Shown here: positions 1 through 64,000 of the stretch, one piece after another | Numbering within the stretch: the first letter of the stretch is position 1 | How the letters are laid out: each line of letters opens with the position of its first letter | Assembly (NCBI RefSeq): GCF_007795095.1 | Contig: NZ_CP042218.1 | Location: forward strand, 1,240,001-1,304,000 | Direction: 5' to 3' | Length of the DNA: 64,000 bases | Origin: Luteimonas granuli | Lineage (GTDB): Bacteria > Pseudomonadota > Gammaproteobacteria > Xanthomonadales > Xanthomonadaceae | Position numbers and translations under genes: made by a program | Notes under the pieces: generated by a model | Database searches by the model: none | Told to the model about the DNA's origin: nothing | What the model saw: the letters and a program-made list of their open reading frames with translations, nothing else

Positions 1-1482
1 ATGAAGGACACACTGGCGACACCCACCCCTCCGGCCCCGGAACCGCGCGTGCCAGCTGACGACAACGCCCGCCCAGCCTGGGACGAAGTCCTGGTCACCA
101 TCACCGACTACGTCCGCGACTTCCAGCCGACGTCCGGGCTCGCCTGGCAGACCGCCCGCCACGTCCTGCTCGACTCGCTTGGCTGTGCGTTCGAAGCGCT
201 GGACTACCCGGCCTGCACAAGGCTGCTCGGCCCGGTGGTCCCCGGCGCCACACTGGAGCACGGCGCGCGCGTCCCGGGCACCGGCTTCCAGCTCGACCCG
301 GTCAAGGCCGCCTTCGACATCGGCGCGACCATCCGCTGGCTGGACTACAACGACACCTGGCTGGCCGCGGAGTGGGGGCACCCCTCCGACAACCTCGGCG
401 CGATCCTCGCGGTGGCCGACTGGCGCAGCCGCAACGGCGCGGCGCTGACCATGCGCGACGTGCTGGAGTGCGTGATCAAGGCGCACGAGGTGCAAGGGGT
501 GATGGCGCTGCTCAATGCCTTCAACGGCGTGGGCCTGGACCACGTGGTCCTGGTGAAGCTGGCCTCCACGGCCACGGCCTGCCGGCTGCTGGAGCTTGAC
601 CGGGAGCAGTCGCTGGCCGCGCTGTCGCAGGTCTTCGTCGACGGCCAGAGCCTGCGCACCTACCGCCACGCGCCCAACACCGGTTCGCGCAAGAGCTGGG
701 CGGCCGGCGATGCCTGCAGCCGCGCGGTGCGGCTGGCGCTGATCGCGGCCACCGGCGAGATGGGCTATCCGGGCGCGCTCACCGCGCCGCGCTGGGGCTT
801 CTACGACGTGTCCTTCGGCGGCCTGCCGTTCCGCTTCGACCGCGGCTTCGGCAGCTACGTCATCGAGAACGTGCTGTTCAAGGTCAGTTACCCGGCCGAG
901 TTCCACGCGCAGAGCGCCGTGGAGGCGGCGATGCAGCTGCACGCGCGGCTCGGCGCGCTTGGCCGCGACGCCACCGACATCGAGCGGATCGTGATCCGCA
1001 CCCAGGAAGCGTGCATCCGGATCATCGACAAGCAGGGACCGCTCGACAATCCCGCCGACCGCGACCACTGCATCCAGTACATGGTGGCCGTGCCCCTGCT
1101 GTTCGGCCGGCTGACCGCCGCGGACTACGAGGACGAGGTGGCCGCCGACCCGCGCATCGACGCCCTGCGCGCGCGCATCCACTGCGTCGAGGACCCCGGC
1201 TTCACCGCGGACTACCACGATCCCGCCAGGCGCTCGATCGCCAATGGCCTCACCGTCACGCTCCGCGACGGGACCGTGCTCGACGAGGTCGTCGTCGAGT
1301 ATCCGGTCGGCCACCGCCGTCGTCGCGCGGAGGGCGTTCCCATGCTGGAGGACAAGTTCCGCCGCAACCTGGCGCGTCGGTTCCCGCGGGAGCGGCAGGA
1401 CCGGATACTGGCGGCGGTCCGGGACCATGACGGGCTCGAGGCCATGCCGGTGCGGGAATTCATGGGCATGTTCACGCTCTGA
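1..1482 (+). CDS. prpD: 2-methylcitrate dehydratase, MmgE/PrpD family
   Basis: Dehydrates 2-methylcitrate in the methylcitrate cycle, which oxidises propionyl-CoA to pyruvate and succinate in the cytosol. The 493-residue product is close to the usual PrpD length (about 483 in E. coli). It has the MmgE/PrpD layout: a helical N-terminal half containing WLDYNDTW and GHPSDNLGAILA (about residues 112-135), then an alpha/beta C-terminal domain. The ATG is the first base of the window and fits the family N-terminus, although an upstream start cannot be excluded. It is followed after 80 bp by prpF, so prpC/acnD probably lie just upstream outside the window. The PrpD assignment is firm; the exact substrate rests on the prpF neighbour. 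Confidence 0.93.
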   Translation: MKDTLATPTPPAPEPRVPADDNARPAWDEVLVTITDYVRDFQPTSGLAWQTARHVLLDSLGCAFEALDYPACTRLLGPVVPGATLEHGARVPGTGFQLDPVKAAFDIGATIRWLDYNDTWLAAEWGHPSDNLGAILAVADWRSRNGAALTMRDVLECVIKAHEVQGVMALLNAFNGVGLDHVVLVKLASTATACRLLELDREQSLAALSQVFVDGQSLRTYRHAPNTGSRKSWAAGDACSRAVRLALIAATGEMGYPGALTAPRWGFYDVSFGGLPFRFDRGFGSYVIENVLFKVSYPAEFHAQSAVEAAMQLHARLGALGRDATDIERIVIRTQEACIRIIDKQGPLDNPADRDHCIQYMVAVPLLFGRLTAADYEDEVAADPRIDALRARIHCVEDPGFTADYHDPARRSIANGLTVTLRDGTVLDEVVVEYPVGHRRRRAEGVPMLEDKFRRNLARRFPRERQDRILAAVRDHDGLEAMPVREFMGMFTL

Positions 1483-1562
1483 AGCGGCCGCTCGCCGCCC
1501 GGGAGGTGGGACCCGGCCCCGTTCTGCCGGACAATGGCGGCAACCCCGAGAGCCGCGACTCC

Positions 1563-2765
1563 ATGACCCATCTCCCCCAGCTCCCTGCTCCTCAGCTGCG
1601 TGTTCCCGCCACCTACATGCGCGGCGGCACCTCCAAGGGCGTCTTCTTCCGCCTCGACGATCTGCCGGAGGCCGCGCGCGTGCCCGGCCCGGCGCGCGAC
1701 GCTCTGCTGATGCGCGTGATCGGTTCGCCGGATCCCTACGGCAAGCACACCGACGGCATGGGCGGAGCGACCTCGTCGACCAGCAAGTGCGTGATCATCT
1801 CGAAGTCCACACAGCCCGGGCACGACGTCGACTACCTCTACGGCCAGGTCTCGATCGACTCGGCCTTCGTCGACTGGTCGGGCAACTGCGGCAACCTCAG
1901 CACCGCGGTCGGTCCGTTCGCGATCGCCAACGGCTTCATCGACCGGGCGCGACTGCCGCAGGACGGCACGTTCGCGGTGCGCGTCTGGCAGGCCAACATC
2001 GGCAAGACCATCGTGGTGCACGTGCCGATCGCCAAGGGCGAGGTGCAGGAGACCGGCGACTTCGAGCTCGACGGCGTGACCTTCCCGGCCGCGGAGATCG
2101 TGCTCGAGTTCATGGATCCCTCCGAGGATGGCGACGGCGGCGCGATGTTCCCGAGCGGCAACCTCGTCGACGAGCTTGAAGTACCGGGCCTGGGCACGCT
2201 GCCGGCGACCATGATCAGCGCCGGCATCCCGACCGTGTTCGTCAACGCCGCCGACGTCGGCTGCGACGGTACCGAGCTGCAGCCGGCGATCAACGAGGAC
2301 CGGGCCGCGCTGGCCACGCTGGAGGCCATCCGCGTCGCTGGCGCGCTGCGCATGGGCCTGATCAGGACGCCGGACGAGGCCGCCACCCGCCAGCACACGC
2401 CCAAGGTCGCCTTCGTGGCGCCGCCGAAGGACTACGTGGCCAGCAGCGGCAAGGCCATCGCCGCGTCGGACATCGACCTCAACGTGCGCGCACTCTCCAT
2501 GGGCAAGCTCCACCACGCGATGATGGGCACCTGCGCCGTGGCCATCGGCACCGCGGCCGCGATCCCCGGCACGCTGGTGAACCTGGCCGCAGGCGGCGGT
2601 CCGCGCGAGGCGGTGTGCTTCGGGCACCCCTCGGGCACACTGCGCGTGGGCGCCGAGGCGGTCGAGGCCGGCGGTCGCTGGACCGCCACCAAGGCGATCA
2701 TGAGCCGCAGCGCGCGCGTGCTGATGGAAGGTGCGGTCCGGGTGCCTGCCGACGCCCTCGACTGA
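1563..2765 (+). CDS. prpF: 2-methylaconitate isomerase PrpF
   Basis: Isomerises the 2-methylaconitate made by AcnD so that the cycle can proceed to 2-methylisocitrate. The 400-residue protein carries the PrpF signature MRGGTSKGVFF at residues 19-29 and a second half beginning about residue 200, typical of the diaminopimelate-epimerase-like two-domain fold. I chose the ATG at 1563 over an in-frame GTG at 1506, because it places the RGGTSKG motif at the family-typical distance and leaves an untranslated leader after prpD. Presence of prpF implies the AcnD-type 2-methylcitrate route rather than dependence on PrpD alone. Confidence 0.93.
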   Translation: MTHLPQLPAPQLRVPATYMRGGTSKGVFFRLDDLPEAARVPGPARDALLMRVIGSPDPYGKHTDGMGGATSSTSKCVIISKSTQPGHDVDYLYGQVSIDSAFVDWSGNCGNLSTAVGPFAIANGFIDRARLPQDGTFAVRVWQANIGKTIVVHVPIAKGEVQETGDFELDGVTFPAAEIVLEFMDPSEDGDGGAMFPSGNLVDELEVPGLGTLPATMISAGIPTVFVNAADVGCDGTELQPAINEDRAALATLEAIRVAGALRMGLIRTPDEAATRQHTPKVAFVAPPKDYVASSGKAIAASDIDLNVRALSMGKLHHAMMGTCAVAIGTAAAIPGTLVNLAAGGGPREAVCFGHPSGTLRVGAEAVEAGGRWTATKAIMSRSARVLMEGAVRVPADALD

Positions 2766-2834
2766 GGCTGCGTCGCGGGCCGCCGGCGGGCCCTGCGCTA
2801 TCCTGCGCGTCCGCCCCCGCTGCAGTTCCGCACC

Positions 2835-3188
2835 ATGGATATCTTCAAGGTCTTCACCCTCGAGGCCGCGCACCGGCTGCCGAACGTTCCCGAGGGCCAC
2901 AAGTGCGCGCGCCTGCACGGGCACTCGTTCCGGATCGAGCTGCACGTGTCCGGCGAGCCCGGCGCCGACACGGGCTGGGTGATGGACTTCGCCGACATCA
3001 AGGCGGCCTTCCGCCCGCTGTACGAGCAACTCGATCATCACTATCTGAACGACATCCCGGGGCTGGAAAACCCGACCAGCGAGCGCCTGGCGGTGTGGAT
3101 CTGGGAGCGGCTGAAGCCGGGGCTCCCGCAGCTCTCGGAAGTGGTCGTCCACGAGACCTGCACCTCGGGCTGCCGCTACCGGGGTTAG
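2835..3188 (+). CDS. queD: 6-carboxy-5,6,7,8-tetrahydropterin synthase QueD
   Basis: Converts 7,8-dihydroneopterin triphosphate to 6-carboxytetrahydropterin, the second step of preQ0/queuosine biosynthesis. The 117-residue protein matches the family length. The zinc ligands are His13, His28 and His30 (in HRLP and LHGHSF), and the catalytic Cys is Cys24 in HKCARLHGH. The C-terminal [15 protein letters not shown] closes the tunnelling fold and contains the conserved Glu. A possible -10 TATCCT lies about 35 bp upstream of the ATG in the short gap after prpF. No other queuosine genes are nearby. Confidence 0.95.
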
Positions 3189-3244
3189 GGCTGGGCGGCT
3201 CCAGGACGCCCGCCAACCCGGGTCTGAACGAGCCGACGAACGGT

Positions 3245-3275
3245 TGTTGCACTGCAACATGGGCTGGCCTATGCT
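3245..3275 (+). promoter_or_regulatory. Phasin promoter with overlapping TGC-rich operator
   Basis: A perfect inverted repeat TGTTGCA-c-TGCAACA occupies 3245-3259. Inside it, TTGCAC (3247-3252) can serve as -35, followed after exactly 17 bp by TATGCT (3270-3275) as -10. The phasin ATG at 3324 is about 42 bp past the expected start point, with AGGAA (3313-3317) as ribosome binding site. PhaR-family repressors of phasin genes are known to bind TGC-rich palindromes, so this is a likely PhaR operator. The repressor gene itself is not in the window. Confidence 0.72.
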
Positions 3276-3323
3276 GCACCGCACAAACCGGCATTCCCTG
3301 CCGGACACCAGCAGGAACCCGCC

Positions 3324-3725
3324 ATGTACCAGAACATCAACGAGCAGTTCACCGCCACCGCGCGCCAGTTCGCCGACGCCGCCGCCCAGGTCAACCGCCT
3401 GGCCCTGTCCAGCGCCGAGAAGGCCATCGGCCTGCAGCTGTCGACCCTCGAGCAGAACACCAACGCCGCCTTCGCCTTCTGGGGCGAGCTGGCCGAGGTC
3501 CGCGACGTCGACGGCCTGAAGGCCGTGTGGCCGAAGGGCGTGCAGACCGCCCGCGAGAGCATCGAGCGCTCGGTCAGCGCCAGCCAGGAAGCCTTCGGCC
3601 AGGTCGTGGCCACCAACGAGGCCATCGCCCGGATCGCCAAGGGCCAGGTCGAGGCCGCCCAGGCCCAGGCCGAGGAAGCCGTCGAGACCGCCACCAAGGC
3701 GGCCGCCGGCAAGAGCCGCAGCTAA
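3324..3725 (+). CDS. Phasin family protein (PHA granule-associated)
   Basis: A 133-residue all-helical protein of the Phasin_2 type. Phasins coat polyhydroxyalkanoate granules and control their size and number. The sequence is amphipathic and rich in Ala, Gln and Glu, with the family-typical N-terminal MYQNINEQFTATARQFADAA and a low-complexity Ala/Gln/Glu/Lys tail ending in KAAAGKSRS. No signal peptide or Cys. It is monocistronic: it has its own promoter with a TGC palindrome and a strong terminator 85 bp after the stop. No PHA synthase gene lies in the window, so PHA accumulation is inferred. Confidence 0.88.
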   Translation: MYQNINEQFTATARQFADAAAQVNRLALSSAEKAIGLQLSTLEQNTNAAFAFWGELAEVRDVDGLKAVWPKGVQTARESIERSVSASQEAFGQVVATNEAIARIAKGQVEAAQAQAEEAVETATKAAAGKSRS

Positions 3726-3809
3726 GAGCACGCTCTCTCCCCGAGGGGTTCCGGCAACGGAATCCGGCGCCGCGCGATCCCCTCCCCACGCACGGCGCCA
3801 CTCTCCTGA

Positions 3810-3839
3810 CCCGGCAGCTGCAAGGCTGCCGGGTTTTTT
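3810..3839 (+). terminator. Rho-independent terminator of the phasin gene
   Basis: Perfect 9-bp stem CCCGGCAGC (3810-3818) and GCTGCCGGG (3825-3833), with a 6-nt loop TGCAAG, followed by six T (3834-3839). It lies 85 bp after the phasin stop and just before the composite repeat. Confidence 0.93.
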
Positions 3840-3874
3840 CGCTTCTTCTCCATACTCCGTTGGGGTCCGCGCGG

Positions 3875-3987
3875 CCCGTCCCGCGCACAGGGGGTGTGCT
3901 CCCCCGGCAGTCTCCGCGTCCTGCTGCCACTGCCGGCCGCCGGCCATCCATGGCCGGCTGTCCGCACACCCCTGTGCGCGGGACGGG
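3875..3987. repeat. Long palindromic repeat unit, type A copy 1
   Basis: A 113-bp imperfect hairpin. The outer arms run 3875-3899 and 3964-3987 and share CGCGCACAGGGG/CCCCTGTGCGCG. The inner part contains the dyad GCCGGCCAT-cc-ATGGCCGGC (3939-3958) and the sequence TCTCCGCGTCCTGCTGCCAC. The same unit recurs inverted at 14351-14458. It lies between the convergent phasin and nadB genes. No reading frame in it looks coding. Unknown function; it could act as a transcription barrier or be a miniature REP-like mobile unit. Confidence 0.8.
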
Positions 3988-4123
3988 CTCCGGCGTTCTG
4001 CGGCTTCGGGACCGAAGATCAAGAGCGGTCGCGGCCTGCCCGGCTGCTCCCGGTGATGCCCCCCTTTTCGACATCGACATAGCGTCGACGTCGATCTTCT
4101 TCCCGACAGCGACCAAAGGTCGT

Positions 4124-4238
4124 GCCCGCCGCGGATGCAGGGGGGATGCCCAGAGCCGGCCATGGATGGCCGGCGGCCGGATCTGGGAGCAGGACGCGGA
4201 GAATCCGGCTGGGCATCCCCCCCTGCGTCCGTGGCGGG
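4124..4238. repeat. Long palindromic repeat unit, type B copy 1
   Basis: A 115-bp imperfect hairpin with arms 4124-4153 and 4208-4238, built on GCAGGGGGGATGCCCAG and its complement. It contains the same core dyad GCCGGCCATggATGGCCGGC as type A, and GAGCAGGACGCGGAGAATCC beside it. Together with unit A copy 1 it forms a composite A-B element (about 3855-4300), separated by about 135 bp that is partly conserved in the other copy. The remainder of 4239-4299 holds a degenerate arm-like sequence and no gene. Confidence 0.8.
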
Positions 4239-4299
4239 CGGCAAAAACTCGAACGGAGCGTCCGTGGCAGGCGGCCCGGACTCCAGCGGAGCGTGCCTT

Positions 4300-5775
4300 T
4301 CATGCCTGCTCGCGGACCAGGGAATCGTCCAGCCAGTGGGCGCCGAGGCTGCCGCGACGGTCACGGGCAGCGCGCAGGAGGGCAGCCGCCAGTTCCGCCT
4401 GCCATCCGGAAGACGCCAGATCGCCGGCTTCGGCCAGCGCCGCAGCCAGGCCAGCCGCCGTGCGCACCGGCCCGGCCGCAGCGGACAGCAGGTCGCTCAG
4501 GCGCACCAGGGCAGGCGCGTCGAGGTCCGGTCCGCGCAGCACCCGGCGCACCGCGCCGCCATCCACCGCCGCAGGCACGGACTGCGCCAGATGCGCGCCC
4601 AGCCGCCGCCCGAACACCACGCCCTCCAGCAGCGAATTGCTGGCGAGGCGGTTGGCCCCGTGCACGCCGGTGCAGGCGACCTCGCCCACCGCATGGAGCC
4701 CCGGAATGCTGCTGCGGCCCAGGGCGTCGGTGACGACCCCGCCCATGTGGAAATGGGCCGCGGGCGCCACCGGGATCGGCCTCGTCCGCGGGTCGATGCC
4801 GTAGGCCAGGCAGTGCGCCAGCACGGTGGGAAACGCGCGCTCCCAGTCGATACCGGGGCCGCGCGCGTCCAGGCGCACACCGCCGCCCTGGCGGCCCGCC
4901 TCCCATACCGCGCGTGCCACCACGTCGCGCGGAGCGAGGTCGCCCTGCGGATGCCGGCCGGCCATCAACGGCCGCCCGGTCGCATCCAGCAGCCGCGCCC
5001 CGGCGCCGCGCAGGGCTTCGGTCACCAGCGGCAGGGAATGGCCGGGGGCGTCGAGCGCGGTCGGATGGAACTGCACGAATTCGAGATCGGCCACGACGGC
5101 GCCGGCCGCCATCGCCAGCGCCAGCCCGGCGCCATCGGCGACCACTGGATTGGTGGTACGCGCGAACAGCGCGCCGATGCCCCCCGTGGCCAGGACCACG
5201 TCGGCGACTTCGATCCACTCGTCCACCGGCCCGGCGCCGTCGTCGTGCAGCGCGCGCAGGCAGGCAGCGGTGACGCGACCCCCGCGAAGCTCCAGGCCAT
5301 GCACGTCGACCCCGCCCCGCCAGTGGATATGCGACGCCCTGCGCGCCGCCTCCCCCAGCGCCGCGACCATGCGCGCGCCGCTGGCATCACCGCCCGCGTG
5401 GACCACGCGGGCACAGCGGTGTCCGCCTTCGCGCGCCAGGCGCAGCGTCCGGCCCCGGCGGTCGAAGGCCACGCCCTGCGCCTCCAGCCACGCCACCGCG
5501 TCGGCCGCGGCGCCGGCCAGCAGCCGCACGCGCGCGTGGTCGTTGTGCCAGGCGCCGGCGGCCAGGGTGTCCTCGACGTGCGCGGCCACGCTGTCATCCG
5601 CGGCCAGCGCGGCGGCGATGCCGCCCTGGGCAAGCACGCTGGCGCTGTCCTCCGCCTGCCGGCCGCGGCCGACCAGCAGTACCGGGCGCGGCGCCGCCGC
5701 CAGGGCCGTACACAGCCCGGCGACGCCGCTGCCGACCACAAGCACCGGCGCACCGCCAGCGGAACCGCCGTGCAT
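4300..5775 (-). CDS. nadB: L-aspartate oxidase NadB
   Basis: Flavoprotein that oxidises L-aspartate to iminoaspartate, the first step of de novo NAD synthesis. It can use fumarate as well as O2 as acceptor. The 491-residue product has the FAD-binding GSGVAG near residues 15-20, the succinate-dehydrogenase-like motif ASVLAQGGIAAAL, the active-site stretch LEFVQFHPTAL, and HMGGVVTDALGRSSIPGLHAVGEVACTGVHGANRLASNSLLE near the C-terminus (quoted here only as family hallmark). The ATG at 5775 overlaps the nadA stop by one base, so the two are translationally coupled. It is the last gene of aroQ-ubiT-nadA-nadB. Confidence 0.95.
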   Translation of the reverse strand: MHGGSAGGAPVLVVGSGVAGLCTALAAAPRPVLLVGRGRQAEDSASVLAQGGIAAALAADDSVAAHVEDTLAAGAWHNDHARVRLLAGAAADAVAWLEAQGVAFDRRGRTLRLAREGGHRCARVVHAGGDASGARMVAALGEAARRASHIHWRGGVDVHGLELRGGRVTAACLRALHDDGAGPVDEWIEVADVVLATGGIGALFARTTNPVVADGAGLALAMAAGAVVADLEFVQFHPTALDAPGHSLPLVTEALRGAGARLLDATGRPLMAGRHPQGDLAPRDVVARAVWEAGRQGGGVRLDARGPGIDWERAFPTVLAHCLAYGIDPRTRPIPVAPAAHFHMGGVVTDALGRSSIPGLHAVGEVACTGVHGANRLASNSLLEGVVFGRRLGAHLAQSVPAAVDGGAVRRVLRGPDLDAPALVRLSDLLSAAAGPVRTAAGLAAALAEAGDLASSGWQAELAAALLRAARDRRGSLGAHWLDDSLVREQA

Positions 5776-6812
5776 CAGACGCGTTCGCGCCGCCCCACGG
5801 CCAGCATCCGGTCGAGCGCGGCCCGCGCGCGCTCGATCACGTCCGGCGCGATGTGGATCTCGTGCCGCATGTCGCGGAGGCAGGCATGGATGTTCGGCAG
5901 GGTGATCCGCTTCATGTGCGGACACAGGTTGCAGGGCTTGATGAACTCGATTTCCGGGAACTGCCCGCGCAGGTTGTCGGCCATCGAGCACTCGGTGATC
6001 ATCGCCACCCGTCCGGGCCGCTCCTTCGCCAGCCAGCGCCCCATGGCGCTGGTCGAGCCGACGAAGTCGGCCTCGGCCAGCACCTCCGGCGGGCACTCCG
6101 GATGCGCCACCACCCTGGTGTCGAAGCGTTCGCGGGTGTGCCGCACCTGCTGTGCGGTGAAGGTCTCGTGCACCTCGCAGCTGCCGTTCCACAGGACCAG
6201 TTCGACCTCCGTCTGCGTCGCCACCCAGCTGCCGAGGTAGCGGTCGGGGAGGAAGATCACGCGATCGCTGCCGGTTTCCTCCGCGATCGCCTCGACCACC
6301 TGCACCGCGTTGGCCGAGGTGCAGCAGGCGTCGGATTCCGCCTTCACTTCGGCCGAGGTGTTGGCATAGCTCACCACCGGCACGCCGGGATGGGCGGCGC
6401 GCAGGGCGCGCACGTCGGCGGCGGTGATCGAGGACGCCAGCGAGCAGCCTGCCTCGAGGTCGGGCAGCAGCACCGTCTTGTGCGGCGCCAGGATCTTCGC
6501 GCTCTCGGCCATGAAGTGGACGCCGCAGAGCACGATCAGGTCGCTGTCGCAGTCGGCGGCGGCCTGGGCCAGCGCCAGTGAATCGCCGGTGATGTCGGCG
6601 ACGCCGTGGAAGATTTCCGGCGACTGGTAGCTGTGCGCCATGATCACCGCCCCGCGCTCCTTCTTCAGCGCGTTGATGGCATCGATCCACGGCAGGTGCA
6701 GCGGCACCTCCATGCAGGGGATCAGGCGTTCCAGCGTCTCCACCAGCGGTGCGTAGTCCTGCTCCAGGCCGTCGCGCCAGCGCGGGACGGCGGTCTCCGG
6801 CAGCGCGCTCAT
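5775..6812 (-). CDS. nadA: Quinolinate synthase NadA
   Basis: [4Fe-4S] enzyme that condenses iminoaspartate with dihydroxyacetone phosphate to give quinolinate. The product is 345 residues, as expected (347 in E. coli). The three cluster cysteines are recognisable in VLCGVHFMAE, NGSCEVHE and KPCNLCPHMK. Its ATG overlaps the ubiT stop as ATGA, and its stop touches the nadB start, indicating a tightly coupled operon. The iminoaspartate made by NadB is unstable, so adjacency of the two genes makes sense. Confidence 0.96.
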   Translation of the reverse strand: MSALPETAVPRWRDGLEQDYAPLVETLERLIPCMEVPLHLPWIDAINALKKERGAVIMAHSYQSPEIFHGVADITGDSLALAQAAADCDSDLIVLCGVHFMAESAKILAPHKTVLLPDLEAGCSLASSITAADVRALRAAHPGVPVVSYANTSAEVKAESDACCTSANAVQVVEAIAEETGSDRVIFLPDRYLGSWVATQTEVELVLWNGSCEVHETFTAQQVRHTRERFDTRVVAHPECPPEVLAEADFVGSTSAMGRWLAKERPGRVAMITECSMADNLRGQFPEIEFIKPCNLCPHMKRITLPNIHACLRDMRHEIHIAPDVIERARAALDRMLAVGRRERV

Positions 6813-7285
6813 GCCGCGGTTCCCAGGCCGAGGTGGGCGCTGCGGGCGGCACGCGCCAGCCTCGCGCCACGGTTGAGCCCGATGCGCAGGGCCAGCGGCA
6901 CTGCTTCCCACGGCAGGCGATCGAGCGTGTTGCGCGCGGTCAGGCCGAGCTCCACGTCGCCGGTCAGCACCAGGCGGCGCTGGAAGAACAGAGTGTCGGC
7001 GTCCTCCAGCCGGCCCGCGAGCAGCAGCAGGTCGGTGGCGGTGCCTCTCACGCTGGCCTCGGGTGTGCCATCGCCGGCATGCAGGCGGCCGTCGCGCAGC
7101 TCCACCACCCAGTGCAGATCGAGGTCGGTCACGTCGATGCCCAGCCGGCGTCCCTCCATGAAGTCGAGGCTGCCATCGGCGATCGGCGCGGCCAGCACCG
7201 CGGCCATGGCGCGCTCGAGCAGGCGCTGCTGCAGCCGGGGCGGCAGCGCGCGCAGCAGCGGCGCCCAGCGCCGGGGCGGAGGCAC
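6809..7285 (-). CDS. ubiT: SCP2-domain lipid-binding protein UbiT (O2-independent ubiquinone synthesis)
   Basis: UbiT works with UbiU-UbiV in anaerobic ubiquinone synthesis and is thought to bind isoprenoid intermediates through its SCP2 fold. The match to the family is clear: ERAMAAVLAAPIADGSLDF, RRLGIDVTDLDLHW and the hallmark DADTLFFQRRLVLTGDVELG. The start is uncertain. The GTG at 7285 gives 158 residues. The ATG at 7335 would give 175 residues, nearly the E. coli length, but it is out of frame by one base at the G6 run 7313-7318. With one extra G there, the upstream chorismate-mutase frame would read straight into UbiT as one fusion. ATGA overlap with nadA. Confidence 0.88.
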   Translation of the reverse strand: MPPPRRWAPLLRALPPRLQQRLLERAMAAVLAAPIADGSLDFMEGRRLGIDVTDLDLHWVVELRDGRLHAGDGTPEASVRGTATDLLLLAGRLEDADTLFFQRRLVLTGDVELGLTARNTLDRLPWEAVPLALRIGLNRGARLARAARSAHLGLGTAA

Positions 7286-7656
7286 GAGGCGCAGGAGCGT
7301 GGCGGCGGCCTCGGGGGGAGGTGGGGAATGTGCATGGCGTGCCTGCTTCCGATGGGCGGTGCGTGTGCTGCGGGGTCCGGATCCGGATCGATGCCCTGGG
7401 CGCGGCGGGCATCGGCGATGGCGAGGGCGGCGAGTCCGTCCGCGGTCGAGGCGGGCAGGCCGATGCGGCGGGCGACGGCCTCGACCCGGCGATGGACCCG
7501 GGCCTCGCGCTCGGGGTCCGCCAATGGACGCCCGGCGCGGACCTTGCAGCGCCCCGCGCGCACGGCCAGGCGCGCGCGCGCGCCGAGCAGCAGCACCAGC
7601 GCGTGGTCGATCCCGCCGATCGCCAGGCGCATGCGCGCCAGCGAACCGTCCGCCAT
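7129..7656 (-). CDS. AroQ-type chorismate mutase domain protein
   Basis: The first 90 residues align without gaps to E. coli AroQ chorismate mutase, offset by one: Arg10, Arg27, Lys38, Asp47, Arg50, Glu51 and Gln87 correspond to catalytic Arg11, Arg28, Lys39, Asp48, Arg51, Glu52 and Gln88. All active-site residues are therefore present. Expected activity is chorismate to prephenate, but the fold is also used by isochorismate-pyruvate lyases. The ATG at 7656 is chosen (a TTG lies 3 codons earlier). After about residue 107 the frame runs out of phase over ubiT to a stop at 7129; that tail is probably not native. It is first in the operon with ubiT-nadA-nadB. Confidence 0.72.
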   Translation of the reverse strand: MADGSLARMRLAIGGIDHALVLLLGARARLAVRAGRCKVRAGRPLADPEREARVHRRVEAVARRIGLPASTADGLAALAIADARRAQGIDPDPDPAAHAPPIGSRHAMHIPHLPPRPPPRSCASCLRPGAGRRCCARCRPGCSSACSSAPWPRCWPRRSPMAASTSWRDAGWAST

Positions 7657-7724
7657 CGTGTCCAAGCCGTCCCGAAGCTCCCTGGAGTCCGCCGCCAGCA
7701 GACCATCCGCGGCCCGGCGCGTCG

Positions 7725-7738
7725 CTGACCTGGATCAA
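7725..7738 (-). promoter_or_regulatory. FNR/ANR-like box upstream of aroQ-ubiT-nadAB
   Basis: Read on the minus strand it is TTGAT-ccag-GTCAG; the usual box is TTGA(T/C)-N4-(A/G)TCAA. One base deviates from the degenerate consensus. Its centre is 75 bp upstream of the aroQ ATG, which leaves room for a class II position (-41.5) and a short leader. A closely matching and better box precedes ubiU. Confidence 0.55.
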
Positions 7739-7824
7739 CTCGCCGTCAGCTTGACCGGCGTCAGGGCGCCGACCCGGCCCGGGGGTGAGGCTGTCGCCCT
7801 CGATCAGGATCCGGGGGATTCCGC

Positions 7825-9306
7825 GTGGCCTTCCATGACCTGCGCTCGTTCCTGTCGCGACTGGAGCGCGACGGCCAGCTGCGGCGCGTCGCCGCGCCCG
7901 TCGATCCGGTGCTGGAGTCGACCGCGCTCTGCCTGCGCGCCCTTCGCGAAGGAGGCCCGGCGCTGCTGATGGAGCAGCCGGTGGGCGCCGGGCACGCCCT
8001 GCTGGGCAACCTGTTCGGCCACCGCACGCGCATCGAGGCCGCGCTGGCCGGGCGACCGCTGGCCTCGCTGCGCGAACTGGGCGAGCTGCTGGCCGCGATC
8101 AAGGAGCCGCGCTGGCCGTCGAGCCTGAAGCAGGCACTGTCGACCTGGCCGGAGCTGGCGCAGCTGGCCCTGGTCGCGCCACAGACCGTGCGCGAAGCGG
8201 AGTTCGACGACGAGGTGCTCGAAGGCGAGGACATCGACCTCTCGCGCCTGCCGATCCAGCACTGCTGGCCGGGCGACGCCGCACGTCTCATCACCCTGGG
8301 CCTGGTGGTCACCCGCGGCACCCGCAAGCCGCGCCAGAACATCGGCATCTACCGCATGCAGGTGATCGGCCGCGACCGCGTGATCATGCGCTGGCTGCCG
8401 CATCGCGGCGGCGCGCTGGACTTCGCCGACTGGTGCGCCGACCGCCCGGGAGAACCCTTCCCGGTGGTGGTGGCGATCGGGGTCGATCCCGCGACCACGC
8501 TGGCGGCGGTGGCGCCGGTGCCGGACACGCTGTCGGAGTACGAGTTCGCGGGCCTGCTGCGCGGCCAGCGCACGCGCATCTGGCGCAGCGAGCGCACCGG
8601 CCTGGACGCCCCGGCCGGCAGCGAGATCCTGATCGAAGGCGTGATCCATCCCGGCGAGACCGCGCTCGAGGGCCCCTTCGGCGACCACACCGGCTACTAC
8701 AACGCTGCAGCGCAGTTCCCGGTGCTCCGGATCGAACGCATGCGCCTGCGCCGCGACGCGATCTACCAGGGCAGCTACATGGGCCGCGCGCCCTTCGACG
8801 AACCCTCGGTGCTGGCGATGGCGCTCAACGACATCTTCGTGCCGATCCTGCGCAAGGTGTTCCCCGAGATCGTCGACTTCCACCTGCCGCCGGAGGCCTG
8901 CTCCTACCGCATCGCCGTGGTCTCGATCCGCAAGCAGTACCCCGGGCATGCGCGCCGGATCATGATGGCGGTCTGGTCCTACCTGCGGCAGTTCACCTAC
9001 ACCAAGTTCGTGATCGTCACCGACGACGACATCGACGTGCGCGACTGGTCGCAGGTGGTCTGGGCGGTGTCCACGCGCGTGGACCCGGCGCGCGACACCA
9101 TGCTGGTGGAGAACACGCCCATCGACTACCTGGACTTCGCCAGCCCGGTGGCGGGCGTGGGCTCGAAGCTCGGCATCGACGCCACCAACAAGCTGCCCGG
9201 CGAGACCAGCCGCGAGTGGAGCCGTCCGATCGTGCCGGATCCGGACGTGGAGCGGCGCGTGGATGCGCTGTGGGCCGGCGTGCTGGACACGGCGCGCCGA
9301 GCCTGA
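7825..9306 (+). CDS. ubiD: 4-hydroxy-3-polyprenylbenzoate decarboxylase UbiD
   Basis: prFMN-dependent decarboxylase that removes the carboxyl group of the octaprenyl-hydroxybenzoate intermediate in ubiquinone synthesis. At 493 residues it has the full UbiD length (497 in E. coli). Family hallmarks are seen: [13 protein letters not shown], the prFMN/metal-binding segment [28 protein letters not shown] and the [15 protein letters not shown] segment. The start is GTG with GGGGGA 9 bp upstream. It is divergent from aroQ-ubiT across about 170 bp and ends 6 bp from the convergent histidine kinase. The UbiX partner is not in the window. Confidence 0.95.
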
Positions 9307-9312
9307 CGCCGG

Positions 9313-10668
9313 TCAGCCTGGACCGGGAGCCCTGGGCAGGCGCAGCACCACGCGCGCACCTCCCGGCGCCGAGCGCCCGACCGCGAGCGAACCGCCGTGC
9401 AGGGCGGCGATGGCGTGGACGATGGACAGGCCCAGCCCGCTGCCACTGCCGCCGCTGCGCAGGAAGCGTTCGCCCAGCCGGCCGCCATGCTCCTCCGGGA
9501 AGCCGGGGCCCTCGTCCTCGACGCTGAATTCGGCGCGGTCCCCGAGCTCGCGCACCGCGACCTCCACGCGCCCGGGGGAACGGCCGTGGCCGATGGCGTT
9601 GTCCACCAGGTTGTGCAGCGCGATGCCGAGCAGGCCGGCGCTGCCGCGCACGCGGACCTCGCCCTCGGCCAGGAACGACAGTTCCACGCCGCGCGGGATC
9701 GCGCGTTCGCTGGCATCCGCGACCACGGAGCGGGCCAGCTGCCCGAGCGACAGCACCTCGGCGTCGCGCACCGCGTCCAGCGACTCCACCCGCGCCAGCG
9801 TCAGCAACTGCTCGACCAGGCGCTCCATGCGCCGCAGGCCACCGCGCGCCCGGTCCAGATGCTGCATGCGCAGGGCGGCGTCCGTCGCGCCGGTGGCCAG
9901 GTCGAGTTCCAGCTGCAGCACGGACAGGGGATGCCGGAGTTCGTGCGCAGCATCGGCGGTGAAGCGGCGCTCGCGCGCGAGGGCGGCATCCAGCGTACCG
10001 ACCAGCGCATCGACGGCACGGGTCAGCTGCAGCAGCTCCCCCGGCACGTCATCGCGCGTGAGGGTCGGTGTGCGCGCCGGCTGGGTCGCGATCGCGCGCG
10101 ACACCGCGCGCAGCGGCGCCAGGCCGCCGCGCAGGCCGAACCATGTGGCAGCGGGCAGCAGGAGCAGCAGCGCCAGCAGCGGCAGCACCATCGCCCGCGC
10201 CAGGCCGCCGATCAACTCGTCGCGGTCGTGGAGCGGCGCCGCCACCTGGATCCAGTGCCGCTGCGCCGAATCCCAGCGCTGGTAGACGCGCCAGGTCTCG
10301 CCGTCGTGCTGCAGGGTGTGGAAATGCGCCTCGCGGTGATCGACCTCGAGCACCGGCAGGCTGGAAGCATCCAGCAGCACCCCGCCGCGCCGGTCGCGCA
10401 CCACGATCTCCGGCCGTGCGCCCTCGTCGTCCGCGTCCTCGATGGCGTCGATGGTGTCCAGGACGTCGCGCTGCACCAGCGCCGCGTCGGGCATCGACGC
10501 GAGGACTGCCAGCACGCTCGCCGCCGTGCGCTCCAGTTCGCGGTCGAACATTTCCGCCGTCTCGTGGCGAGCCACCTGTGCCAGCCACAGCCCGGCGCCC
10601 AGCCACAGTGCGACCACCGGCAGGCCGACCGACCACAGCAGGCGGCGCTGCAGCGAGGGGCGCGTCAT
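9313..10668 (-). CDS. Sensor histidine kinase, OmpR-partner type
   Basis: A 451-residue inner-membrane kinase. Transmembrane segments lie at about 12-31 and 159-178 and enclose a periplasmic sensor of about 125 residues. A HAMP-like stretch is followed by HisKA with His242 in AAHELRHPLS, then an HATPase domain with N-box NLVDNAIGHG and G-boxes DEGPGFP and GSGLGLSI. The start overlaps the response regulator stop by 4 bp. General architecture is like QseC/PmrB kinases; the signal is unknown. Confidence 0.9.
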   Translation of the reverse strand: MTRPSLQRRLLWSVGLPVVALWLGAGLWLAQVARHETAEMFDRELERTAASVLAVLASMPDAALVQRDVLDTIDAIEDADDEGARPEIVVRDRRGGVLLDASSLPVLEVDHREAHFHTLQHDGETWRVYQRWDSAQRHWIQVAAPLHDRDELIGGLARAMVLPLLALLLLLPAATWFGLRGGLAPLRAVSRAIATQPARTPTLTRDDVPGELLQLTRAVDALVGTLDAALARERRFTADAAHELRHPLSVLQLELDLATGATDAALRMQHLDRARGGLRRMERLVEQLLTLARVESLDAVRDAEVLSLGQLARSVVADASERAIPRGVELSFLAEGEVRVRGSAGLLGIALHNLVDNAIGHGRSPGRVEVAVRELGDRAEFSVEDEGPGFPEEHGGRLGERFLRSGGSGSGLGLSIVHAIAALHGGSLAVGRSAPGGARVVLRLPRAPGPG

Positions 10669-11366
10669 GCCGGCGGCCTTTCGCCATCCGCCGTCGCCCG
10701 CGCGGCGACGGGCGGGTACAGCGCGTAGCCCACGCCGCGCAGGGTGCGCACCCAGCCCTGCCCCAGCTTCCGGCGCAGGTGGTGGACGTGGACTTCGATC
10801 GCGTTGCTGGCCACTTCCTCGCCCCAGCCGTACACCGCCTCCTCCAGCTGCGCCCGCGACAGCGCACGCCCCGGATGCGCGGCCAGCGCTTCGAGCAGGG
10901 CGTACTCGCGCGGGGACAGCTCCAGCGGTGCGCCGTCCAGCCGGGCGCTGCGCGCGGACGGGTCCAGCTCCAGCGCACCCAGGCGCTGGACTGGCGCCGG
11001 ATCGCCGCCGGAGCGTCGCAGCAGCGCGCGCACCCGGGCGGCCAGCTCATCCAGGTGCACGGGCTTGACCACGTAGTCGTCGGCGCCGCAGTCGAGCCCG
11101 GCGATGCGGTCGTCGATCGCATCGCGCGCGGTCAGCAGCAGCACCGGCGTACGGTCTCCGCGGCGGCGCAGGGCGGTGACGACGTCGACGCCGCTCATCC
11201 GCGGCAGGTTCCAGTCGAGCACCGCCGCGGCATAGGGCACCGAATCGAACGCATGCAGGGCGTGGCGGCCGTCGTCCACCCAGTCCACGGCATGGCCGAG
11301 GTGGCGCAGCCCGTCGGCGAGGGCGCGGCCCAGGGCCTGGTCGTCTTCGGCGAGCAGGATGCGCAT
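10665..11366 (-). CDS. OmpR-family response regulator
   Basis: A 233-residue regulator with an N-terminal receiver (acidic pair Asp8-Asp9, phospho-acceptor Asp51 in VLDWNLPRMSG, Lys in DDYVVKPVHL) and a C-terminal winged helix (ELSPREYALLEAL to VRTLRGVGYALYPP). It is encoded directly upstream of and overlapping its kinase. It is QseB/PmrA-like in layout. Targets are unknown; the cytochrome b561 gene lies 65 bp beyond, transcribed towards it. Confidence 0.91.
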   Translation of the reverse strand: MRILLAEDDQALGRALADGLRHLGHAVDWVDDGRHALHAFDSVPYAAAVLDWNLPRMSGVDVVTALRRRGDRTPVLLLTARDAIDDRIAGLDCGADDYVVKPVHLDELAARVRALLRRSGGDPAPVQRLGALELDPSARSARLDGAPLELSPREYALLEALAAHPGRALSRAQLEEAVYGWGEEVASNAIEVHVHHLRRKLGQGWVRTLRGVGYALYPPVAARATADGERPPA

Positions 11367-11431
11367 GCGTGCACCCTACCCCTGCCGGCCGCATCCGTCG
11401 CGGGGGGCCGGCAGGGGCGTGCGCCCTTCCC

Positions 11432-12019
11432 TCAGGGACCCTCGTCCTCCAGCGCCCGCTTGCGGCCGTGGATCATCGCGGCGACCAGGTTCTCGCGGTA
11501 GTGCAGGCTTTCGGTGATGGCTGCCAGCACGTGGACGCCGACCAGGGCGAGCAGCCCGTAGGCAAGCGCCTCGTGCAGCTCCTCGAGCCATTCAAGATCG
11601 TGGTAGGCGTCCAGGGTCTGCATCCATCCGGTCAGGCCCACGGCCGCGACGCCGGCCATCAGGACCAGGATCATCACCGCCGCGGCGGGGTTGTGGCCGA
11701 GCTGGCGCCTGGATCGACCTGCCAGCCGTTCCCGCAGGTAGGTGCCGACGGCGCGCGGGCCGCGGACCCAGCTGCTGAAGCGCGCCTGCCGCGGACCGGC
11801 CAGCCCCCACAGCACGCGGAAGGCGATCAGACCGAGCGCGGTGTAGCCGAGCAGCCGGTGCGCCATGTCGCCCTCCTCGACGAGGAACGCGCCCAGGACG
11901 CAGGCCGCCAGCGACCAGTGGAACAGGCGCAGCAGCGGGTCCCAGACCTTGACCGTCGACGTCCGGGTGCCGGCATCGCGGCCGGCGGCAACGGCAGGCA
12001 GGGGAAACGGGGCGTTCAT
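11432..12019 (-). CDS. Cytochrome b561-type membrane protein
   Basis: A 195-residue di-heme b-type cytochrome of the b561/Ni-Fe-hydrogenase b-subunit family. Four membrane helices are visible. Probable heme ligands are the His in RLFHWSLAACVLG, in DMAHRLLGYTALGL and in ELHEALAYGLLALVGVHVLAAI. These proteins pass electrons between the quinone pool and periplasmic partners. The ATG at 12019 has a strong ribosome site AAGGAGAAT and is preferred over an upstream in-frame start. It is divergent from ubiU and shares the intergenic region that holds the FNR/ANR box. No partner subunit gene is adjacent. Confidence 0.87.
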   Translation of the reverse strand: MNAPFPLPAVAAGRDAGTRTSTVKVWDPLLRLFHWSLAACVLGAFLVEEGDMAHRLLGYTALGLIAFRVLWGLAGPRQARFSSWVRGPRAVGTYLRERLAGRSRRQLGHNPAAAVMILVLMAGVAAVGLTGWMQTLDAYHDLEWLEELHEALAYGLLALVGVHVLAAITESLHYRENLVAAMIHGRKRALEDEGP

Positions 12020-12119
12020 GGAATTCTCCTTCGAGCGGGCACCTGCCCGCGTCCGCATTGCACGCCTGCAGGCTTATGGCCGGCTTAAGCGCGTCCCGCA
12101 GTCGAGGCCGGTCCGGCGG

Positions 12120-12133
12120 TTGATCCAGGTCAA
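12120..12133 (+). promoter_or_regulatory. FNR/ANR box upstream of ubiUV
   Basis: TTGAT-CCAG-GTCAA fits the TTGA(T/C)-N4-(A/G)TCAA consensus perfectly. If centred at -41.5, the start point would be near 12168 and the -10 near 12156-12162 (GAGGAT, poor match), leaving a 22-nt leader before the ubiU ATG. In E. coli, ubiUV is under Fnr control, so the site is in the expected place. It could also act on the divergent cytochrome b561 gene. Confidence 0.75.
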
Positions 12134-12190
12134 GGACGCCGGCGCCGCGCGGCGGCGAGGATGCCCGTTCATCCCCGCGTGGAGCCTTGC

Positions 12191-13189
12191 ATGCAACTGG
12201 TCTGTCCCGCCGGCAATCTTCCGGCCCTGCAGGCGGCGGTCGACGCCGGCGCCGACGCGGTCTACGCCGGCCTGCGCGACCAGACCAACGCCCGCGCCTT
12301 CCCCGGGCTCAATTTCAGCGACGACGAGCTGCGCGCCGGCATCCGCTACGCGCATGCGAAGGGCGCGAAGGTCTACCTCGCGCTCAACACCTATCCGGAC
12401 AGCGCGCGCGTGGCGCAGTGGCACGCTGCGGTCGATACCGCCGCCGGCCTGGGTTGCGACGCGATCATCGCCGCCGAGATGTCGGTTCTCGACTACGCGG
12501 CGCGCACGCATCCCGGCATGCCGCGGCACCTCTCGGTGCAGGGCTCGGCGACCACCGCGCCCGCGCTGCAGTACGCCTTCGAGCGCTTCGGCATCAGCCG
12601 CGCGGTGCTGCCGCGGGTGCTCTCGATCCAGCAGGTCGAGCGTCTGTGCGAGCGCGCGCCGGTGGCGATCGAGGTCTTCGCCTTCGGCAGCCTGTGCATC
12701 ATGGTCGAGGGCCGCTGCCAGCTGTCGAGCTATGTCACCGGCGCCTCGCCCAACCGCCACGGCGTGTGCTCGCCGGCGAAGTTCGTGCGCTGGGACGAGT
12801 TCGACGACGGAAGCCGCACCGCGCGCCTGAACACCGTCCTGATCGACCGCTTCCAGCCGGCCGAACCCGCCGGCTATCCCACCGTGTGCAAGGGCCGCTT
12901 CGAAGTCGGCGGCGAGATCTTCCACGCGCTCGAGGAGCCGACCAGCCTCAACACGCTGGAGCTGCTGCCGCGGCTGGCGCAGGCCGGCGTGACCGCCCTG
13001 AAGATCGAGGGCCGGCAGCGCGGCGCGGCCTACGTGGCCTCGGTCACCCGCACCTGGCGCGCGGCGATCGACCGCCATCGCGCCGACCCGGGCGCCTGGA
13101 CGCTGCAGCAGCGCTGGCAGTCCGAGCTGTCAGCGCATGCCGAAGGCCACCAGACCACGCTCGGCCCCTACCACCGCGCCTGGCATTGA
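12191..13189 (+). CDS. ubiU: O2-independent ubiquinone hydroxylase component UbiU
   Basis: U32-family protein that with UbiV forms the heterodimer hydroxylating the ubiquinone ring without O2, using prephenate as oxygen donor. The 332-residue product is almost exactly the E. coli length (331). Cys169, Cys176, Cys193 and Cys233 correspond to the [4Fe-4S] ligands of E. coli UbiU (169, 176, 193, 232). Family segments include GLNFSDDELRAG, FAFGSLCIMVEGRCQLSSY and EEPTSLNTLELLP. The ATG at 12191 gives the canonical MQLVCPAGN start; an in-frame ATG 30 bp earlier adds a non-conserved extension. Confidence 0.96.
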   Translation: MQLVCPAGNLPALQAAVDAGADAVYAGLRDQTNARAFPGLNFSDDELRAGIRYAHAKGAKVYLALNTYPDSARVAQWHAAVDTAAGLGCDAIIAAEMSVLDYAARTHPGMPRHLSVQGSATTAPALQYAFERFGISRAVLPRVLSIQQVERLCERAPVAIEVFAFGSLCIMVEGRCQLSSYVTGASPNRHGVCSPAKFVRWDEFDDGSRTARLNTVLIDRFQPAEPAGYPTVCKGRFEVGGEIFHALEEPTSLNTLELLPRLAQAGVTALKIEGRQRGAAYVASVTRTWRAAIDRHRADPGAWTLQQRWQSELSAHAEGHQTTLGPYHRAWH

Positions 13190-13217
13190 GTCGCCGGGCA
13201 TCGAAAGGAACCTTCGC

Positions 13218-14105
13218 ATGAAGCTGAGCCTCGGCCCGCTGCAGTATTTCTGGCCGCGCCAACGCACCCTGGACTTCTACCGCGACGTGGCCGCCTGGCC
13301 GGTGGATGTCGTCTACCTGGGCGAGACCGTGTGCAGCAAGCGCCGTGAACTGCGCACCATCGACTGGCTGAACCTGGCGGAAGAGATGGCAGCCGCCGGC
13401 AAGGAGGTGGTGCTGTCGAGCCTGGCCCTGATCGAGGCCGAGTCCGAGCTCGGCGTGCTGCAGCGCCAGGTCGAGCACGGCGGCTTCTGGCTCGAAGCCA
13501 ACGACCTGTCGGCGGTCCAGCTGTGCCGCCTCGCCGGCGTGCCTTTCGTCGCGGGTCCGACGCTGAACGTCTACAACCACCGCGCGCTGTCGATGCTGGT
13601 CGAGGACGGCCTGCGGCGCTGGGTGCCCGGCGTCGAGCAGGGTCGCCAGTTGATCGAGGAGCTGCGCGACGGAATGCACGCCGACGGCCACGCGATGCCG
13701 GAGCTGGAGGTGATCGCCTGGGGCCGGCTTCCGCTCTCGTTCTCGGCGCGCTGCTTCACCGCGCGCGCGCTCGACCTGCCCAAGGACCAGTGCGGCTTCC
13801 GCTGCATCGACTATCCCGACGGCATGCCCCTGGCCACCCGCGAGGGGCGCCCCTTCCTGCGCATCAACGGCATCCAGGTGCAGGGCGAGGAAACCACCGA
13901 CCTCGGCCCGGAGCTGCCGGCACTGGCGGCGCTGGGCGTCGATCTGCTGCGGATCTATCCGCAGGCCGAGGGCACGCGCGAGATCGTCGAGCGCTTCGAC
14001 GCCGCACGGGCTGCCGACGCGCCGCTGGCGCCGATGGGTGCGCGCAATGGCTACTGGCAGGGCGAGGCGGGGATGACGCTGACGGGGCACGGCGCCGGCG
14101 GCTGA
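13218..14105 (+). CDS. ubiV: O2-independent ubiquinone hydroxylase component UbiV
   Basis: Partner of UbiU. The 295-residue U32-family protein has Cys39, Cys179, Cys192 and Cys196, matching the E. coli UbiV [4Fe-4S] ligands (39, 180, 193, 197). Family segments: LGPLQYFWPR near the start, LGETVCSKRRE and WGRLPLSFSARCFTAR. The start with AAAGGAA ribosome site lies 28 bp after the ubiU stop, so the two form an operon. It ends at an inverted-repeat region that separates it from the convergent efflux operon. Confidence 0.96.
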   Translation: MKLSLGPLQYFWPRQRTLDFYRDVAAWPVDVVYLGETVCSKRRELRTIDWLNLAEEMAAAGKEVVLSSLALIEAESELGVLQRQVEHGGFWLEANDLSAVQLCRLAGVPFVAGPTLNVYNHRALSMLVEDGLRRWVPGVEQGRQLIEELRDGMHADGHAMPELEVIAWGRLPLSFSARCFTARALDLPKDQCGFRCIDYPDGMPLATREGRPFLRINGIQVQGEETTDLGPELPALAALGVDLLRIYPQAEGTREIVERFDAARAADAPLAPMGARNGYWQGEAGMTLTGHGAGG

Positions 14106-14152
14106 CGACCGCGCGCCAAGAAAAAGCGGAACGCACCGGGAGAGTCCGCGCC

Positions 14153-14266
14153 GCCCGCCGCGGACGCAGGGGGGATGCCCAGCCGGATTCTTCGCGTCCT
14201 GCTCCCAGATCCGGCCGCCGGCCATCCATGGCCGGCTCTGGGCATCCCCCTGCGTCCACGGCGAGC
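14153..14266. repeat. Long palindromic repeat unit, type B copy 2 (inverted)
   Basis: Reverse-complement copy of the unit at 4124-4238, with arms 14153-14182 and 14238-14266 and the same core dyad GCCGGCCATccATGGCCGGC in the middle. Identity over the inner half is near complete by eye (GCGTCCTGCTCCCAGATCCG is shared). It is part of the composite B-A element between convergent ubiV and the RND gene. No gene is seen in 14106-14519. Confidence 0.8.
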
Positions 14267-14350
14267 CCGAACCTTCGTGGCGGTCGGGAGCGAAGGCAAA
14301 AGCGCGACCGCTCATGCTCTTCGTCCCGAAGCCGGGAAACGCCCGGGCCA

Positions 14351-14458
14351 GTCCCGTGCACAGGGGGTGTGCGGACAGCCGGCCATGGATGGCCGGCGGC
14401 CGGCAGTGGTAGCAGGACGCGGAGACTGCCGGGGGAGCACACCCCCTGTGTACGGGAC
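14351..14458. repeat. Long palindromic repeat unit, type A copy 2 (inverted)
   Basis: Reverse-complement copy of the unit at 3875-3987; outer arms 14351-14372 and 14437-14458 share GTCCCGTGCACAGGGG and its near complement. Between this unit and type B copy 2, the segment CGCGACCGCT...TTCGTCCCGAAGCC is also shared with the first composite element, so the whole A-B cassette, not only the hairpins, is duplicated in inverted orientation. Confidence 0.8.
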
Positions 14459-14519
14459 CGGCGGCGCGGACCACAGCGGAGCGGGCCGGAAGCTCCGGCC
14501 CGCGCGCGCATGCATCACA

Positions 14520-17500
14520 TCAACCGGCAGCCGATCCCTCCGCCGGCGCCGGCCCGTCCAGCCGCTCGCCCAGCACCCGGCGCACGGTGACGAAGAACAC
14601 CGGGATCAGCAGCAGGCCGAGGAAGGTCGCGAACAGCATGCCGCCGATCACGCCCGTGCCCAGCGCGTGACGTGCGTTGGCACCGGCGCCGGTGGACAGC
14701 GCCATCGGCGTGACACCCATGATGAAGGCGAACGAGGTCATCAGGATCGGACGGAAGCGCAGGCGCGCGGCCTCGACCACCGCCTCGCGCAGCGGCTTGC
14801 CCTGGGCGCGCTCCAGCACCGCGAACTCGATGATCAGGATCGCGTTCTTCGCCGCCAGGCCGATCACCGTGATCATGCCGATCTTGAAGAAGATGTCGTT
14901 CGACAGCCCCGGACGCAGGGTGGTGAACACCACCGCGCCGAGGATGCCCAGAGGCACGATCAGCAGCACCGCCACCGGGATCGACCAGCTCTCGTACAGC
15001 GCGGCCAGTGCGAGGAACACCACCACCACCGACAGCACCAGCAGCAGGGTCGCGGTGTTGCCGGCGATGATCTCCTGGTAGGACATGCCCGCCCAGTCGT
15101 AGCCGAAGCCGGCCGGAAGCTCCTCGTCGACGATCCGCTCCATCGCGCCCATGGCCTCGCCCGAGCTGTGCCCCGGCGCCTGCGAGCCGACGATGTTCAC
15201 CGCCGAATAGCCGTTGTAGCGGGTCAGCGAGGGCGTATTCATCACCCACTGCGACGAGACCACGTTCGACAGCGGGATCATGCTGCGCTCGCCCTCGGCG
15301 TTCGCCGGGCCGGGCGTATGGAAGCGCGCCAGCGAACCGGGGTCGGTGCGGTAGGGCGCGTCGGCGCGCATGTTGACGCGCTTCACGCGGCCGTCGGCGA
15401 AGTAGTCGTTGACGTAGACCGGCGCCAGCATCAGCTGGATGGTGCTGTAGATGTCCGCGACCGACAGTCCCATGGCCTGGGCCTGCACGCGGTCGACGGT
15501 GAGCTTGAGCTGGGGCGCGTTCTCGAGCGTGTTCGGGCGGACCGCGGTCAGCGCCGGGTCCTGCGCCGCCGCGCCCAGCAGCTGGTTGCGCGCCCCGGTC
15601 AGCGCCTCGCGCCCCAGGCCGGCGCGGTCCTGCAGGTACATGTCGAAGCCGCCGAACTGGCCCAGACCCTGCACCGTCGGCAGGTTGACCACGAAGATCT
15701 GCGCGTCGCGGATGCCGTACAGCGCGCCGTTCGCCGCCTGGATGAAGTCCTGCACGGTGCCGTCCCGCTCGCTCCAGTCCTTGAGCTTGATGAAGGCCAT
15801 GCCGACGTTCTCGCCCTGGCCGATGAAGCTGAAGCCGGCGACCTGCATCATGCCTTCGTAGCCGTCCACCTGTTCGAGCGTCCTGCGCACGTCCTCGAAG
15901 ACGGCCTGGGTGCGCTGCAGGGTCGAACCCGGGGGCAGCTGCACGATGGCCATGGCATAGCCCTGGTCCTCCTCGGGCAGGAAGCTGCCGGGCAGCCGCG
16001 TGAACAGCAGCCCGGTGACCACCACCAGGGCCGCGAACACCAGCATCCAGCGCGGCGCATGGCTGATCGCGCTGCCGACGTGGCGCACGTAGGTGGCGGC
16101 GATCCGGTCGTAGTACCGGTTGAAGGTGCGGTAGACCATGTTCCGGCGCCGGCCGCCCCCGCCTTCGCCGTGGTGCGCGTCCTCCTTGCGCAGGAAGCTG
16201 GCGCACAGCGCGGGCGTGAAGCCCAGCGCCAGGAAGGCGGAGAAGGCCATCGCCACCGCGATCGTGATCGCGAACTGCTTGTAGATCTCGCCCGAGGCGC
16301 CGCCCTGCAGCGCGCTGGGGATGAACACCGCCGCCAGCACCACGGTGATCGCGACCACCGCGCCGGTGATCTGTTCCATGGCCTTGATCGTGGCCTCGCG
16401 CGGTGCCAGGCCTTCCTCGCTCATGATGCGCTCGACGTTCTCGATCACCACGATCGCGTCGTCGACCACGATGCCGATCGCCAGCACCATCGCGAACAGG
16501 GTCAGCTGGTTCACGGTGAAGCCGAGCATGCTCAGGCCGAGGAAGGTGCCGAGCAGCGCTACCGGGATCACCAGGGTCGGGATGATGGTCGCGCGCAGGT
16601 TCTGCAGGAAGACCAGCATCACCAGGAACACCAGCACCACCGCCTCGAGCAGGGTCTTGACCACTTCCTTGATCGAAATGGTCACGAAGGTGGTGCTGTC
16701 GAAGGGCGAGAACCACTCCACGCCCTGCGGGAAGCTGCCCTGGAGTTCGTCCATGCGCGAGGTCACCGCCTCGGCCACGGTCAGCGCGTTCGCGCCCGGC
16801 AGCAGCTGCACCGCGAAGGCGCCGGTGGGCTGGCCATTGAACTTGCTGTCGAAACCGTAGCCCTGGGCGCCGATCGTGATACGCGCCACGTCCTTCAGCC
16901 GCACCGTGCTGCCGTCGCCGTCCGCGCGCAGGATGATGTCGCCGAACTGCTCGGGCGTGCTGAAGCGGCCCTCGGCCGAGACCGTGGCGGTGAAACCCTG
17001 GCCCTCGGGCGCCGGATCGGAGCCGATCGAGCCGGCCGCGAACTGCACGTTCTGGCCGCGCACGGCCTGCAGCACCTGGCTGGCCGACAGGCCGTAGCCC
17101 TGCATCCGGTCCGGGTTGAGCCAGATGTTCATGGCGTACTCGGAGCCGAACTGCTGGGTGCTGCCGACGCCGGGCACGCGCGAGATCTGTTCCAGCACGC
17201 TGGCGCCGATGAGGTTGTTGAGCGCGTTGCGGTCGAAGGCCGGGTTCGACGAGCGCAGCGCCACCACCATCAGGAAGCCGGCGTTGGCCTTGGCCACCAC
17301 GACGCCCTGCTGGGTGACCTCGGTCGGCAGGCGCGGCGTGGCCAGCGCGACCTTGTTCTGCACCTGCACCTGGGCGATGTCGGGATCGGTGCCGGTCTGG
17401 AAGGTCAGCGTGATGCTGGCGCGACCCGAGGAGCTGGAGCTCGAGCTGAAGTACAGCAGGTTGTCGATGCCGGTGAGCTGCTGCTCGATCACCTGGGTGA

Positions 17501-17681
17501 CCGCGCGCTCGGTGGTGGCGGCGTCGGCGCCGGGGTAGGTGGCGCCCACGGTGACCTGCGGCGGAGCCACGTTCGGGTAGGACTCCACGCCCATGTTGAG
17601 CAGGGCGATCACGCCGGAGAGCGCGATCAGGATCGAGATGACCCAGGCGAAGACCGGATGATCGATGAAGAAACGGGGCAT
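14520..17681 (-). CDS. RND-type multidrug efflux pump, HAE1 (AcrB) family
   Basis: A 1053-residue inner-membrane proton/drug antiporter of a tripartite pump. Twelve membrane helices with two large periplasmic loops are evident. The proton-relay residues are present: the paired Asp in GIVVDDAIVVIENVER (TM4, AcrB Asp407/408) and the Lys in GLAAKNAILIIEFA (TM10, AcrB Lys940). The N-terminus MPRFFIDHPVFAWVISI is canonical. The adaptor gene is 5 bp upstream in the same operon. No outer-membrane channel gene follows, so a TolC-type protein encoded elsewhere is assumed. Confidence 0.95.
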   Translation of the reverse strand: MPRFFIDHPVFAWVISILIALSGVIALLNMGVESYPNVAPPQVTVGATYPGADAATTERAVTQVIEQQLTGIDNLLYFSSSSSSSGRASITLTFQTGTDPDIAQVQVQNKVALATPRLPTEVTQQGVVVAKANAGFLMVVALRSSNPAFDRNALNNLIGASVLEQISRVPGVGSTQQFGSEYAMNIWLNPDRMQGYGLSASQVLQAVRGQNVQFAAGSIGSDPAPEGQGFTATVSAEGRFSTPEQFGDIILRADGDGSTVRLKDVARITIGAQGYGFDSKFNGQPTGAFAVQLLPGANALTVAEAVTSRMDELQGSFPQGVEWFSPFDSTTFVTISIKEVVKTLLEAVVLVFLVMLVFLQNLRATIIPTLVIPVALLGTFLGLSMLGFTVNQLTLFAMVLAIGIVVDDAIVVIENVERIMSEEGLAPREATIKAMEQITGAVVAITVVLAAVFIPSALQGGASGEIYKQFAITIAVAMAFSAFLALGFTPALCASFLRKEDAHHGEGGGGRRRNMVYRTFNRYYDRIAATYVRHVGSAISHAPRWMLVFAALVVVTGLLFTRLPGSFLPEEDQGYAMAIVQLPPGSTLQRTQAVFEDVRRTLEQVDGYEGMMQVAGFSFIGQGENVGMAFIKLKDWSERDGTVQDFIQAANGALYGIRDAQIFVVNLPTVQGLGQFGGFDMYLQDRAGLGREALTGARNQLLGAAAQDPALTAVRPNTLENAPQLKLTVDRVQAQAMGLSVADIYSTIQLMLAPVYVNDYFADGRVKRVNMRADAPYRTDPGSLARFHTPGPANAEGERSMIPLSNVVSSQWVMNTPSLTRYNGYSAVNIVGSQAPGHSSGEAMGAMERIVDEELPAGFGYDWAGMSYQEIIAGNTATLLLVLSVVVVFLALAALYESWSIPVAVLLIVPLGILGAVVFTTLRPGLSNDIFFKIGMITVIGLAAKNAILIIEFAVLERAQGKPLREAVVEAARLRFRPILMTSFAFIMGVTPMALSTGAGANARHALGTGVIGGMLFATFLGLLLIPVFFVTVRRVLGERLDGPAPAEGSAAG

Positions 17682-17686
17682 CGTCG

Positions 17687-18829
17687 TCAGTCCTGCGCGG
17701 ACGCGTCGTCGCCGGCATCACCGCTCGTCGCGGGCTGCCAGGGGGTCGCCGTCGCCGGCTCGCCCACGCGCGCGCGCTGCAGGCCCGAGACCACGACGCG
17801 GTCGCCCGCGGCCAGGCCGGCGGTGACGATCCAGTCGCCGCCTTCGGAGCGGTCGATGGTCACGTCCTTGCGCGCGACGGTGTCGTCGGCGCCCACCACC
17901 AGTACGTAGGGGCCGGTGGCATCGCGCTGCACCGCGGCGTGCGGCACGGGGAACACGCCGTGCTGCACGCCCAGCGTCGCCACCAGGGTCACGTAGGTGC
18001 CCGGCAGCAGGCGGCGGTCGGGGTTGGGCAGGATCGCGCGCAGCGAGACCGCGCCGGTGTCCGGGTCCACGGTGTCGCCGGAGAAATCGAGCTGGCCGGC
18101 ATGCGCGTAGGGGCTTCCATCGGGCAGTTGCACCTGCACCTGCACCGCGCCTTCGCGGTCGAGCTGCATCGCGCGCACCTGGTCGAGCTCGGCCGCACCC
18201 ATGGTGAAGTTCACGTACAGCGGATCGATCTGGTCGACGGTGGTCAACAGGGTCGCCGAGCCCTCCCCCACCAGCGCGCCCTCGGTCACCTGCTGCTTGC
18301 CGGCGCGGCCGGAGATCGGTGCGCGCACGGTGGCGTAGCCGAGGTTGATGCCGGCGCTCTCCACCGCCGCCTGCGCGGCCTGGACCGCGGCACTGGCACT
18401 GCGTTCGGCGGCGAGCGCGTTGTCGAGATCGGACTGCGAGATGAACTTCTGCGGCGCGAGGCTGCGCGCGCGGTCGGCGGCAGCGCGGGCGTTGGCCTGG
18501 TTGGCACGGGCCTGGGCCAGCGCGGCCTGGGTCTCGCTCGCGGCCGCGCGCAGGGGCGCCGGGTCGATCTCGAACAGCACCTGACCTTCGCGGACGTCAC
18601 TGCCTTCCTGGTAGGCGCGGCGCTGCAGCACGCCCGCGACGCGGGCACGCACGTCGGCACTGCGGTAGGCCGCGAGGCGGCCGACGAGGTCGCGCTTCAG
18701 CAGGGCGTCGCCCGGCTGCACCACGACCACGCCGAGCTCCGGCGGCGGCGGCGCCGCGGGCGGGACGTCGCCACCGCAGGCGGCCAGCGCCAGGAGCGGA
18801 AACAGGAGCGTGATGGCGGCACGGCGCAT
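17687..18829 (-). CDS. RND efflux periplasmic adaptor lipoprotein (AcrA/MexA-like)
   Basis: A 380-residue membrane fusion protein. It has a lipoprotein signal with lipobox LAAC (Cys18), followed by a Pro-rich linker. Lipoyl-like halves occur near VRARVAGVLQRRAYQEGSDVREGQVLFEIDP and GYATVRAPISGRAGK (motif groups, not contiguous), separated by a coiled-coil hairpin rich in Ala/Gln. Beta-barrel and membrane-proximal domains follow. It is the first gene of the two-gene efflux operon; the promoter must lie in the short gap to bioD or within bioD's 3' end. No adjacent TetR repressor. Confidence 0.94.
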   Translation of the reverse strand: MRRAAITLLFPLLALAACGGDVPPAAPPPPELGVVVVQPGDALLKRDLVGRLAAYRSADVRARVAGVLQRRAYQEGSDVREGQVLFEIDPAPLRAAASETQAALAQARANQANARAAADRARSLAPQKFISQSDLDNALAAERSASAAVQAAQAAVESAGINLGYATVRAPISGRAGKQQVTEGALVGEGSATLLTTVDQIDPLYVNFTMGAAELDQVRAMQLDREGAVQVQVQLPDGSPYAHAGQLDFSGDTVDPDTGAVSLRAILPNPDRRLLPGTYVTLVATLGVQHGVFPVPHAAVQRDATGPYVLVVGADDTVARKDVTIDRSEGGDWIVTAGLAAGDRVVVSGLQRARVGEPATATPWQPATSGDAGDDASAQD

Positions 18830-18875
18830 GGTCTTCCCCGGGGGCGGATTTTTGAACCCGCGGAGTATGGCAGCG

Positions 18876-19601
18876 TCACCGTGGAGCGATCGTGCCTGAA
18901 GTCAGGGTGGCCACGGCATCCGCGGCGGCCATGAGGCAGCCGGCCAGCATGCGGGGCTCGGGCGCCGCGGCATGCGGCAGCACCCCCAGACAGGGCGCCG
19001 GCAGCGCATCGCGCAGCAGGCCGAGGTAGTCGTCGCGACGCTCGAATCCGGGATCCACCGCGCTGCCGATCCAGCCCAGCAGGCGGCAGCCGTCGCCGGT
19101 GACCGCACGCGCGGTCAGCCGCGCGTGGCTCAGGCAGCCCAGGCGCAGGCCCACCACCAGGATCACCGGCAGGTCCAGCGCGTGCGCGAGATCGGCGTGC
19201 TCGATGCCGTCGGCCAGCGGCGACAGCCAGCCGCCGGCGCCCTCGACCACCACGACGTCGGCGGTGGCCGCGAGCCGCGCATGGGCCTCCAGCAGCGGCG
19301 GCATCGACACCGTGATCCCGGCGGAGCGCGCCGCCAGCTGCGGCGCCGTCGGCTCCGTCAGCGCCCACGGATTGACGTCGGCGTACGCCGGGGACGGCAT
19401 GCTGGCGGCCTGCAGGGCGAGCGCATCCTCGTTGCGCAGGCCCCCGGGCGTCGGCTCGCAGCCGGCGGCGACCGGCTTCATGCCGACCGCGCGCAGCCCG
19501 CGCCCGCGCAGCGCATGCAGAAGCGCCACACTGGCCAGGCTCTTGCCGACGCCGGTGTCGGTTCCGGTCACCAGCACGCCAGGCGCTAGACTGGGGGGCA
19601 T
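18876..19601 (-). CDS. bioD: Dethiobiotin synthase BioD
   Basis: ATP-dependent carboxylase that closes the ureido ring of dethiobiotin from 7,8-diaminopelargonic acid. The P-loop is VTGTDTGVGKS near residues 11-21, followed by GMKPVAAGCE and VVVEGAGGWLSPL. Length 241 (E. coli 225). The ATG at 19601 overlaps the start codon of the divergent fRMsr gene by 2 bp. An in-frame GTG at 19577 would also fit and lies nearer the family start. No other biotin genes are nearby. Confidence 0.92.
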   Translation of the reverse strand: MPPSLAPGVLVTGTDTGVGKSLASVALLHALRGRGLRAVGMKPVAAGCEPTPGGLRNEDALALQAASMPSPAYADVNPWALTEPTAPQLAARSAGITVSMPPLLEAHARLAATADVVVVEGAGGWLSPLADGIEHADLAHALDLPVILVVGLRLGCLSHARLTARAVTGDGCRLLGWIGSAVDPGFERRDDYLGLLRDALPAPCLGVLPHAAAPEPRMLAGCLMAAADAVATLTSGTIAPR

Positions 19602-20085
19602 GTTCACATCGCAAAGTCTAAGCGGCGACAAGCCGCAGCAGTACGCCCAGCTGGCCGCCCAGGCGCGCGCCCTGCTCGCCGGCGAGCGCGACCGCATCGC
19701 CAACGCCGCCAACCTGTCGGCGCTGGTCTACCACGCTCTCCCGGATCTCAACTGGGTCGGCTTCTACTTCTTCGACGGCACCGAACTGGTGGTCGGCCCC
19801 TTCCAGGGCCAGCCCGCCTGCGTGCGCATCCCGCTCGACCGCGGCGTCTGCGGCGCGGCGGCCAGCAGCGGCCTCACCCAGCGCGTCGAGGACGTCGAGG
19901 CCTTTCCCGGGCACATCGCCTGCGACGCGGCCTCGCGCTCGGAGCTGGTGGTGCCGCTGTTCCACGACGGCGCCCTGGTGGGCGTGTTCGATCTCGACAG
20001 TCCGGTTCCCGGCCGGTTCGACGTTGTCGACCAGCAGGGGCTCGAGGAGATCGCAGGCGTGTATCTGGAATCACTGGGGGCATGA
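19600..20085 (+). CDS. msrC: Free methionine-(R)-sulfoxide reductase, GAF domain
   Basis: Reduces free Met-R-sulfoxide with thioredoxin. The 161-residue GAF protein carries the three redox cysteines of the fRMsr family: Cys74 (QPACVRIPL), Cys84 (RGVCGAAA) and Cys108 (GHIACDAAS). Also typical are NWVGFYFF and GVFDLDSP. The start codon overlaps that of divergent bioD, so the promoters lie inside each other's coding region. The stop overlaps the next gene as ATGA. Confidence 0.93.
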   Translation: MFTSQSLSGDKPQQYAQLAAQARALLAGERDRIANAANLSALVYHALPDLNWVGFYFFDGTELVVGPFQGQPACVRIPLDRGVCGAAASSGLTQRVEDVEAFPGHIACDAASRSELVVPLFHDGALVGVFDLDSPVPGRFDVVDQQGLEEIAGVYLESLGA

Positions 20086-20450
20086 GCACCCCGCCGCTGA
20101 AAATGCGCAACATCGGACCGAAATCCGCCGCCTGGCTGCGCCAGGTGGGATTGAGGACGCCCGAGGCCCTCGCCGAGGCGGGACCGCTGGAAGCCTTCAT
20201 GCGCATCAAGCGCGCCGGCTTCAAGCCGAGCCTCAACCTGCTCTACGCGCTGGAAGGCGCACTGTGCGACTGCCACTGGCAGGAGGTCCCTGATGCCCGG
20301 CGCGTGGAGCTGGTGGCGGCCGCCGAGGAGGCGATCGCCGAGCTGCCGCCGCCGCGCAACCGTCCGCCGGCGGGCCCGGTGACCACCACGATCATGCAGC
20401 AGGTCGACGAGGATGCGGAAGGTCTGGGCAGCCGGCCGCCAAGGCCTTAG
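20082..20450 (+). CDS. TfoX C-terminal domain protein
   Basis: A 122-residue protein whose first 80 residues match the TfoX_C domain: MRNIGPKSAAWLRQVGLRTPEALAEAG is a helix-hairpin-helix-like segment, followed by FKPSLNLLYALEGAL. Full TfoX/Sxy competence regulators have an additional N-terminal domain, which is absent here; stand-alone TfoX_C proteins are common in this family. Translationally coupled to the upstream fRMsr gene (ATGA). The tail beyond residue 85 is Pro/Arg-rich and poorly conserved in appearance. Role unknown. Confidence 0.82.
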   Translation: MSTPPLKMRNIGPKSAAWLRQVGLRTPEALAEAGPLEAFMRIKRAGFKPSLNLLYALEGALCDCHWQEVPDARRVELVAAAEEAIAELPPPRNRPPAGPVTTTIMQQVDEDAEGLGSRPPRP

Positions 20451-20469
20451 ACTGCGCACACTTTCTGGT

Positions 20470-20700
20470 GACCCGAGGGGATTCCCCCGAGGGTTGAAAC
20501 GGGAAGCCGGTGACCTTCCGCCCGCGCCATGCGGAGGAAGCATTCCGGCGCTGCCCCCGCAACGGTAAGCGAGGTAACACCCCGGCAAACCGCCACTGTG
20601 CATCCGCACGGGAAGGCGCCGGGGCTGGACGTGATGGTCGGAAAGCCGGCCTGCATCCGCCCGCGAGCCCGGAGACCGGCCAGGAAGCCCACTGGTTGCG
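20470..20700 (+). ncRNA. Cobalamin riboswitch
   Basis: The conserved core is present in order: GGGAAgCCGGTGA (about 20500-20512), GCGCTGCCCCCGCAACGGTAA (around 20548-20568; core GCCCCCGCAACGGTA), the CCACTG element (about 20593), GGGAAGGCG, and the B12 box AGCCCGGAGACCGGCCA (20666-20682). It sits in the 376-bp leader before the BtuB-like receptor and is expected to bind adenosylcobalamin and lower receptor expression. Ends are approximate. Confidence 0.93.
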
Positions 20701-20826
20701 ATGCGGAGGGCGTCGCGGCGGCAGTCGCCCCGCGTGCGTGCGTGGCCTTCCGTCGGATCTCCCTTTCTGTCGCGACCGACCCACACCGGTCGCGCGGGCG
20801 TGCGCGACGCATGGAGATCCCGATCG

Positions 20827-22707
20827 ATGAAACCGCAACACCAGACCCTGTTCCTCGCCGTGGCGCTTGCCCTGTCCCCGGTCGCCATCGCCGGCGGCGC
20901 GATCCAGGCCACGGACCTCGACACCATCGTGGTCACCGCCACCCGCACCGCGATCAAGGCCGAGGACAGCAACGTCCCGGTGCAGGTGATCGACCGAGCG
21001 GTGATCGAACGCAGCCAGGCCGCCTCGCTGGTCGACCTGCTTCGCGGCCGCGCCGGCATCAACCTTGCCAACCAGGGCGGCCCGGGCAAGCTGACCTCGA
21101 TGTTCCTGCGCGGCACCGAGTCCGACCACGTGCTGGTGCTGGTGGACGGCGTCCGCATCGGCTCGGCGACCGCGGGCATGGTGATGTTCCAGGACCTGCC
21201 GCTGGAGCAGATCGAGCGCATCGAGATCGTGCGCGGACCGCGTTCGAGTCTGTACGGCTCCGAAGCCATCGGCGGCGTGATCCAGATCTTCACGCGCCGT
21301 GCCGGCGACGGCGAAGGCCTGCGGTCGAACTTCAGCCTGGGCGTCGGCAGCAACGCGCTGCGCCAGGCCAGCGCGGGCATCGGCGGCGGCGGCGAGCGCG
21401 GCTGGTTCCAGGCCCAGGGGGCGTGGCAGCGCACCGACGGCATCGACTCGTGCCGGGGCACCGCCGCGGGCTGGGGCGCCGGCTGCTACGCCGACGAACC
21501 CGACCGCGACGGCTACCGCAACGCATCGGTGAGCCTGCGCGGCGGCGGCAAGCTCGGCGAAACCGTCGAGCTGGAGGGTCACGCCATGGTGGCCGACGCC
21601 TTCAACGAGTACGACGGCACGGTGTTCGGCGGCAACGAGGCGGACAACCGGCAGCAGGTCTTCGGCGGCCGGCTCGGCTGGCGGCCGCGCGAGGGTGCCG
21701 ACGTCAACGTTCGCATCGGCCGCGCCGACGACAAGGCCGAGAGCCACTTCTTCGACCACGCCACCGGCACGCGCAGCTTCGCCAGCACCATCGACACCCG
21801 CCGCGACACCGCTTCGGCGCAGGGCGATTTCGCCGTCGGCGGCACGCAACTGCTCAGCGCCGGCATCGACTGGATGCGCGACCGGGTCACCGGCAGCACG
21901 GACTTCACGGTCGACCGCCGGGACAACACCGGCGTGTTCCTGGCGTACCAGGGCGGTTTCGGCGCGCACAGCCTGGAAGCCAGCCTGCGCCATGACGACA
22001 ACGAGCAGTTCGGCGGCCACTCGACCGGCAGCCTCGGCTATGGCCTGAAGTTCGGCGACGGCTTCCGCTTCACCGCCAGCGCCGGCACCGGCTTCAAGGT
22101 GCCGACCTTCAACGACCTCTACTACCCGGGCGGCTGGGGCAACCCGGACCTGGAGCCCGAAGAGTCGCGGACGCTGAACCTCGGCATCGCGCAGTACGGT
22201 GATGGCTGGAACTGGAGCTTCAACGCGTTCCAGACCGACGTCGACGAGCTGATCGGCTATGACGCGGGTTTCGCGCTGGTGAACGTCGACGAAGCCCGCA
22301 TCCGCGGCGCAGAGCTGACCGGCTTTTTCTCGCTGGCGGGCTGGGACCTCAACGCCGAACTCAGCCACATCGACCCCCGCAACCGCAGTGCCGGCCCGAA
22401 CCTGGACAACTGGCTGCCGCGGCGCTCGCGCAATACCGCGCGCGTCGACGTGGACCGCGCGTTCGGTGCCTTCCGCGCGGGCGTCAGCGCCTTCGGCAGC
22501 GGCGAACGCTTCGACGACGCCGCCAACTCCGTGCGGCTGCCGGGCTACGGCACGCTGGACCTGCGCGTCGAGTACGCGATCAACGCCGACTGGACCCTGC
22601 AGGCCCGCGTCAGCAACGTGTTCGACCGCGAGTACGAAACCATCGCCTGGTACAACCAGCCCGGCCGCGAGTACGGGCTGACCCTGCGCTACAGCCCCGC
22701 CAATTGA
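20827..22707 (+). CDS. btuB: BtuB-like TonB-dependent cobalamin receptor
   Basis: A 626-residue outer-membrane TonB receptor. It has a Sec signal peptide (about 1-23), a TonB box DTIVVTATR, a plug domain with LRGTESDHVLVLVDGVRIG and VRGPRSSLYGSEAIGGVIQI, and a 22-strand barrel ending in a terminal strand YGLTLRYSPAN. Function as the vitamin B12 receptor is inferred from the plug similarity to BtuB and from the cobalamin riboswitch in its leader. The chosen ATG at 20827 follows the riboswitch and begins the signal peptide. No BtuCDF genes follow. Confidence 0.92.
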   Translation: MKPQHQTLFLAVALALSPVAIAGGAIQATDLDTIVVTATRTAIKAEDSNVPVQVIDRAVIERSQAASLVDLLRGRAGINLANQGGPGKLTSMFLRGTESDHVLVLVDGVRIGSATAGMVMFQDLPLEQIERIEIVRGPRSSLYGSEAIGGVIQIFTRRAGDGEGLRSNFSLGVGSNALRQASAGIGGGGERGWFQAQGAWQRTDGIDSCRGTAAGWGAGCYADEPDRDGYRNASVSLRGGGKLGETVELEGHAMVADAFNEYDGTVFGGNEADNRQQVFGGRLGWRPREGADVNVRIGRADDKAESHFFDHATGTRSFASTIDTRRDTASAQGDFAVGGTQLLSAGIDWMRDRVTGSTDFTVDRRDNTGVFLAYQGGFGAHSLEASLRHDDNEQFGGHSTGSLGYGLKFGDGFRFTASAGTGFKVPTFNDLYYPGGWGNPDLEPEESRTLNLGIAQYGDGWNWSFNAFQTDVDELIGYDAGFALVNVDEARIRGAELTGFFSLAGWDLNAELSHIDPRNRSAGPNLDNWLPRRSRNTARVDVDRAFGAFRAGVSAFGSGERFDDAANSVRLPGYGTLDLRVEYAINADWTLQARVSNVFDREYETIAWYNQPGREYGLTLRYSPAN

Positions 22708-22730
22708 CCCATGACCCTGTGGGGGCGGCT

Positions 22731-22801
22731 GTGGGAGCGGCTACAGCCGCGATGGCCCGCGCTCCCGGCAAGGGTCTTCGCGGCCATGGCCGCTCCTACA
22801 G
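22731..22801. repeat. REP dyad pair (GTAG/GTGG type)
   Basis: Two inverted hairpin elements: GTGGGAGCGGCTACAGCCGC (from 22731) and, in opposite orientation, a copy reading GTAGGAGCGGCCATGGCCGC on the minus strand (22777-22801). The tetranucleotide GTAG at the foot of the stem resembles REPs of Stenotrophomonas. The pair lies between convergent btuB and gph, and the TAG of the second element is the gph stop codon. Confidence 0.85.
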
Positions 22802-23470
22802 GGTGACGATCGGGGGTTTCGTGAGGGCGGGCAGCCCGGCCAGGTCGTCGAGCACCGCCACCGCGCCCGCGCGATCGAGGTCGAAGTCGCGTGGGTACCC
22901 GTGGCGCAGCAGCACCAGGTCCATGCCGGCCGCCCTCGCGGCGCCGGCATCGGCCTCGGAGTCCCCCACCATCAGCGTGTCGTGCACCGGCATGCGGTGC
23001 AGCGCCGCGAGATGCAGCAGCGGCATCGCGTTCGGCTTGCGCTCGGCCAGGGTGTCGCCGCCGACGATGTGCGCGAAGTATCCGTCGATGCCCATCGCAT
23101 CGACCAGCACGCGCGCCATGCGCTCGGGCTTGTTGGTCGCCATCGAGATCGCCACGCCGGCACCGGCCAGCGCGGCGAGCGTTTCGACCGTATCGGGGTA
23201 CAGCTTCGCGTTGAGCAGCAGGCAGGCTTCGTAGTGCGCCATGAACCGCGGCAGGGTCTCGTCCACGCCGGCGCGGCTGCCGGCATGGCGCAGCGCGCTG
23301 TCGAGCAGCACCCGCGCCCCCAGGCCGATCCAGGAGCGCACCATGGCCTCGTCCTCGCGGCCGTGGCCGAGTTCGTCGAGCGTGCGGTTGACCGCTTCGG
23401 CAATGTCGGCCGCCGAATCCACCAGCGTGCCGTCGAGGTCGAACAGCACCAGCTTCCAGGGAAACACCAT
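22796..23470 (-). CDS. gph: Phosphoglycolate phosphatase, HAD family
   Basis: A 224-residue HAD hydrolase that removes phosphoglycolate arising from DNA 3'-end repair. Motif I is FDLDGTLVDSA (nucleophile Asp11), motif II is ISMATNKPERM, and motif IV is MVGDSEADAGAARAAGM. The cap domain is of the Gph type. The ATG at 23470 has GGAGAAGAG upstream. It lies 41 bp behind the kinase gene on the same strand. The final codons run into a REP element whose GTAG supplies the TAG stop. Confidence 0.9.
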   Translation of the reverse strand: MVFPWKLVLFDLDGTLVDSAADIAEAVNRTLDELGHGREDEAMVRSWIGLGARVLLDSALRHAGSRAGVDETLPRFMAHYEACLLLNAKLYPDTVETLAALAGAGVAISMATNKPERMARVLVDAMGIDGYFAHIVGGDTLAERKPNAMPLLHLAALHRMPVHDTLMVGDSEADAGAARAAGMDLVLLRHGYPRDFDLDRAGAVAVLDDLAGLPALTKPPIVTL

Positions 23471-23511
23471 CTCTTCTCCGCGCCGCGCAGGATGCCGGGC
23501 AACCCGGGAGC

Positions 23512-24813
23512 CTACCTCGCGCCGCGTGCCGGCGGGTTGCGGGCGACCCGCGCGCTGCCGAAATCCAGCCGTGCCCGGGTGCCGCACCCCGGCTGCGACT
23601 CGATCTCCAGCACCCATCCCAGGTGCCGGCACAGGCGCGTGATCAGGTCCAGGCCGATGCCGCCGCCGTCGCGCACGCCGCCGCGCGCGGCGCGTGCGTA
23701 GATCGCACTGATCTCCTCGGGGCTCATGCCCTGCCCCGGGTCCTCGATCTCGACCAGCGCGTCGTCGCGCAGGCGCACGTGGATCACGCCGCTGTCACTG
23801 TTCTCGATCGCGTTGCGCAGCAGGTTGGCGATCGCCGCCTGCACCACCGGCATCGGAGCGAGCAGTTCGCAGTATGGCAGCGGCGCCAGCGCGATCTCCA
23901 GGCCCTTCGCCGCGGCCATCGGAAGGTGATCGTCGACGATCTCCGGAAGCAGTTCGCCCAGGAGGATGCGGTCGTTGGCCTGTGCCAGCCGCGCCGGATC
24001 CTTGGCCAGCACCAGCAGCAGCGACAGCAGGCGCTCCATGTCGCGGGTGGTGCGGTGGATGCGGGCAAGCTTGGCGCGCGCCTCGGGCGGCATTGCCGTC
24101 ATGGCCAGCGCCAGCTCGGCCGAACCGGCGATCACCGAGATCGGCGTGCGCAGCTCGTGGCTGGCACTGTCGATGAACGCGCGCTCGCGCTCGACGAACT
24201 CGGCGTTGCGATCGATGTAGCCGTTCACGGCCTGGGCGATGACCTCGAGCTCCACCCCCGCCGAGGCCGGGACCTCGACCCGGGTGGCGGATTCCCCGGG
24301 GACCAGGCGCGAGATCTGCCGCGCGAGGTCGGTCAGCGGCCGCACCAGGCGCTGCGCGCCCAGCATGGCGAACAGGCCCAGCAGGACCGCCACCAGCAGC
24401 GTCGATCCCAGCAGGGTGGCGGCGATCTCGCGCTCGCTGCGCTCGAAGTCGGCGATGTCGATCGCCAGCGCCAGCATGTCGCCGCCGACCTCGCGCGACA
24501 TCAGCACGTACTCGCCGTCCCCGATCCGGACCTCGTCGTGCAGGCCCGGGCCGAGCGCGACGACTTCCGGCGGCAGCGGGCGCGCGTCGCCGAACAGCAC
24601 GAGGGTGTCGGTGTCGTGCCACTGGTAGCCGGGCTCTTCGCTCCGGCGCTCCAGCAGGTGCTCGAACTCGGCCGTGAGCAGGGACTCCCAGACCAGGGCC
24701 TCGGCGCGTTCGTTGAGCGTGTAGCCATGCACCAGCACCACCAGCGACAGCAGCGCGACGTAGGCGGTCAGCGCCTGCATCAGGCGTCGACGGAGGCTCC
24801 TGCGCGTCCTCAT
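23512..24813 (-). CDS. Sensor histidine kinase
   Basis: A 433-residue membrane kinase. TM1 lies at about 12-31 and TM2 at about 134-152, with a periplasmic sensor of about 100 residues rich in acidic residues. HAMP is followed by HisKA with His219 in SASHELRTPIS. The HATPase domain has N-box NLLRNAIENSD, DPGQGMS and a reduced G2 region GGIGLDLI. The 4-bp ATGA overlap with the upstream regulator shows coupling. Divergent to this pair is the GT39-GT2-LAB_N envelope set, a plausible regulon. Signal unknown. Confidence 0.88.
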   Translation of the reverse strand: MRTRRSLRRRLMQALTAYVALLSLVVLVHGYTLNERAEALVWESLLTAEFEHLLERRSEEPGYQWHDTDTLVLFGDARPLPPEVVALGPGLHDEVRIGDGEYVLMSREVGGDMLALAIDIADFERSEREIAATLLGSTLLVAVLLGLFAMLGAQRLVRPLTDLARQISRLVPGESATRVEVPASAGVELEVIAQAVNGYIDRNAEFVERERAFIDSASHELRTPISVIAGSAELALAMTAMPPEARAKLARIHRTTRDMERLLSLLLVLAKDPARLAQANDRILLGELLPEIVDDHLPMAAAKGLEIALAPLPYCELLAPMPVVQAAIANLLRNAIENSDSGVIHVRLRDDALVEIEDPGQGMSPEEISAIYARAARGGVRDGGGIGLDLITRLCRHLGWVLEIESQPGCGTRARLDFGSARVARNPPARGAR

Positions 24814-25502
24814 CCGTCCGCACCCTCCTCCGTGGGCATCGCCATGCGGTAGCCGACGCGCGGCAGGGTGTGGATCAGCTTCACCGCGAACGGCCCGTCG
24901 ACGCTGCGCCTGAGCTCGTAGACGTGCGAGCGGAGCATGTCGCCGTCCGGCGGTTCGTCGCCCCAGAGGGCATGCTCGAGACGCTCGCGGGTCACCGCCG
25001 CGGGGCTGGCGCGCATCAGCACCTCCAGCAGCTTGCGGCAGGCCGGGTAGAGGTGCAGCACGCGGCCGCCGCGGGTGGCTTCGAGGGTCGCGAGGTCGAG
25101 CCTCAGGTCGGCGACCTCCAGCACCCGCCGGCGGCCGTGGCCGGTGGCGCGGTGGACCAGCGCCTCGAGCCGCACCTCGAGTTCGGGCAGGGCGAAGGGC
25201 TTGGTCAGGTAGTCGTCGGCGCCGGCGCGGAAGCCTGCGATCTTGTCGGGCAGCTCGTCGCGCGCGGTCAGCATCAGCACCGGTACGTCGTTGCCCGCGT
25301 CGCGCAGCCGGCGCAGCACTTCCGGGCCGTCCAGCCGCGGCAGCATCCAGTCGAGAACGATCGCGTCGTAGGCCTGTGCGCCGGCCAGGTGCAGGCCGTT
25401 GGGCCCGTCCGGCGCGGCGTCGAGCAGGTGCCCGCGCGCCTCGAAGTATTCGAAGATGTTGGCGACCAGGTTGCGGTTGTCTTCGATGACCAGCAGGCGC
25501 AT
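24810..25502 (-). CDS. OmpR-family response regulator
   Basis: A 230-residue regulator: receiver domain with Asp51 in VLDWMLPRLDGPE and Lys in DDYLTKPFALPE, then a winged-helix domain ending in KLIHTLPRVGYRMAMPTEEGADG (hallmark VGYR). The ATG at 25502 begins the canonical MRLLVIEDN. It is divergent, across about 108 bp, from the GT39 gene, so it may control both directions. The general type is that of QseB/ColR regulators; I cannot assign a named system. Confidence 0.89.
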   Translation of the reverse strand: MRLLVIEDNRNLVANIFEYFEARGHLLDAAPDGPNGLHLAGAQAYDAIVLDWMLPRLDGPEVLRRLRDAGNDVPVLMLTARDELPDKIAGFRAGADDYLTKPFALPELEVRLEALVHRATGHGRRRVLEVADLRLDLATLEATRGGRVLHLYPACRKLLEVLMRASPAAVTRERLEHALWGDEPPDGDMLRSHVYELRRSVDGPFAVKLIHTLPRVGYRMAMPTEEGADG

Positions 25503-25610
25503 GTGGACTTCCCGTTTGGCGTGCAATGATCGCCGGTGGGCCGTCGGAACGGCGTCGGAGCACATCGTGGCACGCCGGTTCCGACGTCTCTTCCACCTTG
25601 CATCGGGATC

Positions 25611-27404
25611 ATGCGCCAGACCTGCCACCCTGCGCCGCCGATGACGACCCCTCCTCCAGCCGCCGCCGGTCACCGATGGAACAGCGGCCTCGCACTGCTG
25701 CTTCTGCTGGCCGCACTGGTTTTCGGGGCCGCGCTCGGCCAGCGCGCGCCGGCGCCGGCGGACGAGCCGCGCTTCGTGCTGGCGGCGAAGCACATGGTCG
25801 AATCCGGCGACTGGCTGGTACCGATGCGCGGCAGCGAACGCTATGCCGAGAAGCCGCCGGTGTTCATGTGGCTGGTCGCCGCGTCCGCGGTGGCGGTGCG
25901 CGACTTGAACCTGGCCTTCCTGCTGCCGTCGCTGTTGGGCGCGCTGGCGACGCTGTGGCTCACCGGCGACCTGGCGCGGCGGCTGTGGCGCCCCGGGCTC
26001 GCGCCCTGGGCGGCGGGCGCGCTGTTCGCGAGCCTGCAGTTCGGCCTGCAGGCCGGCCGCGCGCAGATCGACATGGTGCTGGTGGCCTTGACCACGCTCT
26101 CGCTGTGGGGCTTGCTCCGGCACCTGCTGCGCGGGCCGGACTGGCGCGCGGCGTGGCTGGGCGCCTTCGCCGCCGGCGTCGGCACGGTGACCAAGGGCGT
26201 CGGCTTCCTGCCGCTGCTGGTGTTGCTGCCGTGGCTCGCTGCGCGCTGGCGGCTGCCGGCGATGGGCTGGCGCGCGGCCCCCGGCGACGGTTGGCGCTGG
26301 GCCGCGCTGCTGCCGGCCTTCCTCGCCGGAACCGCGGTCTGGCTGGGCCCGCTTGGCCTCGAACTCCTGCGTGATCCCTCGCCGGACCTGCGCGCCTATG
26401 CCGCGGAGCTGCTGCTGCGCCAGACCGGCGAGCGCTATGCGAACGCCTGGCACCACGTGCAACCGCCCTGGTACTACCTGCAGTCGATGGCCACGATGTG
26501 GCTGCCCGGCGTGCTGCTGGCTCCCTGGCTGCTGCCCGCGTGGCGGCGGCGCCTGCGCCGCGGCGATGCGCGCCTGTGGCTGCTGCTGGGCTGGGCGCTG
26601 CTGGTGCTGCTGTTCTTCAGCGCCAGTCCCGGCAAGCGCGAGGTCTACATCTTTCCGGTCCTGCCGGCGCTGTGCGTGGCGGCGGCGCCCCTGTTGCCCG
26701 CGCTGCTGCGGCGGCACGGCCCGGCGCGGGTGCTGCGCGCCTGGCTGTGGCTGCTGGCCGCACTGCTGGTGCTCGCCGGCGCGAGCGGCCTGGCCGCGAC
26801 CGGTGCCCTCGACGGGACGGCGGGGACGGGCGTGATAGAGCGCCTCGCTGGCGCTGGGCGCTGGGCCCTGCGCCTGGCCGCGGAGCGCGCGCTCGCACCC
26901 GGCGAGGTCCGGCAGGCCCTGGCCACGCTGCTGGCGCTCGGCCTCGGCCTGCTGGCGGTGGCGGCGTGGAGCCGGCGCGGCCGCCTGCACCTCGCGCTGC
27001 CGACGGCGACCGCGCTGGTGTGGCTGGCGATGGGCCTCGGCATCGGTCCGGCGCTGGACCGGAGCAGTTCGGGCCGCGGGCTGATGGAGGACGCCGCCGC
27101 GCGAGTCGGCGCCGACGGCGAGCTGGCCCTGGTGGCGTGGCGCGAACAGTTCCTGCTGCAGGCGCTGGGACCGCTGGTCGAGTTCGGCTTCAAGCGGCCG
27201 GTCGAGGCACAGTGGCGCGATGCCGCGGAATGGCTGGCCGCCGCCCCGTCGACCCGATGGGTGCTGGTGCCGGCGCCGGCGCTCGACGGATGCGTGGACC
27301 GCGCGCAGGCCCTGCCCCTGGGCCGCGCCAGCCGGCTGGACTGGTGGCTGGTGCCGGCGAGCGCGATGCGCCCCGGCTGCGAACCCGGGACCGGCGCAGG
27401 CTGA
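25611..27404 (+). CDS. GT39/ArnT-like membrane glycosyltransferase
   Basis: A 597-residue polytopic protein with about 11-12 hydrophobic segments. Family features: DEPRFVLAAKHMVESGDWLVP near the N-terminus (the catalytic Asp-Glu pair of GT39/PMT enzymes lies in such a first periplasmic loop), EKPPVFMWL, and a periplasmic C-terminal region. Such enzymes transfer a sugar from a polyprenyl-phosphate donor to lipid A or protein. The ATG at 25611 is used; 25641 is an alternative. It starts a three-gene set with GT2 and LAB_N. Substrate unknown; no arn genes for aminoarabinose are present. Confidence 0.83.
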   Translation: MRQTCHPAPPMTTPPPAAAGHRWNSGLALLLLLAALVFGAALGQRAPAPADEPRFVLAAKHMVESGDWLVPMRGSERYAEKPPVFMWLVAASAVAVRDLNLAFLLPSLLGALATLWLTGDLARRLWRPGLAPWAAGALFASLQFGLQAGRAQIDMVLVALTTLSLWGLLRHLLRGPDWRAAWLGAFAAGVGTVTKGVGFLPLLVLLPWLAARWRLPAMGWRAAPGDGWRWAALLPAFLAGTAVWLGPLGLELLRDPSPDLRAYAAELLLRQTGERYANAWHHVQPPWYYLQSMATMWLPGVLLAPWLLPAWRRRLRRGDARLWLLLGWALLVLLFFSASPGKREVYIFPVLPALCVAAAPLLPALLRRHGPARVLRAWLWLLAALLVLAGASGLAATGALDGTAGTGVIERLAGAGRWALRLAAERALAPGEVRQALATLLALGLGLLAVAAWSRRGRLHLALPTATALVWLAMGLGIGPALDRSSSGRGLMEDAAARVGADGELALVAWREQFLLQALGPLVEFGFKRPVEAQWRDAAEWLAAAPSTRWVLVPAPALDGCVDRAQALPLGRASRLDWWLVPASAMRPGCEPGTGAG

Positions 27405-27500
27405 CAGGCAGCCCCGCAACGAAATTTCGACAAAGTTCCCACAGCCTTCTGACGAATGCGGCCGGAGACTGGACGCCAATTCACCTACGCGGCCCACGCC

Positions 27501-28364
27501 ATGTCGCAGGCCCAACCTGCCCCCACAAACCCCGTTCCGATCCGGCGGGTGGCCACGGACGCCATGCCGCGGGCCACCCTGCCGGATGCTTCCCTGACTC
27601 TGGCAGCGCCTTCGGCCGACCCCTCGCCGCACCCGGCCCTTCCGCTGCCGCTGTCGGTCGTGATCCCCGCCTTCAACGAAGCGGGCAACCTTCCGGGCCT
27701 GCTGCGCGAGGTGGCGGCGGCGCTGCGCGGCCACATCGCGTTCGAGGTCATCTGCGTCGACGACGCCTCCGACGACGGCACCGCCGCCGCGCTGCGGGCG
27801 ATGCGCGAGGAGCTGCCGGAGCTGCGCGTGCTGCGCCACGCCGCGCGCAGCGGGCAGAGCGCCGCGCTTCGCAACGGTGTACGCGCCGCGCGCGGAGCCT
27901 GGATCGCCACGCTCGACGGCGACGGCCAGAACGACCCGGCCGACATCCCGCGCCTGCTCGCCTGCCGCGACGAGTCCGATCCCGCGGTGCGGCTGTTCGC
28001 CGGATGGCGCGTCACCCGTCGCGACGGCGCCGGCAAGCGCTGGGCCTCGCGCATCGCCAACGCCATCCGCGCGCGCCTGCTGCGCGACGCCACGCCGGAC
28101 ACCGGCTGCGGCCTGAAGCTGTTCGAGCGCGCCACCTTCCTCGACCTGCCCTGGTTCGACCACATGCACCGCTACCTGCCGGCGCTGGTGCAGCGCGCGG
28201 GCTGGCGCACGCTCAGCGTGCCGGTCGGACACCGTCCGCGGACCTCGGGCGTTTCGAAGTACGACAACCTCGGCCGTGCCCTGGTGGGCATCGCCGACCT
28301 GCGCGGCGTGGCCTGGCTGATCCGGCGCGCGCCGGTCGCCGCCGTGACCGAAGACGAGGGCTGA
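27501..28364 (+). CDS. GT2 glycosyltransferase, dolichyl-phosphate-mannose-synthase-like
   Basis: A 287-residue cytoplasmic GT-A enzyme without C-terminal membrane helices. Seen: LSVVIPAFNEAGNLPGLL, EVICVDDASDDGT, the DXD-type TLDGDGQNDPADI, and GCGLKLFERATF. It likely charges undecaprenyl phosphate with a sugar that the GT39 protein then transfers. The ATG at 27501 leaves about 50 poorly conserved N-terminal residues before the catalytic domain, so a later start is possible. It is followed after 2 bp by the LAB_N gene. Confidence 0.86.
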   Translation: MSQAQPAPTNPVPIRRVATDAMPRATLPDASLTLAAPSADPSPHPALPLPLSVVIPAFNEAGNLPGLLREVAAALRGHIAFEVICVDDASDDGTAAALRAMREELPELRVLRHAARSGQSAALRNGVRAARGAWIATLDGDGQNDPADIPRLLACRDESDPAVRLFAGWRVTRRDGAGKRWASRIANAIRARLLRDATPDTGCGLKLFERATFLDLPWFDHMHRYLPALVQRAGWRTLSVPVGHRPRTSGVSKYDNLGRALVGIADLRGVAWLIRRAPVAAVTEDEG

Positions 28365-28366
28365 AC

Positions 28367-28777
28367 ATGGACATGGACGCACCGATCGCATGGCTGGCAT
28401 GGACCGGCATGCACATGACGGCGTGGAAGATCATCGGCCTCACCGGCACGCTGATGTTCGCCGCGCGCTGGGGCGTGCAGGTGGTGGCCTCGCACATGGC
28501 GGGGCGTCCGGTGATCCCGCGCGCGTTCTGGGTGATGAGCCTCGTGGGCAGCCTGATGGCGCTGTCGTACTTCGTGTTCTCGGCCAAGCAGGACGCGGTC
28601 GGCGTGGTGCAGAACCTGTTCCCGGCGCTCACCGCGGGCTACAGCCTGTGGCTGGACCTGCGCCAGGGGCGCCGGCTCAGGCGAACAGCGCCGGCTGCAG
28701 CAGCCCCTCATCGCGATCGCGGAAGCCCGACAGCCCCACTCCGGCCAACCGGTAGCGCGTCGACTCCGGCAGCCTGA
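28367..28777 (+). CDS. Lipid A biosynthesis N-terminal (LAB_N) domain protein
   Basis: A 136-residue membrane protein with three hydrophobic segments (about 18-36, 50-70 and 75-93) matching the LAB_N domain: KIIGLTGTLMFAARWGVQ and FWVMSLVGSLMALSYF. Such small proteins accompany GT2/GT39 pairs and may help present the lipid-linked sugar. The last about 34 residues, rich in Ala, Pro and Arg, overlap the 3' end of convergent dinB by 101 bp and are probably not conserved. It starts 2 bp after the GT2 stop. Confidence 0.8.
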   Translation: MDMDAPIAWLAWTGMHMTAWKIIGLTGTLMFAARWGVQVVASHMAGRPVIPRAFWVMSLVGSLMALSYFVFSAKQDAVGVVQNLFPALTAGYSLWLDLRQGRRLRRTAPAAAAPHRDRGSPTAPLRPTGSASTPAA

Positions 28778-29738
28778 CCCGCTCGCGCAGCGCCAGCGCG
28801 ATCGCGATCACCTCCTCCTCCGAGGCCGGCGGCGCGTCTGGGGTGAAGCTGCGGGTCAGGATCCGGAACTGCGCGGTCTTGAGCTTGAGCACCACGGTGC
28901 GGCCGACCCGGTCGGTCTTCCGGGTCGCCGCCCAGGCCTTGGCCGCCAGCGCCCTGATCGCCGGCTCCAGTTCGGCCAGGGGCAGGTCGGTGGCGAAGGT
29001 GTCCTCGGTCGAAATGGACTGGACCGGCTGGTCCGGTTCCACCGGGCGCTCATCGATGCCGCGCGCGCGCCGGTACAGACTGGCGCCGAAGCTGCCGAAG
29101 CGCGCCTGCAACTCATCCAGTGCGAAGCCGCGCAGGTCGCCGACGGTGGCGATGCCGAGGTCGGCGAGCTTCCTCTCCATCACCTTGCCGACGCCGGGGA
29201 TCTTCGCCACCGGCAGCGGCGTCAGGAAGGCCTCGACCTGCGACGGCCTGACCACGTACTGGCCGTCGGGCTTGTTCCAGTCCGAGGCGATCTTGGCCAG
29301 GAACTTGTTCGGCGCGATGCCGGCCGAGGCGGTGAGCGCGGTCGTCTCGCGGATCTCGGCGCGGATCCGGCGCGCGGTGTCCGTGGCGCTGGGCGAGGCG
29401 ATCTTCGGCGCGGTGACGTCCAGGTAGGCCTCGTCCAGCGACAGCGGCTGCACAAGGTCGGTGTGGGCGAGGAAGATCCCGCGCACCTGCCTGGACACCG
29501 CCTTGTAGCGGACGAAGTCCGGCGGCACGAACACCGCGTCGGGGCATAGGCGCTCGGCGCGCGCCGCGGGCATCGCCGAGCGCACGCCGTAGACCCGCGC
29601 CTCGTACGAGGCCGCGCAGACCACCGAGCGCGCACCGCGCCAGGCCACCACCACGGGCCGACCGCGCAGCGAGGGATCGTCGCGCTGCTCCACCGACGCA
29701 TAGAAAGCGTCCATGTCGATGTGCAGGATCTTGCGCAT
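28677..29738 (-). CDS. dinB: DNA polymerase IV
   Basis: Y-family translesion polymerase, 353 residues. Catalytic carboxylates are in HIDMDAFYASVEQ (Asp8 and neighbours) and SLDEAYLDVTAP. The thumb HhH is IPGVGKVMERKLADLGI. The little finger domain follows, and the C-terminus LQPALFA resembles the beta-clamp-binding motif. The ATG at 29738 starts the canonical MRKILHIDMD. No LexA-like box is evident in the upstream REP region. Its 3' end overlaps the LAB_N gene. Confidence 0.95.
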   Translation of the reverse strand: MRKILHIDMDAFYASVEQRDDPSLRGRPVVVAWRGARSVVCAASYEARVYGVRSAMPAARAERLCPDAVFVPPDFVRYKAVSRQVRGIFLAHTDLVQPLSLDEAYLDVTAPKIASPSATDTARRIRAEIRETTALTASAGIAPNKFLAKIASDWNKPDGQYVVRPSQVEAFLTPLPVAKIPGVGKVMERKLADLGIATVGDLRGFALDELQARFGSFGASLYRRARGIDERPVEPDQPVQSISTEDTFATDLPLAELEPAIRALAAKAWAATRKTDRVGRTVVLKLKTAQFRILTRSFTPDAPPASEEEVIAIALALRERVRLPESTRYRLAGVGLSGFRDRDEGLLQPALFA

Positions 29739-29768
29739 GCCGCGGCCATTATCCCGCAGCCCTGACCT

Positions 29769-29844
29769 GTGGGAGCGGCGATAGCCGCGAAAGCCGCTCC
29801 GTTCCTCCGGCACTCCCCGATCGCGGCTGTAGCCGCTCCTACAG
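29769..29844. repeat. REP dyad pair (GTAG/GTGG type)
   Basis: GTGGGAGCGGCGATAGCCGC (29769-29788) and an inverted partner (29819-29844) reading CTGTAGGAGCGGCTACAGCC on the minus strand. It lies between the pat stop and the dinB start, both on minus. The TAG of the second element is the pat stop codon. Confidence 0.85.
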
Positions 29845-32541
29845 ATGGCTTTCCGGGACCGGGAGGCTGACCAGCATCAGCGTGGAATCGTCGGGGTCCG
29901 GGACCACCCGGAATCCGAGCTGGCGGCACATCGACAGCATGGTGCTGTTCTCGCGCAGCACCTGGCCCTCGATCGTCGCCAGGCCCATCCAGCGCGCGAC
30001 GCCGATCATCTCCTGCATCAGCCGCCAGCCCAGGCCCGCGCCCTTGAGGTCGGAGCGCACCATGATCCCGTACTCGCCGCGTTCGAAGTCGGGATCGGCG
30101 AGCAGGCGCACGGCGCCCAGCATCTCGCCGCTTTCGACGTCGATCGCCACCAGCGCCATCGAACGCGCGTAGTCGAGCTGCACCAGGCGTGCGATGAAGT
30201 CGTGGCTGAAGTCGCGCACCGCGCGGAAGAAGCGCATGCGCAGGTCCTCGGCGCTGACCTTCGCGAAAAAGCGCCGGAACATGGCGTCGTCTTCCGGCCG
30301 CACGGGGCGCACGAAGGCCTCCCGGCCGTTGGAAAGCACCAGCCTGCGCTCCAGCTCGGTCGGATACGGGAACACCGCGAATCGCGGATGGCCGCGGCCG
30401 CGATGCAGGCGCTTCGGCGGTGCCAGCGCCACCCGCGCATCGACCGCCACCGCGCCGCTGGCGTCGGCGAGCAGCGGGTTGATGTCGACCTCGCGCACCT
30501 CGGGGAAGTCCGCGGCCAGCTGCGCCAGCTTCACCAGCACCAGCGCCAGCGCGCGCTCGTCGGCGCCCGCCACGTCCCGGTAGCCGCGCAGGATGCGCGA
30601 GACCCGGGTGCGCCCGATCAGCTCGTGTGCCAGGCGCAGGTCCAGCGGCGGCAGCGCGAGCGACTTGTCGTCGATCACCTCGACCGCGGTGCCGCCGCGG
30701 CCGAACACCACCACCGGCCCGAACACCGGGTCGTCGGCGATGCCGGCGATGACCTCGCGCGCCTTCGGGCGCAGAACCATCGGGTGCACGCTGACGCCGT
30801 CGATGCGCGCATGCGGGCGCAGCCGGCGCGCACGGTCGAGTATCTCGCCGGCGGCCTCGCGCACGGCGTCGGCGCTGGCCAGGTGCAGGCGCACGCCGTC
30901 GACGTCGGACTTGTGCGCGATGTCGGGCGACAGCACCTTGACCGCCACCGAGCGGCCGGCCTCGAGCAGCGGCTGCGCGGCGCGTACGGCTGCGGCGGCG
31001 TCGGCGGCCGGCACCGGCGTGGCGATGTCGATGCCATAGGCGGCCAGCAGCGTGGTCGTGGCGACCGGGTCCAGCCATTCGCGGCCCTGGGCCATCGCCG
31101 CGCCGATGACCGCGCGCGCGGCCTCGCGGTCGACGGCGAAGTCCTCCGGCAGGCTCGGCGGCGTCTCCATCAGCGCCGTCTGCGCCTCGCGGTGGCGCAC
31201 CAGGTACATGAAGCCGCGCACGGCCTCGGCCTCGCTGGCATAGGTCGGCGAGCCGGCCTCGCCCAGCAGCTTCGCGCCGCCGCGATCATCGCCCAGCCAC
31301 AGCGCGAGCACCGGCTTGCGCGGTCCGCCGCCCCTGCGCGCGCCCAGCACGCCGGCCACGGCGCCGGCGGTCTCGAGCGGGTCGGACAGCACCGTGGGGA
31401 CGTTGACCACGAGCACGGCGTCGTTGCCGGGATCGTCGAGCAGGGCTTCGAGGCCGGCGGCATACCGTGGCCCGTTGGCATCGCCGATCAGGTCGACCGG
31501 GTTGGTCCCCGACCAGCGGCGCTCGAGCGTTTCGTCCAGCCGCAGCACGGTGTCCTCCGACAGCACCGCAGGCGTGCCGCCCAGGTCCTGCAGGCGGTCG
31601 AGCGCGAGCATGCCGGTGCCGGCACCGTTGGTCAGCACCGCCAGCCTGCGACCGGGCACGCTGCCGAGGTGCGACAGCGTTTCCGCGGCTGCGAACAGCT
31701 CGTCCAGCGCGTGCACCCGCAGCAGGCCGGCGCGGCGGAACGCGGCTTCGTAGACGTCGTCCGGCGTCGCCAGCGCGGCAGCGTGGCTGGCCGGCGGCGA
31801 CGCCGGGCGCGCATGCCGCCCGGGCCTCACCACCACCACCGGCTTGCCGCGCGCCGCGGCACGCGCGGCCGAAAGGAACTTGCGCGCATCGCCCACGTGC
31901 TCCAGGTAGAGCAGGATCGCGCGCGTGTGCCGATCGGTCGCGAACCAGTCGAGCATGTCGGCGAAGTCGACGTCCACGGCATTGCCCAGCGACACCACGC
32001 CGGAAAAACCGACGCCGCGTGGACGCGCCCACTCGATCATCGCCGCGGCCACCGAGCCCGACTGCGACACCAGCGCCAGGTCGCCGGGCGGCGGCCGGTG
32101 CGCCGCGAAGCTGGCATGCAGCTTCGCGTGCGGCGAGATCACGCCCAGGCAATTGGGCCCGAGCACGCGCAGCCCGCGCGCGCGCGCCGTCGCCTGCAGC
32201 GCTTCGCTGTGCGAGCCCGGCCCCGCGCCCAGGCCGCGGGTCAGCACGACCACCGCGCGCGCGCCGGCATCCGCGGCCGAAGCCGCCGCGCGCGCCACCG
32301 CCGCCGGCGGCGTGGAGATGATCACCAGTTCCGGCGCGAAGTCCAGTCCGGCCAGCCGCGGCGCGGTGGCCACGCCCTCGATCTGCGGATAGCGCCGGTT
32401 GACGACGCCGATCCGCCCCGGGAAACCGCCGTCGATGATCTGCCTCAGCACCAGCCGGCCGAGCGAGCGCTCGCGCGGACTGGATCCCACCAGCGCCACC
32501 GAGGCGGGCGCGAACACGGAGCCGAGTGCGTAGGTACCCAT
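29839..32541 (-). CDS. pat: Protein lysine acetyltransferase, Pat/PatZ type
   Basis: A 900-residue fusion like E. coli PatZ. About 690 residues resemble ADP-forming acyl-CoA synthetase (CoA-binding SVALVGSSPRERSLG, LGPNCLGVISP, ATP-grasp with VKVLSPDIAHKSDVDGV), and a C-terminal GNAT domain follows from about residue 705 (RLVLSNGREAFVRPVRPEDD to MCRQLGFRV). Such enzymes acetylate and inactivate acetyl-CoA synthetase and other proteins. The N-terminal half usually lacks synthetase activity; I did not verify the catalytic His. Start at 32541 is chosen to match the family; an ATG at 32580 is possible. It ends inside a REP. Confidence 0.9.
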   Translation of the reverse strand: MGTYALGSVFAPASVALVGSSPRERSLGRLVLRQIIDGGFPGRIGVVNRRYPQIEGVATAPRLAGLDFAPELVIISTPPAAVARAAASAADAGARAVVVLTRGLGAGPGSHSEALQATARARGLRVLGPNCLGVISPHAKLHASFAAHRPPPGDLALVSQSGSVAAAMIEWARPRGVGFSGVVSLGNAVDVDFADMLDWFATDRHTRAILLYLEHVGDARKFLSAARAAARGKPVVVVRPGRHARPASPPASHAAALATPDDVYEAAFRRAGLLRVHALDELFAAAETLSHLGSVPGRRLAVLTNGAGTGMLALDRLQDLGGTPAVLSEDTVLRLDETLERRWSGTNPVDLIGDANGPRYAAGLEALLDDPGNDAVLVVNVPTVLSDPLETAGAVAGVLGARRGGGPRKPVLALWLGDDRGGAKLLGEAGSPTYASEAEAVRGFMYLVRHREAQTALMETPPSLPEDFAVDREAARAVIGAAMAQGREWLDPVATTTLLAAYGIDIATPVPAADAAAAVRAAQPLLEAGRSVAVKVLSPDIAHKSDVDGVRLHLASADAVREAAGEILDRARRLRPHARIDGVSVHPMVLRPKAREVIAGIADDPVFGPVVVFGRGGTAVEVIDDKSLALPPLDLRLAHELIGRTRVSRILRGYRDVAGADERALALVLVKLAQLAADFPEVREVDINPLLADASGAVAVDARVALAPPKRLHRGRGHPRFAVFPYPTELERRLVLSNGREAFVRPVRPEDDAMFRRFFAKVSAEDLRMRFFRAVRDFSHDFIARLVQLDYARSMALVAIDVESGEMLGAVRLLADPDFERGEYGIMVRSDLKGAGLGWRLMQEMIGVARWMGLATIEGQVLRENSTMLSMCRQLGFRVVPDPDDSTLMLVSLPVPESHL

Positions 32542-32677
32542 CGTCGAGAGCGGCGCGGCGGAAGACGGAGACCATAGCATCGCGCCCTGTCGCGGCAGCG
32601 CGCCGGCGGGGGCCATACACGCGGCCTGTACCGCGGATATCCAAGTATCGACAGCCTGACACCTGGAGGATCCGACC

Positions 32678-33100
32678 ATGGTCGCAACCGTCCCGCGCCG
32701 GCTTGCAGCGTCACATCCCGTCCACGCCCTGCTGCTCGGGGGCACCCTGGCGCTCTTCCTCGGCGCGCTGCTGAGCGACATCGCCTATGCGCGCAGCTAC
32801 GAGATCCAGTGGAACAACTTCGCCTCCTGGCTGATCGTCGGCGGCCTGGTCGTCGGCGCCGCCGCCCTGGCCAGCGCCCTGCCCGTCGTGCTTCCTGCCA
32901 GCCGGACCCGCGCCGCGGTGGTGCACACGCTGGCGCTGCTCGCGGCCTGGATCGCGGGCTTCTTCAACGCGCTCATGCATGCCCGCGACGCCTGGGCCGG
33001 CATGCCCGGCGGCCTGGTGCTGTCGGTGATCGCCTTCGCCCTCGCTCTCCTGGCGGCATGGTTCGCGACGGTCACGGGGCGCGCCGGAGGTGTGCCATGA
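32678..33100 (+). CDS. DUF2231-type four-helix membrane protein
   Basis: A 140-residue inner-membrane protein with four hydrophobic helices (about 17-36, 48-68, 78-98 and 110-132), matching the DUF2231 pattern: HPVHALLLGGTLALFLGALLSDI and ASWLIVGGLVVG. DUF2231 genes often sit beside COG2133 PQQ/heme-type sugar dehydrogenases, as here, where stop and start overlap as ATGA. A role as membrane anchor or electron-transfer partner is possible but unproven. Confidence 0.83.
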   Translation: MVATVPRRLAASHPVHALLLGGTLALFLGALLSDIAYARSYEIQWNNFASWLIVGGLVVGAAALASALPVVLPASRTRAAVVHTLALLAAWIAGFFNALMHARDAWAGMPGGLVLSVIAFALALLAAWFATVTGRAGGVP

Positions 33101-34494
33101 ACCGCCCCCTCCGGCTTGCCGCCGCCGTCGCCGCCACGCTGGTGCTGGCCGCCTGCAACCCCGACCCGGGACCGCTGCAGTACGGCGCCAATCCGGAGCT
33201 GCCCGAGCCCAAACGCGGCCTGCTGCCGCAGATGGTGATCGCCGAGCCGGCGCCATGGGGCGACCGCATGCCGGTCGTGCCCGAGGGCTTCGAGGTCCGC
33301 GCCATCGCCACCGGCCTGCTGATCCCGCGCCAGACCCTCGTGCTGCCCAACGGCGACATCCTGGTGGCCGAGGGCCGCGGCGGCCACGCGCCGAAGCTCA
33401 AGCCCAAGGACGTGATCGCCGGCCCGATCAAGGCCGCGGGCACGACCCGGGTGAAGAGCGGCAACCGGCTGACCCTGCTGCGCGACGCCGACGGCAACGG
33501 CGAGTACGAGCTGCAGACGGTGTTCGCCGAGGGGCTCGACGCGCCCTATGGCCTGGCGCTGGTCGGCAGCGACCTCTACGTCGCCAACCAGGGTGCGGTG
33601 GTGCGCTTCGACTACCAGCCGGGCATGACCCAGGCCCCGGCCGGCGAGCCCGAGGTGCTGACGCTCCTGCCCTCGGACATCAACCACCACTGGACCAAGG
33701 CGATGGCGGCCAGCCCCGACGGGCGCTTCCTGTACGTCGGCATCGGCTCGAACAGCAACATCACCGAGCGCGGCATGAACGCCGAGCAGGACCGCGCCGT
33801 GGTCTGGGAGATCGACGTCGCCACCGGCATGCACCGCCCCTACGCCACCGGCCTGCGCAACCCCACCGCGTTGGCGATCCAGCCCGGCAGCGGCCAGCTG
33901 TGGGCGGTGGTGAACGAACGCGACGAGATCGGGCCGGACCTGGTGCCCGACTACCTGACCTCGGTGCGCGAGGGCGGCTTCTACGGCTGGCCCTGGGCGT
34001 ACTGGGGCAAGCACGTGGACACCCGCGTGAAGCCGGAGAACCCGGAGAAGGTCGCGGCCTCGATCACGCCCGACTACAGCCTGGGCGCGCACGTCGCGGC
34101 GCTGGGCGTGGACTTCTCCAGCGCGGCGATGGGCCCGGAGTTCGCCGACGGCGCCTTCGTCGGCATGCACGGCAGCTGGAACCGTCCCGACCCGGTCGGC
34201 TACAAGGTGGTGTTCGTGCCCTTCCGCAACGGCCGGCCCGCGGGCGATCCGATCGACTTCGCCACCGGCTTCCGCGACGAGGACGGCACCACGCGCGGAC
34301 GGCCCGTTGGCGTGACCGTGGATCCGCGCGGTGCGCTGCTCGTGGCCGACGACCTGGCGAACATCGTCTGGCGGGTTGCGCGGACCGGTGCGCGCACTGG
34401 CCCGATGCCGCCGGCGCCGGGCGTCCCGCCCGAGGCCCAGGATGCCGGCGAGGCGGCGGAAGCGGCGCCGGAGGACGCGCCGCCGCAGCCCTGA
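33097..34494 (+). CDS. PQQ-dependent sugar dehydrogenase-like lipoprotein (sorbosone dehydrogenase family)
   Basis: A 465-residue protein with lipoprotein signal LVLAAC (Cys20) and a six-bladed beta-propeller of the COG2133 family. Repeated blade signatures include GLLIPRQTLVLPNGDILVAE, GLDAPYGLALVGSDLYVANQG, GLRNPTALAIQPGSGQLW and GVTVDPRGALLVADD (each a separate blade). Such enzymes oxidise aldoses or sorbosone in the periplasm with PQQ. The Ala/Pro/Glu tail after about residue 430 is low complexity. Coupled to the DUF2231 gene by ATGA. The exact substrate is unknown. Confidence 0.87.
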   Translation: MNRPLRLAAAVAATLVLAACNPDPGPLQYGANPELPEPKRGLLPQMVIAEPAPWGDRMPVVPEGFEVRAIATGLLIPRQTLVLPNGDILVAEGRGGHAPKLKPKDVIAGPIKAAGTTRVKSGNRLTLLRDADGNGEYELQTVFAEGLDAPYGLALVGSDLYVANQGAVVRFDYQPGMTQAPAGEPEVLTLLPSDINHHWTKAMAASPDGRFLYVGIGSNSNITERGMNAEQDRAVVWEIDVATGMHRPYATGLRNPTALAIQPGSGQLWAVVNERDEIGPDLVPDYLTSVREGGFYGWPWAYWGKHVDTRVKPENPEKVAASITPDYSLGAHVAALGVDFSSAAMGPEFADGAFVGMHGSWNRPDPVGYKVVFVPFRNGRPAGDPIDFATGFRDEDGTTRGRPVGVTVDPRGALLVADDLANIVWRVARTGARTGPMPPAPGVPPEAQDAGEAAEAAPEDAPPQP

Positions 34495-34525
34495 CCGCCG
34501 CGGGTGCCGGCGCGCGGAGCCGCGC

Positions 34526-36355
<1,830 letters not shown>

Positions 36356-36493
36356 GGACTGCTCCTGGGTTGGCCGGACATTGTAGGGCACCGCCCGGTT
36401 CGCCCGGTTCGCACGCAGGCTGGCTCCCGGGCGCTGTCCAGGCCGAGCGCGGCGCGCCTAGAATCGGGGGATCGACGTCCCGGAGGGTCCCTC

Positions 36494-37765
36494 GTGAGTG
36501 AACGTCTCCAGGCACTGATCGCGGCCGCCGGCAGCGCCGCGAACGCACGCCGCTGGCAGGAAGCCGAACGCCTGTGGTCGCAGGTGCGCGCGCTCGATCC
36601 CGGCAACGTGCAGGCGCTTTTCAGCCTCGGGGTGCATGCCCACCAGCGCGGCGACGCCCGCGGCGCGCTGGAACTGCTGGAGGCCGCGCGCGCGATCGCC
36701 CCGGCCGATCCGATGCTGGCGCTGACCCTGGGGGTGGTCCACCGCGACCTCGGCGACGGCGCGGCCGAGTGGAATGCGATCCATGCGGCCCTGGGGCTCG
36801 ACCCCTATTTCCTGCCCGCGCTGCTGGCCAAGGGGGAGTTCCTCGAGCATGCCGGTCGCGTGCCGGCCGCGGCAGCCGTGTTCCGCGACGCGCTGAAGGT
36901 CGCTCCGCCGCGCCCGCACTGGCCGCCGGCGCTGCAGCGGCGCCTGGAGCATGCGAGCGGGGTCGTGGCCCGCGACGGCGAGGCGCTGGCCGCATTCCTG
37001 GAGCAGGCACTGGCCGCGCCCAGGCAGGCCGTGGCGCCCGCGGTGGCGGGGCGCTGGGACGAGGCGGTGTCGATCCTTGCCGGCCGCTCCCGCCCCTACC
37101 ACTCCGAGTGCAACCAGCTGCACGTGCCGCGGCTGCCGGCCCAGCCCTTCCATGATCCGACTCTGTTCCCCTGGATTCCCGGCCTGGAGGCGCGGACCCC
37201 CGAGATCCTCGCCGAACTCGAGGCCCTGGTCGCCGAGCGCTTCGACCGCTTCCAGCCCTACATCGCCTACCGCCCGGACCAGCCGGTCAACCAGTGGGAG
37301 GCGCTGAACCATTCCCGCGCCTGGAGCTCGTTCCACCTCTGGGCGCACGGGGACCCGGTGCCCGGCAACATCGCCCAGTGCCCGGCCACCGCGGACGCAC
37401 TCGCAGCGGTGGACACGGTCGACATCGCCGGCCTGTGCCCGAACGCGATGTTCTCCGCACTGGCGCCGCACACCCACATCCCGCCGCACACCGGCGAGAC
37501 CAATGCGCGCCTGGTCGCGCACCTTCCGCTGGTGGTGCCGCCGGACTGCAGCTTCCGCGTCGGCCATGACCGCCGCGGCTGGGAACCGGGCAAGGTGTTC
37601 GTGTTCGACGACACCATCGAGCACGAGGCGCGCAACGACAGCGACCGGCTGCGGGTGGTGCTGATCTTCGACGTGTGGAATCCGCTGCTGTCGCTGGAGG
37701 AGCGGGCGATGGTCCAGGCACTGGCCAGGGCGATGCGCGACTACAGGGCTGCGACCGGCGCCTGA
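36494..37765 (+). CDS. TPR protein with aspartyl/asparaginyl beta-hydroxylase domain
   Basis: 423 residues, read from a GTG with GGAGGG upstream. TPR-like helical repeats fill residues 1-150 (ALFSLGVHAHQRGDARGALELLEAARAI and so on). The C-terminal AspH/LpxO-type Fe(II)/2OG hydroxylase domain has iron-binding His328 in HTHIPPHTG and His377 in DDTIEHEARN, with the 2OG-binding Arg probably in SDRLRVVLIFDVW. Related enzymes hydroxylate Asp/Asn side chains or lipid A acyl chains; the TPR part suggests a protein or peptide substrate. No signal peptide. Its 3' end overlaps convergent gene 37741-39288 by 25 bp. First of the four-enzyme modification cluster. Confidence 0.86.
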   Translation: MSERLQALIAAAGSAANARRWQEAERLWSQVRALDPGNVQALFSLGVHAHQRGDARGALELLEAARAIAPADPMLALTLGVVHRDLGDGAAEWNAIHAALGLDPYFLPALLAKGEFLEHAGRVPAAAAVFRDALKVAPPRPHWPPALQRRLEHASGVVARDGEALAAFLEQALAAPRQAVAPAVAGRWDEAVSILAGRSRPYHSECNQLHVPRLPAQPFHDPTLFPWIPGLEARTPEILAELEALVAERFDRFQPYIAYRPDQPVNQWEALNHSRAWSSFHLWAHGDPVPGNIAQCPATADALAAVDTVDIAGLCPNAMFSALAPHTHIPPHTGETNARLVAHLPLVVPPDCSFRVGHDRRGWEPGKVFVFDDTIEHEARNDSDRLRVVLIFDVWNPLLSLEERAMVQALARAMRDYRAATGA

Positions 37766-39288
37766 TCCGAGGCCGCGGGCAGGTCCACGCCCGCCGCCAG
37801 CAGCATCTGCTCGAGCGGCCGCAGCGCGCCCCCGTAGCGCCGCCAGCGGCCGGAGGCATCGCCGTACAGCGGCCTGCGCACCTGCCAGGCGCTGGCGGTC
37901 TTGACCGTGTTGCCGAGTTCGTGGAAGCGCAGGCATGCGGGATCCCACGACAGGCCGAGGGCATCGAGCAGACAGCGCAGCGGGGCTTCCGGCGCGGCGA
38001 CGAAGGCGTCGTAGTCGAAGGCCATCACGTCGTCGGGATACAACGCCTGCCAGTGCGCCGCCAGCCTGCGCTGGAGCAGGAAGTGATGGCCGATGCCGTC
38101 GAGGGTCGCCGCCCAGGGGAAGACGCGCGGATTCAGGTGCTGCATCAGGATCGACAGCGCGACGTCGCGCGGGTCGCGCAGCGTGACCACCACCTTCGCC
38201 CGCGGGAACAGCCTCTTCGCCAGCCCCACGAGCAGCAGGTTGTCCGGGCGCTTGTCGGTGAAGAAGCGCACGCCCGCGGCGGGAGGCAGGCGCGCGACCG
38301 CCGCCCGGTGGTACGCCTGCGCGAGCGCCCTCAGCCGCGGCGCGTCCAGCGTGGCCATGGACGCAGGGAACGGAGCCAGGGCTCCGGCCACCATCCGCGG
38401 CAGCAGGTCGAGTTCGCCCCCGGCCGCCACCGCGGGGTGCGCGGCGAGCACCTGTTCGAGCAGGGTCGAGCCGGAGCGGAACATGCCGCAGATCCACAGC
38501 GGCGCGGGCTCCATCGCCGGCGCCGTGCCGGCAGCACCGGTGGGGGTGATGTCCGGCGCCGGCAGCGGGAACGCATCCAGCACCGCCTGCACGCGCGCTT
38601 CGGCGGCGGCGGGGTCGTAGGCGGCCTGGTCCGCATGGGCGATCGACTTGCCGCGGACGAGCGCGTCGAAGGCCTCCGCGGACGCACCCAGCGCGTCCAG
38701 AGCACGCCCTCGCGCCAGCCACAGGTTCGCGCGCGTGGCCGGCGCCAGCGACGGCGACCCGGCGACGCGCTGCAGGCGCTCGAGCAGCGGATCGTCCACG
38801 GCGGCTGGCGGCTGCAGCTGGGCCAGCCGGGCCAGTGCCTCCGCGGCGGCCGGATCACCGTCACCCCGCTGGAGCAGCGCCCGGTAGGCCTCGACGGCCT
38901 GCGGACGGCGACCCCGCTCCTCGTGCAGGTTGCCCAGGTTGAGCAGCGCGCCCGGATGCTCCGGCACCAGCGCCAGCGCGCGCCCCAGCTCCGCTTCGGC
39001 GGCCTCGTCGCGGCGCAGATGGTCGGCGAGGATCGCGGCGCGATTCAGGTGCGCGATCGCCGGATCGGCCACGCCGCGGCGCAGGGCCTCGGCATAGGCG
39101 TCCAGCGCCTCCTCGAAGGCCCCGGCATGCCGCAGCGCGTAGCCGAGGTTGAACCAGGCGTCGGCGTCCTGCGGCGCCTGCGCGAGGAGCGCGCGCAGGT
39201 CGGCGATCGCCGCCGCCCAGGCGCGCCGCGCCAGCTGTCCGCCGGCCCGGCGCCGCAGCCGCGCGATGTCGCTGCCAGCGTCCTGCAT
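37741..39288 (-). CDS. TPR-sulfotransferase family protein
   Basis: A 515-residue protein with about five TPRs (residues 10-200; AWFNLGYALRHAGAFEEALDAY is a typical unit) followed by a PAPS-dependent sulfotransferase domain of the Sulfotransfer_3 type. The 5'-phosphosulfate loop GMFRSGSTLLEQVLAAHP starts at Gly268, and the 3'-phosphate motif VTLRDPRDVALS lies near residue 370. No signal peptide. TPR plus sulfotransferase suggests action on a protein or peptide, as with tyrosyl-protein sulfotransferases, but this is inference. Start ATG at 39288 begins the first TPR region. Confidence 0.87.
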   Translation of the reverse strand: MQDAGSDIARLRRRAGGQLARRAWAAAIADLRALLAQAPQDADAWFNLGYALRHAGAFEEALDAYAEALRRGVADPAIAHLNRAAILADHLRRDEAAEAELGRALALVPEHPGALLNLGNLHEERGRRPQAVEAYRALLQRGDGDPAAAEALARLAQLQPPAAVDDPLLERLQRVAGSPSLAPATRANLWLARGRALDALGASAEAFDALVRGKSIAHADQAAYDPAAAEARVQAVLDAFPLPAPDITPTGAAGTAPAMEPAPLWICGMFRSGSTLLEQVLAAHPAVAAGGELDLLPRMVAGALAPFPASMATLDAPRLRALAQAYHRAAVARLPPAAGVRFFTDKRPDNLLLVGLAKRLFPRAKVVVTLRDPRDVALSILMQHLNPRVFPWAATLDGIGHHFLLQRRLAAHWQALYPDDVMAFDYDAFVAAPEAPLRCLLDALGLSWDPACLRFHELGNTVKTASAWQVRRPLYGDASGRWRRYGGALRPLEQMLLAAGVDLPAASDQAPVAAL

Positions 39289-39358
39289 CTGCGCCCTCCC
39301 GCGCGTGGACGCATACTCTAGTCCAGCGCCCGCCCGCGGGCCGAACCCGGAGATCGCG

Positions 39359-39835
39359 ATGCCCCGTCCGCACCTCCCGCTGCTGTGGCTGCTGCTCGTC
39401 TTCGCGATGCCGGCCGGCGTCCTCGCACAGCCGGCCGCAGCCCATCCCTGCGCGGCCACGCCCCAGCCCGCCGAGCGCCTGGCCTGCTACGACCGCGCCT
39501 TCCCGCCGCCGGACACGGTGCGCGAGGCCGCGGCCGCGCGCGCAGTGGAGGAATTCGGCCTCCCGCATCGCAGCCGGGCCCCGGTGCTGCGAAACCCCGG
39601 CCAACCCGGTCACGAGGTCGAACCCGACCGCATCGAGGCCCGCGTGGACCGCATCGACACCGCCGGCGGCCAGCGCTGGCTCACCCTCGACAACGGCCAG
39701 CGCTGGACCGTGCCCGCCGGCACCGCCGGCCCGCTCGCCCCGGGAGATCCGGTCCGCATCTCCAAGGGCGCGCTGGGCAGCCACATGCTGCGCACGCCGG
39801 GCGGCGTCTCCCTGCGCGCCCGGCGCGTCCACTAG
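39359..39835 (+). CDS. Small exported protein of unknown function
   Basis: A 158-residue protein with a Sec signal peptide (about 1-23, hydrophobic LPLLWLLLVFAMPAG, cleavage near VLAQP). The mature part starts with PCAATPQPAERLACYDRAF, a Cys-x-ERLACYD element seen in several periplasmic families (including T6SS TagO-like proteins), and ends in a small beta domain (RWLTLDNGQRWTVPAG, PVRISKGALG). I do not recognise its role. The next gene begins 2 bp after its stop, so they form one transcript and it could be a partner or a substrate of the TPR enzymes. Confidence 0.75.
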   Translation: MPRPHLPLLWLLLVFAMPAGVLAQPAAAHPCAATPQPAERLACYDRAFPPPDTVREAAAARAVEEFGLPHRSRAPVLRNPGQPGHEVEPDRIEARVDRIDTAGGQRWLTLDNGQRWTVPAGTAGPLAPGDPVRISKGALGSHMLRTPGGVSLRARRVH

Positions 39836-39837
39836 GC

Positions 39838-41686
39838 GTGCCGGCCGCGCGCCCGCTCGATCCTGCGCAGGCGCAGCGCTTCCTCGCCGCGCAGGCCCGG
39901 CTGCAGGAAGGCGACGGCGCCGCCGCGCTGCGGCTTGCACGGGCGCTGGTGACCGAGGCGCCGCAGGCGGCCGACCGCGCAGCTGCTGCTGGCGATGTGC
40001 CTGGCCGATGCCGGTGACGCGGCCGGCGCGCACGTGGCCTTCGGTCGCGCGGCCGCGCTGGCCCCCGGGAACGAGGTGATCGCGCTCAACCATGCCACGT
40101 GGCTGGGCCGGAGCGGCCGGCCCGAGGAGGCGCTTCGGGTGCTTCGTGGCTGCTCCGCCACCGTCCGAACCGCACTCCACGCGGGCAGCCTGCACCTGCG
40201 TCTGGGCCGGCCTCGCGAGGCCCGCGTCGAGTTCGAACGCGCGCTCGCGCTGGGCCCTGCCACGGCCCAGGCCTGGCATGGCCTGGGCAGCGCCCTGCAG
40301 GCGCTGGACGAGCTCGAGGCCGCCGAAGAGGCGCTGCAGCGGGCGACCAGCCTCGCGCCGGACGAAGCGCCGGCCTGGGTCAACCGCGGCGCGGTGCTGC
40401 GGCGGCTGGGACGGCTGCAGGCCGCGCGCGACTGCCTGCTGCGTGCGCAGGCACTCGGCCGCGACACACCCGAGGTGCGCAACGCGCTGCTCGGCCTGCT
40501 CCAGGACCAGGGCCGGCCGGCGCAGGCGCTGGCCGCCGCGCGCGCGCTGGTGGCGCAGTATCCCGGCTTCGTCGGCGGACACGAGTCGCTGGCGCACCTG
40601 CTCTGGGAGCATGGCGATGCGCTGGCCCCGGGCGAGGATCCGCTGGCGCCGCTGTGCGCAGCGGCCGGTGTCCAGCGCGCCAACCTTCCGCTCCAGCTGG
40701 CTTGCGTGCGTGCGCTTCTGGAGGCCGGCCGCAGCGCCGAAGCGCTGGAGTGGCTCCAGCCGCTGCGCAAGGCCTCGCCGGGCCAGCCAGCGCTGGACTG
40801 GCTGGCCGCCGACGCGCTCGACCGCCTCGACCGCGACGGCGAAGCCGGCGTGCTGTACGCCCGCGTCGCCGCGCAGCTGGGCGATCTCCGCGTGGACTTC
40901 CTCAACGCCCATGCGCGCCACGCCTTCCGCGCCGGCAAGCCCGACCTCGCCCGCGCCTGCGCCGAGCGCGCCACGCGGCGCGACCCGGGCAACCAGGAGG
41001 CCTGGAGCCTGCTCGGCACCGCCTGGCGGCTGGCCGGCGACCCCCGCGAGGACTGGCTGTTCGGCTACGACCGGCTGGTGGGCGAGATCGCGGTCGAGCC
41101 CCCGCCCGGCCACGACGACCTGCCCGGCTTCCTGCAGGCGCTGGACGCGACCCTCGCCGGCCTGCACCTGGCGTCGCGCGAGCCGCGCGCACAGAGCGTG
41201 CGCGGCGGCACCCAGACGCCGGGCCGGCTGTTCGGCCGCGACGACCCGGTGGTCAGCGCCGCGGCCGGAGCGCTGCGGGCGGCGGTCGAAGCCTGGCTGG
41301 CCGGCCTGCCCGCGGATCCAGGACACCCCTTCCTCGCCCGCCGGCAGCGCGGAGTCCGCTTCGTCGGCTCATGGTCGGTGCGCCTGCGCAGCGCGGGCCA
41401 CCACGCCGACCACATCCACGACGAAGGCTGGCTGAGCTCGGCGTTCTACGTGGCCCTGCCACGCTCGGTCCAGCGCTCCGCCGATGACGCCGCCGGCGGA
41501 CCCGGCTGGCTGCGGCTCGGGCAGCCAATGGCATCGCTGGGCCTGGACCTCGGTCCCCGCCGCCTGGTGCAGCCGCGGCCAGGCACCCTGGTCGTGTTCC
41601 CGTCCTACCTCTGGCACGGCACCCTGCCCTTCGACGATCCCGAACCGCGGGTCACCGTGGCCTTCGACATGCAGCCCGCGCCCTGA
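39838..41686 (+). CDS. TPR protein with 2OG-Fe(II) oxygenase domain (frameshifted)
   Basis: The reading frame from GTG 39838 (PAARPLDPAQAQRF...) shifts to the frame of ATG 39995 near 39975, where one extra C in GACCGCGCAG breaks an otherwise continuous TPR (EAPQAAD then QLLLAMCLADAGD). Removing one base gives 615 residues. About ten TPRs are followed by a putative 2OG-Fe(II) oxygenase domain with HHADHIHDEGWLSSAFYVALP (Fe ligands His-x-Asp/His region) and FPSYLWHGTLPFDDPEPRVTVAFD (distal His and Arg; motifs are separate). The intact part 39995-41686 encodes 563 residues. Frameshift is probably a sequence error. Coupled to the exported-protein gene upstream. Confidence 0.8.
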
Positions 41687-41693
41687 AGGACGC

Positions 41694-43279
41694 TCAGTCC
41701 ACGGCGATTCCGGCTTCGGCGAGCCTGCGCGCGACGGGTTCCAGCCGCGCCCGGTGCCGCCGCGCGCCCCCGACCGAGCGCGCATGCACCGGCTCGCGCA
41801 CCTGGGCCGCGCTGGCGGTGGTGAAGGCGACCCTCGCGGGTGCCTCGCCATAGCGGGTCTCCGGGTCCCAGGGCAGCCCGCACCACTCGAGGATGCGCCG
41901 GGCCTGCCCGTCCGGATCCCGCACCAGGTCCTCGTAGCGCACGTCCAGGATCGCGCCCGGCATCACCTCGTGCCAGTGCGCCATGGTCTGGCGGTAGGCG
42001 ACGTAGTAGCGGGCGAGTTCGTCAAGGTCGTACGAGAAGTGCCAGGCGCTGAAGAACAGTGTCTTGTATACCGCGTGGCAGCTGTCGAGCGGATCGCGCT
42101 GCAGATGGATGATGCGCGCATCCGGCAGCGCCTTCCGGATCAGCCCGCAGTACATGTAGTTGGCCGGCATCTTGTCGATGAAGCGTTCCGCACCCGCCGC
42201 CTCGGCCACGCCACGCACGTATTCGCGCCCCAGCGCCTCGAAGTCGATGTGCAGCGATGCTTCGGCCGCGGTCAGGCCCGGGTGCGCCTTCAGCGCCTCG
42301 CGCGCATGGGCCCCGATGAGGTTGCCCAGGTCCAGCGGTTCGCCCGCCGACTTCACGCTCCCCCCTTGCACCAGCATGCGTTCGACCAGGGTGGTGCCGG
42401 TGCGCGGCATGCCGACGATGAAGATCGGACCCTCGCCGACATGGCCCCGCGCGGGCGCGGCCATCGCCTCTCGGCCGTAGGCGGCGCGGATCTGCGCCTG
42501 GGCCTCGCACTCGGCCCGGATGTCGCAGTCCAGGGACTGCCTGCGCAGGCGGGCTCCGGCGTCGACAGCGTCGAAGGCCGCCGCGTGATCGCCCAGGTCC
42601 TCCAGCTCCTTGGCCAGCGCGTACCACGCCGCGGCGTCCCAGTCGGGGCGCCCGAGTCCGGCGGCGATCCGCTGCTTCAGCTCGTCGACGTGGTTGCGCG
42701 CGGGCGTCTGCCGGCGCAGCGTGCTGCGCAGATACAGCGCATGGCCGGCCTGCGGCGCGGTCGCCAGCATCCGGTCGAGATTGGATTCGGCCGCTTCGAA
42801 TTCGCCGGTGAAGAACTGCGCGACGGCCAGGTCGTACAGCAGGCCTGGCTGCGGCCCCATCATCTCGAGCGCCTGCCGGTACAGCGGCACGGCCTCCCCG
42901 GCCGGTTGCAGTTGGTGACGATGCTGGCCGCCTGCCACAGCGCGCGGCCGTCGCCGCGGGTCCGCGCGGTCCCGGCCACGGCCAGGGCCAGCTCGAACGC
43001 CTCGCGCCGGCGGCGCAGGTGCAGCAGCAGGCTCGCCTGCTTGAGCCGCAGACCGTCGTTGCCACCGCTGGCGTCGATCGCGCGCTGCATGTAGCCGACC
43101 GCGGCATCGGGCGTGCCGCCGGCCACCGCGGCCTCGCCCGCCAGCACCAGCGCGTCGACGTCGTCCGGCCGCGCCTGCAGCAGGCCGAAGACGTGGTCCG
43201 TGGCCTGTTGCACCAGGCCTTCGCGCAACAGTGCGTATCCCTGCGCCACCCCGTCCGGGGCGTCTCCGCTCACTGCCAT
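41694..43279 (-). CDS. TPR-sulfotransferase family protein (frameshifted)
   Basis: The N-terminal TPR part begins at ATG 43279 (MAVSGDAPDGVAQGYALLREG) and is continuous to about 42905. There one base is missing relative to the downstream frame (TNCNR then AGEAVPLYRQAL). With the base restored the product is 528 residues. The downstream frame has GMPRTGTTLVERMLVQGG (PAPS 5' loop) and IHLQRDPLDSCHAVYKTLF (3' loop), typical of Sulfotransfer_3 enzymes. It is the second TPR-sulfotransferase of the cluster and is not a close copy of the first. It follows the TonB receptor on the same strand but beyond a terminator. Confidence 0.8.
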
Positions 43280-43335
43280 CCACTGCCTCCGCCCGGTTGC
43301 TGGTCCGAGTCTAGTCGCATGGAAAGGAAAAGAAT

Positions 43336-43358
43336 GGCGGCGGGACATGCCCGCCGCC
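43336..43358 (-). terminator. Terminator of the TonB receptor gene
   Basis: Perfect stem GGCGGCGGG (43336-43344) and CCCGCCGCC (43350-43358) with a 5-nt loop. Read on the minus strand it is followed by the T-rich ATTCTTTTCC. It lies 46 bp beyond the receptor stop. Confidence 0.8.
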
Positions 43359-43403
43359 AAGTACCGCTGTCTGGAGATGAGAGTCGACTCGACCCCCGAA
43401 GGG

Positions 43404-46262
43404 TCAGAAGTCGAAGGTGAGGCTGGTGAACGCGTAGCGGCCGGCCTGGTCGTAGCCTCCCAGCGCGTTGGCGTTGGCCGGGCTCAGGTTGCCACCGATC
43501 ATCGGCGGCTCCTTGTCCGCGATGTTGTTCACACCCACCGTCCAGGTGATGTTGTCCCCCAGCCGCACCGAACCGGACAGGTCGATGTAGTTGAAGGCCT
43601 TCTGCTTGCCCGGGCCGCTGAGGAACCGGTCGTTGGCCGGCGTCGACCCGTCGACGTTGCGGTAGTCCATCTCACCGATGTAGCGCCAGCGCAGGCCGAC
43701 CGTATAGCGGTCGAAGGCGTAGCGGACGTTGGCGATATGGCGCCACTCGGGGGTCGAACACTGGCTGTTGATCAGGCCTTCGCAGCTGTAGTCCGCCGAG
43801 CTGTCGCCGGGAACCGGCTGGAAGGAACGCTCGAGGATGTAGCTGCCGACGAACGACGTCGTGAGCCGGCCGGGGCCGACCTGGAAGCCGTAGCCGCCGG
43901 TGAGGTCGATGCCGCGGAAACGGCGGGTGCCGAAGTTGCCGTTGGTGTTGACCACCAGGCCCGAGGTGTCGGGATCGCTGCCGCGGAAGAGATCGCCGGT
44001 GACCGCGTTGCGGCGGATCAGCGCGCACATGGCGTCCTGCCCGTTGGCGCAGAGGTTGATGATGGTGCGCGCACCGATGGTGCCGATCACGTTCTCGAGC
44101 TCGATGTCGTAGTAGTCGATGCTCAGCTCGAGGTTGTCGATCGGGCTGGCCGCGAAGCCCACGGTCCAGGTGTTGGCGATTTCCGGCTGGAGGTTCGGGT
44201 TGCCGCCGGTGAACTGGTTGTTCTGGCCAGCGGGATTGGCGGCGACGTTCCCGTACTGCGCCGCGCTGACGCCGGTGCGGGCGCACTGGGCGGCGGTGAA
44301 CTCGGGCGTCGGCCCGGCGCAGGGATCGTCGCCGGCCCAGAGCGCGATCTGCTGGTCCGCGAACAGCTCGCCGATGTTGGCGCCGCGGATCGCCCGGTTG
44401 AAGCCGGCGCGGAAGCGGTAACGGTTGTCGGCGAAGCCGGCGCCCAGGCCCACCTTCCAGGTGTCGACCGTGCCGGACGTGCTGTAGTCGGTGTAACGGT
44501 ATCCGAGCTGCAGGTCGACGCTGTCGAAGCCCGCGGCGTCGGCGACCAGCGGCACGTTGGCCTCCAGGAAGACTTCCTCGACGTCGTAGCCGCCGGACAG
44601 GTTCGTGGTCGGACCGCCGAGGCCGGTGAAGTTGCCGGTCTGCATGTTGGTGTCGGCGACGCGCTTGAAGCGTTCGTTGCGCTTCTCGAAGCCGGCCACG
44701 GCGCTGATCGGCCTGTCGGCGACGATGCCGAAGCCGAGGTCGCCGGTCGCGTAGGCGTTGAACACCTTCATGTCCGTGGCGTAGTTCACGATGCCGACGC
44801 CCTGCAGCGCCTGTGCCTGCTCCGGCGTGACGCTGTCCGACCACACCTCGTAGGGGATGCAGCCGTCGAACGAGCCCGTCGGACAACCCAGCAGCGCGTC
44901 GCGCACCCGGGTGGTCACGAAGTCGTTGTGGTTCTCCGACATCGCCGTCGTGCGCGCGTACTGGAGCGAGGCGTCCCAGGTCCAGCCGGAGTCGAACAGC
45001 GCGCCGGTGGCGCCCGCGACGATGCTGTAGTTGGTCGATTCGTCATTCGAGAGCCGCGGCCCGCCTTCCACGTTGCGCTTCGCGACATAGACGACGAACT
45101 CGTCGTCGGTGATGCCGATGTCCGAGCACATGGTGCCGATGACGGCGGTGCCGCAGTTCACCACGAGGTCGGTGAAGAACGCGCCCGACGGCGCGATCTG
45201 GGTGCCGCTGCGACGGTTCACGAACATGGTTTCCAGGTACGGCTGGAAATATTCGTTGACGTCGTAGGTGACGCTGGCGCCGGCGGTGAAGCGCGTGTCC
45301 GGGCGCTGGAAGTAGTTGATCGGCGCGTAGTTGTACACGTTCGGACCGTCCGGGATGACCCAGCCCGACGTCGAAGGCGCGACGTAGGTGTACAGGCCCG
45401 AGCCGGGCGCCACGATGTAGAAGTTGGCGGGGTCGGCGGTGGGAGAGCCGCCGCAGGCGGTACCTGCACCGTTCAGCGCGCACGACGAGTAGTCGCGCTG
45501 GCCCTGCAGCAGCGCGCGGCCCTTGCGCCAGGTCGCCCATGCCATGGCGTGGCCGCCCTCGCCGAACGCGCCGCCGATGGCCAGGTCGATGTTGCGCGTG
45601 GTCCCGTCCAGCCCCGAGTCTCCGGTCGGATAGTCGAAGCCGCGCTGGTCCATCAGCCCCTGGATGTAGCCGTTGTCATTGTCGTGCTGGTAGCCCGAAT
45701 AGCCGAGGTTGACGCTGACGCCCTCGAACCTGTTGTCGAGGATGAAGTTGACCACGCCGGCAATCGCGTCCGAGCCGTAGACGGCCGAGGCGCCACCCGT
45801 GAGCACGTCGACGCGCTGCAGCAGCGCCGCGGGCACGATGCTGATGTCGGGCGTTTCGCCCAGCCCCTTGGGAATGCGGCGGCCGTTGACGAGCGCGAGG
45901 GTCCGGCTGGGACCCATGGCGCGCAGGTCCACGGTCGCATAGCCGGTGGAACCGTTGTTGAGGAAGTTGTCGAAATCCAGCGCCAGCTGCGGGTACTGGT
46001 TGACCAGGTCCTCCACCGTGGTGGCGCCTGAGTACTTGAACTCTTCCTGGGAAATCTCGGTGACCGGGCTGGACGCGGTCATCGTCTGGCTGCGGATGCG
46101 GGTGCCGGTGACCCGGATCGTGTCCAGGGTGGTGGCGCTCGCGAGTGTCTCCGTGGCGCCCTGGTCCTGTGCGAAAGCGGTGCTGGTTCCTGCGATGCCG
46201 ACTGCGCTGACGGCGAGCGCGACCGCAATCGCCTCCCGCAGCTTGCTGCGTTTCGGGTTCAT
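43404..46262 (-). CDS. Large TonB-dependent receptor
   Basis: A 952-residue outer-membrane receptor. Signal peptide about 1-32 (ending TAFAQD), TonB box-like DTIRVTGTRIRS, plug domain with LVNGRRIPKGLG and GASAVYGSDAIAGVVNFIL, and a barrel ending in AGRYAFTSLTFDF (terminal Phe). It belongs to the long Xanthomonad/Oar-like class that takes up oligomers or peptides; several Cys pairs sit in extracellular loops (ALNGAGTACGG, CGTAVIGTMCSD), which suggests disulfide-stabilised loops. GGAGAGAG precedes the ATG. It lies between the TPR-enzyme cluster and the divergent sigma-54 exporter operon. Ligand unknown. Confidence 0.9.
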   Translation of the reverse strand: MNPKRSKLREAIAVALAVSAVGIAGTSTAFAQDQGATETLASATTLDTIRVTGTRIRSQTMTASSPVTEISQEEFKYSGATTVEDLVNQYPQLALDFDNFLNNGSTGYATVDLRAMGPSRTLALVNGRRIPKGLGETPDISIVPAALLQRVDVLTGGASAVYGSDAIAGVVNFILDNRFEGVSVNLGYSGYQHDNDNGYIQGLMDQRGFDYPTGDSGLDGTTRNIDLAIGGAFGEGGHAMAWATWRKGRALLQGQRDYSSCALNGAGTACGGSPTADPANFYIVAPGSGLYTYVAPSTSGWVIPDGPNVYNYAPINYFQRPDTRFTAGASVTYDVNEYFQPYLETMFVNRRSGTQIAPSGAFFTDLVVNCGTAVIGTMCSDIGITDDEFVVYVAKRNVEGGPRLSNDESTNYSIVAGATGALFDSGWTWDASLQYARTTAMSENHNDFVTTRVRDALLGCPTGSFDGCIPYEVWSDSVTPEQAQALQGVGIVNYATDMKVFNAYATGDLGFGIVADRPISAVAGFEKRNERFKRVADTNMQTGNFTGLGGPTTNLSGGYDVEEVFLEANVPLVADAAGFDSVDLQLGYRYTDYSTSGTVDTWKVGLGAGFADNRYRFRAGFNRAIRGANIGELFADQQIALWAGDDPCAGPTPEFTAAQCARTGVSAAQYGNVAANPAGQNNQFTGGNPNLQPEIANTWTVGFAASPIDNLELSIDYYDIELENVIGTIGARTIINLCANGQDAMCALIRRNAVTGDLFRGSDPDTSGLVVNTNGNFGTRRFRGIDLTGGYGFQVGPGRLTTSFVGSYILERSFQPVPGDSSADYSCEGLINSQCSTPEWRHIANVRYAFDRYTVGLRWRYIGEMDYRNVDGSTPANDRFLSGPGKQKAFNYIDLSGSVRLGDNITWTVGVNNIADKEPPMIGGNLSPANANALGGYDQAGRYAFTSLTFDF

Positions 46263-46403
46263 CTCTCTCTCCGGAATAGGAATCAAAGACCTGCCGCGAC
46301 TGCCGTGAGGCTCCCCTTCTCGTCGCCACTGGACCCCACCTGAACGATGGAGCGACCCGATACTAATCTCACTTGAACCTGAAATACACATATGTTTAAC
46401 AAT

Positions 46404-46521
46404 CTGACCGGAAGGGCGCGCGGGGAGATGCCCCCTCCTGCGTCCGGTGGCGGACACCGGCGGACGTCCGGGACGCTCGCTCCGGACACTGCGGCCCCGG
46501 CCTGAAACCCTTCCGGATCAG
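46404..46521. promoter_or_regulatory. Cluster of inverted repeats, candidate activator sites
   Basis: Upstream of the sigma-54 promoter lie CCGGTG-N5-CACCGG (46444-46460), the palindrome CGGACGTCCG (46461-46470), and GTCCGG-N10-CCGGAC (46466-46487). A longer pair, CTGACCGGAAGGG (46404-46416) and CCCTTCCGGATCAG (46508-46521), brackets them. NtrC-type activators bind such dyads 70-150 bp upstream of the promoter. An AT-rich patch (about 46360-46405), unlike the surrounding GC-rich DNA, could be a bend/IHF site and includes the receptor promoter region. The rest of 46263-46582 holds no gene. Confidence 0.5.
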
Positions 46522-46533
46522 AGACTTGGCGTT

Positions 46534-46548
46534 TGGCACGGAGCCTGC
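46534..46548 (+). promoter_or_regulatory. Sigma-54 (-24/-12) promoter of the exporter operon
   Basis: TGGCACG-gagc-CTGC matches the consensus TGGCACG-N4-TTGC with one substitution (T to C). The invariant GG (46535-46536) and GC (46547-46548) are separated by exactly 10 bp, as required. The predicted start is near 46560, 23 bp before the adaptor ATG. The operon itself encodes a sigma-54 activator, supporting the call. Confidence 0.8.
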
Positions 46549-46582
46549 GTATCCCAGGGTGAACACCACCCCGGAACGCTCC

Positions 46583-47875
46583 ATGTCCCCTCTCCGCCCC
46601 ATCCGTGATACGTCCGGCCAGGACGCCCCCCGCGAGCCCCTCGCCACTGGACGACGCCTGCGGCGCTGGACCTGGCCCGCGCTGGCGGGTGTCCTCCTGC
46701 TGGCCGCGGCCGCGTGGACGGTGGCGTCCTGGGCCTCCGGCGGCCGCTCGCTCGATGCTTCGCGCCTGCGCATCGCCGAAGTGGTGCGCGGCGACCTGGT
46801 CCGCGACCTCTCGGCCGACGGGCGCGTGATTGCCGCCAACAGCCCCACGCTGTACGCGATCGCCGGCGGCACCGTGACGCTCCGGGTGGTGGCCGGCGAT
46901 ACCGTGGAGAAGGGCCAGGAGCTGGCGGTGATCGACAGTCCCGAACTGCGCAGCCGGCTGGTGCAGGAAGAGTCCACGCTCGCCAGCCTGCAGGGCGAAG
47001 CCAACCGCGCCATGCTCGACGCGCGGCTGACCCGCTCCGATGCGCAGAAGCTGCTCGACCAGGCGCTGATCGACCACGTCGCCGCCCAGCGCGACGTCGA
47101 ACGCTACCAGCGCGCCTGGGAAGGCGGCGCGGTGTCGAAGAACGAGTACGACCGCGCGCTCGACGGCCTGAAGAAGGCCGAGATCGGCGTGGCCGCGGCC
47201 CGGCAGGACTTCGCGCTGCAGGGCCAGGGCGCCGGCATCGACGCCAGCAACAAGCGCCTGCTGGCCGAGCGCCAGGAAGCCGTGGTGGCGGAACTGCGCC
47301 GCCAGGTGGAGGCGCTCACGCTGCGCGCGCCGTTCGACGGCCAGGTCGGCCAGGTGCAGATCGCCCAGGGCACCAACGTGGCCGCCAACGCGCCGATCCT
47401 GGGCGTGGTGGACCTGTCGCAGTTCGAGGTCGAGATCAAGGTCCCGGAGAGCTTCGCCCGCGACCTCGGCATCGGCATGCCGGCCGAGGTCAGCAGCGTC
47501 GGCAGGCAGTGGCCGGCCGAGATCTCGGCGGTGTCGCCGGAAGTCGTCAACGGCGAGGTAAATGCGCGCCTGCGCTTCGCCGATGGCAAGCAGCCGCCCG
47601 GACTGCGGCAGAACCAGAGGCTGTCGGCGCGCATCGTAATGGATACACGCAACGACGTGCTGATGGTCGAACGCGGCCCCTTCCTCGAACAGCATGGCGG
47701 CAGCTTCGCCTACGTCGTGGAAGGCGGCAGCGCCACGCGGCGTCCGATCCAGGCCGGGGCTTCCAGCCTCTCCGCCGTCGAGATCGTTTCAGGGCTGCAG
47801 GCCGGCGAACGCATCGTCGTGTCGGGCAGCGATCAGTTCCAGCAAGCGGACCGCGTCCGCATTTCCGGAGAATGA
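46583..47875 (+). CDS. ABC exporter periplasmic adaptor (MacA/HlyD-like)
   Basis: A 430-residue membrane fusion protein anchored by one N-terminal helix (about 28-50). Lipoyl half GGTVTLRVVAGDTVEKGQELAVIDS, a long coiled-coil hairpin (about residues 120-230), lipoyl half LRAPFDGQVGQVQIAQGTNVAANAP, and beta-barrel domains follow. It links an inner-membrane ABC transporter to an outer-membrane channel. First gene of the sigma-54 operon; the stop is 2 bp before a possible small ORF. Confidence 0.9.
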   Translation: MSPLRPIRDTSGQDAPREPLATGRRLRRWTWPALAGVLLLAAAAWTVASWASGGRSLDASRLRIAEVVRGDLVRDLSADGRVIAANSPTLYAIAGGTVTLRVVAGDTVEKGQELAVIDSPELRSRLVQEESTLASLQGEANRAMLDARLTRSDAQKLLDQALIDHVAAQRDVERYQRAWEGGAVSKNEYDRALDGLKKAEIGVAAARQDFALQGQGAGIDASNKRLLAERQEAVVAELRRQVEALTLRAPFDGQVGQVQIAQGTNVAANAPILGVVDLSQFEVEIKVPESFARDLGIGMPAEVSSVGRQWPAEISAVSPEVVNGEVNARLRFADGKQPPGLRQNQRLSARIVMDTRNDVLMVERGPFLEQHGGSFAYVVEGGSATRRPIQAGASSLSAVEIVSGLQAGERIVVSGSDQFQQADRVRISGE

Positions 47876-47877
47876 CC

Positions 47878-48092
47878 ATGAACGCAAGCATCAATTCCCC
47901 CCCCGGCCGCACTGGAGTTCGGCCGAGCTGGCCGACGCCGTCCCCCGGCGCCTGAGCGGGCTGTCGCACTTCGATGTGCACCCCGACGCCCCGTTCGCTG
48001 AATCCGCGAACGGCGAACCCCACCGTGCGCTCCAGCTGTCACACCACTACGTGCCGGACTCGGTCCTCCCCGGCATGTTCCGCGCGCACTGA
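47878..48092 (+). CDS. Candidate small protein (71 aa) with frameshift in a C8 tract
   Basis: An ATG 2 bp after the adaptor stop starts MNASINSPP, then meets CCCCCCCC at 47896-47903. As sequenced the frame ends after 25 codons (47955). With one more C it would continue to 48092 as a 71-residue peptide with normal-looking composition (HWSSAELADAVPRRL, LSHFDVHPDAPFAE, ALQLSHHYVPDSVLPGMF) and strong G/C bias at third positions. It sits inside an exporter operon, between adaptor and ATPase. It could be an exported peptide, a small accessory subunit, or a non-coding stretch. I do not recognise the sequence. Confidence 0.5.
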
Positions 48093-48127
48093 TGCCCTCT
48101 TCCGCCACCTAACAAGGATCCACCGCC

Positions 48128-48886
48128 ATGCTGGACATGCGCCAGGTCACCAAGGTCTACCGCACCGAGCTGGTCGAGACGCACGCGCTGCGCTCGCTCG
48201 ACCTCAGCGTGAAGGAAGGCGAGTTCGTCGCCGTCACCGGCCCGTCCGGCTCGGGCAAGACCACCTTCCTCAACATCGCCGGTCTGCTCGAGACCTTCAC
48301 CGGCGGCGAATACCACCTCGACGGCGTCGACGTGAGGGGGCTCGGCGACAACGCGCGCTCGCGCCTGCGCAACGAGAAGATCGGCTTCATCTTCCAGGGA
48401 TTCAACCTGATCCCGGACCTGAACCTGTTCGACAACGTCGACGTGCCGCTGCGCTACCGCGGCATGCCCGCCAACGAGCGCAAGCTGCGCATCGAGGACG
48501 CGCTGGGCATGGTCGGCCTGGGTTCGCGCATGAAGCACTTCCCGGCGGAACTCTCCGGCGGCCAGCAGCAGCGCGCGGCGATCGCTCGCGCGCTCGCCGG
48601 CAGCCCGCGCCTGCTGCTGGCGGACGAACCCACCGGCAACCTGGACACGCAGATGGCGCGCAGCGTGCTCGAGCTGCTGGAGGACATCAACCAGCAGGGC
48701 ACCACCATCGTCATGGTCACCCACGACCCGGAGCTGGCCGCGCGCGCGCACCGCAACGTGCACATCGTCGACGGCATGGCAACCGACCTCACGGTGGAGC
48801 CCGGCCTGACCCGTGCCGCCCGGGCGGGCCGCATCGAGGCCGAGGCCGTGGCCAACGCCAACGCCGCCGCCGACGCCGACGCCTGA
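48128..48886 (+). CDS. ABC transporter ATPase (MacB/LolD type)
   Basis: A 252-residue nucleotide-binding subunit. Walker A GPSGSGKTT near residues 38-46, Q-loop FIFQGFNLIPDLN, signature LSGGQQQRAAIARAL, Walker B LLLADEPTGNLD, and H-loop VMVTHDPE. The pattern is that of type VII (MacB/LolD) ABC transporters. The final 30 residues are an Ala-rich tail. It is preceded by AACAAGGATCC before the ATG. Works with the two permeases that follow. Confidence 0.94.
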   Translation: MLDMRQVTKVYRTELVETHALRSLDLSVKEGEFVAVTGPSGSGKTTFLNIAGLLETFTGGEYHLDGVDVRGLGDNARSRLRNEKIGFIFQGFNLIPDLNLFDNVDVPLRYRGMPANERKLRIEDALGMVGLGSRMKHFPAELSGGQQQRAAIARALAGSPRLLLADEPTGNLDTQMARSVLELLEDINQQGTTIVMVTHDPELAARAHRNVHIVDGMATDLTVEPGLTRAARAGRIEAEAVANANAAADADA

Positions 48887-48896
48887 GGACGCAGCC

Positions 48897-50201
48897 ATGT
48901 TCGCCTATTACTTCAGGCTCGCCCTGCGCAGCTTCCGCCGCAACAAGGCGCTGACCGCGCTGATGGTGCTGGCGATCGCGCTGGGCATCGGCGCCAGCAT
49001 GACCACGCTGACGGTGTTCAAGGTGCTCTCCGGAGACCCGATCCCCGGCAAGAGCGACCGTCTGTTCCTGGTGCAGCTGGATCCCGAACCCGTCGCCACC
49101 CAGGTTCCCGGCGAAGAGCCGATGGAACTGCTCACCCGCTACGACGCCGAGGAACTGCTGCGCCAGGCGCGCGGCGTGCGCCAGGCGATGATGGTCGGCG
49201 GCCGCACGATCATCGAGCCCGGCTCGTCGACGCTCAAGCCCTTCATCGACCAGGCGCGCTATGCCACCGCCGACTTCTTCCCGATGTTCGAGGCACCCTT
49301 CCTCCACGGCCAGGGCTGGAGCCGGAGCGACGACGACGCCCGCGCCCGCGTGGTGGTGATCTCGAAGACGCTGAACGACAAGCTGTTCGGCGGCGCCGAC
49401 AGCACCGGCCGCGAACTGCGTCTCGACGGCAGCGCGCTGCGCATCGTCGGCGTGCTCGACGACTGGTCGCCCAGCCCCAAGTTCTACGACCTCAACACCG
49501 GTGCCTACGGCCGCGACGAGCAGGTCTTCATCCCCTTCTCCACCGCCATGGACCTGGATCTGACGACCACCGGCATGACCAACTGCTTCGGCAACAGCCC
49601 GGTCAGCGACAGCCGCGACATCGCCGCGGCCTGCGCCTGGATCCAGTACTGGGTCGAGCTCGAGAGCCCGGCGCAGGCGGGCGACTACAAGGCCTGGCTC
49701 GACAACTACTCCGCCCAGCAGAAGACCGCCGGCCGCTTCCAGCGCGAACCGAACGTGCGCCTGCGCGACGTCATGTCCTGGCTGGACTTCCGCCAGGTGG
49801 TGCCGGGCGACGTGCGCCTGCAGATGTGGCTGGCGCTGGGCTTCCTGCTGGTCTGCCTGCTCAACACCGTCGGCCTGCTGCTGGCCAAGTTCCTGCGCCG
49901 GGGCGGCGAGATCGGAGTGCGCCGGGCGCTGGGCGCGTCGCGGCGGGACATCTTCGCGCAGTGCCTGGTGGAGGCGGGCACGGTCGGCCTCGCTGGCGGC
50001 GTGCTCGGCCTCGGGCTGGCGCTGCTGGGCCTCTGGGCGGTGCGTCAGCGTCCGACCGGCTATGCCGCCCTCGCCCACCTCGACGGCTCGATGCTGCTCG
50101 CCACCTTCGGGCTCGCACTGGTCGCGAGCCTGCTCGCCGGCCTCCTGCCGGCGTGGCGCGCGATGCAGATCACGCCCGCGGTACAGCTGAAATCGCAGTA
50201 G
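48897..50201 (+). CDS. ABC transporter permease, FtsX/MacB family (1)
   Basis: A 434-residue permease with one N-terminal helix (about 20-40), a periplasmic MacB_PCD domain of about 270 residues, and three C-terminal helices (FtsX domain, LALGFLLVCLLNTVGLLLAKFLRRGGEIGVRRALGA is the cytoplasmic coupling region, given here as VRRALGASRRDIF for the hallmark). Two such proteins form the heterodimeric channel. Starts 10 bp after the ATPase stop. Confidence 0.92.
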   Translation: MFAYYFRLALRSFRRNKALTALMVLAIALGIGASMTTLTVFKVLSGDPIPGKSDRLFLVQLDPEPVATQVPGEEPMELLTRYDAEELLRQARGVRQAMMVGGRTIIEPGSSTLKPFIDQARYATADFFPMFEAPFLHGQGWSRSDDDARARVVVISKTLNDKLFGGADSTGRELRLDGSALRIVGVLDDWSPSPKFYDLNTGAYGRDEQVFIPFSTAMDLDLTTTGMTNCFGNSPVSDSRDIAAACAWIQYWVELESPAQAGDYKAWLDNYSAQQKTAGRFQREPNVRLRDVMSWLDFRQVVPGDVRLQMWLALGFLLVCLLNTVGLLLAKFLRRGGEIGVRRALGASRRDIFAQCLVEAGTVGLAGGVLGLGLALLGLWAVRQRPTGYAALAHLDGSMLLATFGLALVASLLAGLLPAWRAMQITPAVQLKSQ

Positions 50202-50236
50202 GCCCGACCCGGCCCTTCCCGTTCGAGGAACCACAC

Positions 50237-51463
50237 ATGGACATCCGACCCATCCTTTCCACCCTGCTGCGGCACAGGACGGCCGCGGCGCTGATCGTGC
50301 TGGAGATCGCGCTGAGCTGTGCGATCGTCTGCAACGCGCTGTTCCTGATCGCCGAGCGCATCGACGCCGTCTCCCGGCCCAGCGGCATCGCCGACCGGGA
50401 ACTGCTGCAGATCCGGCTCAGCGGCATCGGCCCCACCGAGAATGCAGACGCCCGCACCCGCGAGGACATGGCGGCGCTGCGCGCCGTGCCCGGCGTGGCC
50501 GGGGTCACCATGGTCAACCAGTTCCCGTTCTCCAGCAGCGCCTCCAACTCCGGCCTGACCCTGAGCCCGGAGCAGGAGCGTGCGTCGCTGGTCGCTGCGA
50601 CATACCAGGGCGACGAGGCCATGGTCCGCACCCTGGGCATCCGGCTGGCCGCCGGCCGCGACTTCCGGCCGGACGAGTTCATGGACGCCACCGCCCTGGA
50701 ACAGGTCACCGACTACAGCACCCTGTCCAGCCCCACCATCGTCAGTGCATCGGTCGCGGAGAAGCTGTTCCCGGGCGCGAACGCCCTGGGCAGGACCGTC
50801 TACCTGGGCCCGGTGCCGCTGACCATCATCGGCGTGGCGGAAACCCTCACCCGGCCCAACGAAGCCGGCAGCGGCAACATGACGGATTCCCTGATCCTGC
50901 CGGTCCGGAACAACTACACCAACGGCGGCTCCTACATGGTCCGCGTCACCGACCCCGCGCGCCGCGACGAGGTGCTGGCCGCGTCGGTCGCCGCGCTGGA
51001 GAAGGTCGACCCCAACCGCCTGGTGATCGACCAGCAGACCTACAGCGCGATCCGCGACCGCTTCTTCCGCGCCGACCGCGACATGATCGTGCTGCTCAGC
51101 GTGGTCTGCCTCGCCCTGCTGGTGGTCACCGCGCTGGGCATCGTCGGCCTGGCAAGCTTCTGGGTCCAGCAGCGCAGCAAGCAGATCGGCATCCGCCGGG
51201 CGCTGGGCGCCACCCGGGGCCAGATCCTGCGCTACTTCCAGACCGAGAACTTCATCCTCGCCACCATCGGCATCACCCTCGGCATGCTGCTGGCCTTCGG
51301 CATCAACCAGCTGCTGATGGGCCGCTACGAGCTGCCGCGGCTGCCGCTGGCCTACCTGCCGGTGGGCGCGGTCACGCTGTGGCTGCTCGGGCAGATCGCC
51401 GTCTACGGCCCGGCACGCCGCGCGGCCTCCGTGCCTCCGGCCGTGGCCACGCGCAGCGTATGA
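50237..51463 (+). CDS. ABC transporter permease, FtsX/MacB family (2)
   Basis: A 408-residue partner permease with the same layout: N-terminal helix (about 18-38), periplasmic domain, three C-terminal helices and the coupling motif IGIRRALGATRGQILRYFQ. It differs strongly from the first permease, so it is not a recent duplication. Ends in PARRAASVPPAVATRSV, the usual FtsX-family C-terminal motif. The regulator gene begins 10 bp downstream. Confidence 0.92.
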   Translation: MDIRPILSTLLRHRTAAALIVLEIALSCAIVCNALFLIAERIDAVSRPSGIADRELLQIRLSGIGPTENADARTREDMAALRAVPGVAGVTMVNQFPFSSSASNSGLTLSPEQERASLVAATYQGDEAMVRTLGIRLAAGRDFRPDEFMDATALEQVTDYSTLSSPTIVSASVAEKLFPGANALGRTVYLGPVPLTIIGVAETLTRPNEAGSGNMTDSLILPVRNNYTNGGSYMVRVTDPARRDEVLAASVAALEKVDPNRLVIDQQTYSAIRDRFFRADRDMIVLLSVVCLALLVVTALGIVGLASFWVQQRSKQIGIRRALGATRGQILRYFQTENFILATIGITLGMLLAFGINQLLMGRYELPRLPLAYLPVGAVTLWLLGQIAVYGPARRAASVPPAVATRSV

Positions 51464-51473
51464 TCCGGGTCCG

Positions 51474-52817
51474 ATGCCGACCATCCTGATCATCGACGAC
51501 AATCCCGCCGTCGCCACAGCGCTGGAGGTGCTGTTCTCGCTGCACGACATCGACAGCGTGTCCGCGCGGTCCCCCGACGAGGGGCTGGCGCGGCTGCGCG
51601 AGGGCGGCGTCGACCTGGTGGTGCAGGACATGAACTTCCATGCCGACACCACCTCGGGCGAGGAAGGCATCGCGCTGTTCCACGCGATCCGCGGCCGGGA
51701 ACCCGACCTGCCGGTCATCCTGCTCACGGCCTGGACGCACCTCGAGTCGGCGGTCGACCTGGTCAAGGCCGGCGCCGCCGACTACCTGGCCAAGCCATGG
51801 GACGACCGCAGGCTGCTGGCGACGGTCAACAACCTGCTGGAGCTGTCCGAGGCGCGGCGTGAACTCGCCCGCCATCGCGGCGCCGAGCGCCGCCGTCGCG
51901 ACGCGCTGGCGCAGGGCCACGACCTGTGCGGCGTGGTCTACGCCGACCCCGCCAGCGAACGGCTGCTGGCGCTGGCCTGCCAGGTGGCGCGCTCGGAGCT
52001 TCCGGTGCTGATCACCGGGCCCAACGGCGCCGGCAAGGAGAAGATCGCCGAGATCGTGCACGCGAACTCGATGGTCAAGGACGGCCCGTTCGTCGCGCTC
52101 AACTGCGGCGCGCTGCCGGGCGAGCTGATCGAGGCCGAACTGTTCGGCGCCGAGGCCGGGGCCTACACCGGGGCCGGCAAGGCGCGCGAGGGCAAGTTCG
52201 AGGCCGCCGACGGCGGCACCCTGTTCCTGGACGAGATCGGCAACCTGCCGCCCGCCGGCCAGATGAAGCTGCTGCGCGTGCTCGAGACCGGACGCTTCGC
52301 GCGCCTGGGCAGCAATCGCGAACGCCAGGTCAGGGTGCGCGTGGTCAGCGCCACCAACGCCGACCTGCCGGCGATGATCCGCGACGGCCGCTTCCGGGAG
52401 GATCTCTACTACCGGCTCAACGCCGTCGAGCTGCGGCTGCCGCCGCTGGCCGAGCGGCCCGACGACATCCTGCCGCTTGCACTGCACTTCCTGCCGCCGG
52501 GCAAGCGCCTGCGCGCCGACGCCGAGCGCGCCCTGCTGCGCCACGCCTGGCCGGGCAACGTCCGCGAACTGCGCAACGTAGTGCAGCGCGCGGCGCTGCT
52601 GTCGGCCGGCGAGGCGGTCGCCGGGGACGCGCTGGGACTGCCCGCGGCCAGCGGCTCCACGCACGGGGCGCACGTCGCCGAGGAACCCGATCGCGCCGCC
52701 ATCGAATCCGCCCTGGCCCGCAGCCGCGGCGTGCTGGCGCAGGCGGCCAGCGAACTCGGGCTGTCGCGGCAGGCGCTGTACCGCCGCCTCGACCGCCTCG
52801 GCATCCGACGCGACTGA
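51474..52817 (+). CDS. Sigma-54-dependent response regulator, NtrC family
   Basis: 447 residues. The receiver domain has phospho-acceptor Asp52 (VVQDMNFHAD). The AAA+ domain has Walker A GPNGAGKE (182-189), the sigma-54-contacting loop GAYTGA at 229-234 (Tyr replaces the usual Phe of GAFTGA, a known tolerated form), Walker B GGTLFLDEIG and the Arg-finger region. A Fis-type helix-turn-helix ends the protein (AASELGLSRQALYRRLDRLGI). It probably activates the sigma-54 promoter at 46534-46548, making the operon self-regulated. Confidence 0.94.
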   Translation: MPTILIIDDNPAVATALEVLFSLHDIDSVSARSPDEGLARLREGGVDLVVQDMNFHADTTSGEEGIALFHAIRGREPDLPVILLTAWTHLESAVDLVKAGAADYLAKPWDDRRLLATVNNLLELSEARRELARHRGAERRRRDALAQGHDLCGVVYADPASERLLALACQVARSELPVLITGPNGAGKEKIAEIVHANSMVKDGPFVALNCGALPGELIEAELFGAEAGAYTGAGKAREGKFEAADGGTLFLDEIGNLPPAGQMKLLRVLETGRFARLGSNRERQVRVRVVSATNADLPAMIRDGRFREDLYYRLNAVELRLPPLAERPDDILPLALHFLPPGKRLRADAERALLRHAWPGNVRELRNVVQRAALLSAGEAVAGDALGLPAASGSTHGAHVAEEPDRAAIESALARSRGVLAQAASELGLSRQALYRRLDRLGIRRD

Positions 52818-54127
52818 TGCGCCGGCCCTGGCGCCCGCCGCTGGGCCTGGCCTTCGTCGCGCTCGCGCTCGTCTGCATGGCGTTTGCGGTGGGGCTGGCG
52901 CTGTGGCTCGAGACCTGGATCCGGCCGCGCTGGCTGGCGCTGCCGGTGGCGGTGCTGCTGCCGCTGCCGCTGCTGCTCTACCACGTGCGCCGCCTTCTGC
53001 GTCCGGCGCGTTCGCTGTTCCGCGCGCTCGCCGGCAGCGTGGCCAGCTACCGCGACGGCGACTACAGCTTCGGGGTGTCCTGGGACGGCCGCGGCGAGCT
53101 GGCCGAACTCGTGGACGCGCATCGTGCGCTGGGCGACACGCTCCGCGACCAGCGCCAGCGCCTGGTGCAGCGCGAGCTGCTGCTCGACACCATGGTCCAG
53201 AACACGCCGGTGGCGATGCTGCTGGTGGATCCGTCCGGCCACGTCGTGCTCGGCAACCTCGCGGCACGCAAGCTGCTGGGCGATGGGCACCGGCTCGAGG
53301 GTGTGGCCTTCGACGAACTGCTCGCGCGCGCGCCCGAAGCGCTGCGCGACGCCTTCGCCCGCGGCGGCGACGGCATGTTCACCGTCGGCAGCGAGGACGA
53401 CGAGGACATCTACCACCTGAGCCGCCGCCTGTTCCGCCTCAACGGACGCCGCCATGAACTGGTGCTGCTGCGCCAGCTCACCGCCGAGCTGCGTCGTCAG
53501 GAGGTGCAGACCTGGAAGAAGGTGATCCGGGTGATCAGCCACGAGCTCAACAATTCGCTGGCACCGATCGCGTCGCTGGCCCACTCGGGCGCGGAGCTGC
53601 TGAAGCGCGGCCAGTACGAGCGCCTGCCGGCGGCGCTGGCCACGATCGAGGAGCGCGCGCGCCACCTCGAGGGTTTCCTGCGCGACTACGCGCGCTTCGC
53701 CAAGCTGCCCGCGCCGCGGCTGGAAGCGATCGAGTGGCAGGCCTTCCTGGAGCGACTGCGCAGCCAGGTGGAATTCGGCATCGAGGGCCACGTCGAGGGC
53801 AGCGTTCGCGCCGACGCCGCCCAGCTCGGGCAAGCGATGCTCAACCTGTTGAAGAACGCGCACGAATCCGGCTCGGAGCCCGGAGGCGTGCGCGTTTCGC
53901 TGCGCCGCCTGCCCGAAGGCTGGCGCATCGACGTGCTCGACCGCGGCAGCGGCATGAACGAAACGGTGCTGTCGAACGCGCTGCTGCCGTTCTATTCCAC
54001 CAAGCGCCACGGCACCGGCCTGGGCCTGGCGCTGGCGCGTGAAATCGCCGAAGCCCACGGCGGCCGCCTCGCCCTGCTCAACCGCGAGGGCGGCGGCCTG
54101 TGCGTGAGCATGGTGCTGCCCGACTGA
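52817..54127 (+). CDS. Sensor histidine kinase, NtrY-like
   Basis: A 436-residue kinase with two N-terminal helices (about 8-30 and 37-54) and almost no periplasmic domain, so it may sense membrane state or the transporter. A HAMP-like linker, a PAS domain (LDTMVQNTPVAMLLVDPSG), HisKA with His242 in VISHELNNSLAP, and HATPase with NLLKNAHESG, DRGSGM and GTGLGLALAREI follow. Its ATG overlaps the regulator's TGA by one base. Last gene of the exporter operon; convergent with glmU 4 bp away. Confidence 0.92.
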   Translation: MRRPWRPPLGLAFVALALVCMAFAVGLALWLETWIRPRWLALPVAVLLPLPLLLYHVRRLLRPARSLFRALAGSVASYRDGDYSFGVSWDGRGELAELVDAHRALGDTLRDQRQRLVQRELLLDTMVQNTPVAMLLVDPSGHVVLGNLAARKLLGDGHRLEGVAFDELLARAPEALRDAFARGGDGMFTVGSEDDEDIYHLSRRLFRLNGRRHELVLLRQLTAELRRQEVQTWKKVIRVISHELNNSLAPIASLAHSGAELLKRGQYERLPAALATIEERARHLEGFLRDYARFAKLPAPRLEAIEWQAFLERLRSQVEFGIEGHVEGSVRADAAQLGQAMLNLLKNAHESGSEPGGVRVSLRRLPEGWRIDVLDRGSGMNETVLSNALLPFYSTKRHGTGLGLALAREIAEAHGGRLALLNREGGGLCVSMVLPD

Positions 54128-54131
54128 ACCC

Positions 54132-55520
54132 CTACGGGGAGGAGGAGGCCGGGGGTTCCGGTTTCCGGGTCGGACGATGCCAGGCGTCGATGGTCTGCTG
54201 GCGACCGCGGGCGAGGGTCAGCTTGCCCTCGGGCGCGTTGCCGGTGATCACCGAACCGGCGCCGATCGTGGCCTGGCGGCCGATGGTCACCGGCGCCACC
54301 AGCGACGAATTCGAGCCGATGAACGCACCGTCCCCGATCGTGGTGGTGGACTTGTTCACGCCGTCGTAGTTGCAGGTGATGGTGCCGGCCCCGACGTTGA
54401 CGCCGGCGCCGATGTCGGCGTCGCCCAGGTAGCTGAGGTGGCTGGCCTTGCTGCCCACGCCGAGCACCGCGTTCTTGGTCTCGACGAAGTTGCCGATGTG
54501 CACGCCGTCGGCAAGCACGGTGCCGGGGCGCAGGCGCGCGAACGGGCCGATGCGCACCGCGCCCTCGGTGCGCGCACCCTCGATGTCGCAGTGCGCGCGC
54601 ACCTCGGTGCCCGGGCCGAGTTCGGCGTCGCGGATGCGGCAGAACGGCCCGATGCGCACGCCGTCGCCCAGCACCACGCGGCCCTCGAACACCACGTCGG
54701 CATCGATCTCGACGTCGCGCCCGGCCGTGACTTCTCCGCGGATGTCGACCCGCGCCGGATCGGCGAAACGCACGCCCTCGCCGCACAGCGCGCGCACCAG
54801 GCGCCGCTGCATGGCGCGCTCCAGCTGCGCCAGCTGCCAGGGATCATTCGCGCCCTCGGTCTCGACCGGATCGTCGACGAACACCATCTCCGCGGCGCTG
54901 TACTCCGCCGCCGCCATGGCGAAGACGTCGGTCAGGTAGTACTCGCCCTGGGCGTTGTCGCTCGACAGCCGGCCCAGCCAGTTCTTGAGCGCGGTCGCCT
55001 CGGCGGCCAGCACGCCGGTGTTGATGGTGCTGATGCGGCGCTGCGCGGCGTCGGCGTCCTTCTCCTCGACGATCGCCCCCACGTTGCCTTCGGGATCGCG
55101 GACGATGCGGCCGTAGCCGCGGGGATCGTCGACCTCGGCCACCAGCACGGCAAGGCGGTCGCCGGCGGCGAGCAGGCGTCGCAGCGTGGCGGTCGTGATC
55201 AGCGGCACGTCGCCGTAGAGCACCAGCACCTGGGCGCCGTCGGGCACGCCGGGCATCGCCTCGCGCACGGCATGGCCGGTGCCGAGCCGGCTCGCCTGCT
55301 CCACCCACTCCAGGTCGGCCTGGCCCGAGAAGGCTTCACGCACCTGGTCGCCGCCGTGGCCATGGACGACGTGGATGGCGGCGGGCCCAAGCGCGCGCGC
55401 GGCATCGATCACATGCGCGAGCATCGGCCGGCCGGCGATCTTCTGCAGCACCTTCGGCAGGTCCGACCGCATGCGCTTTCCCTCGCCGGCGGCGAGGATC
55501 ACGACGTGGAGTTCGGTCAT
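54132..55520 (-). CDS. glmU: Bifunctional GlmU (GlcN-1-P acetyltransferase / GlcNAc-1-P uridylyltransferase)
   Basis: Makes UDP-GlcNAc. 462 residues (E. coli 456). N-terminal pyrophosphorylase with [28 protein letters not shown] and GYGRIVRD; C-terminal left-handed beta-helix of hexapeptide repeats with [21 protein letters not shown] and the catalytic-His region. The ATG at 55520 matches the family; an in-frame ATG at 55541 adds seven residues. The terminal Pro/Ser tail is unusual. The gene is adjacent to the ATP synthase operon, as in many gammaproteobacteria. Confidence 0.96.
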
Positions 55521-55669
55521 CGGACTGTGCTCGTCGGGCATGGTGCGTCCTGTCGCGGTTGCCGGCAGGCCATTCTAGCGAGGGGTGCTGCTAGCATGCG
55601 CGCAATGCCGCCGACCGCGCCGAATGTCATGCCCGGGTTCCGGATCCACGGGTCCGGGGAGCGCCCGCG

Positions 55670-56053
55670 ATGAGCCTGGTCCGGCAGGGCCCGAGCTATC
55701 TGGCGATCGGCGGCATCCAGTGGCTGCTGGACTGGGCAGTGATGGTGCTGCTCAGCCACCTCGGCCTGCGGATCGGCCTGGCCAACATCGTCGGCCGGGT
55801 CTGCGGGGCGCTGCTGGGCTTCTGGCTCAACGGCAAGTTCACCTTCACCGGCGAGGGGCACGCCCTGGGTCGCAGGCAGCTGCTGCGCTTCGTGGCCATG
55901 TGGCTGGTGATGACCCTGCTCAGCACGGTCGCGATCGAGGCGATCGATGATCTGCTGGGGCGCCAGTGGGCGTGGCTGGCCAAACCGCTGGTCGAGGCGG
56001 GGCTGGGCGTCCTCGGATTCGTCGTGTCGCGGCACTGGATCTACCGCCTCTGA
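55670..56053 (+). CDS. GtrA family membrane protein
   Basis: A 127-residue protein with four membrane helices matching the GtrA/DPMS_TMD family (FLAIGGIQWLLDW-type start YLAIGGIQWLLDW, FWLNGKFTFTG, RFVAMWLVMTLLSTVAIE, FVVSRHWIYRL). These proteins are thought to flip polyprenyl-linked sugars or to support GT2 enzymes. It stands alone between glmU and atpC, without neighbouring glycosyltransferases, and shares a bidirectional terminator with atpC. Confidence 0.88.
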   Translation: MSLVRQGPSYLAIGGIQWLLDWAVMVLLSHLGLRIGLANIVGRVCGALLGFWLNGKFTFTGEGHALGRRQLLRFVAMWLVMTLLSTVAIEAIDDLLGRQWAWLAKPLVEAGLGVLGFVVSRHWIYRL

Positions 56054-56063
56054 ACCACGAAAA

Positions 56064-56084
56064 AGCCCCGCGCGTGGCGGGGCT
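56064..56084. terminator. Bidirectional terminator between gtrA and atpC
   Basis: Stem AGCCCCGC (56064-56071) and GCGGGGCT (56077-56084), 5-nt loop. On plus it is followed by CTTTCTT; on minus by the complement of the five A just upstream. Serves both gtrA and the ATP synthase operon. Confidence 0.9.
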
Positions 56085-56109
56085 CTTTCTTCGCGGACGG
56101 CTGCCGTCC

Positions 56110-56532
56110 TCAGTGCTTGAGGTTCCTGCGCAGCCGCTCCAGCGCCTGCAGCTGGGCCGCGACCTCGGCCATCTTCTTCTGGGCCTCGACCAGGTCCATG
56201 GCCTCGCCGCGGCCGGCCAGCACGCGTTCGGCCTCTTCCTTCGCCTTGCGCACCTTCTCCTCGTCGATCTCGTCGGCGCGGATGGCGGTGTCGGCGAGGA
56301 TGGTCACCACCTGCGGCTGCACCTCGAGGATGCCGCCGCTGATGGCGAAGTCCAGCTTCTGGCCGTCGGCCTGGGTCACCACCACTTTGCCCGGCTTCAG
56401 GCGGGTGATCAGCGGCGCGTGGCGCGGCGCGATGCCGAGCTCGCCGACTTCACCGGTGACGACCACCAGGGTGGCCTCGCCGCGGAAGATCTCGGCCTCG
56501 GCGCTGACGATGTCGCAACGGATGGTGGTCAT
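56110..56532 (-). CDS. atpC: F1Fo ATP synthase epsilon subunit
   Basis: 140 residues (E. coli 139). N-terminal beta-sandwich with [23 protein letters not shown]-terminal two-helix inhibitory domain ([22 protein letters not shown]). Part of the central stalk and an inhibitor of ATP hydrolysis. Last gene of the operon, ending 26 bp before the bidirectional terminator. It follows atpD by 15 bp. Confidence 0.97.
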
Positions 56533-56547
56533 GGGTCCCTACCTGCC

Positions 56548-57960
<1,413 letters not shown>

Positions 57961-57993
57961 TTAAGTCCTCTGGAACCTGCTGTTTTCTCGTTT

Positions 57994-58049
57994 GCGGGAG
58001 CGGCCATGGCCGCCGTTGCTCGGGACCGGGCCCTGCGGCCCCTCCCACA
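57994..58049. repeat. REP dyad between atpG and atpD
   Basis: GCGGGAGCGGCCATGGCCGC (from 57994) and, in inverse orientation, GTGGGAGGGGCCGCAGGGCC (minus strand, about 58030-58049). It is a member of the same GGGAGCGGC hairpin family as at 22731 and 29769. It lies inside the operon, in the leader of atpD. Confidence 0.75.
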
Positions 58050-58060
58050 TGCTGTTTGGA

Positions 58061-58924
58061 TCAGACCGCCGCCGCGCCGCCCACGATCTCGGAGATTTCC
58101 TGGGTGATCGCCGCCTGCCGGGCCTTGTTGTAGACCAGGTTCAGCGTGTCGATCAGCTTGGTCGCGTTGTCGCTCGCGGCCTTCATCGCGACCATGCGCG
58201 CGGCGTGCTCGGAGGCGATGTTCTCCATCACCGCCTGGTACACCAGCGACTCGATGTAGCGGGTCAGCACGTGCTCGAGCACGGACTCGGCGTCGGGCTC
58301 GTACAGGTAGTCCCAGTCATGGGTCATCAGCTGCTCGTCCGAGGGCGGCAGCGGCAGCAGCTGGTCGAAGGCCGCACGCTGGGTCATGGTGTTGACGAAG
58401 TCGTTGTAGACCACGAACACGCGGTCGTGCCGGCCCTCGACGAAGCCGTCGATCATGACCTTGACGATGCCGATCAGCTGCTCGACCTCGGGGTTGTCGC
58501 CGAGGTGGCTGACGCTGGCCAGCATGCCGACCTTGAGGCGGCGGAAGAACACCGTCGCCTTCTGGCCGATGGTGACGACGTCGACCTCCACGCCCTTCTC
58601 GCGCCACTCGCGCATCTCGCCGAGCAGCTTGCGGAACAGGTTGTTGTTCAGCCCGCCGGCCAGGCCACGGTCGGACGACACGATGATGTAGCCGACGCGC
58701 TTCACTTCCGGCCGCTCCACCAGGAACGGGTGCCGGTAGTCGGTGTTGGCCTGCGCGAGGTGCCCGATCAGCTGCTTCATCGCGCGCGCATACGGGCGCG
58801 AGGCCTTCATCCGCTCCTGCGCCTTGCGGATCTTCGAGGCCGAGACCATTTCCAGCGCGCGCGTCACCTTGCGGGTGTTCTGCACGCTCTTGATCTTGGT
58901 TTTGATTTCTCTGCCGCCGGCCAT
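58061..58924 (-). CDS. atpG: F1Fo ATP synthase gamma subunit
   Basis: Rotor subunit, 287 residues, the same as E. coli. The N- and C-terminal helices that form the coiled coil are clear: [28 protein letters not shown] and [22 protein letters not shown] (hallmarks [11 protein letters not shown] and RQAAITQE). A 101-bp spacer with GC-rich hairpins but no gene separates it from atpA. Confidence 0.97.
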
Positions 58925-59025
58925 GTGATCGCTCGCTAGATGTGGTCTGGAATTCCTGGTCCCGGGTCCGGGGCCGCCTCAGGCGCCGCGGCCGGAAGCC
59001 GCCGCGCCCGTGGGCCCCGCCCTGC

Positions 59026-60576
<1,551 letters not shown>

Positions 60577-60687
60577 TTCCGGTTCCTCGGTGCGCGCCAG
60601 CGGCTGGTGCGCGGTAAGTGGATCTTGTGGTGGTCATCGGGTCCGGCGGGGCCGGGGGCGCGATGGCCTGGGTACTTGATCGAGCTG

Positions 60688-60715
60688 TCGCAATCGCAGC
60701 TGTAGCTGCTCCTAC
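60688..60715. repeat. Single REP element between atpH and atpA
   Basis: On the minus strand it reads GTAGGAGCAGCTACAGCTGC followed by GATTGCGA, a member of the GTAGGAGCGGC family. It supplies the TAG stop codon of atpH (60712-60714). The rest of 60577-60711 shows no gene. Confidence 0.75.
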
Positions 60716-61239
60716 GCGCCCAGGGCCGACTGCAGGCGCGCGAGCTTGCCGCGCAGGGAGCCGTCGATGACGACGTCGCCGGCGCTGATCACCGCGCCCC
60801 CGATGAGGGCGGGATCGACCGCGCGCTCGACCTCGACCGCGCTGCCGAAGCGGCGCTCGAGCGCGGCGCGGATGGTGGCCAGCTCGCCCTCCGACAGCTC
60901 GGCCGCCGAGGTCACCGTGGCGCGCACGACGTTCTCCGCCGCGGCGCGCAGGTCCTCGTAGAGGCCGGCGATCTCGGGCAGCAGCGGCAGGCGGCCGTTC
61001 GCTGCCAGCAGCGCGAGGAAATCGCGCTGTCCGGCCGTCGCCGCGCCGGGCGCCAGCAGCTCCACGGCCTCGGCGTCGGCGAGCGACGGGTGGCCCAGCA
61101 GCGGCGCGACGCGCGGGTCGGCCGCGACGCGGGCGGAGAGCGCCAGCGCCTGCGACCAGCCCGCCAGTTCGCCGCGGTCGCGCGCGATCGCGAAGGCCGC
61201 GCGGGCGTAGGGACGGGCGAGGGTGATCTCCTGGCTCAT
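60712..61239 (-). CDS. atpH: F1Fo ATP synthase delta subunit
   Basis: 175 residues (E. coli 177). Peripheral stalk subunit with N-terminal ARPYARAAFAIARD and the C-terminal VDPALIGGAVISAGDVVIDGSLRGKLARLQ region characteristic of OSCP/delta. It follows atpF by 5 bp. The stop TAG is part of a REP element. Confidence 0.97.
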   Translation of the reverse strand: MSQEITLARPYARAAFAIARDRGELAGWSQALALSARVAADPRVAPLLGHPSLADAEAVELLAPGAATAGQRDFLALLAANGRLPLLPEIAGLYEDLRAAAENVVRATVTSAAELSEGELATIRAALERRFGSAVEVERAVDPALIGGAVISAGDVVIDGSLRGKLARLQSALGA

Positions 61240-61244
61240 CGGGC

Positions 61245-61715
61245 TCAGATCTCCGCGGCGAGTTCGTCGAGCAGCGCCTTGTGGGCGTTGGCGTCGATCT
61301 CACGCTTGAGCAGTTTCTCCGCGCCGGTCACGGCGAGCGCGGACACCTGGCGGCGCAGCTCTTCGCGGGCACGGTTGGCGGAAGCCTCGATCTCGGCGTC
61401 GGACAGCGCCTTCTGCCGGATCGATTCGGTCTGCGCCTCCACGCGCGCGGCCTCGACGATCTGGTTCGCGCGCTGGTGCGCCTGGTCGATGATCTCGTTG
61501 GCCTTGGTGCGCGCGGCCTTGAGCTCCTCGTTCGCCTTGTCCTGCGCCTGCGCGAGCGCGCGCTGGCTGTTGTCGGCGGCGGCGAGGCCCTCGGCGATCT
61601 TCTGCTGGCGCTCCTCGATGGCCTTGAGCAGCGGCGGCCAGACGAAGGTGGCGATCAGCCAGATCAGCCCGGCGAATGCGAGCGCCTGTGCGATCAGGGT
61701 GAGATTGATGTTCAT
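61245..61715 (-). CDS. atpF: F1Fo ATP synthase b subunit
   Basis: 156 residues, as in E. coli. One N-terminal membrane helix (about 5-25, starting [20 protein letters not shown]) and a long charged helix that dimerises as the stator. Separated from atpE by 101 bp without a recognisable gene. Confidence 0.97.
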
Positions 61716-61816
61716 GGCGGTGCCTGTCGTGGTGGTCGGGGCATGCGGTCAGGGTGCATGCCGGCCCTGCTGCGGGATGCGGGCGACGTTGGCCGCCCGC
61801 ACCGTGCGCGCCGGGA

Positions 61817-62988
<1,172 letters not shown>

Positions 62989-62989
62989 T

Positions 62990-63373
62990 TCAAGGATTCC
63001 CGTTTCGATGTCCGCCGGCCATGGCCAGCACCTGTGCCACCAGGGCGACGACCACGCCCCCGATGACCGCGAGGGGTGGCAGCTTCGCCACTGCGATCGC
63101 GAAGAACAGCGCCGCGATCACCACGACCCACTTGCCCGTCAGTCCCAGCACCAGCCGCGACAGCGCGCCAGCCGCCGGTGTGATGCCCCCACCGAGCGCG
63201 AGCGCGCCATACAGCGCACCGCCCACGATGATGGCCACGCCCCCCGCCGCCGCCCCCAGGGCCCATGCGGACCCCTTCGCGAGCAGCGCAAGCGCCAGCG
63301 CGGCGACCGCGATCCCCTGCCGGGTGATCGTGCGCCGCACCAGCCGCGGACCTGCGGCGAGGGGATCAAACAC
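62990..63373 (-). CDS. atpI: ATP synthase subunit I (AtpI/UncI)
   Basis: A 127-residue membrane protein with four hydrophobic helices, at the head of the atp operon. AtpI is a non-essential assembly factor for the c-ring. Start is GTG at 63373 (MFDPLAAG). It is 1 bp from the atpB start. Sequence is weakly conserved and Ala/Gly-rich; assignment rests on position and topology. Confidence 0.82.
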   Translation of the reverse strand: MFDPLAAGPRLVRRTITRQGIAVAALALALLAKGSAWALGAAAGGVAIIVGGALYGALALGGGITPAAGALSRLVLGLTGKWVVVIAALFFAIAVAKLPPLAVIGGVVVALVAQVLAMAGGHRNGNP

Positions 63374-63425
63374 GTGGTGTCCTGTGGCCGTGGTGCGGGG
63401 GCCGTGACAAACGGGCCCCGTCGAG

Positions 63426-63445
63426 CCCCGGAAGTATAGCAGTCA
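63426..63445 (-). promoter_or_regulatory. Extended -10 promoter of the ATP synthase operon
   Basis: On the minus strand, TGCTATACT (extended -10; TATACT at 63438-63433) lies about 60 bp upstream of the atpI GTG. A possible -35 TTGGCC is 19 bp away, a weak match, consistent with an extended -10 promoter. Confidence 0.6.
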
Positions 63446-63609
63446 CTCCGCGCGCGCGGCCAATGCCATCCGGGGGAAACAGCTGAACGCGCGCCTGTCC
63501 CGCGGAAGCCGGCGGATTGTCCGCGTGCGGGAACCCTTCGCCGCCGGCGCGGTCTCCAACAGGGCACGGCCTGCCCGGTCTCCTCGTCGATCCGGGCCCG
63601 GCCGCGCAG

Positions 63610-63641
63610 GAAGCCCCGGCACCCGCCGGGGCTTCGGTTTT
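63610..63641 (+). terminator. Orphan plus-strand terminator between atpI and lpdA
   Basis: An 11-bp perfect stem GAAGCCCCGGC (63610-63620) and GCCGGGGCTTC (63625-63635), with loop ACCC, followed by GGTTTTCTC. The T-run is on the plus strand, yet both neighbouring genes are on minus. The remainder of 63446-63740 shows no convincing gene. It may end a small RNA, or act bidirectionally for lpdA with a poor tail. Confidence 0.6.
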
Positions 63642-63740
63642 CTCGACGATCCCGCTGGCCCGTCCTGAGGCGCGGGCGCCTGCCCGTACTCGCGGGCCCG
63701 TGCAGCACAGGCGCGTTCGCGCCCCGGCCGGAAGCGCGGC

Positions 63741-64000
63741 TCAGCCGCGCTTCTTCTTCGGCATGTAGAGGTCGGTGATGGTCCCCTCGTACGCTTCGGC
63801 GGCCATCGCGACCGACTCCGACAGCGTCGGGTGCGGATGGATGGTGTGGCCGATGTCGGCCGCCTCCGCGCCCATCTCGATCGCCAGCGCCACTTCCGAG
63901 ATCAGGTCGCCGGCGTGCGGGCCGACGATGGCGCCGCCGATGATGCGGTTGCTGCCCTCGTCGAACAGCAGCTTCGTGAAGCCCTCGCCGCGGCCGATAC
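63741..64000 (-). CDS. lpdA: Dihydrolipoamide dehydrogenase, C-terminal part
   Basis: Only the last 86 codons are in the window; the gene continues beyond base 64000. The encoded segment includes GEGFTKLLFDEGSNRIIGG, GAEAADIGHTIHPHPTLSES (the catalytic His-Glu region: HTIHPHPTLSE) and the C-terminus DLYMPKKKRG. It is the E3 component of pyruvate/2-oxoglutarate dehydrogenase complexes. Partner genes presumably lie upstream, outside the window. Confidence 0.93.
   Translation of the reverse strand, partial: IGRGEGFTKLLFDEGSNRIIGGAIVGPHAGDLISEVALAIEMGAEAADIGHTIHPHPTLSESVAMAAEAYEGTITDLYMPKKKRG

Follow-up and report, generated by a model that had tools for sequence, protein, structure and literature searches.

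Why should a chorismate mutase lie directly against a protein of ubiquinone biosynthesis? The question is raised by a window of 64,000 nucleotides from Luteimonas granuli (the whole stretch of DNA analysed), in which UbiT, UbiU and UbiV occur together and an AroQ chorismate-mutase domain runs directly into UbiT (7665-6809, minus strand). According to PMC6747719, hydroxylation of the ubiquinone ring by UbiU-UbiV needs no O2, and the SCP2 protein UbiT probably acts as an accessory factor of this O2-independent pathway. A review gives prephenate as the oxygen donor in anaerobic ubiquinone synthesis, citing a 2024 PNAS paper, and adds that direct proof of U32 oxidases catalysing the reaction is still to come (PMC11574389). 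The U32 protein TrhP also needs prephenate, as stated in an excerpt of PMC6599085.

Both domains were recognised by curated profiles. The AroQ part lies above the Pfam CM_2 cut-off, and the UbiT part passes the NCBIfam equivalog SCP2_dom_UbiT (NF047962; 126.1 bits, cut-off 46.9) and scores 54.8 bits against Pfam SCP2 (cut-off 21.3). The features of the locus are as follows.

6809..7312, minus strand: UbiT domain (SCP2); NCBIfam UbiT match at about 7255-6905; stop codon TGA at 6811-6809
7313..7318, minus strand: C6 run (G6 on the plus strand), where the AroQ and UbiT frames part by one base
7319..7383, minus strand: linker, read in the AroQ frame; Luteimonas colneyensis has 54 nt (18 codons) more here
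7384..7665, minus strand: AroQ chorismate-mutase domain; Pfam CM_2 (PF01817) 44.5 bits, cut-off 27, matching 7629-7396
7725..7738, minus strand: FNR/CRP-type box TTGATCCAGGTCAG, upstream of the fusion; same sequence in L. colneyensis
7825..9306, plus strand: ubiD, divergent from aroQ-ubiT
12120-12133: FNR-type box TTGATCCAGGTCAA ahead of ubiU, a sequence match
12161..13189, plus strand: ubiU; NCBIfam quinone_UbiU 525.9 bits, cut-off 440
13218..14105, plus strand: ubiV; NCBIfam quinone_UbiV 350.6 bits, cut-off 275; frame open from 13137, with the model starting near 13218

The ubiT stop shares four nucleotides (ATGA) with the start of nadA. Elsewhere, the L. granuli genome encodes a second CM domain in a separate PheA-like protein, and the AroQ next to UbiT is therefore an additional mutase.

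The initial annotation had placed AroQ directly before UbiT, had seen no stop in its frame ahead of ubiT, and had proposed that one extra base in the G6 run would join the two frames. The first two observations stand: CM_2 matches ahead of the UbiT frame that ends at 6809, and the AroQ frame stays open beyond the ubiT start, up to 7129, with the UbiT frame shifted one off. The window assembly thus has two frames that differ by one base, and no single open frame through both domains. The proposed extra base was found in Luteimonas colneyensis (G018), which is closer to L. granuli than any other genome searched and whose UbiT is 90% identical. In the DNA alignment, this genome carries one base more at the run and a single open frame, and the remaining linker indel of 54 nt is in frame; the protein comparison locates the frame break at 7330-7342. 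Translation of AroQ probably begins at TTG 7665 and not at ATG 7656, the start first annotated, because L. colneyensis retains the TTG and lacks that ATG. The UbiT frame as assembled has no start codon from a distant TTG (7738) to a GTG 17 codons into P0002.

Sequence comparison indicates that aroQ-ubiT is a two-domain gene of the order Lysobacterales (Xanthomonadales), broken by one base in the L. granuli assembly. For that one genome pair, dN/dS against L. colneyensis is 0.20 in AroQ (91 codons) and 0.146 in UbiT (163 codons), and both domains were therefore under selection until recently. As an indel check of the assembly, 18 ORFs picked by codon-position GC were compared with L. colneyensis. 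Seventeen match in one frame, which speaks against a generally poor assembly, and the idea of an indel-ridden L. granuli assembly was rejected. The eighteenth, flagged in this check, is an antisense frame over aroQ-ubiT itself and was set aside. A single indel error and a recent mutation are both compatible with the data.

The best surviving alternative is that the split in the window is real, with AroQ and UbiT made apart, or the gene newly dead, or the ribosome slipping at C CCC CCG. We consider this unlikely, though it has some footing: the 17 other ORFs are unsplit, and indels are thus not widespread in the assembly; moreover, CCCCCCG at the frame junction has what we take to be the form of a slippery heptamer. 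Yet five relatives found with the UbiT query and 58 genomes of the order (both described below) read through unshifted, indel errors commonly fall in homopolymer runs of six, and the low dN/dS of both domains means that any loss would be recent.

How widely is the fused gene held? A query with UbiT alone found UbiT in 10 of 61 genomes, L. granuli included. In five of the ten (G018, G049, G011, G024 and G057) AroQ lies upstream in the same open frame; the remainder are the split gene of L. granuli itself and four genomes without an AroQ match in the UbiT locus and about 1.5 kb on each side. A fusion profile built from the five was run over 398 genomes of the order, of which at least 58 are matched in a single frame from AroQ right through UbiT (at most six candidates per genome were scored); L. 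granuli is matched in two pieces. UbiT without fused AroQ occurs in at least 38 of the 398, again a lower bound because at most six candidates per genome were scored, with matches to about E 2e-12. Inside the four fusion-holding families there are exceptions: G290, G349 and G219 have UbiT alone, and G325 has UbiT and an AroQ of the fusion type 35 kb apart. G047 has an AroQ of the fusion type, without UbiT among the matches listed and without UbiU at 1e-60. In a UbiT tree, which is poorly resolved and has long branches, the stand-alone UbiT of G290, G349 and G219 are interspersed with fused rows, a placement that suggests AroQ losses.

Beyond the order, 87 of 369 genomes in a class sample match the profile at E 1e-16, and 51 of 398 in a phylum sample at 1e-18, with single-frame fusions only in two and three own-family genomes, respectively; in these samples no match outside the order extends into AroQ. 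Among the best 80 of 187 loci from the genome scan with fusion profiles, the carriers include Luteimonas, Thermomonas, Lysobacter, Stenotrophomonas, Arenimonas, Pseudoxanthomonas, Dyella, Rhodanobacter, Frateuria and Dokdonella. With five further regions that were fetched, they make up 85 loci, a few genomes being included twice, and in all 85 AroQ and UbiT share one open frame with no stop between. They encode 82 distinct fusion proteins, which were picked by fusion profiles and are related, not independent. Eight other UbiT regions examined beside the 85 show no AroQ ahead of UbiT. An artefact of stop-poor, GC-rich genomes was rejected as the source of the fusion: in the same stretch, 0/85 loci have an open +1 frame and 10/85 an open +2 frame.

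The 82 fusion proteins were compared with the E. coli mutase stretch of 1ecm, in which we take R11, R28, K39, D48, R51, E52, S84 and Q88 to be active-site positions; the stretch ends at residue 85, and the fourth column beyond S84 was read as Q88. The initial annotation had every catalytic residue of the L. granuli domain retained with an offset of one. This holds for R11, R28, K39, D48, R51, E52 and Q88, all present at −1 numbering, while Ser84 is replaced by Ala. Every one of the 82 fusions has R11, R28, K39, R51 and E52, while 79 retain D48 and 81 retain Q88; the S84 position holds Ala in 73, Gly in eight and Ser in one.

We also examined an AlphaFold monomer model of the L. colneyensis fusion (L051; mean pLDDT 87, 66 rows), which predicts three helices for AroQ (3-89) and an SCP2 domain (137-296), joined by a linker of poor order (about 90-136). 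In Foldseek, the AroQ part aligns with 1ecm_A/B at a TM to target of 0.86/0.82 and an rmsd of 1.2/1.1 Å, with an E of only 0.013/0.007, and the SCP2 part aligns with UbiJ-SCP2 (6h6p) at E 1.3e-5 and a TM to target of 0.73. The model is thus predicted to have the three-helix AroQ fold.

This fold could instead serve as a module for dimerisation, sensing or other chorismate binding (with pyruvate-lyase-like chemistry, for example) that makes no prephenate. AroQ enzymes are dimers, the prevalence of Ala at Ser84 fits such a role, and so does the absence of Q88 from the unfused AroQ neighbours described below. We nevertheless judge it improbable, given the five invariant residues and the near-universal Q88 of the fusions; invariant active-site residues speak against a mere scaffold, which needs none of them.

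The company of the fusion bears on its function. UbiU was found (E 1e-60 or better, at most five candidates per genome scored) in 99 of the 398 order genomes. It is present in all 58 fusion genomes, no fusion in this sample being without it, and in 36 of the 38 listed genomes with UbiT alone; G069, G252, G109 and G053 have UbiU without UbiT among the matches listed. In 48 of the 58, fusion and ubiU share a contig, 1.7-8.1 kb apart start to start, and in the other ten they lie on different contigs.

Neighbours of unfused ubiT were surveyed in 120 genomes outside the fusion set, taking 3 to 20 kb of DNA around UbiT in each; eight earlier regions bring the total to 128. UbiU or UbiV was also seen in 106 of these. 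An unfused aroQ directly adjoins ubiT in five (G464, G572, G710, G604 and G657), which belong to five different families of the class and have ubiU and ubiV near. In four it is divergent from ubiT and in one it lies downstream on the same strand. These five regions contain no AroQ match other than ubiT's neighbour, and the remaining 123 contain none with the two profiles used. By a rough estimate, a randomly placed AroQ would adjoin ubiT this closely with a chance of several per cent per region. All five proteins exceed the CM_2 cut-off (54-67 bits) and, by eye, keep the equivalents of R11, R28, K39, R51 and E52. All five lack that of Q88, and D48 is kept in one (also by eye), so their activity is less sure. 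Of these 123, 28 come from the at least 38 UbiT-alone genomes of the order; they were examined over stretches of at most 20 kb, and in no case does aroQ adjoin ubiT. The check named in the initial annotation, for AroQ-UbiT fusions or adjacent pairs in other genomes, thus gave both (58/398 fused, 5/128 adjacent), and AroQ is not missing from ubiT neighbourhoods elsewhere.

Could an ordinary mutase of phenylalanine and tyrosine synthesis have become joined to ubiT by chance, with no bearing on ubiquinone? CM_2 domains do occur joined to other partners, as in the PheA of this genome, and other lineages sampled have UbiT without fused AroQ. The odds of this explanation are nonetheless poor, a shade below those of a module that makes no prephenate, since PheA is present as well, UbiU accompanies every one of the 58 fusions with no UbiU-less genome sampled having one, and aroQ-ubiT adjacency is found independently in five other families.

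The regulatory signals were read as boxes of the FNR/CRP type, TTGAY-N4-RTCAA with at most one mismatch, and are sequence matches only. In the window and in L. colneyensis these lie upstream of the whole fusion gene and not in the linker, and the window has a second one-mismatch box just upstream of that at 7725..7738. The ubiU box at 12120-12133 has no mismatch to this pattern and one to the stricter TTGAT-N4-ATCAA. With the strict consensus and up to one mismatch, enrichment upstream of the fusion was weak (8/81, controls 3%). At the same threshold, an initial scan of the DNA ahead of ubiU found boxes in 9/30, two of them with faulty distances from truncated genes.

In most relatives the box sits elsewhere. 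The linker DNA contains one in 59 of the 82 fusion genes, against about 3% of same-width control stretches elsewhere, and always in the same codon phase. The AroQ part has a box in 1/82 and the UbiT part in 0/82; the 240 nt upstream have one in 28/82, either place in 73/82 and neither in 9/82. In 45/82 the only box lies downstream of the AroQ coding part, and anoxia would therefore raise UbiT rather than AroQ.

Two trivial sources of the linker box were considered and rejected. Chance or base composition fails, as permuted half-sites give a median of 0/82 (two high values, 51 and 28, come from near-copies of the motif; the next is 8) and random half-sites reach at most 16/82. The linker amino acids fail also, as the third codon of the box is GAT, GGT, AAT, CAT or CGT, always nnT, albeit in rows selected for having the box. 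A −10-like element was also seen, as a sequence match only.

Boxes also occur within some 160 nt ahead of the UbiT match in 64 of the 128 non-fusion regions (3% of controls). Because they are frequent both in linkers and before unfused ubiT, the fusion seems to have incorporated the anaerobic promoter of ubiT itself. The linker has an in-frame ATG in 81/82 fusions, compared with 36 and 6 for the remaining two frames, and the distance between this ATG and the centre of the box is mostly 46 or 43 nt. Class II FNR promoters have the box at −41.5, and leaderless translation exists as a mode of initiation. At such a promoter, the spacing would give an almost leaderless UbiT message, and one fusion gene may yield both AroQ-UbiT and UbiT alone. 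A Shine-Dalgarno-like stretch precedes the linker ATG in only 16/82, which makes a UbiT-alone product less likely. The linker box and ATG might also be taken to mean that aroQ and ubiT are translated separately, as two genes sharing a frame by coincidence, the least probable of the alternatives given the unbroken frame of all 85 loci (picked by fusion profiles), the rarity of open alternative frames over the same stretch, the in-frame 54-nt indel against L. colneyensis, and 58 order genomes in frame, with AroQ before UbiT out of frame seen only in L. granuli.

The explanation that best accommodates these findings, including the FNR-type linker box of most relatives, is that AroQ-UbiT would be a dedicated prephenate supply for UbiU-UbiV, to which we give a probability of roughly 0.72. 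The AroQ domain would convert chorismate to prephenate beside the lipid-carrying UbiT. UbiU-UbiV, served by UbiT, would then not have to compete with PheA and tyrosine synthesis for their organic oxygen donor, and in most relatives an FNR-type promoter within the linker would add UbiT alone under anoxia. The initial annotation had already proposed that a mutase tied to UbiT supplies prephenate. The spread of the fusion, the company of UbiU and the conserved residues favour this, and the activity of AroQ, the routing of its product and, given the broken frame of the assembly, the making of a fusion by L. granuli itself are the parts that we infer.

The pathway in general has no need of a fused AroQ, as the UbiT-alone genomes of the order illustrate. 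It was also observed, against a simple picture of supply, that the other lineages sampled manage without the fusion.

A more elaborate version of the dedicated supply is tentative, and we lean against it. Here the protein would be a substrate-supply scaffold, making prephenate within the very complex in which the ubiquinone precursor is presented to UbiU-UbiV and passing it on locally; an upstream promoter would give AroQ-UbiT and the linker FNR promoter a near-leaderless UbiT, oxygen setting the ratio of enzyme to carrier.

We found no description of the AroQ-UbiT architecture in the literature searched on UbiT, UbiU, UbiV and SCP2 with chorismate mutase; papers beyond it may mention the fusion. 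That literature, as far as examined, likewise contains no description of its conservation, the repeated adjacency or the embedded promoter. One Pseudomonas biocontrol paper in it matches both UbiT and AroQ. Neither domain is new; the fused architecture, its spread through much of the order, the adjacency and the embedded promoter are new as far as we have looked.

The claim that prephenate donates the oxygen is recent, and its chemistry is unexplained. The conserved fusion of a prephenate-making enzyme to an accessory factor of the pathway, together with the repeated adjacency, provides independent evolutionary evidence for it, and the fusion suggests that the presumed donor is made where it is used. 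AroQ-UbiT also offers a single protein for in vitro tests of the reaction, of possible channelling and of complex assembly.

Compared with known systems, the fusion combines features met apart. It shares with the CM domain of E. coli PheA (1ecm) the three-helix fold, the active-site arginines, the lysine, the glutamate and Q88, and differs in having Ala at S84; unlike PheA-type AroQ, it is joined to a lipid-carrier domain and not to prephenate dehydratase or dehydrogenase. We know of no mutase tied to TrhP/RlhA. These resemble the present system in U32-family hydroxylation that needs prephenate, whereas their substrate is RNA (PMC6599085, in part). The UbiT-UbiU-UbiV pathway (YhbT/U/V in E. 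coli) is matched in the SCP2 domain, the UbiT model, the company of UbiU and UbiV and the FNR-type boxes; relative to the system as set out in the sections of PMC6747719 used here, a chorismate mutase is fused on at the N-terminus. The same sections report a ubiT-ubiU fusion in Zymomonas mobilis, with no mutase. E. coli ubiT, finally, has an aerobic promoter P1 and an FNR-dependent promoter P2, as given in part of PMC10470549. The FNR-type site shortly before ubiT is common to both systems, the distal promoter being only supposed here, but 59 of the 82 Lysobacterales fusions have this site within the coding sequence, in the stretch that separates the AroQ domain from UbiT.

In the window, the aroQ-ubiT gene, its frame broken by one base as assembled, is followed by a gene of NAD synthesis:

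5775-6812, minus strand: nadA, quinolinate synthase, named from sequence

The two genes overlap by 4 nt (ATGA, positions 6809-6812, minus strand). nadA was also found at 51 of 80 fusion loci, the best of the 187 loci in the genome scan, where, judged by position, it is mostly the next gene after aroQ-ubiT and on the same strand; in the close relative Luteimonas colneyensis it is absent from this place. Ahead of ubiU, a putative FNR/CRP-type box (12120-12133) matches TTGAY-N4-RTCAA with 0 mismatches, its centre lying 34 nt upstream of the gene.

Within the fusion clade, UbiT also occurs without AroQ, at loci L134 (genome G349) and L136 (G219). Both retain a candidate FNR-type box ahead of UbiT, recognised by sequence match, and in both a gene for a small cysteine-containing protein, related between the two, lies directly upstream of UbiT. 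The AroQ of the fusion subfamily was, in one genus, observed as a stand-alone gene (genomes G047 and G325):

L133 (G047), about 5106-5369, reverse strand: lone AroQ of the fusion subfamily
L131 (G325), 2188-2460: lone AroQ of the fusion subfamily

In G325, 35 kb separate the lone AroQ from a stand-alone ubiT. G047 showed no UbiT among the matches listed and no UbiU at 1e-60; a membrane-protein gene adjoins its lone AroQ, and a relative of that gene, shortened and in frame, precedes the lone UbiT of G290 (L135).

A further fusion was observed on a contig labelled Erythrobacter, an alphaproteobacterium (L122). It clusters tightly with gammaproteobacterial fusions in a poorly resolved UbiT tree with long branches, and the contig is probably mis-binned.

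UbiT is missing from most sampled Luteimonas species, a UbiT-only query giving no match in 33 of the 36 Luteimonas genomes other than that of L. granuli. UbiU, at 1e-60, is likewise absent from the nine Luteimonas genomes listed without a match in the UbiU search. The pathway therefore seems to be gained or lost as one unit in this genus.
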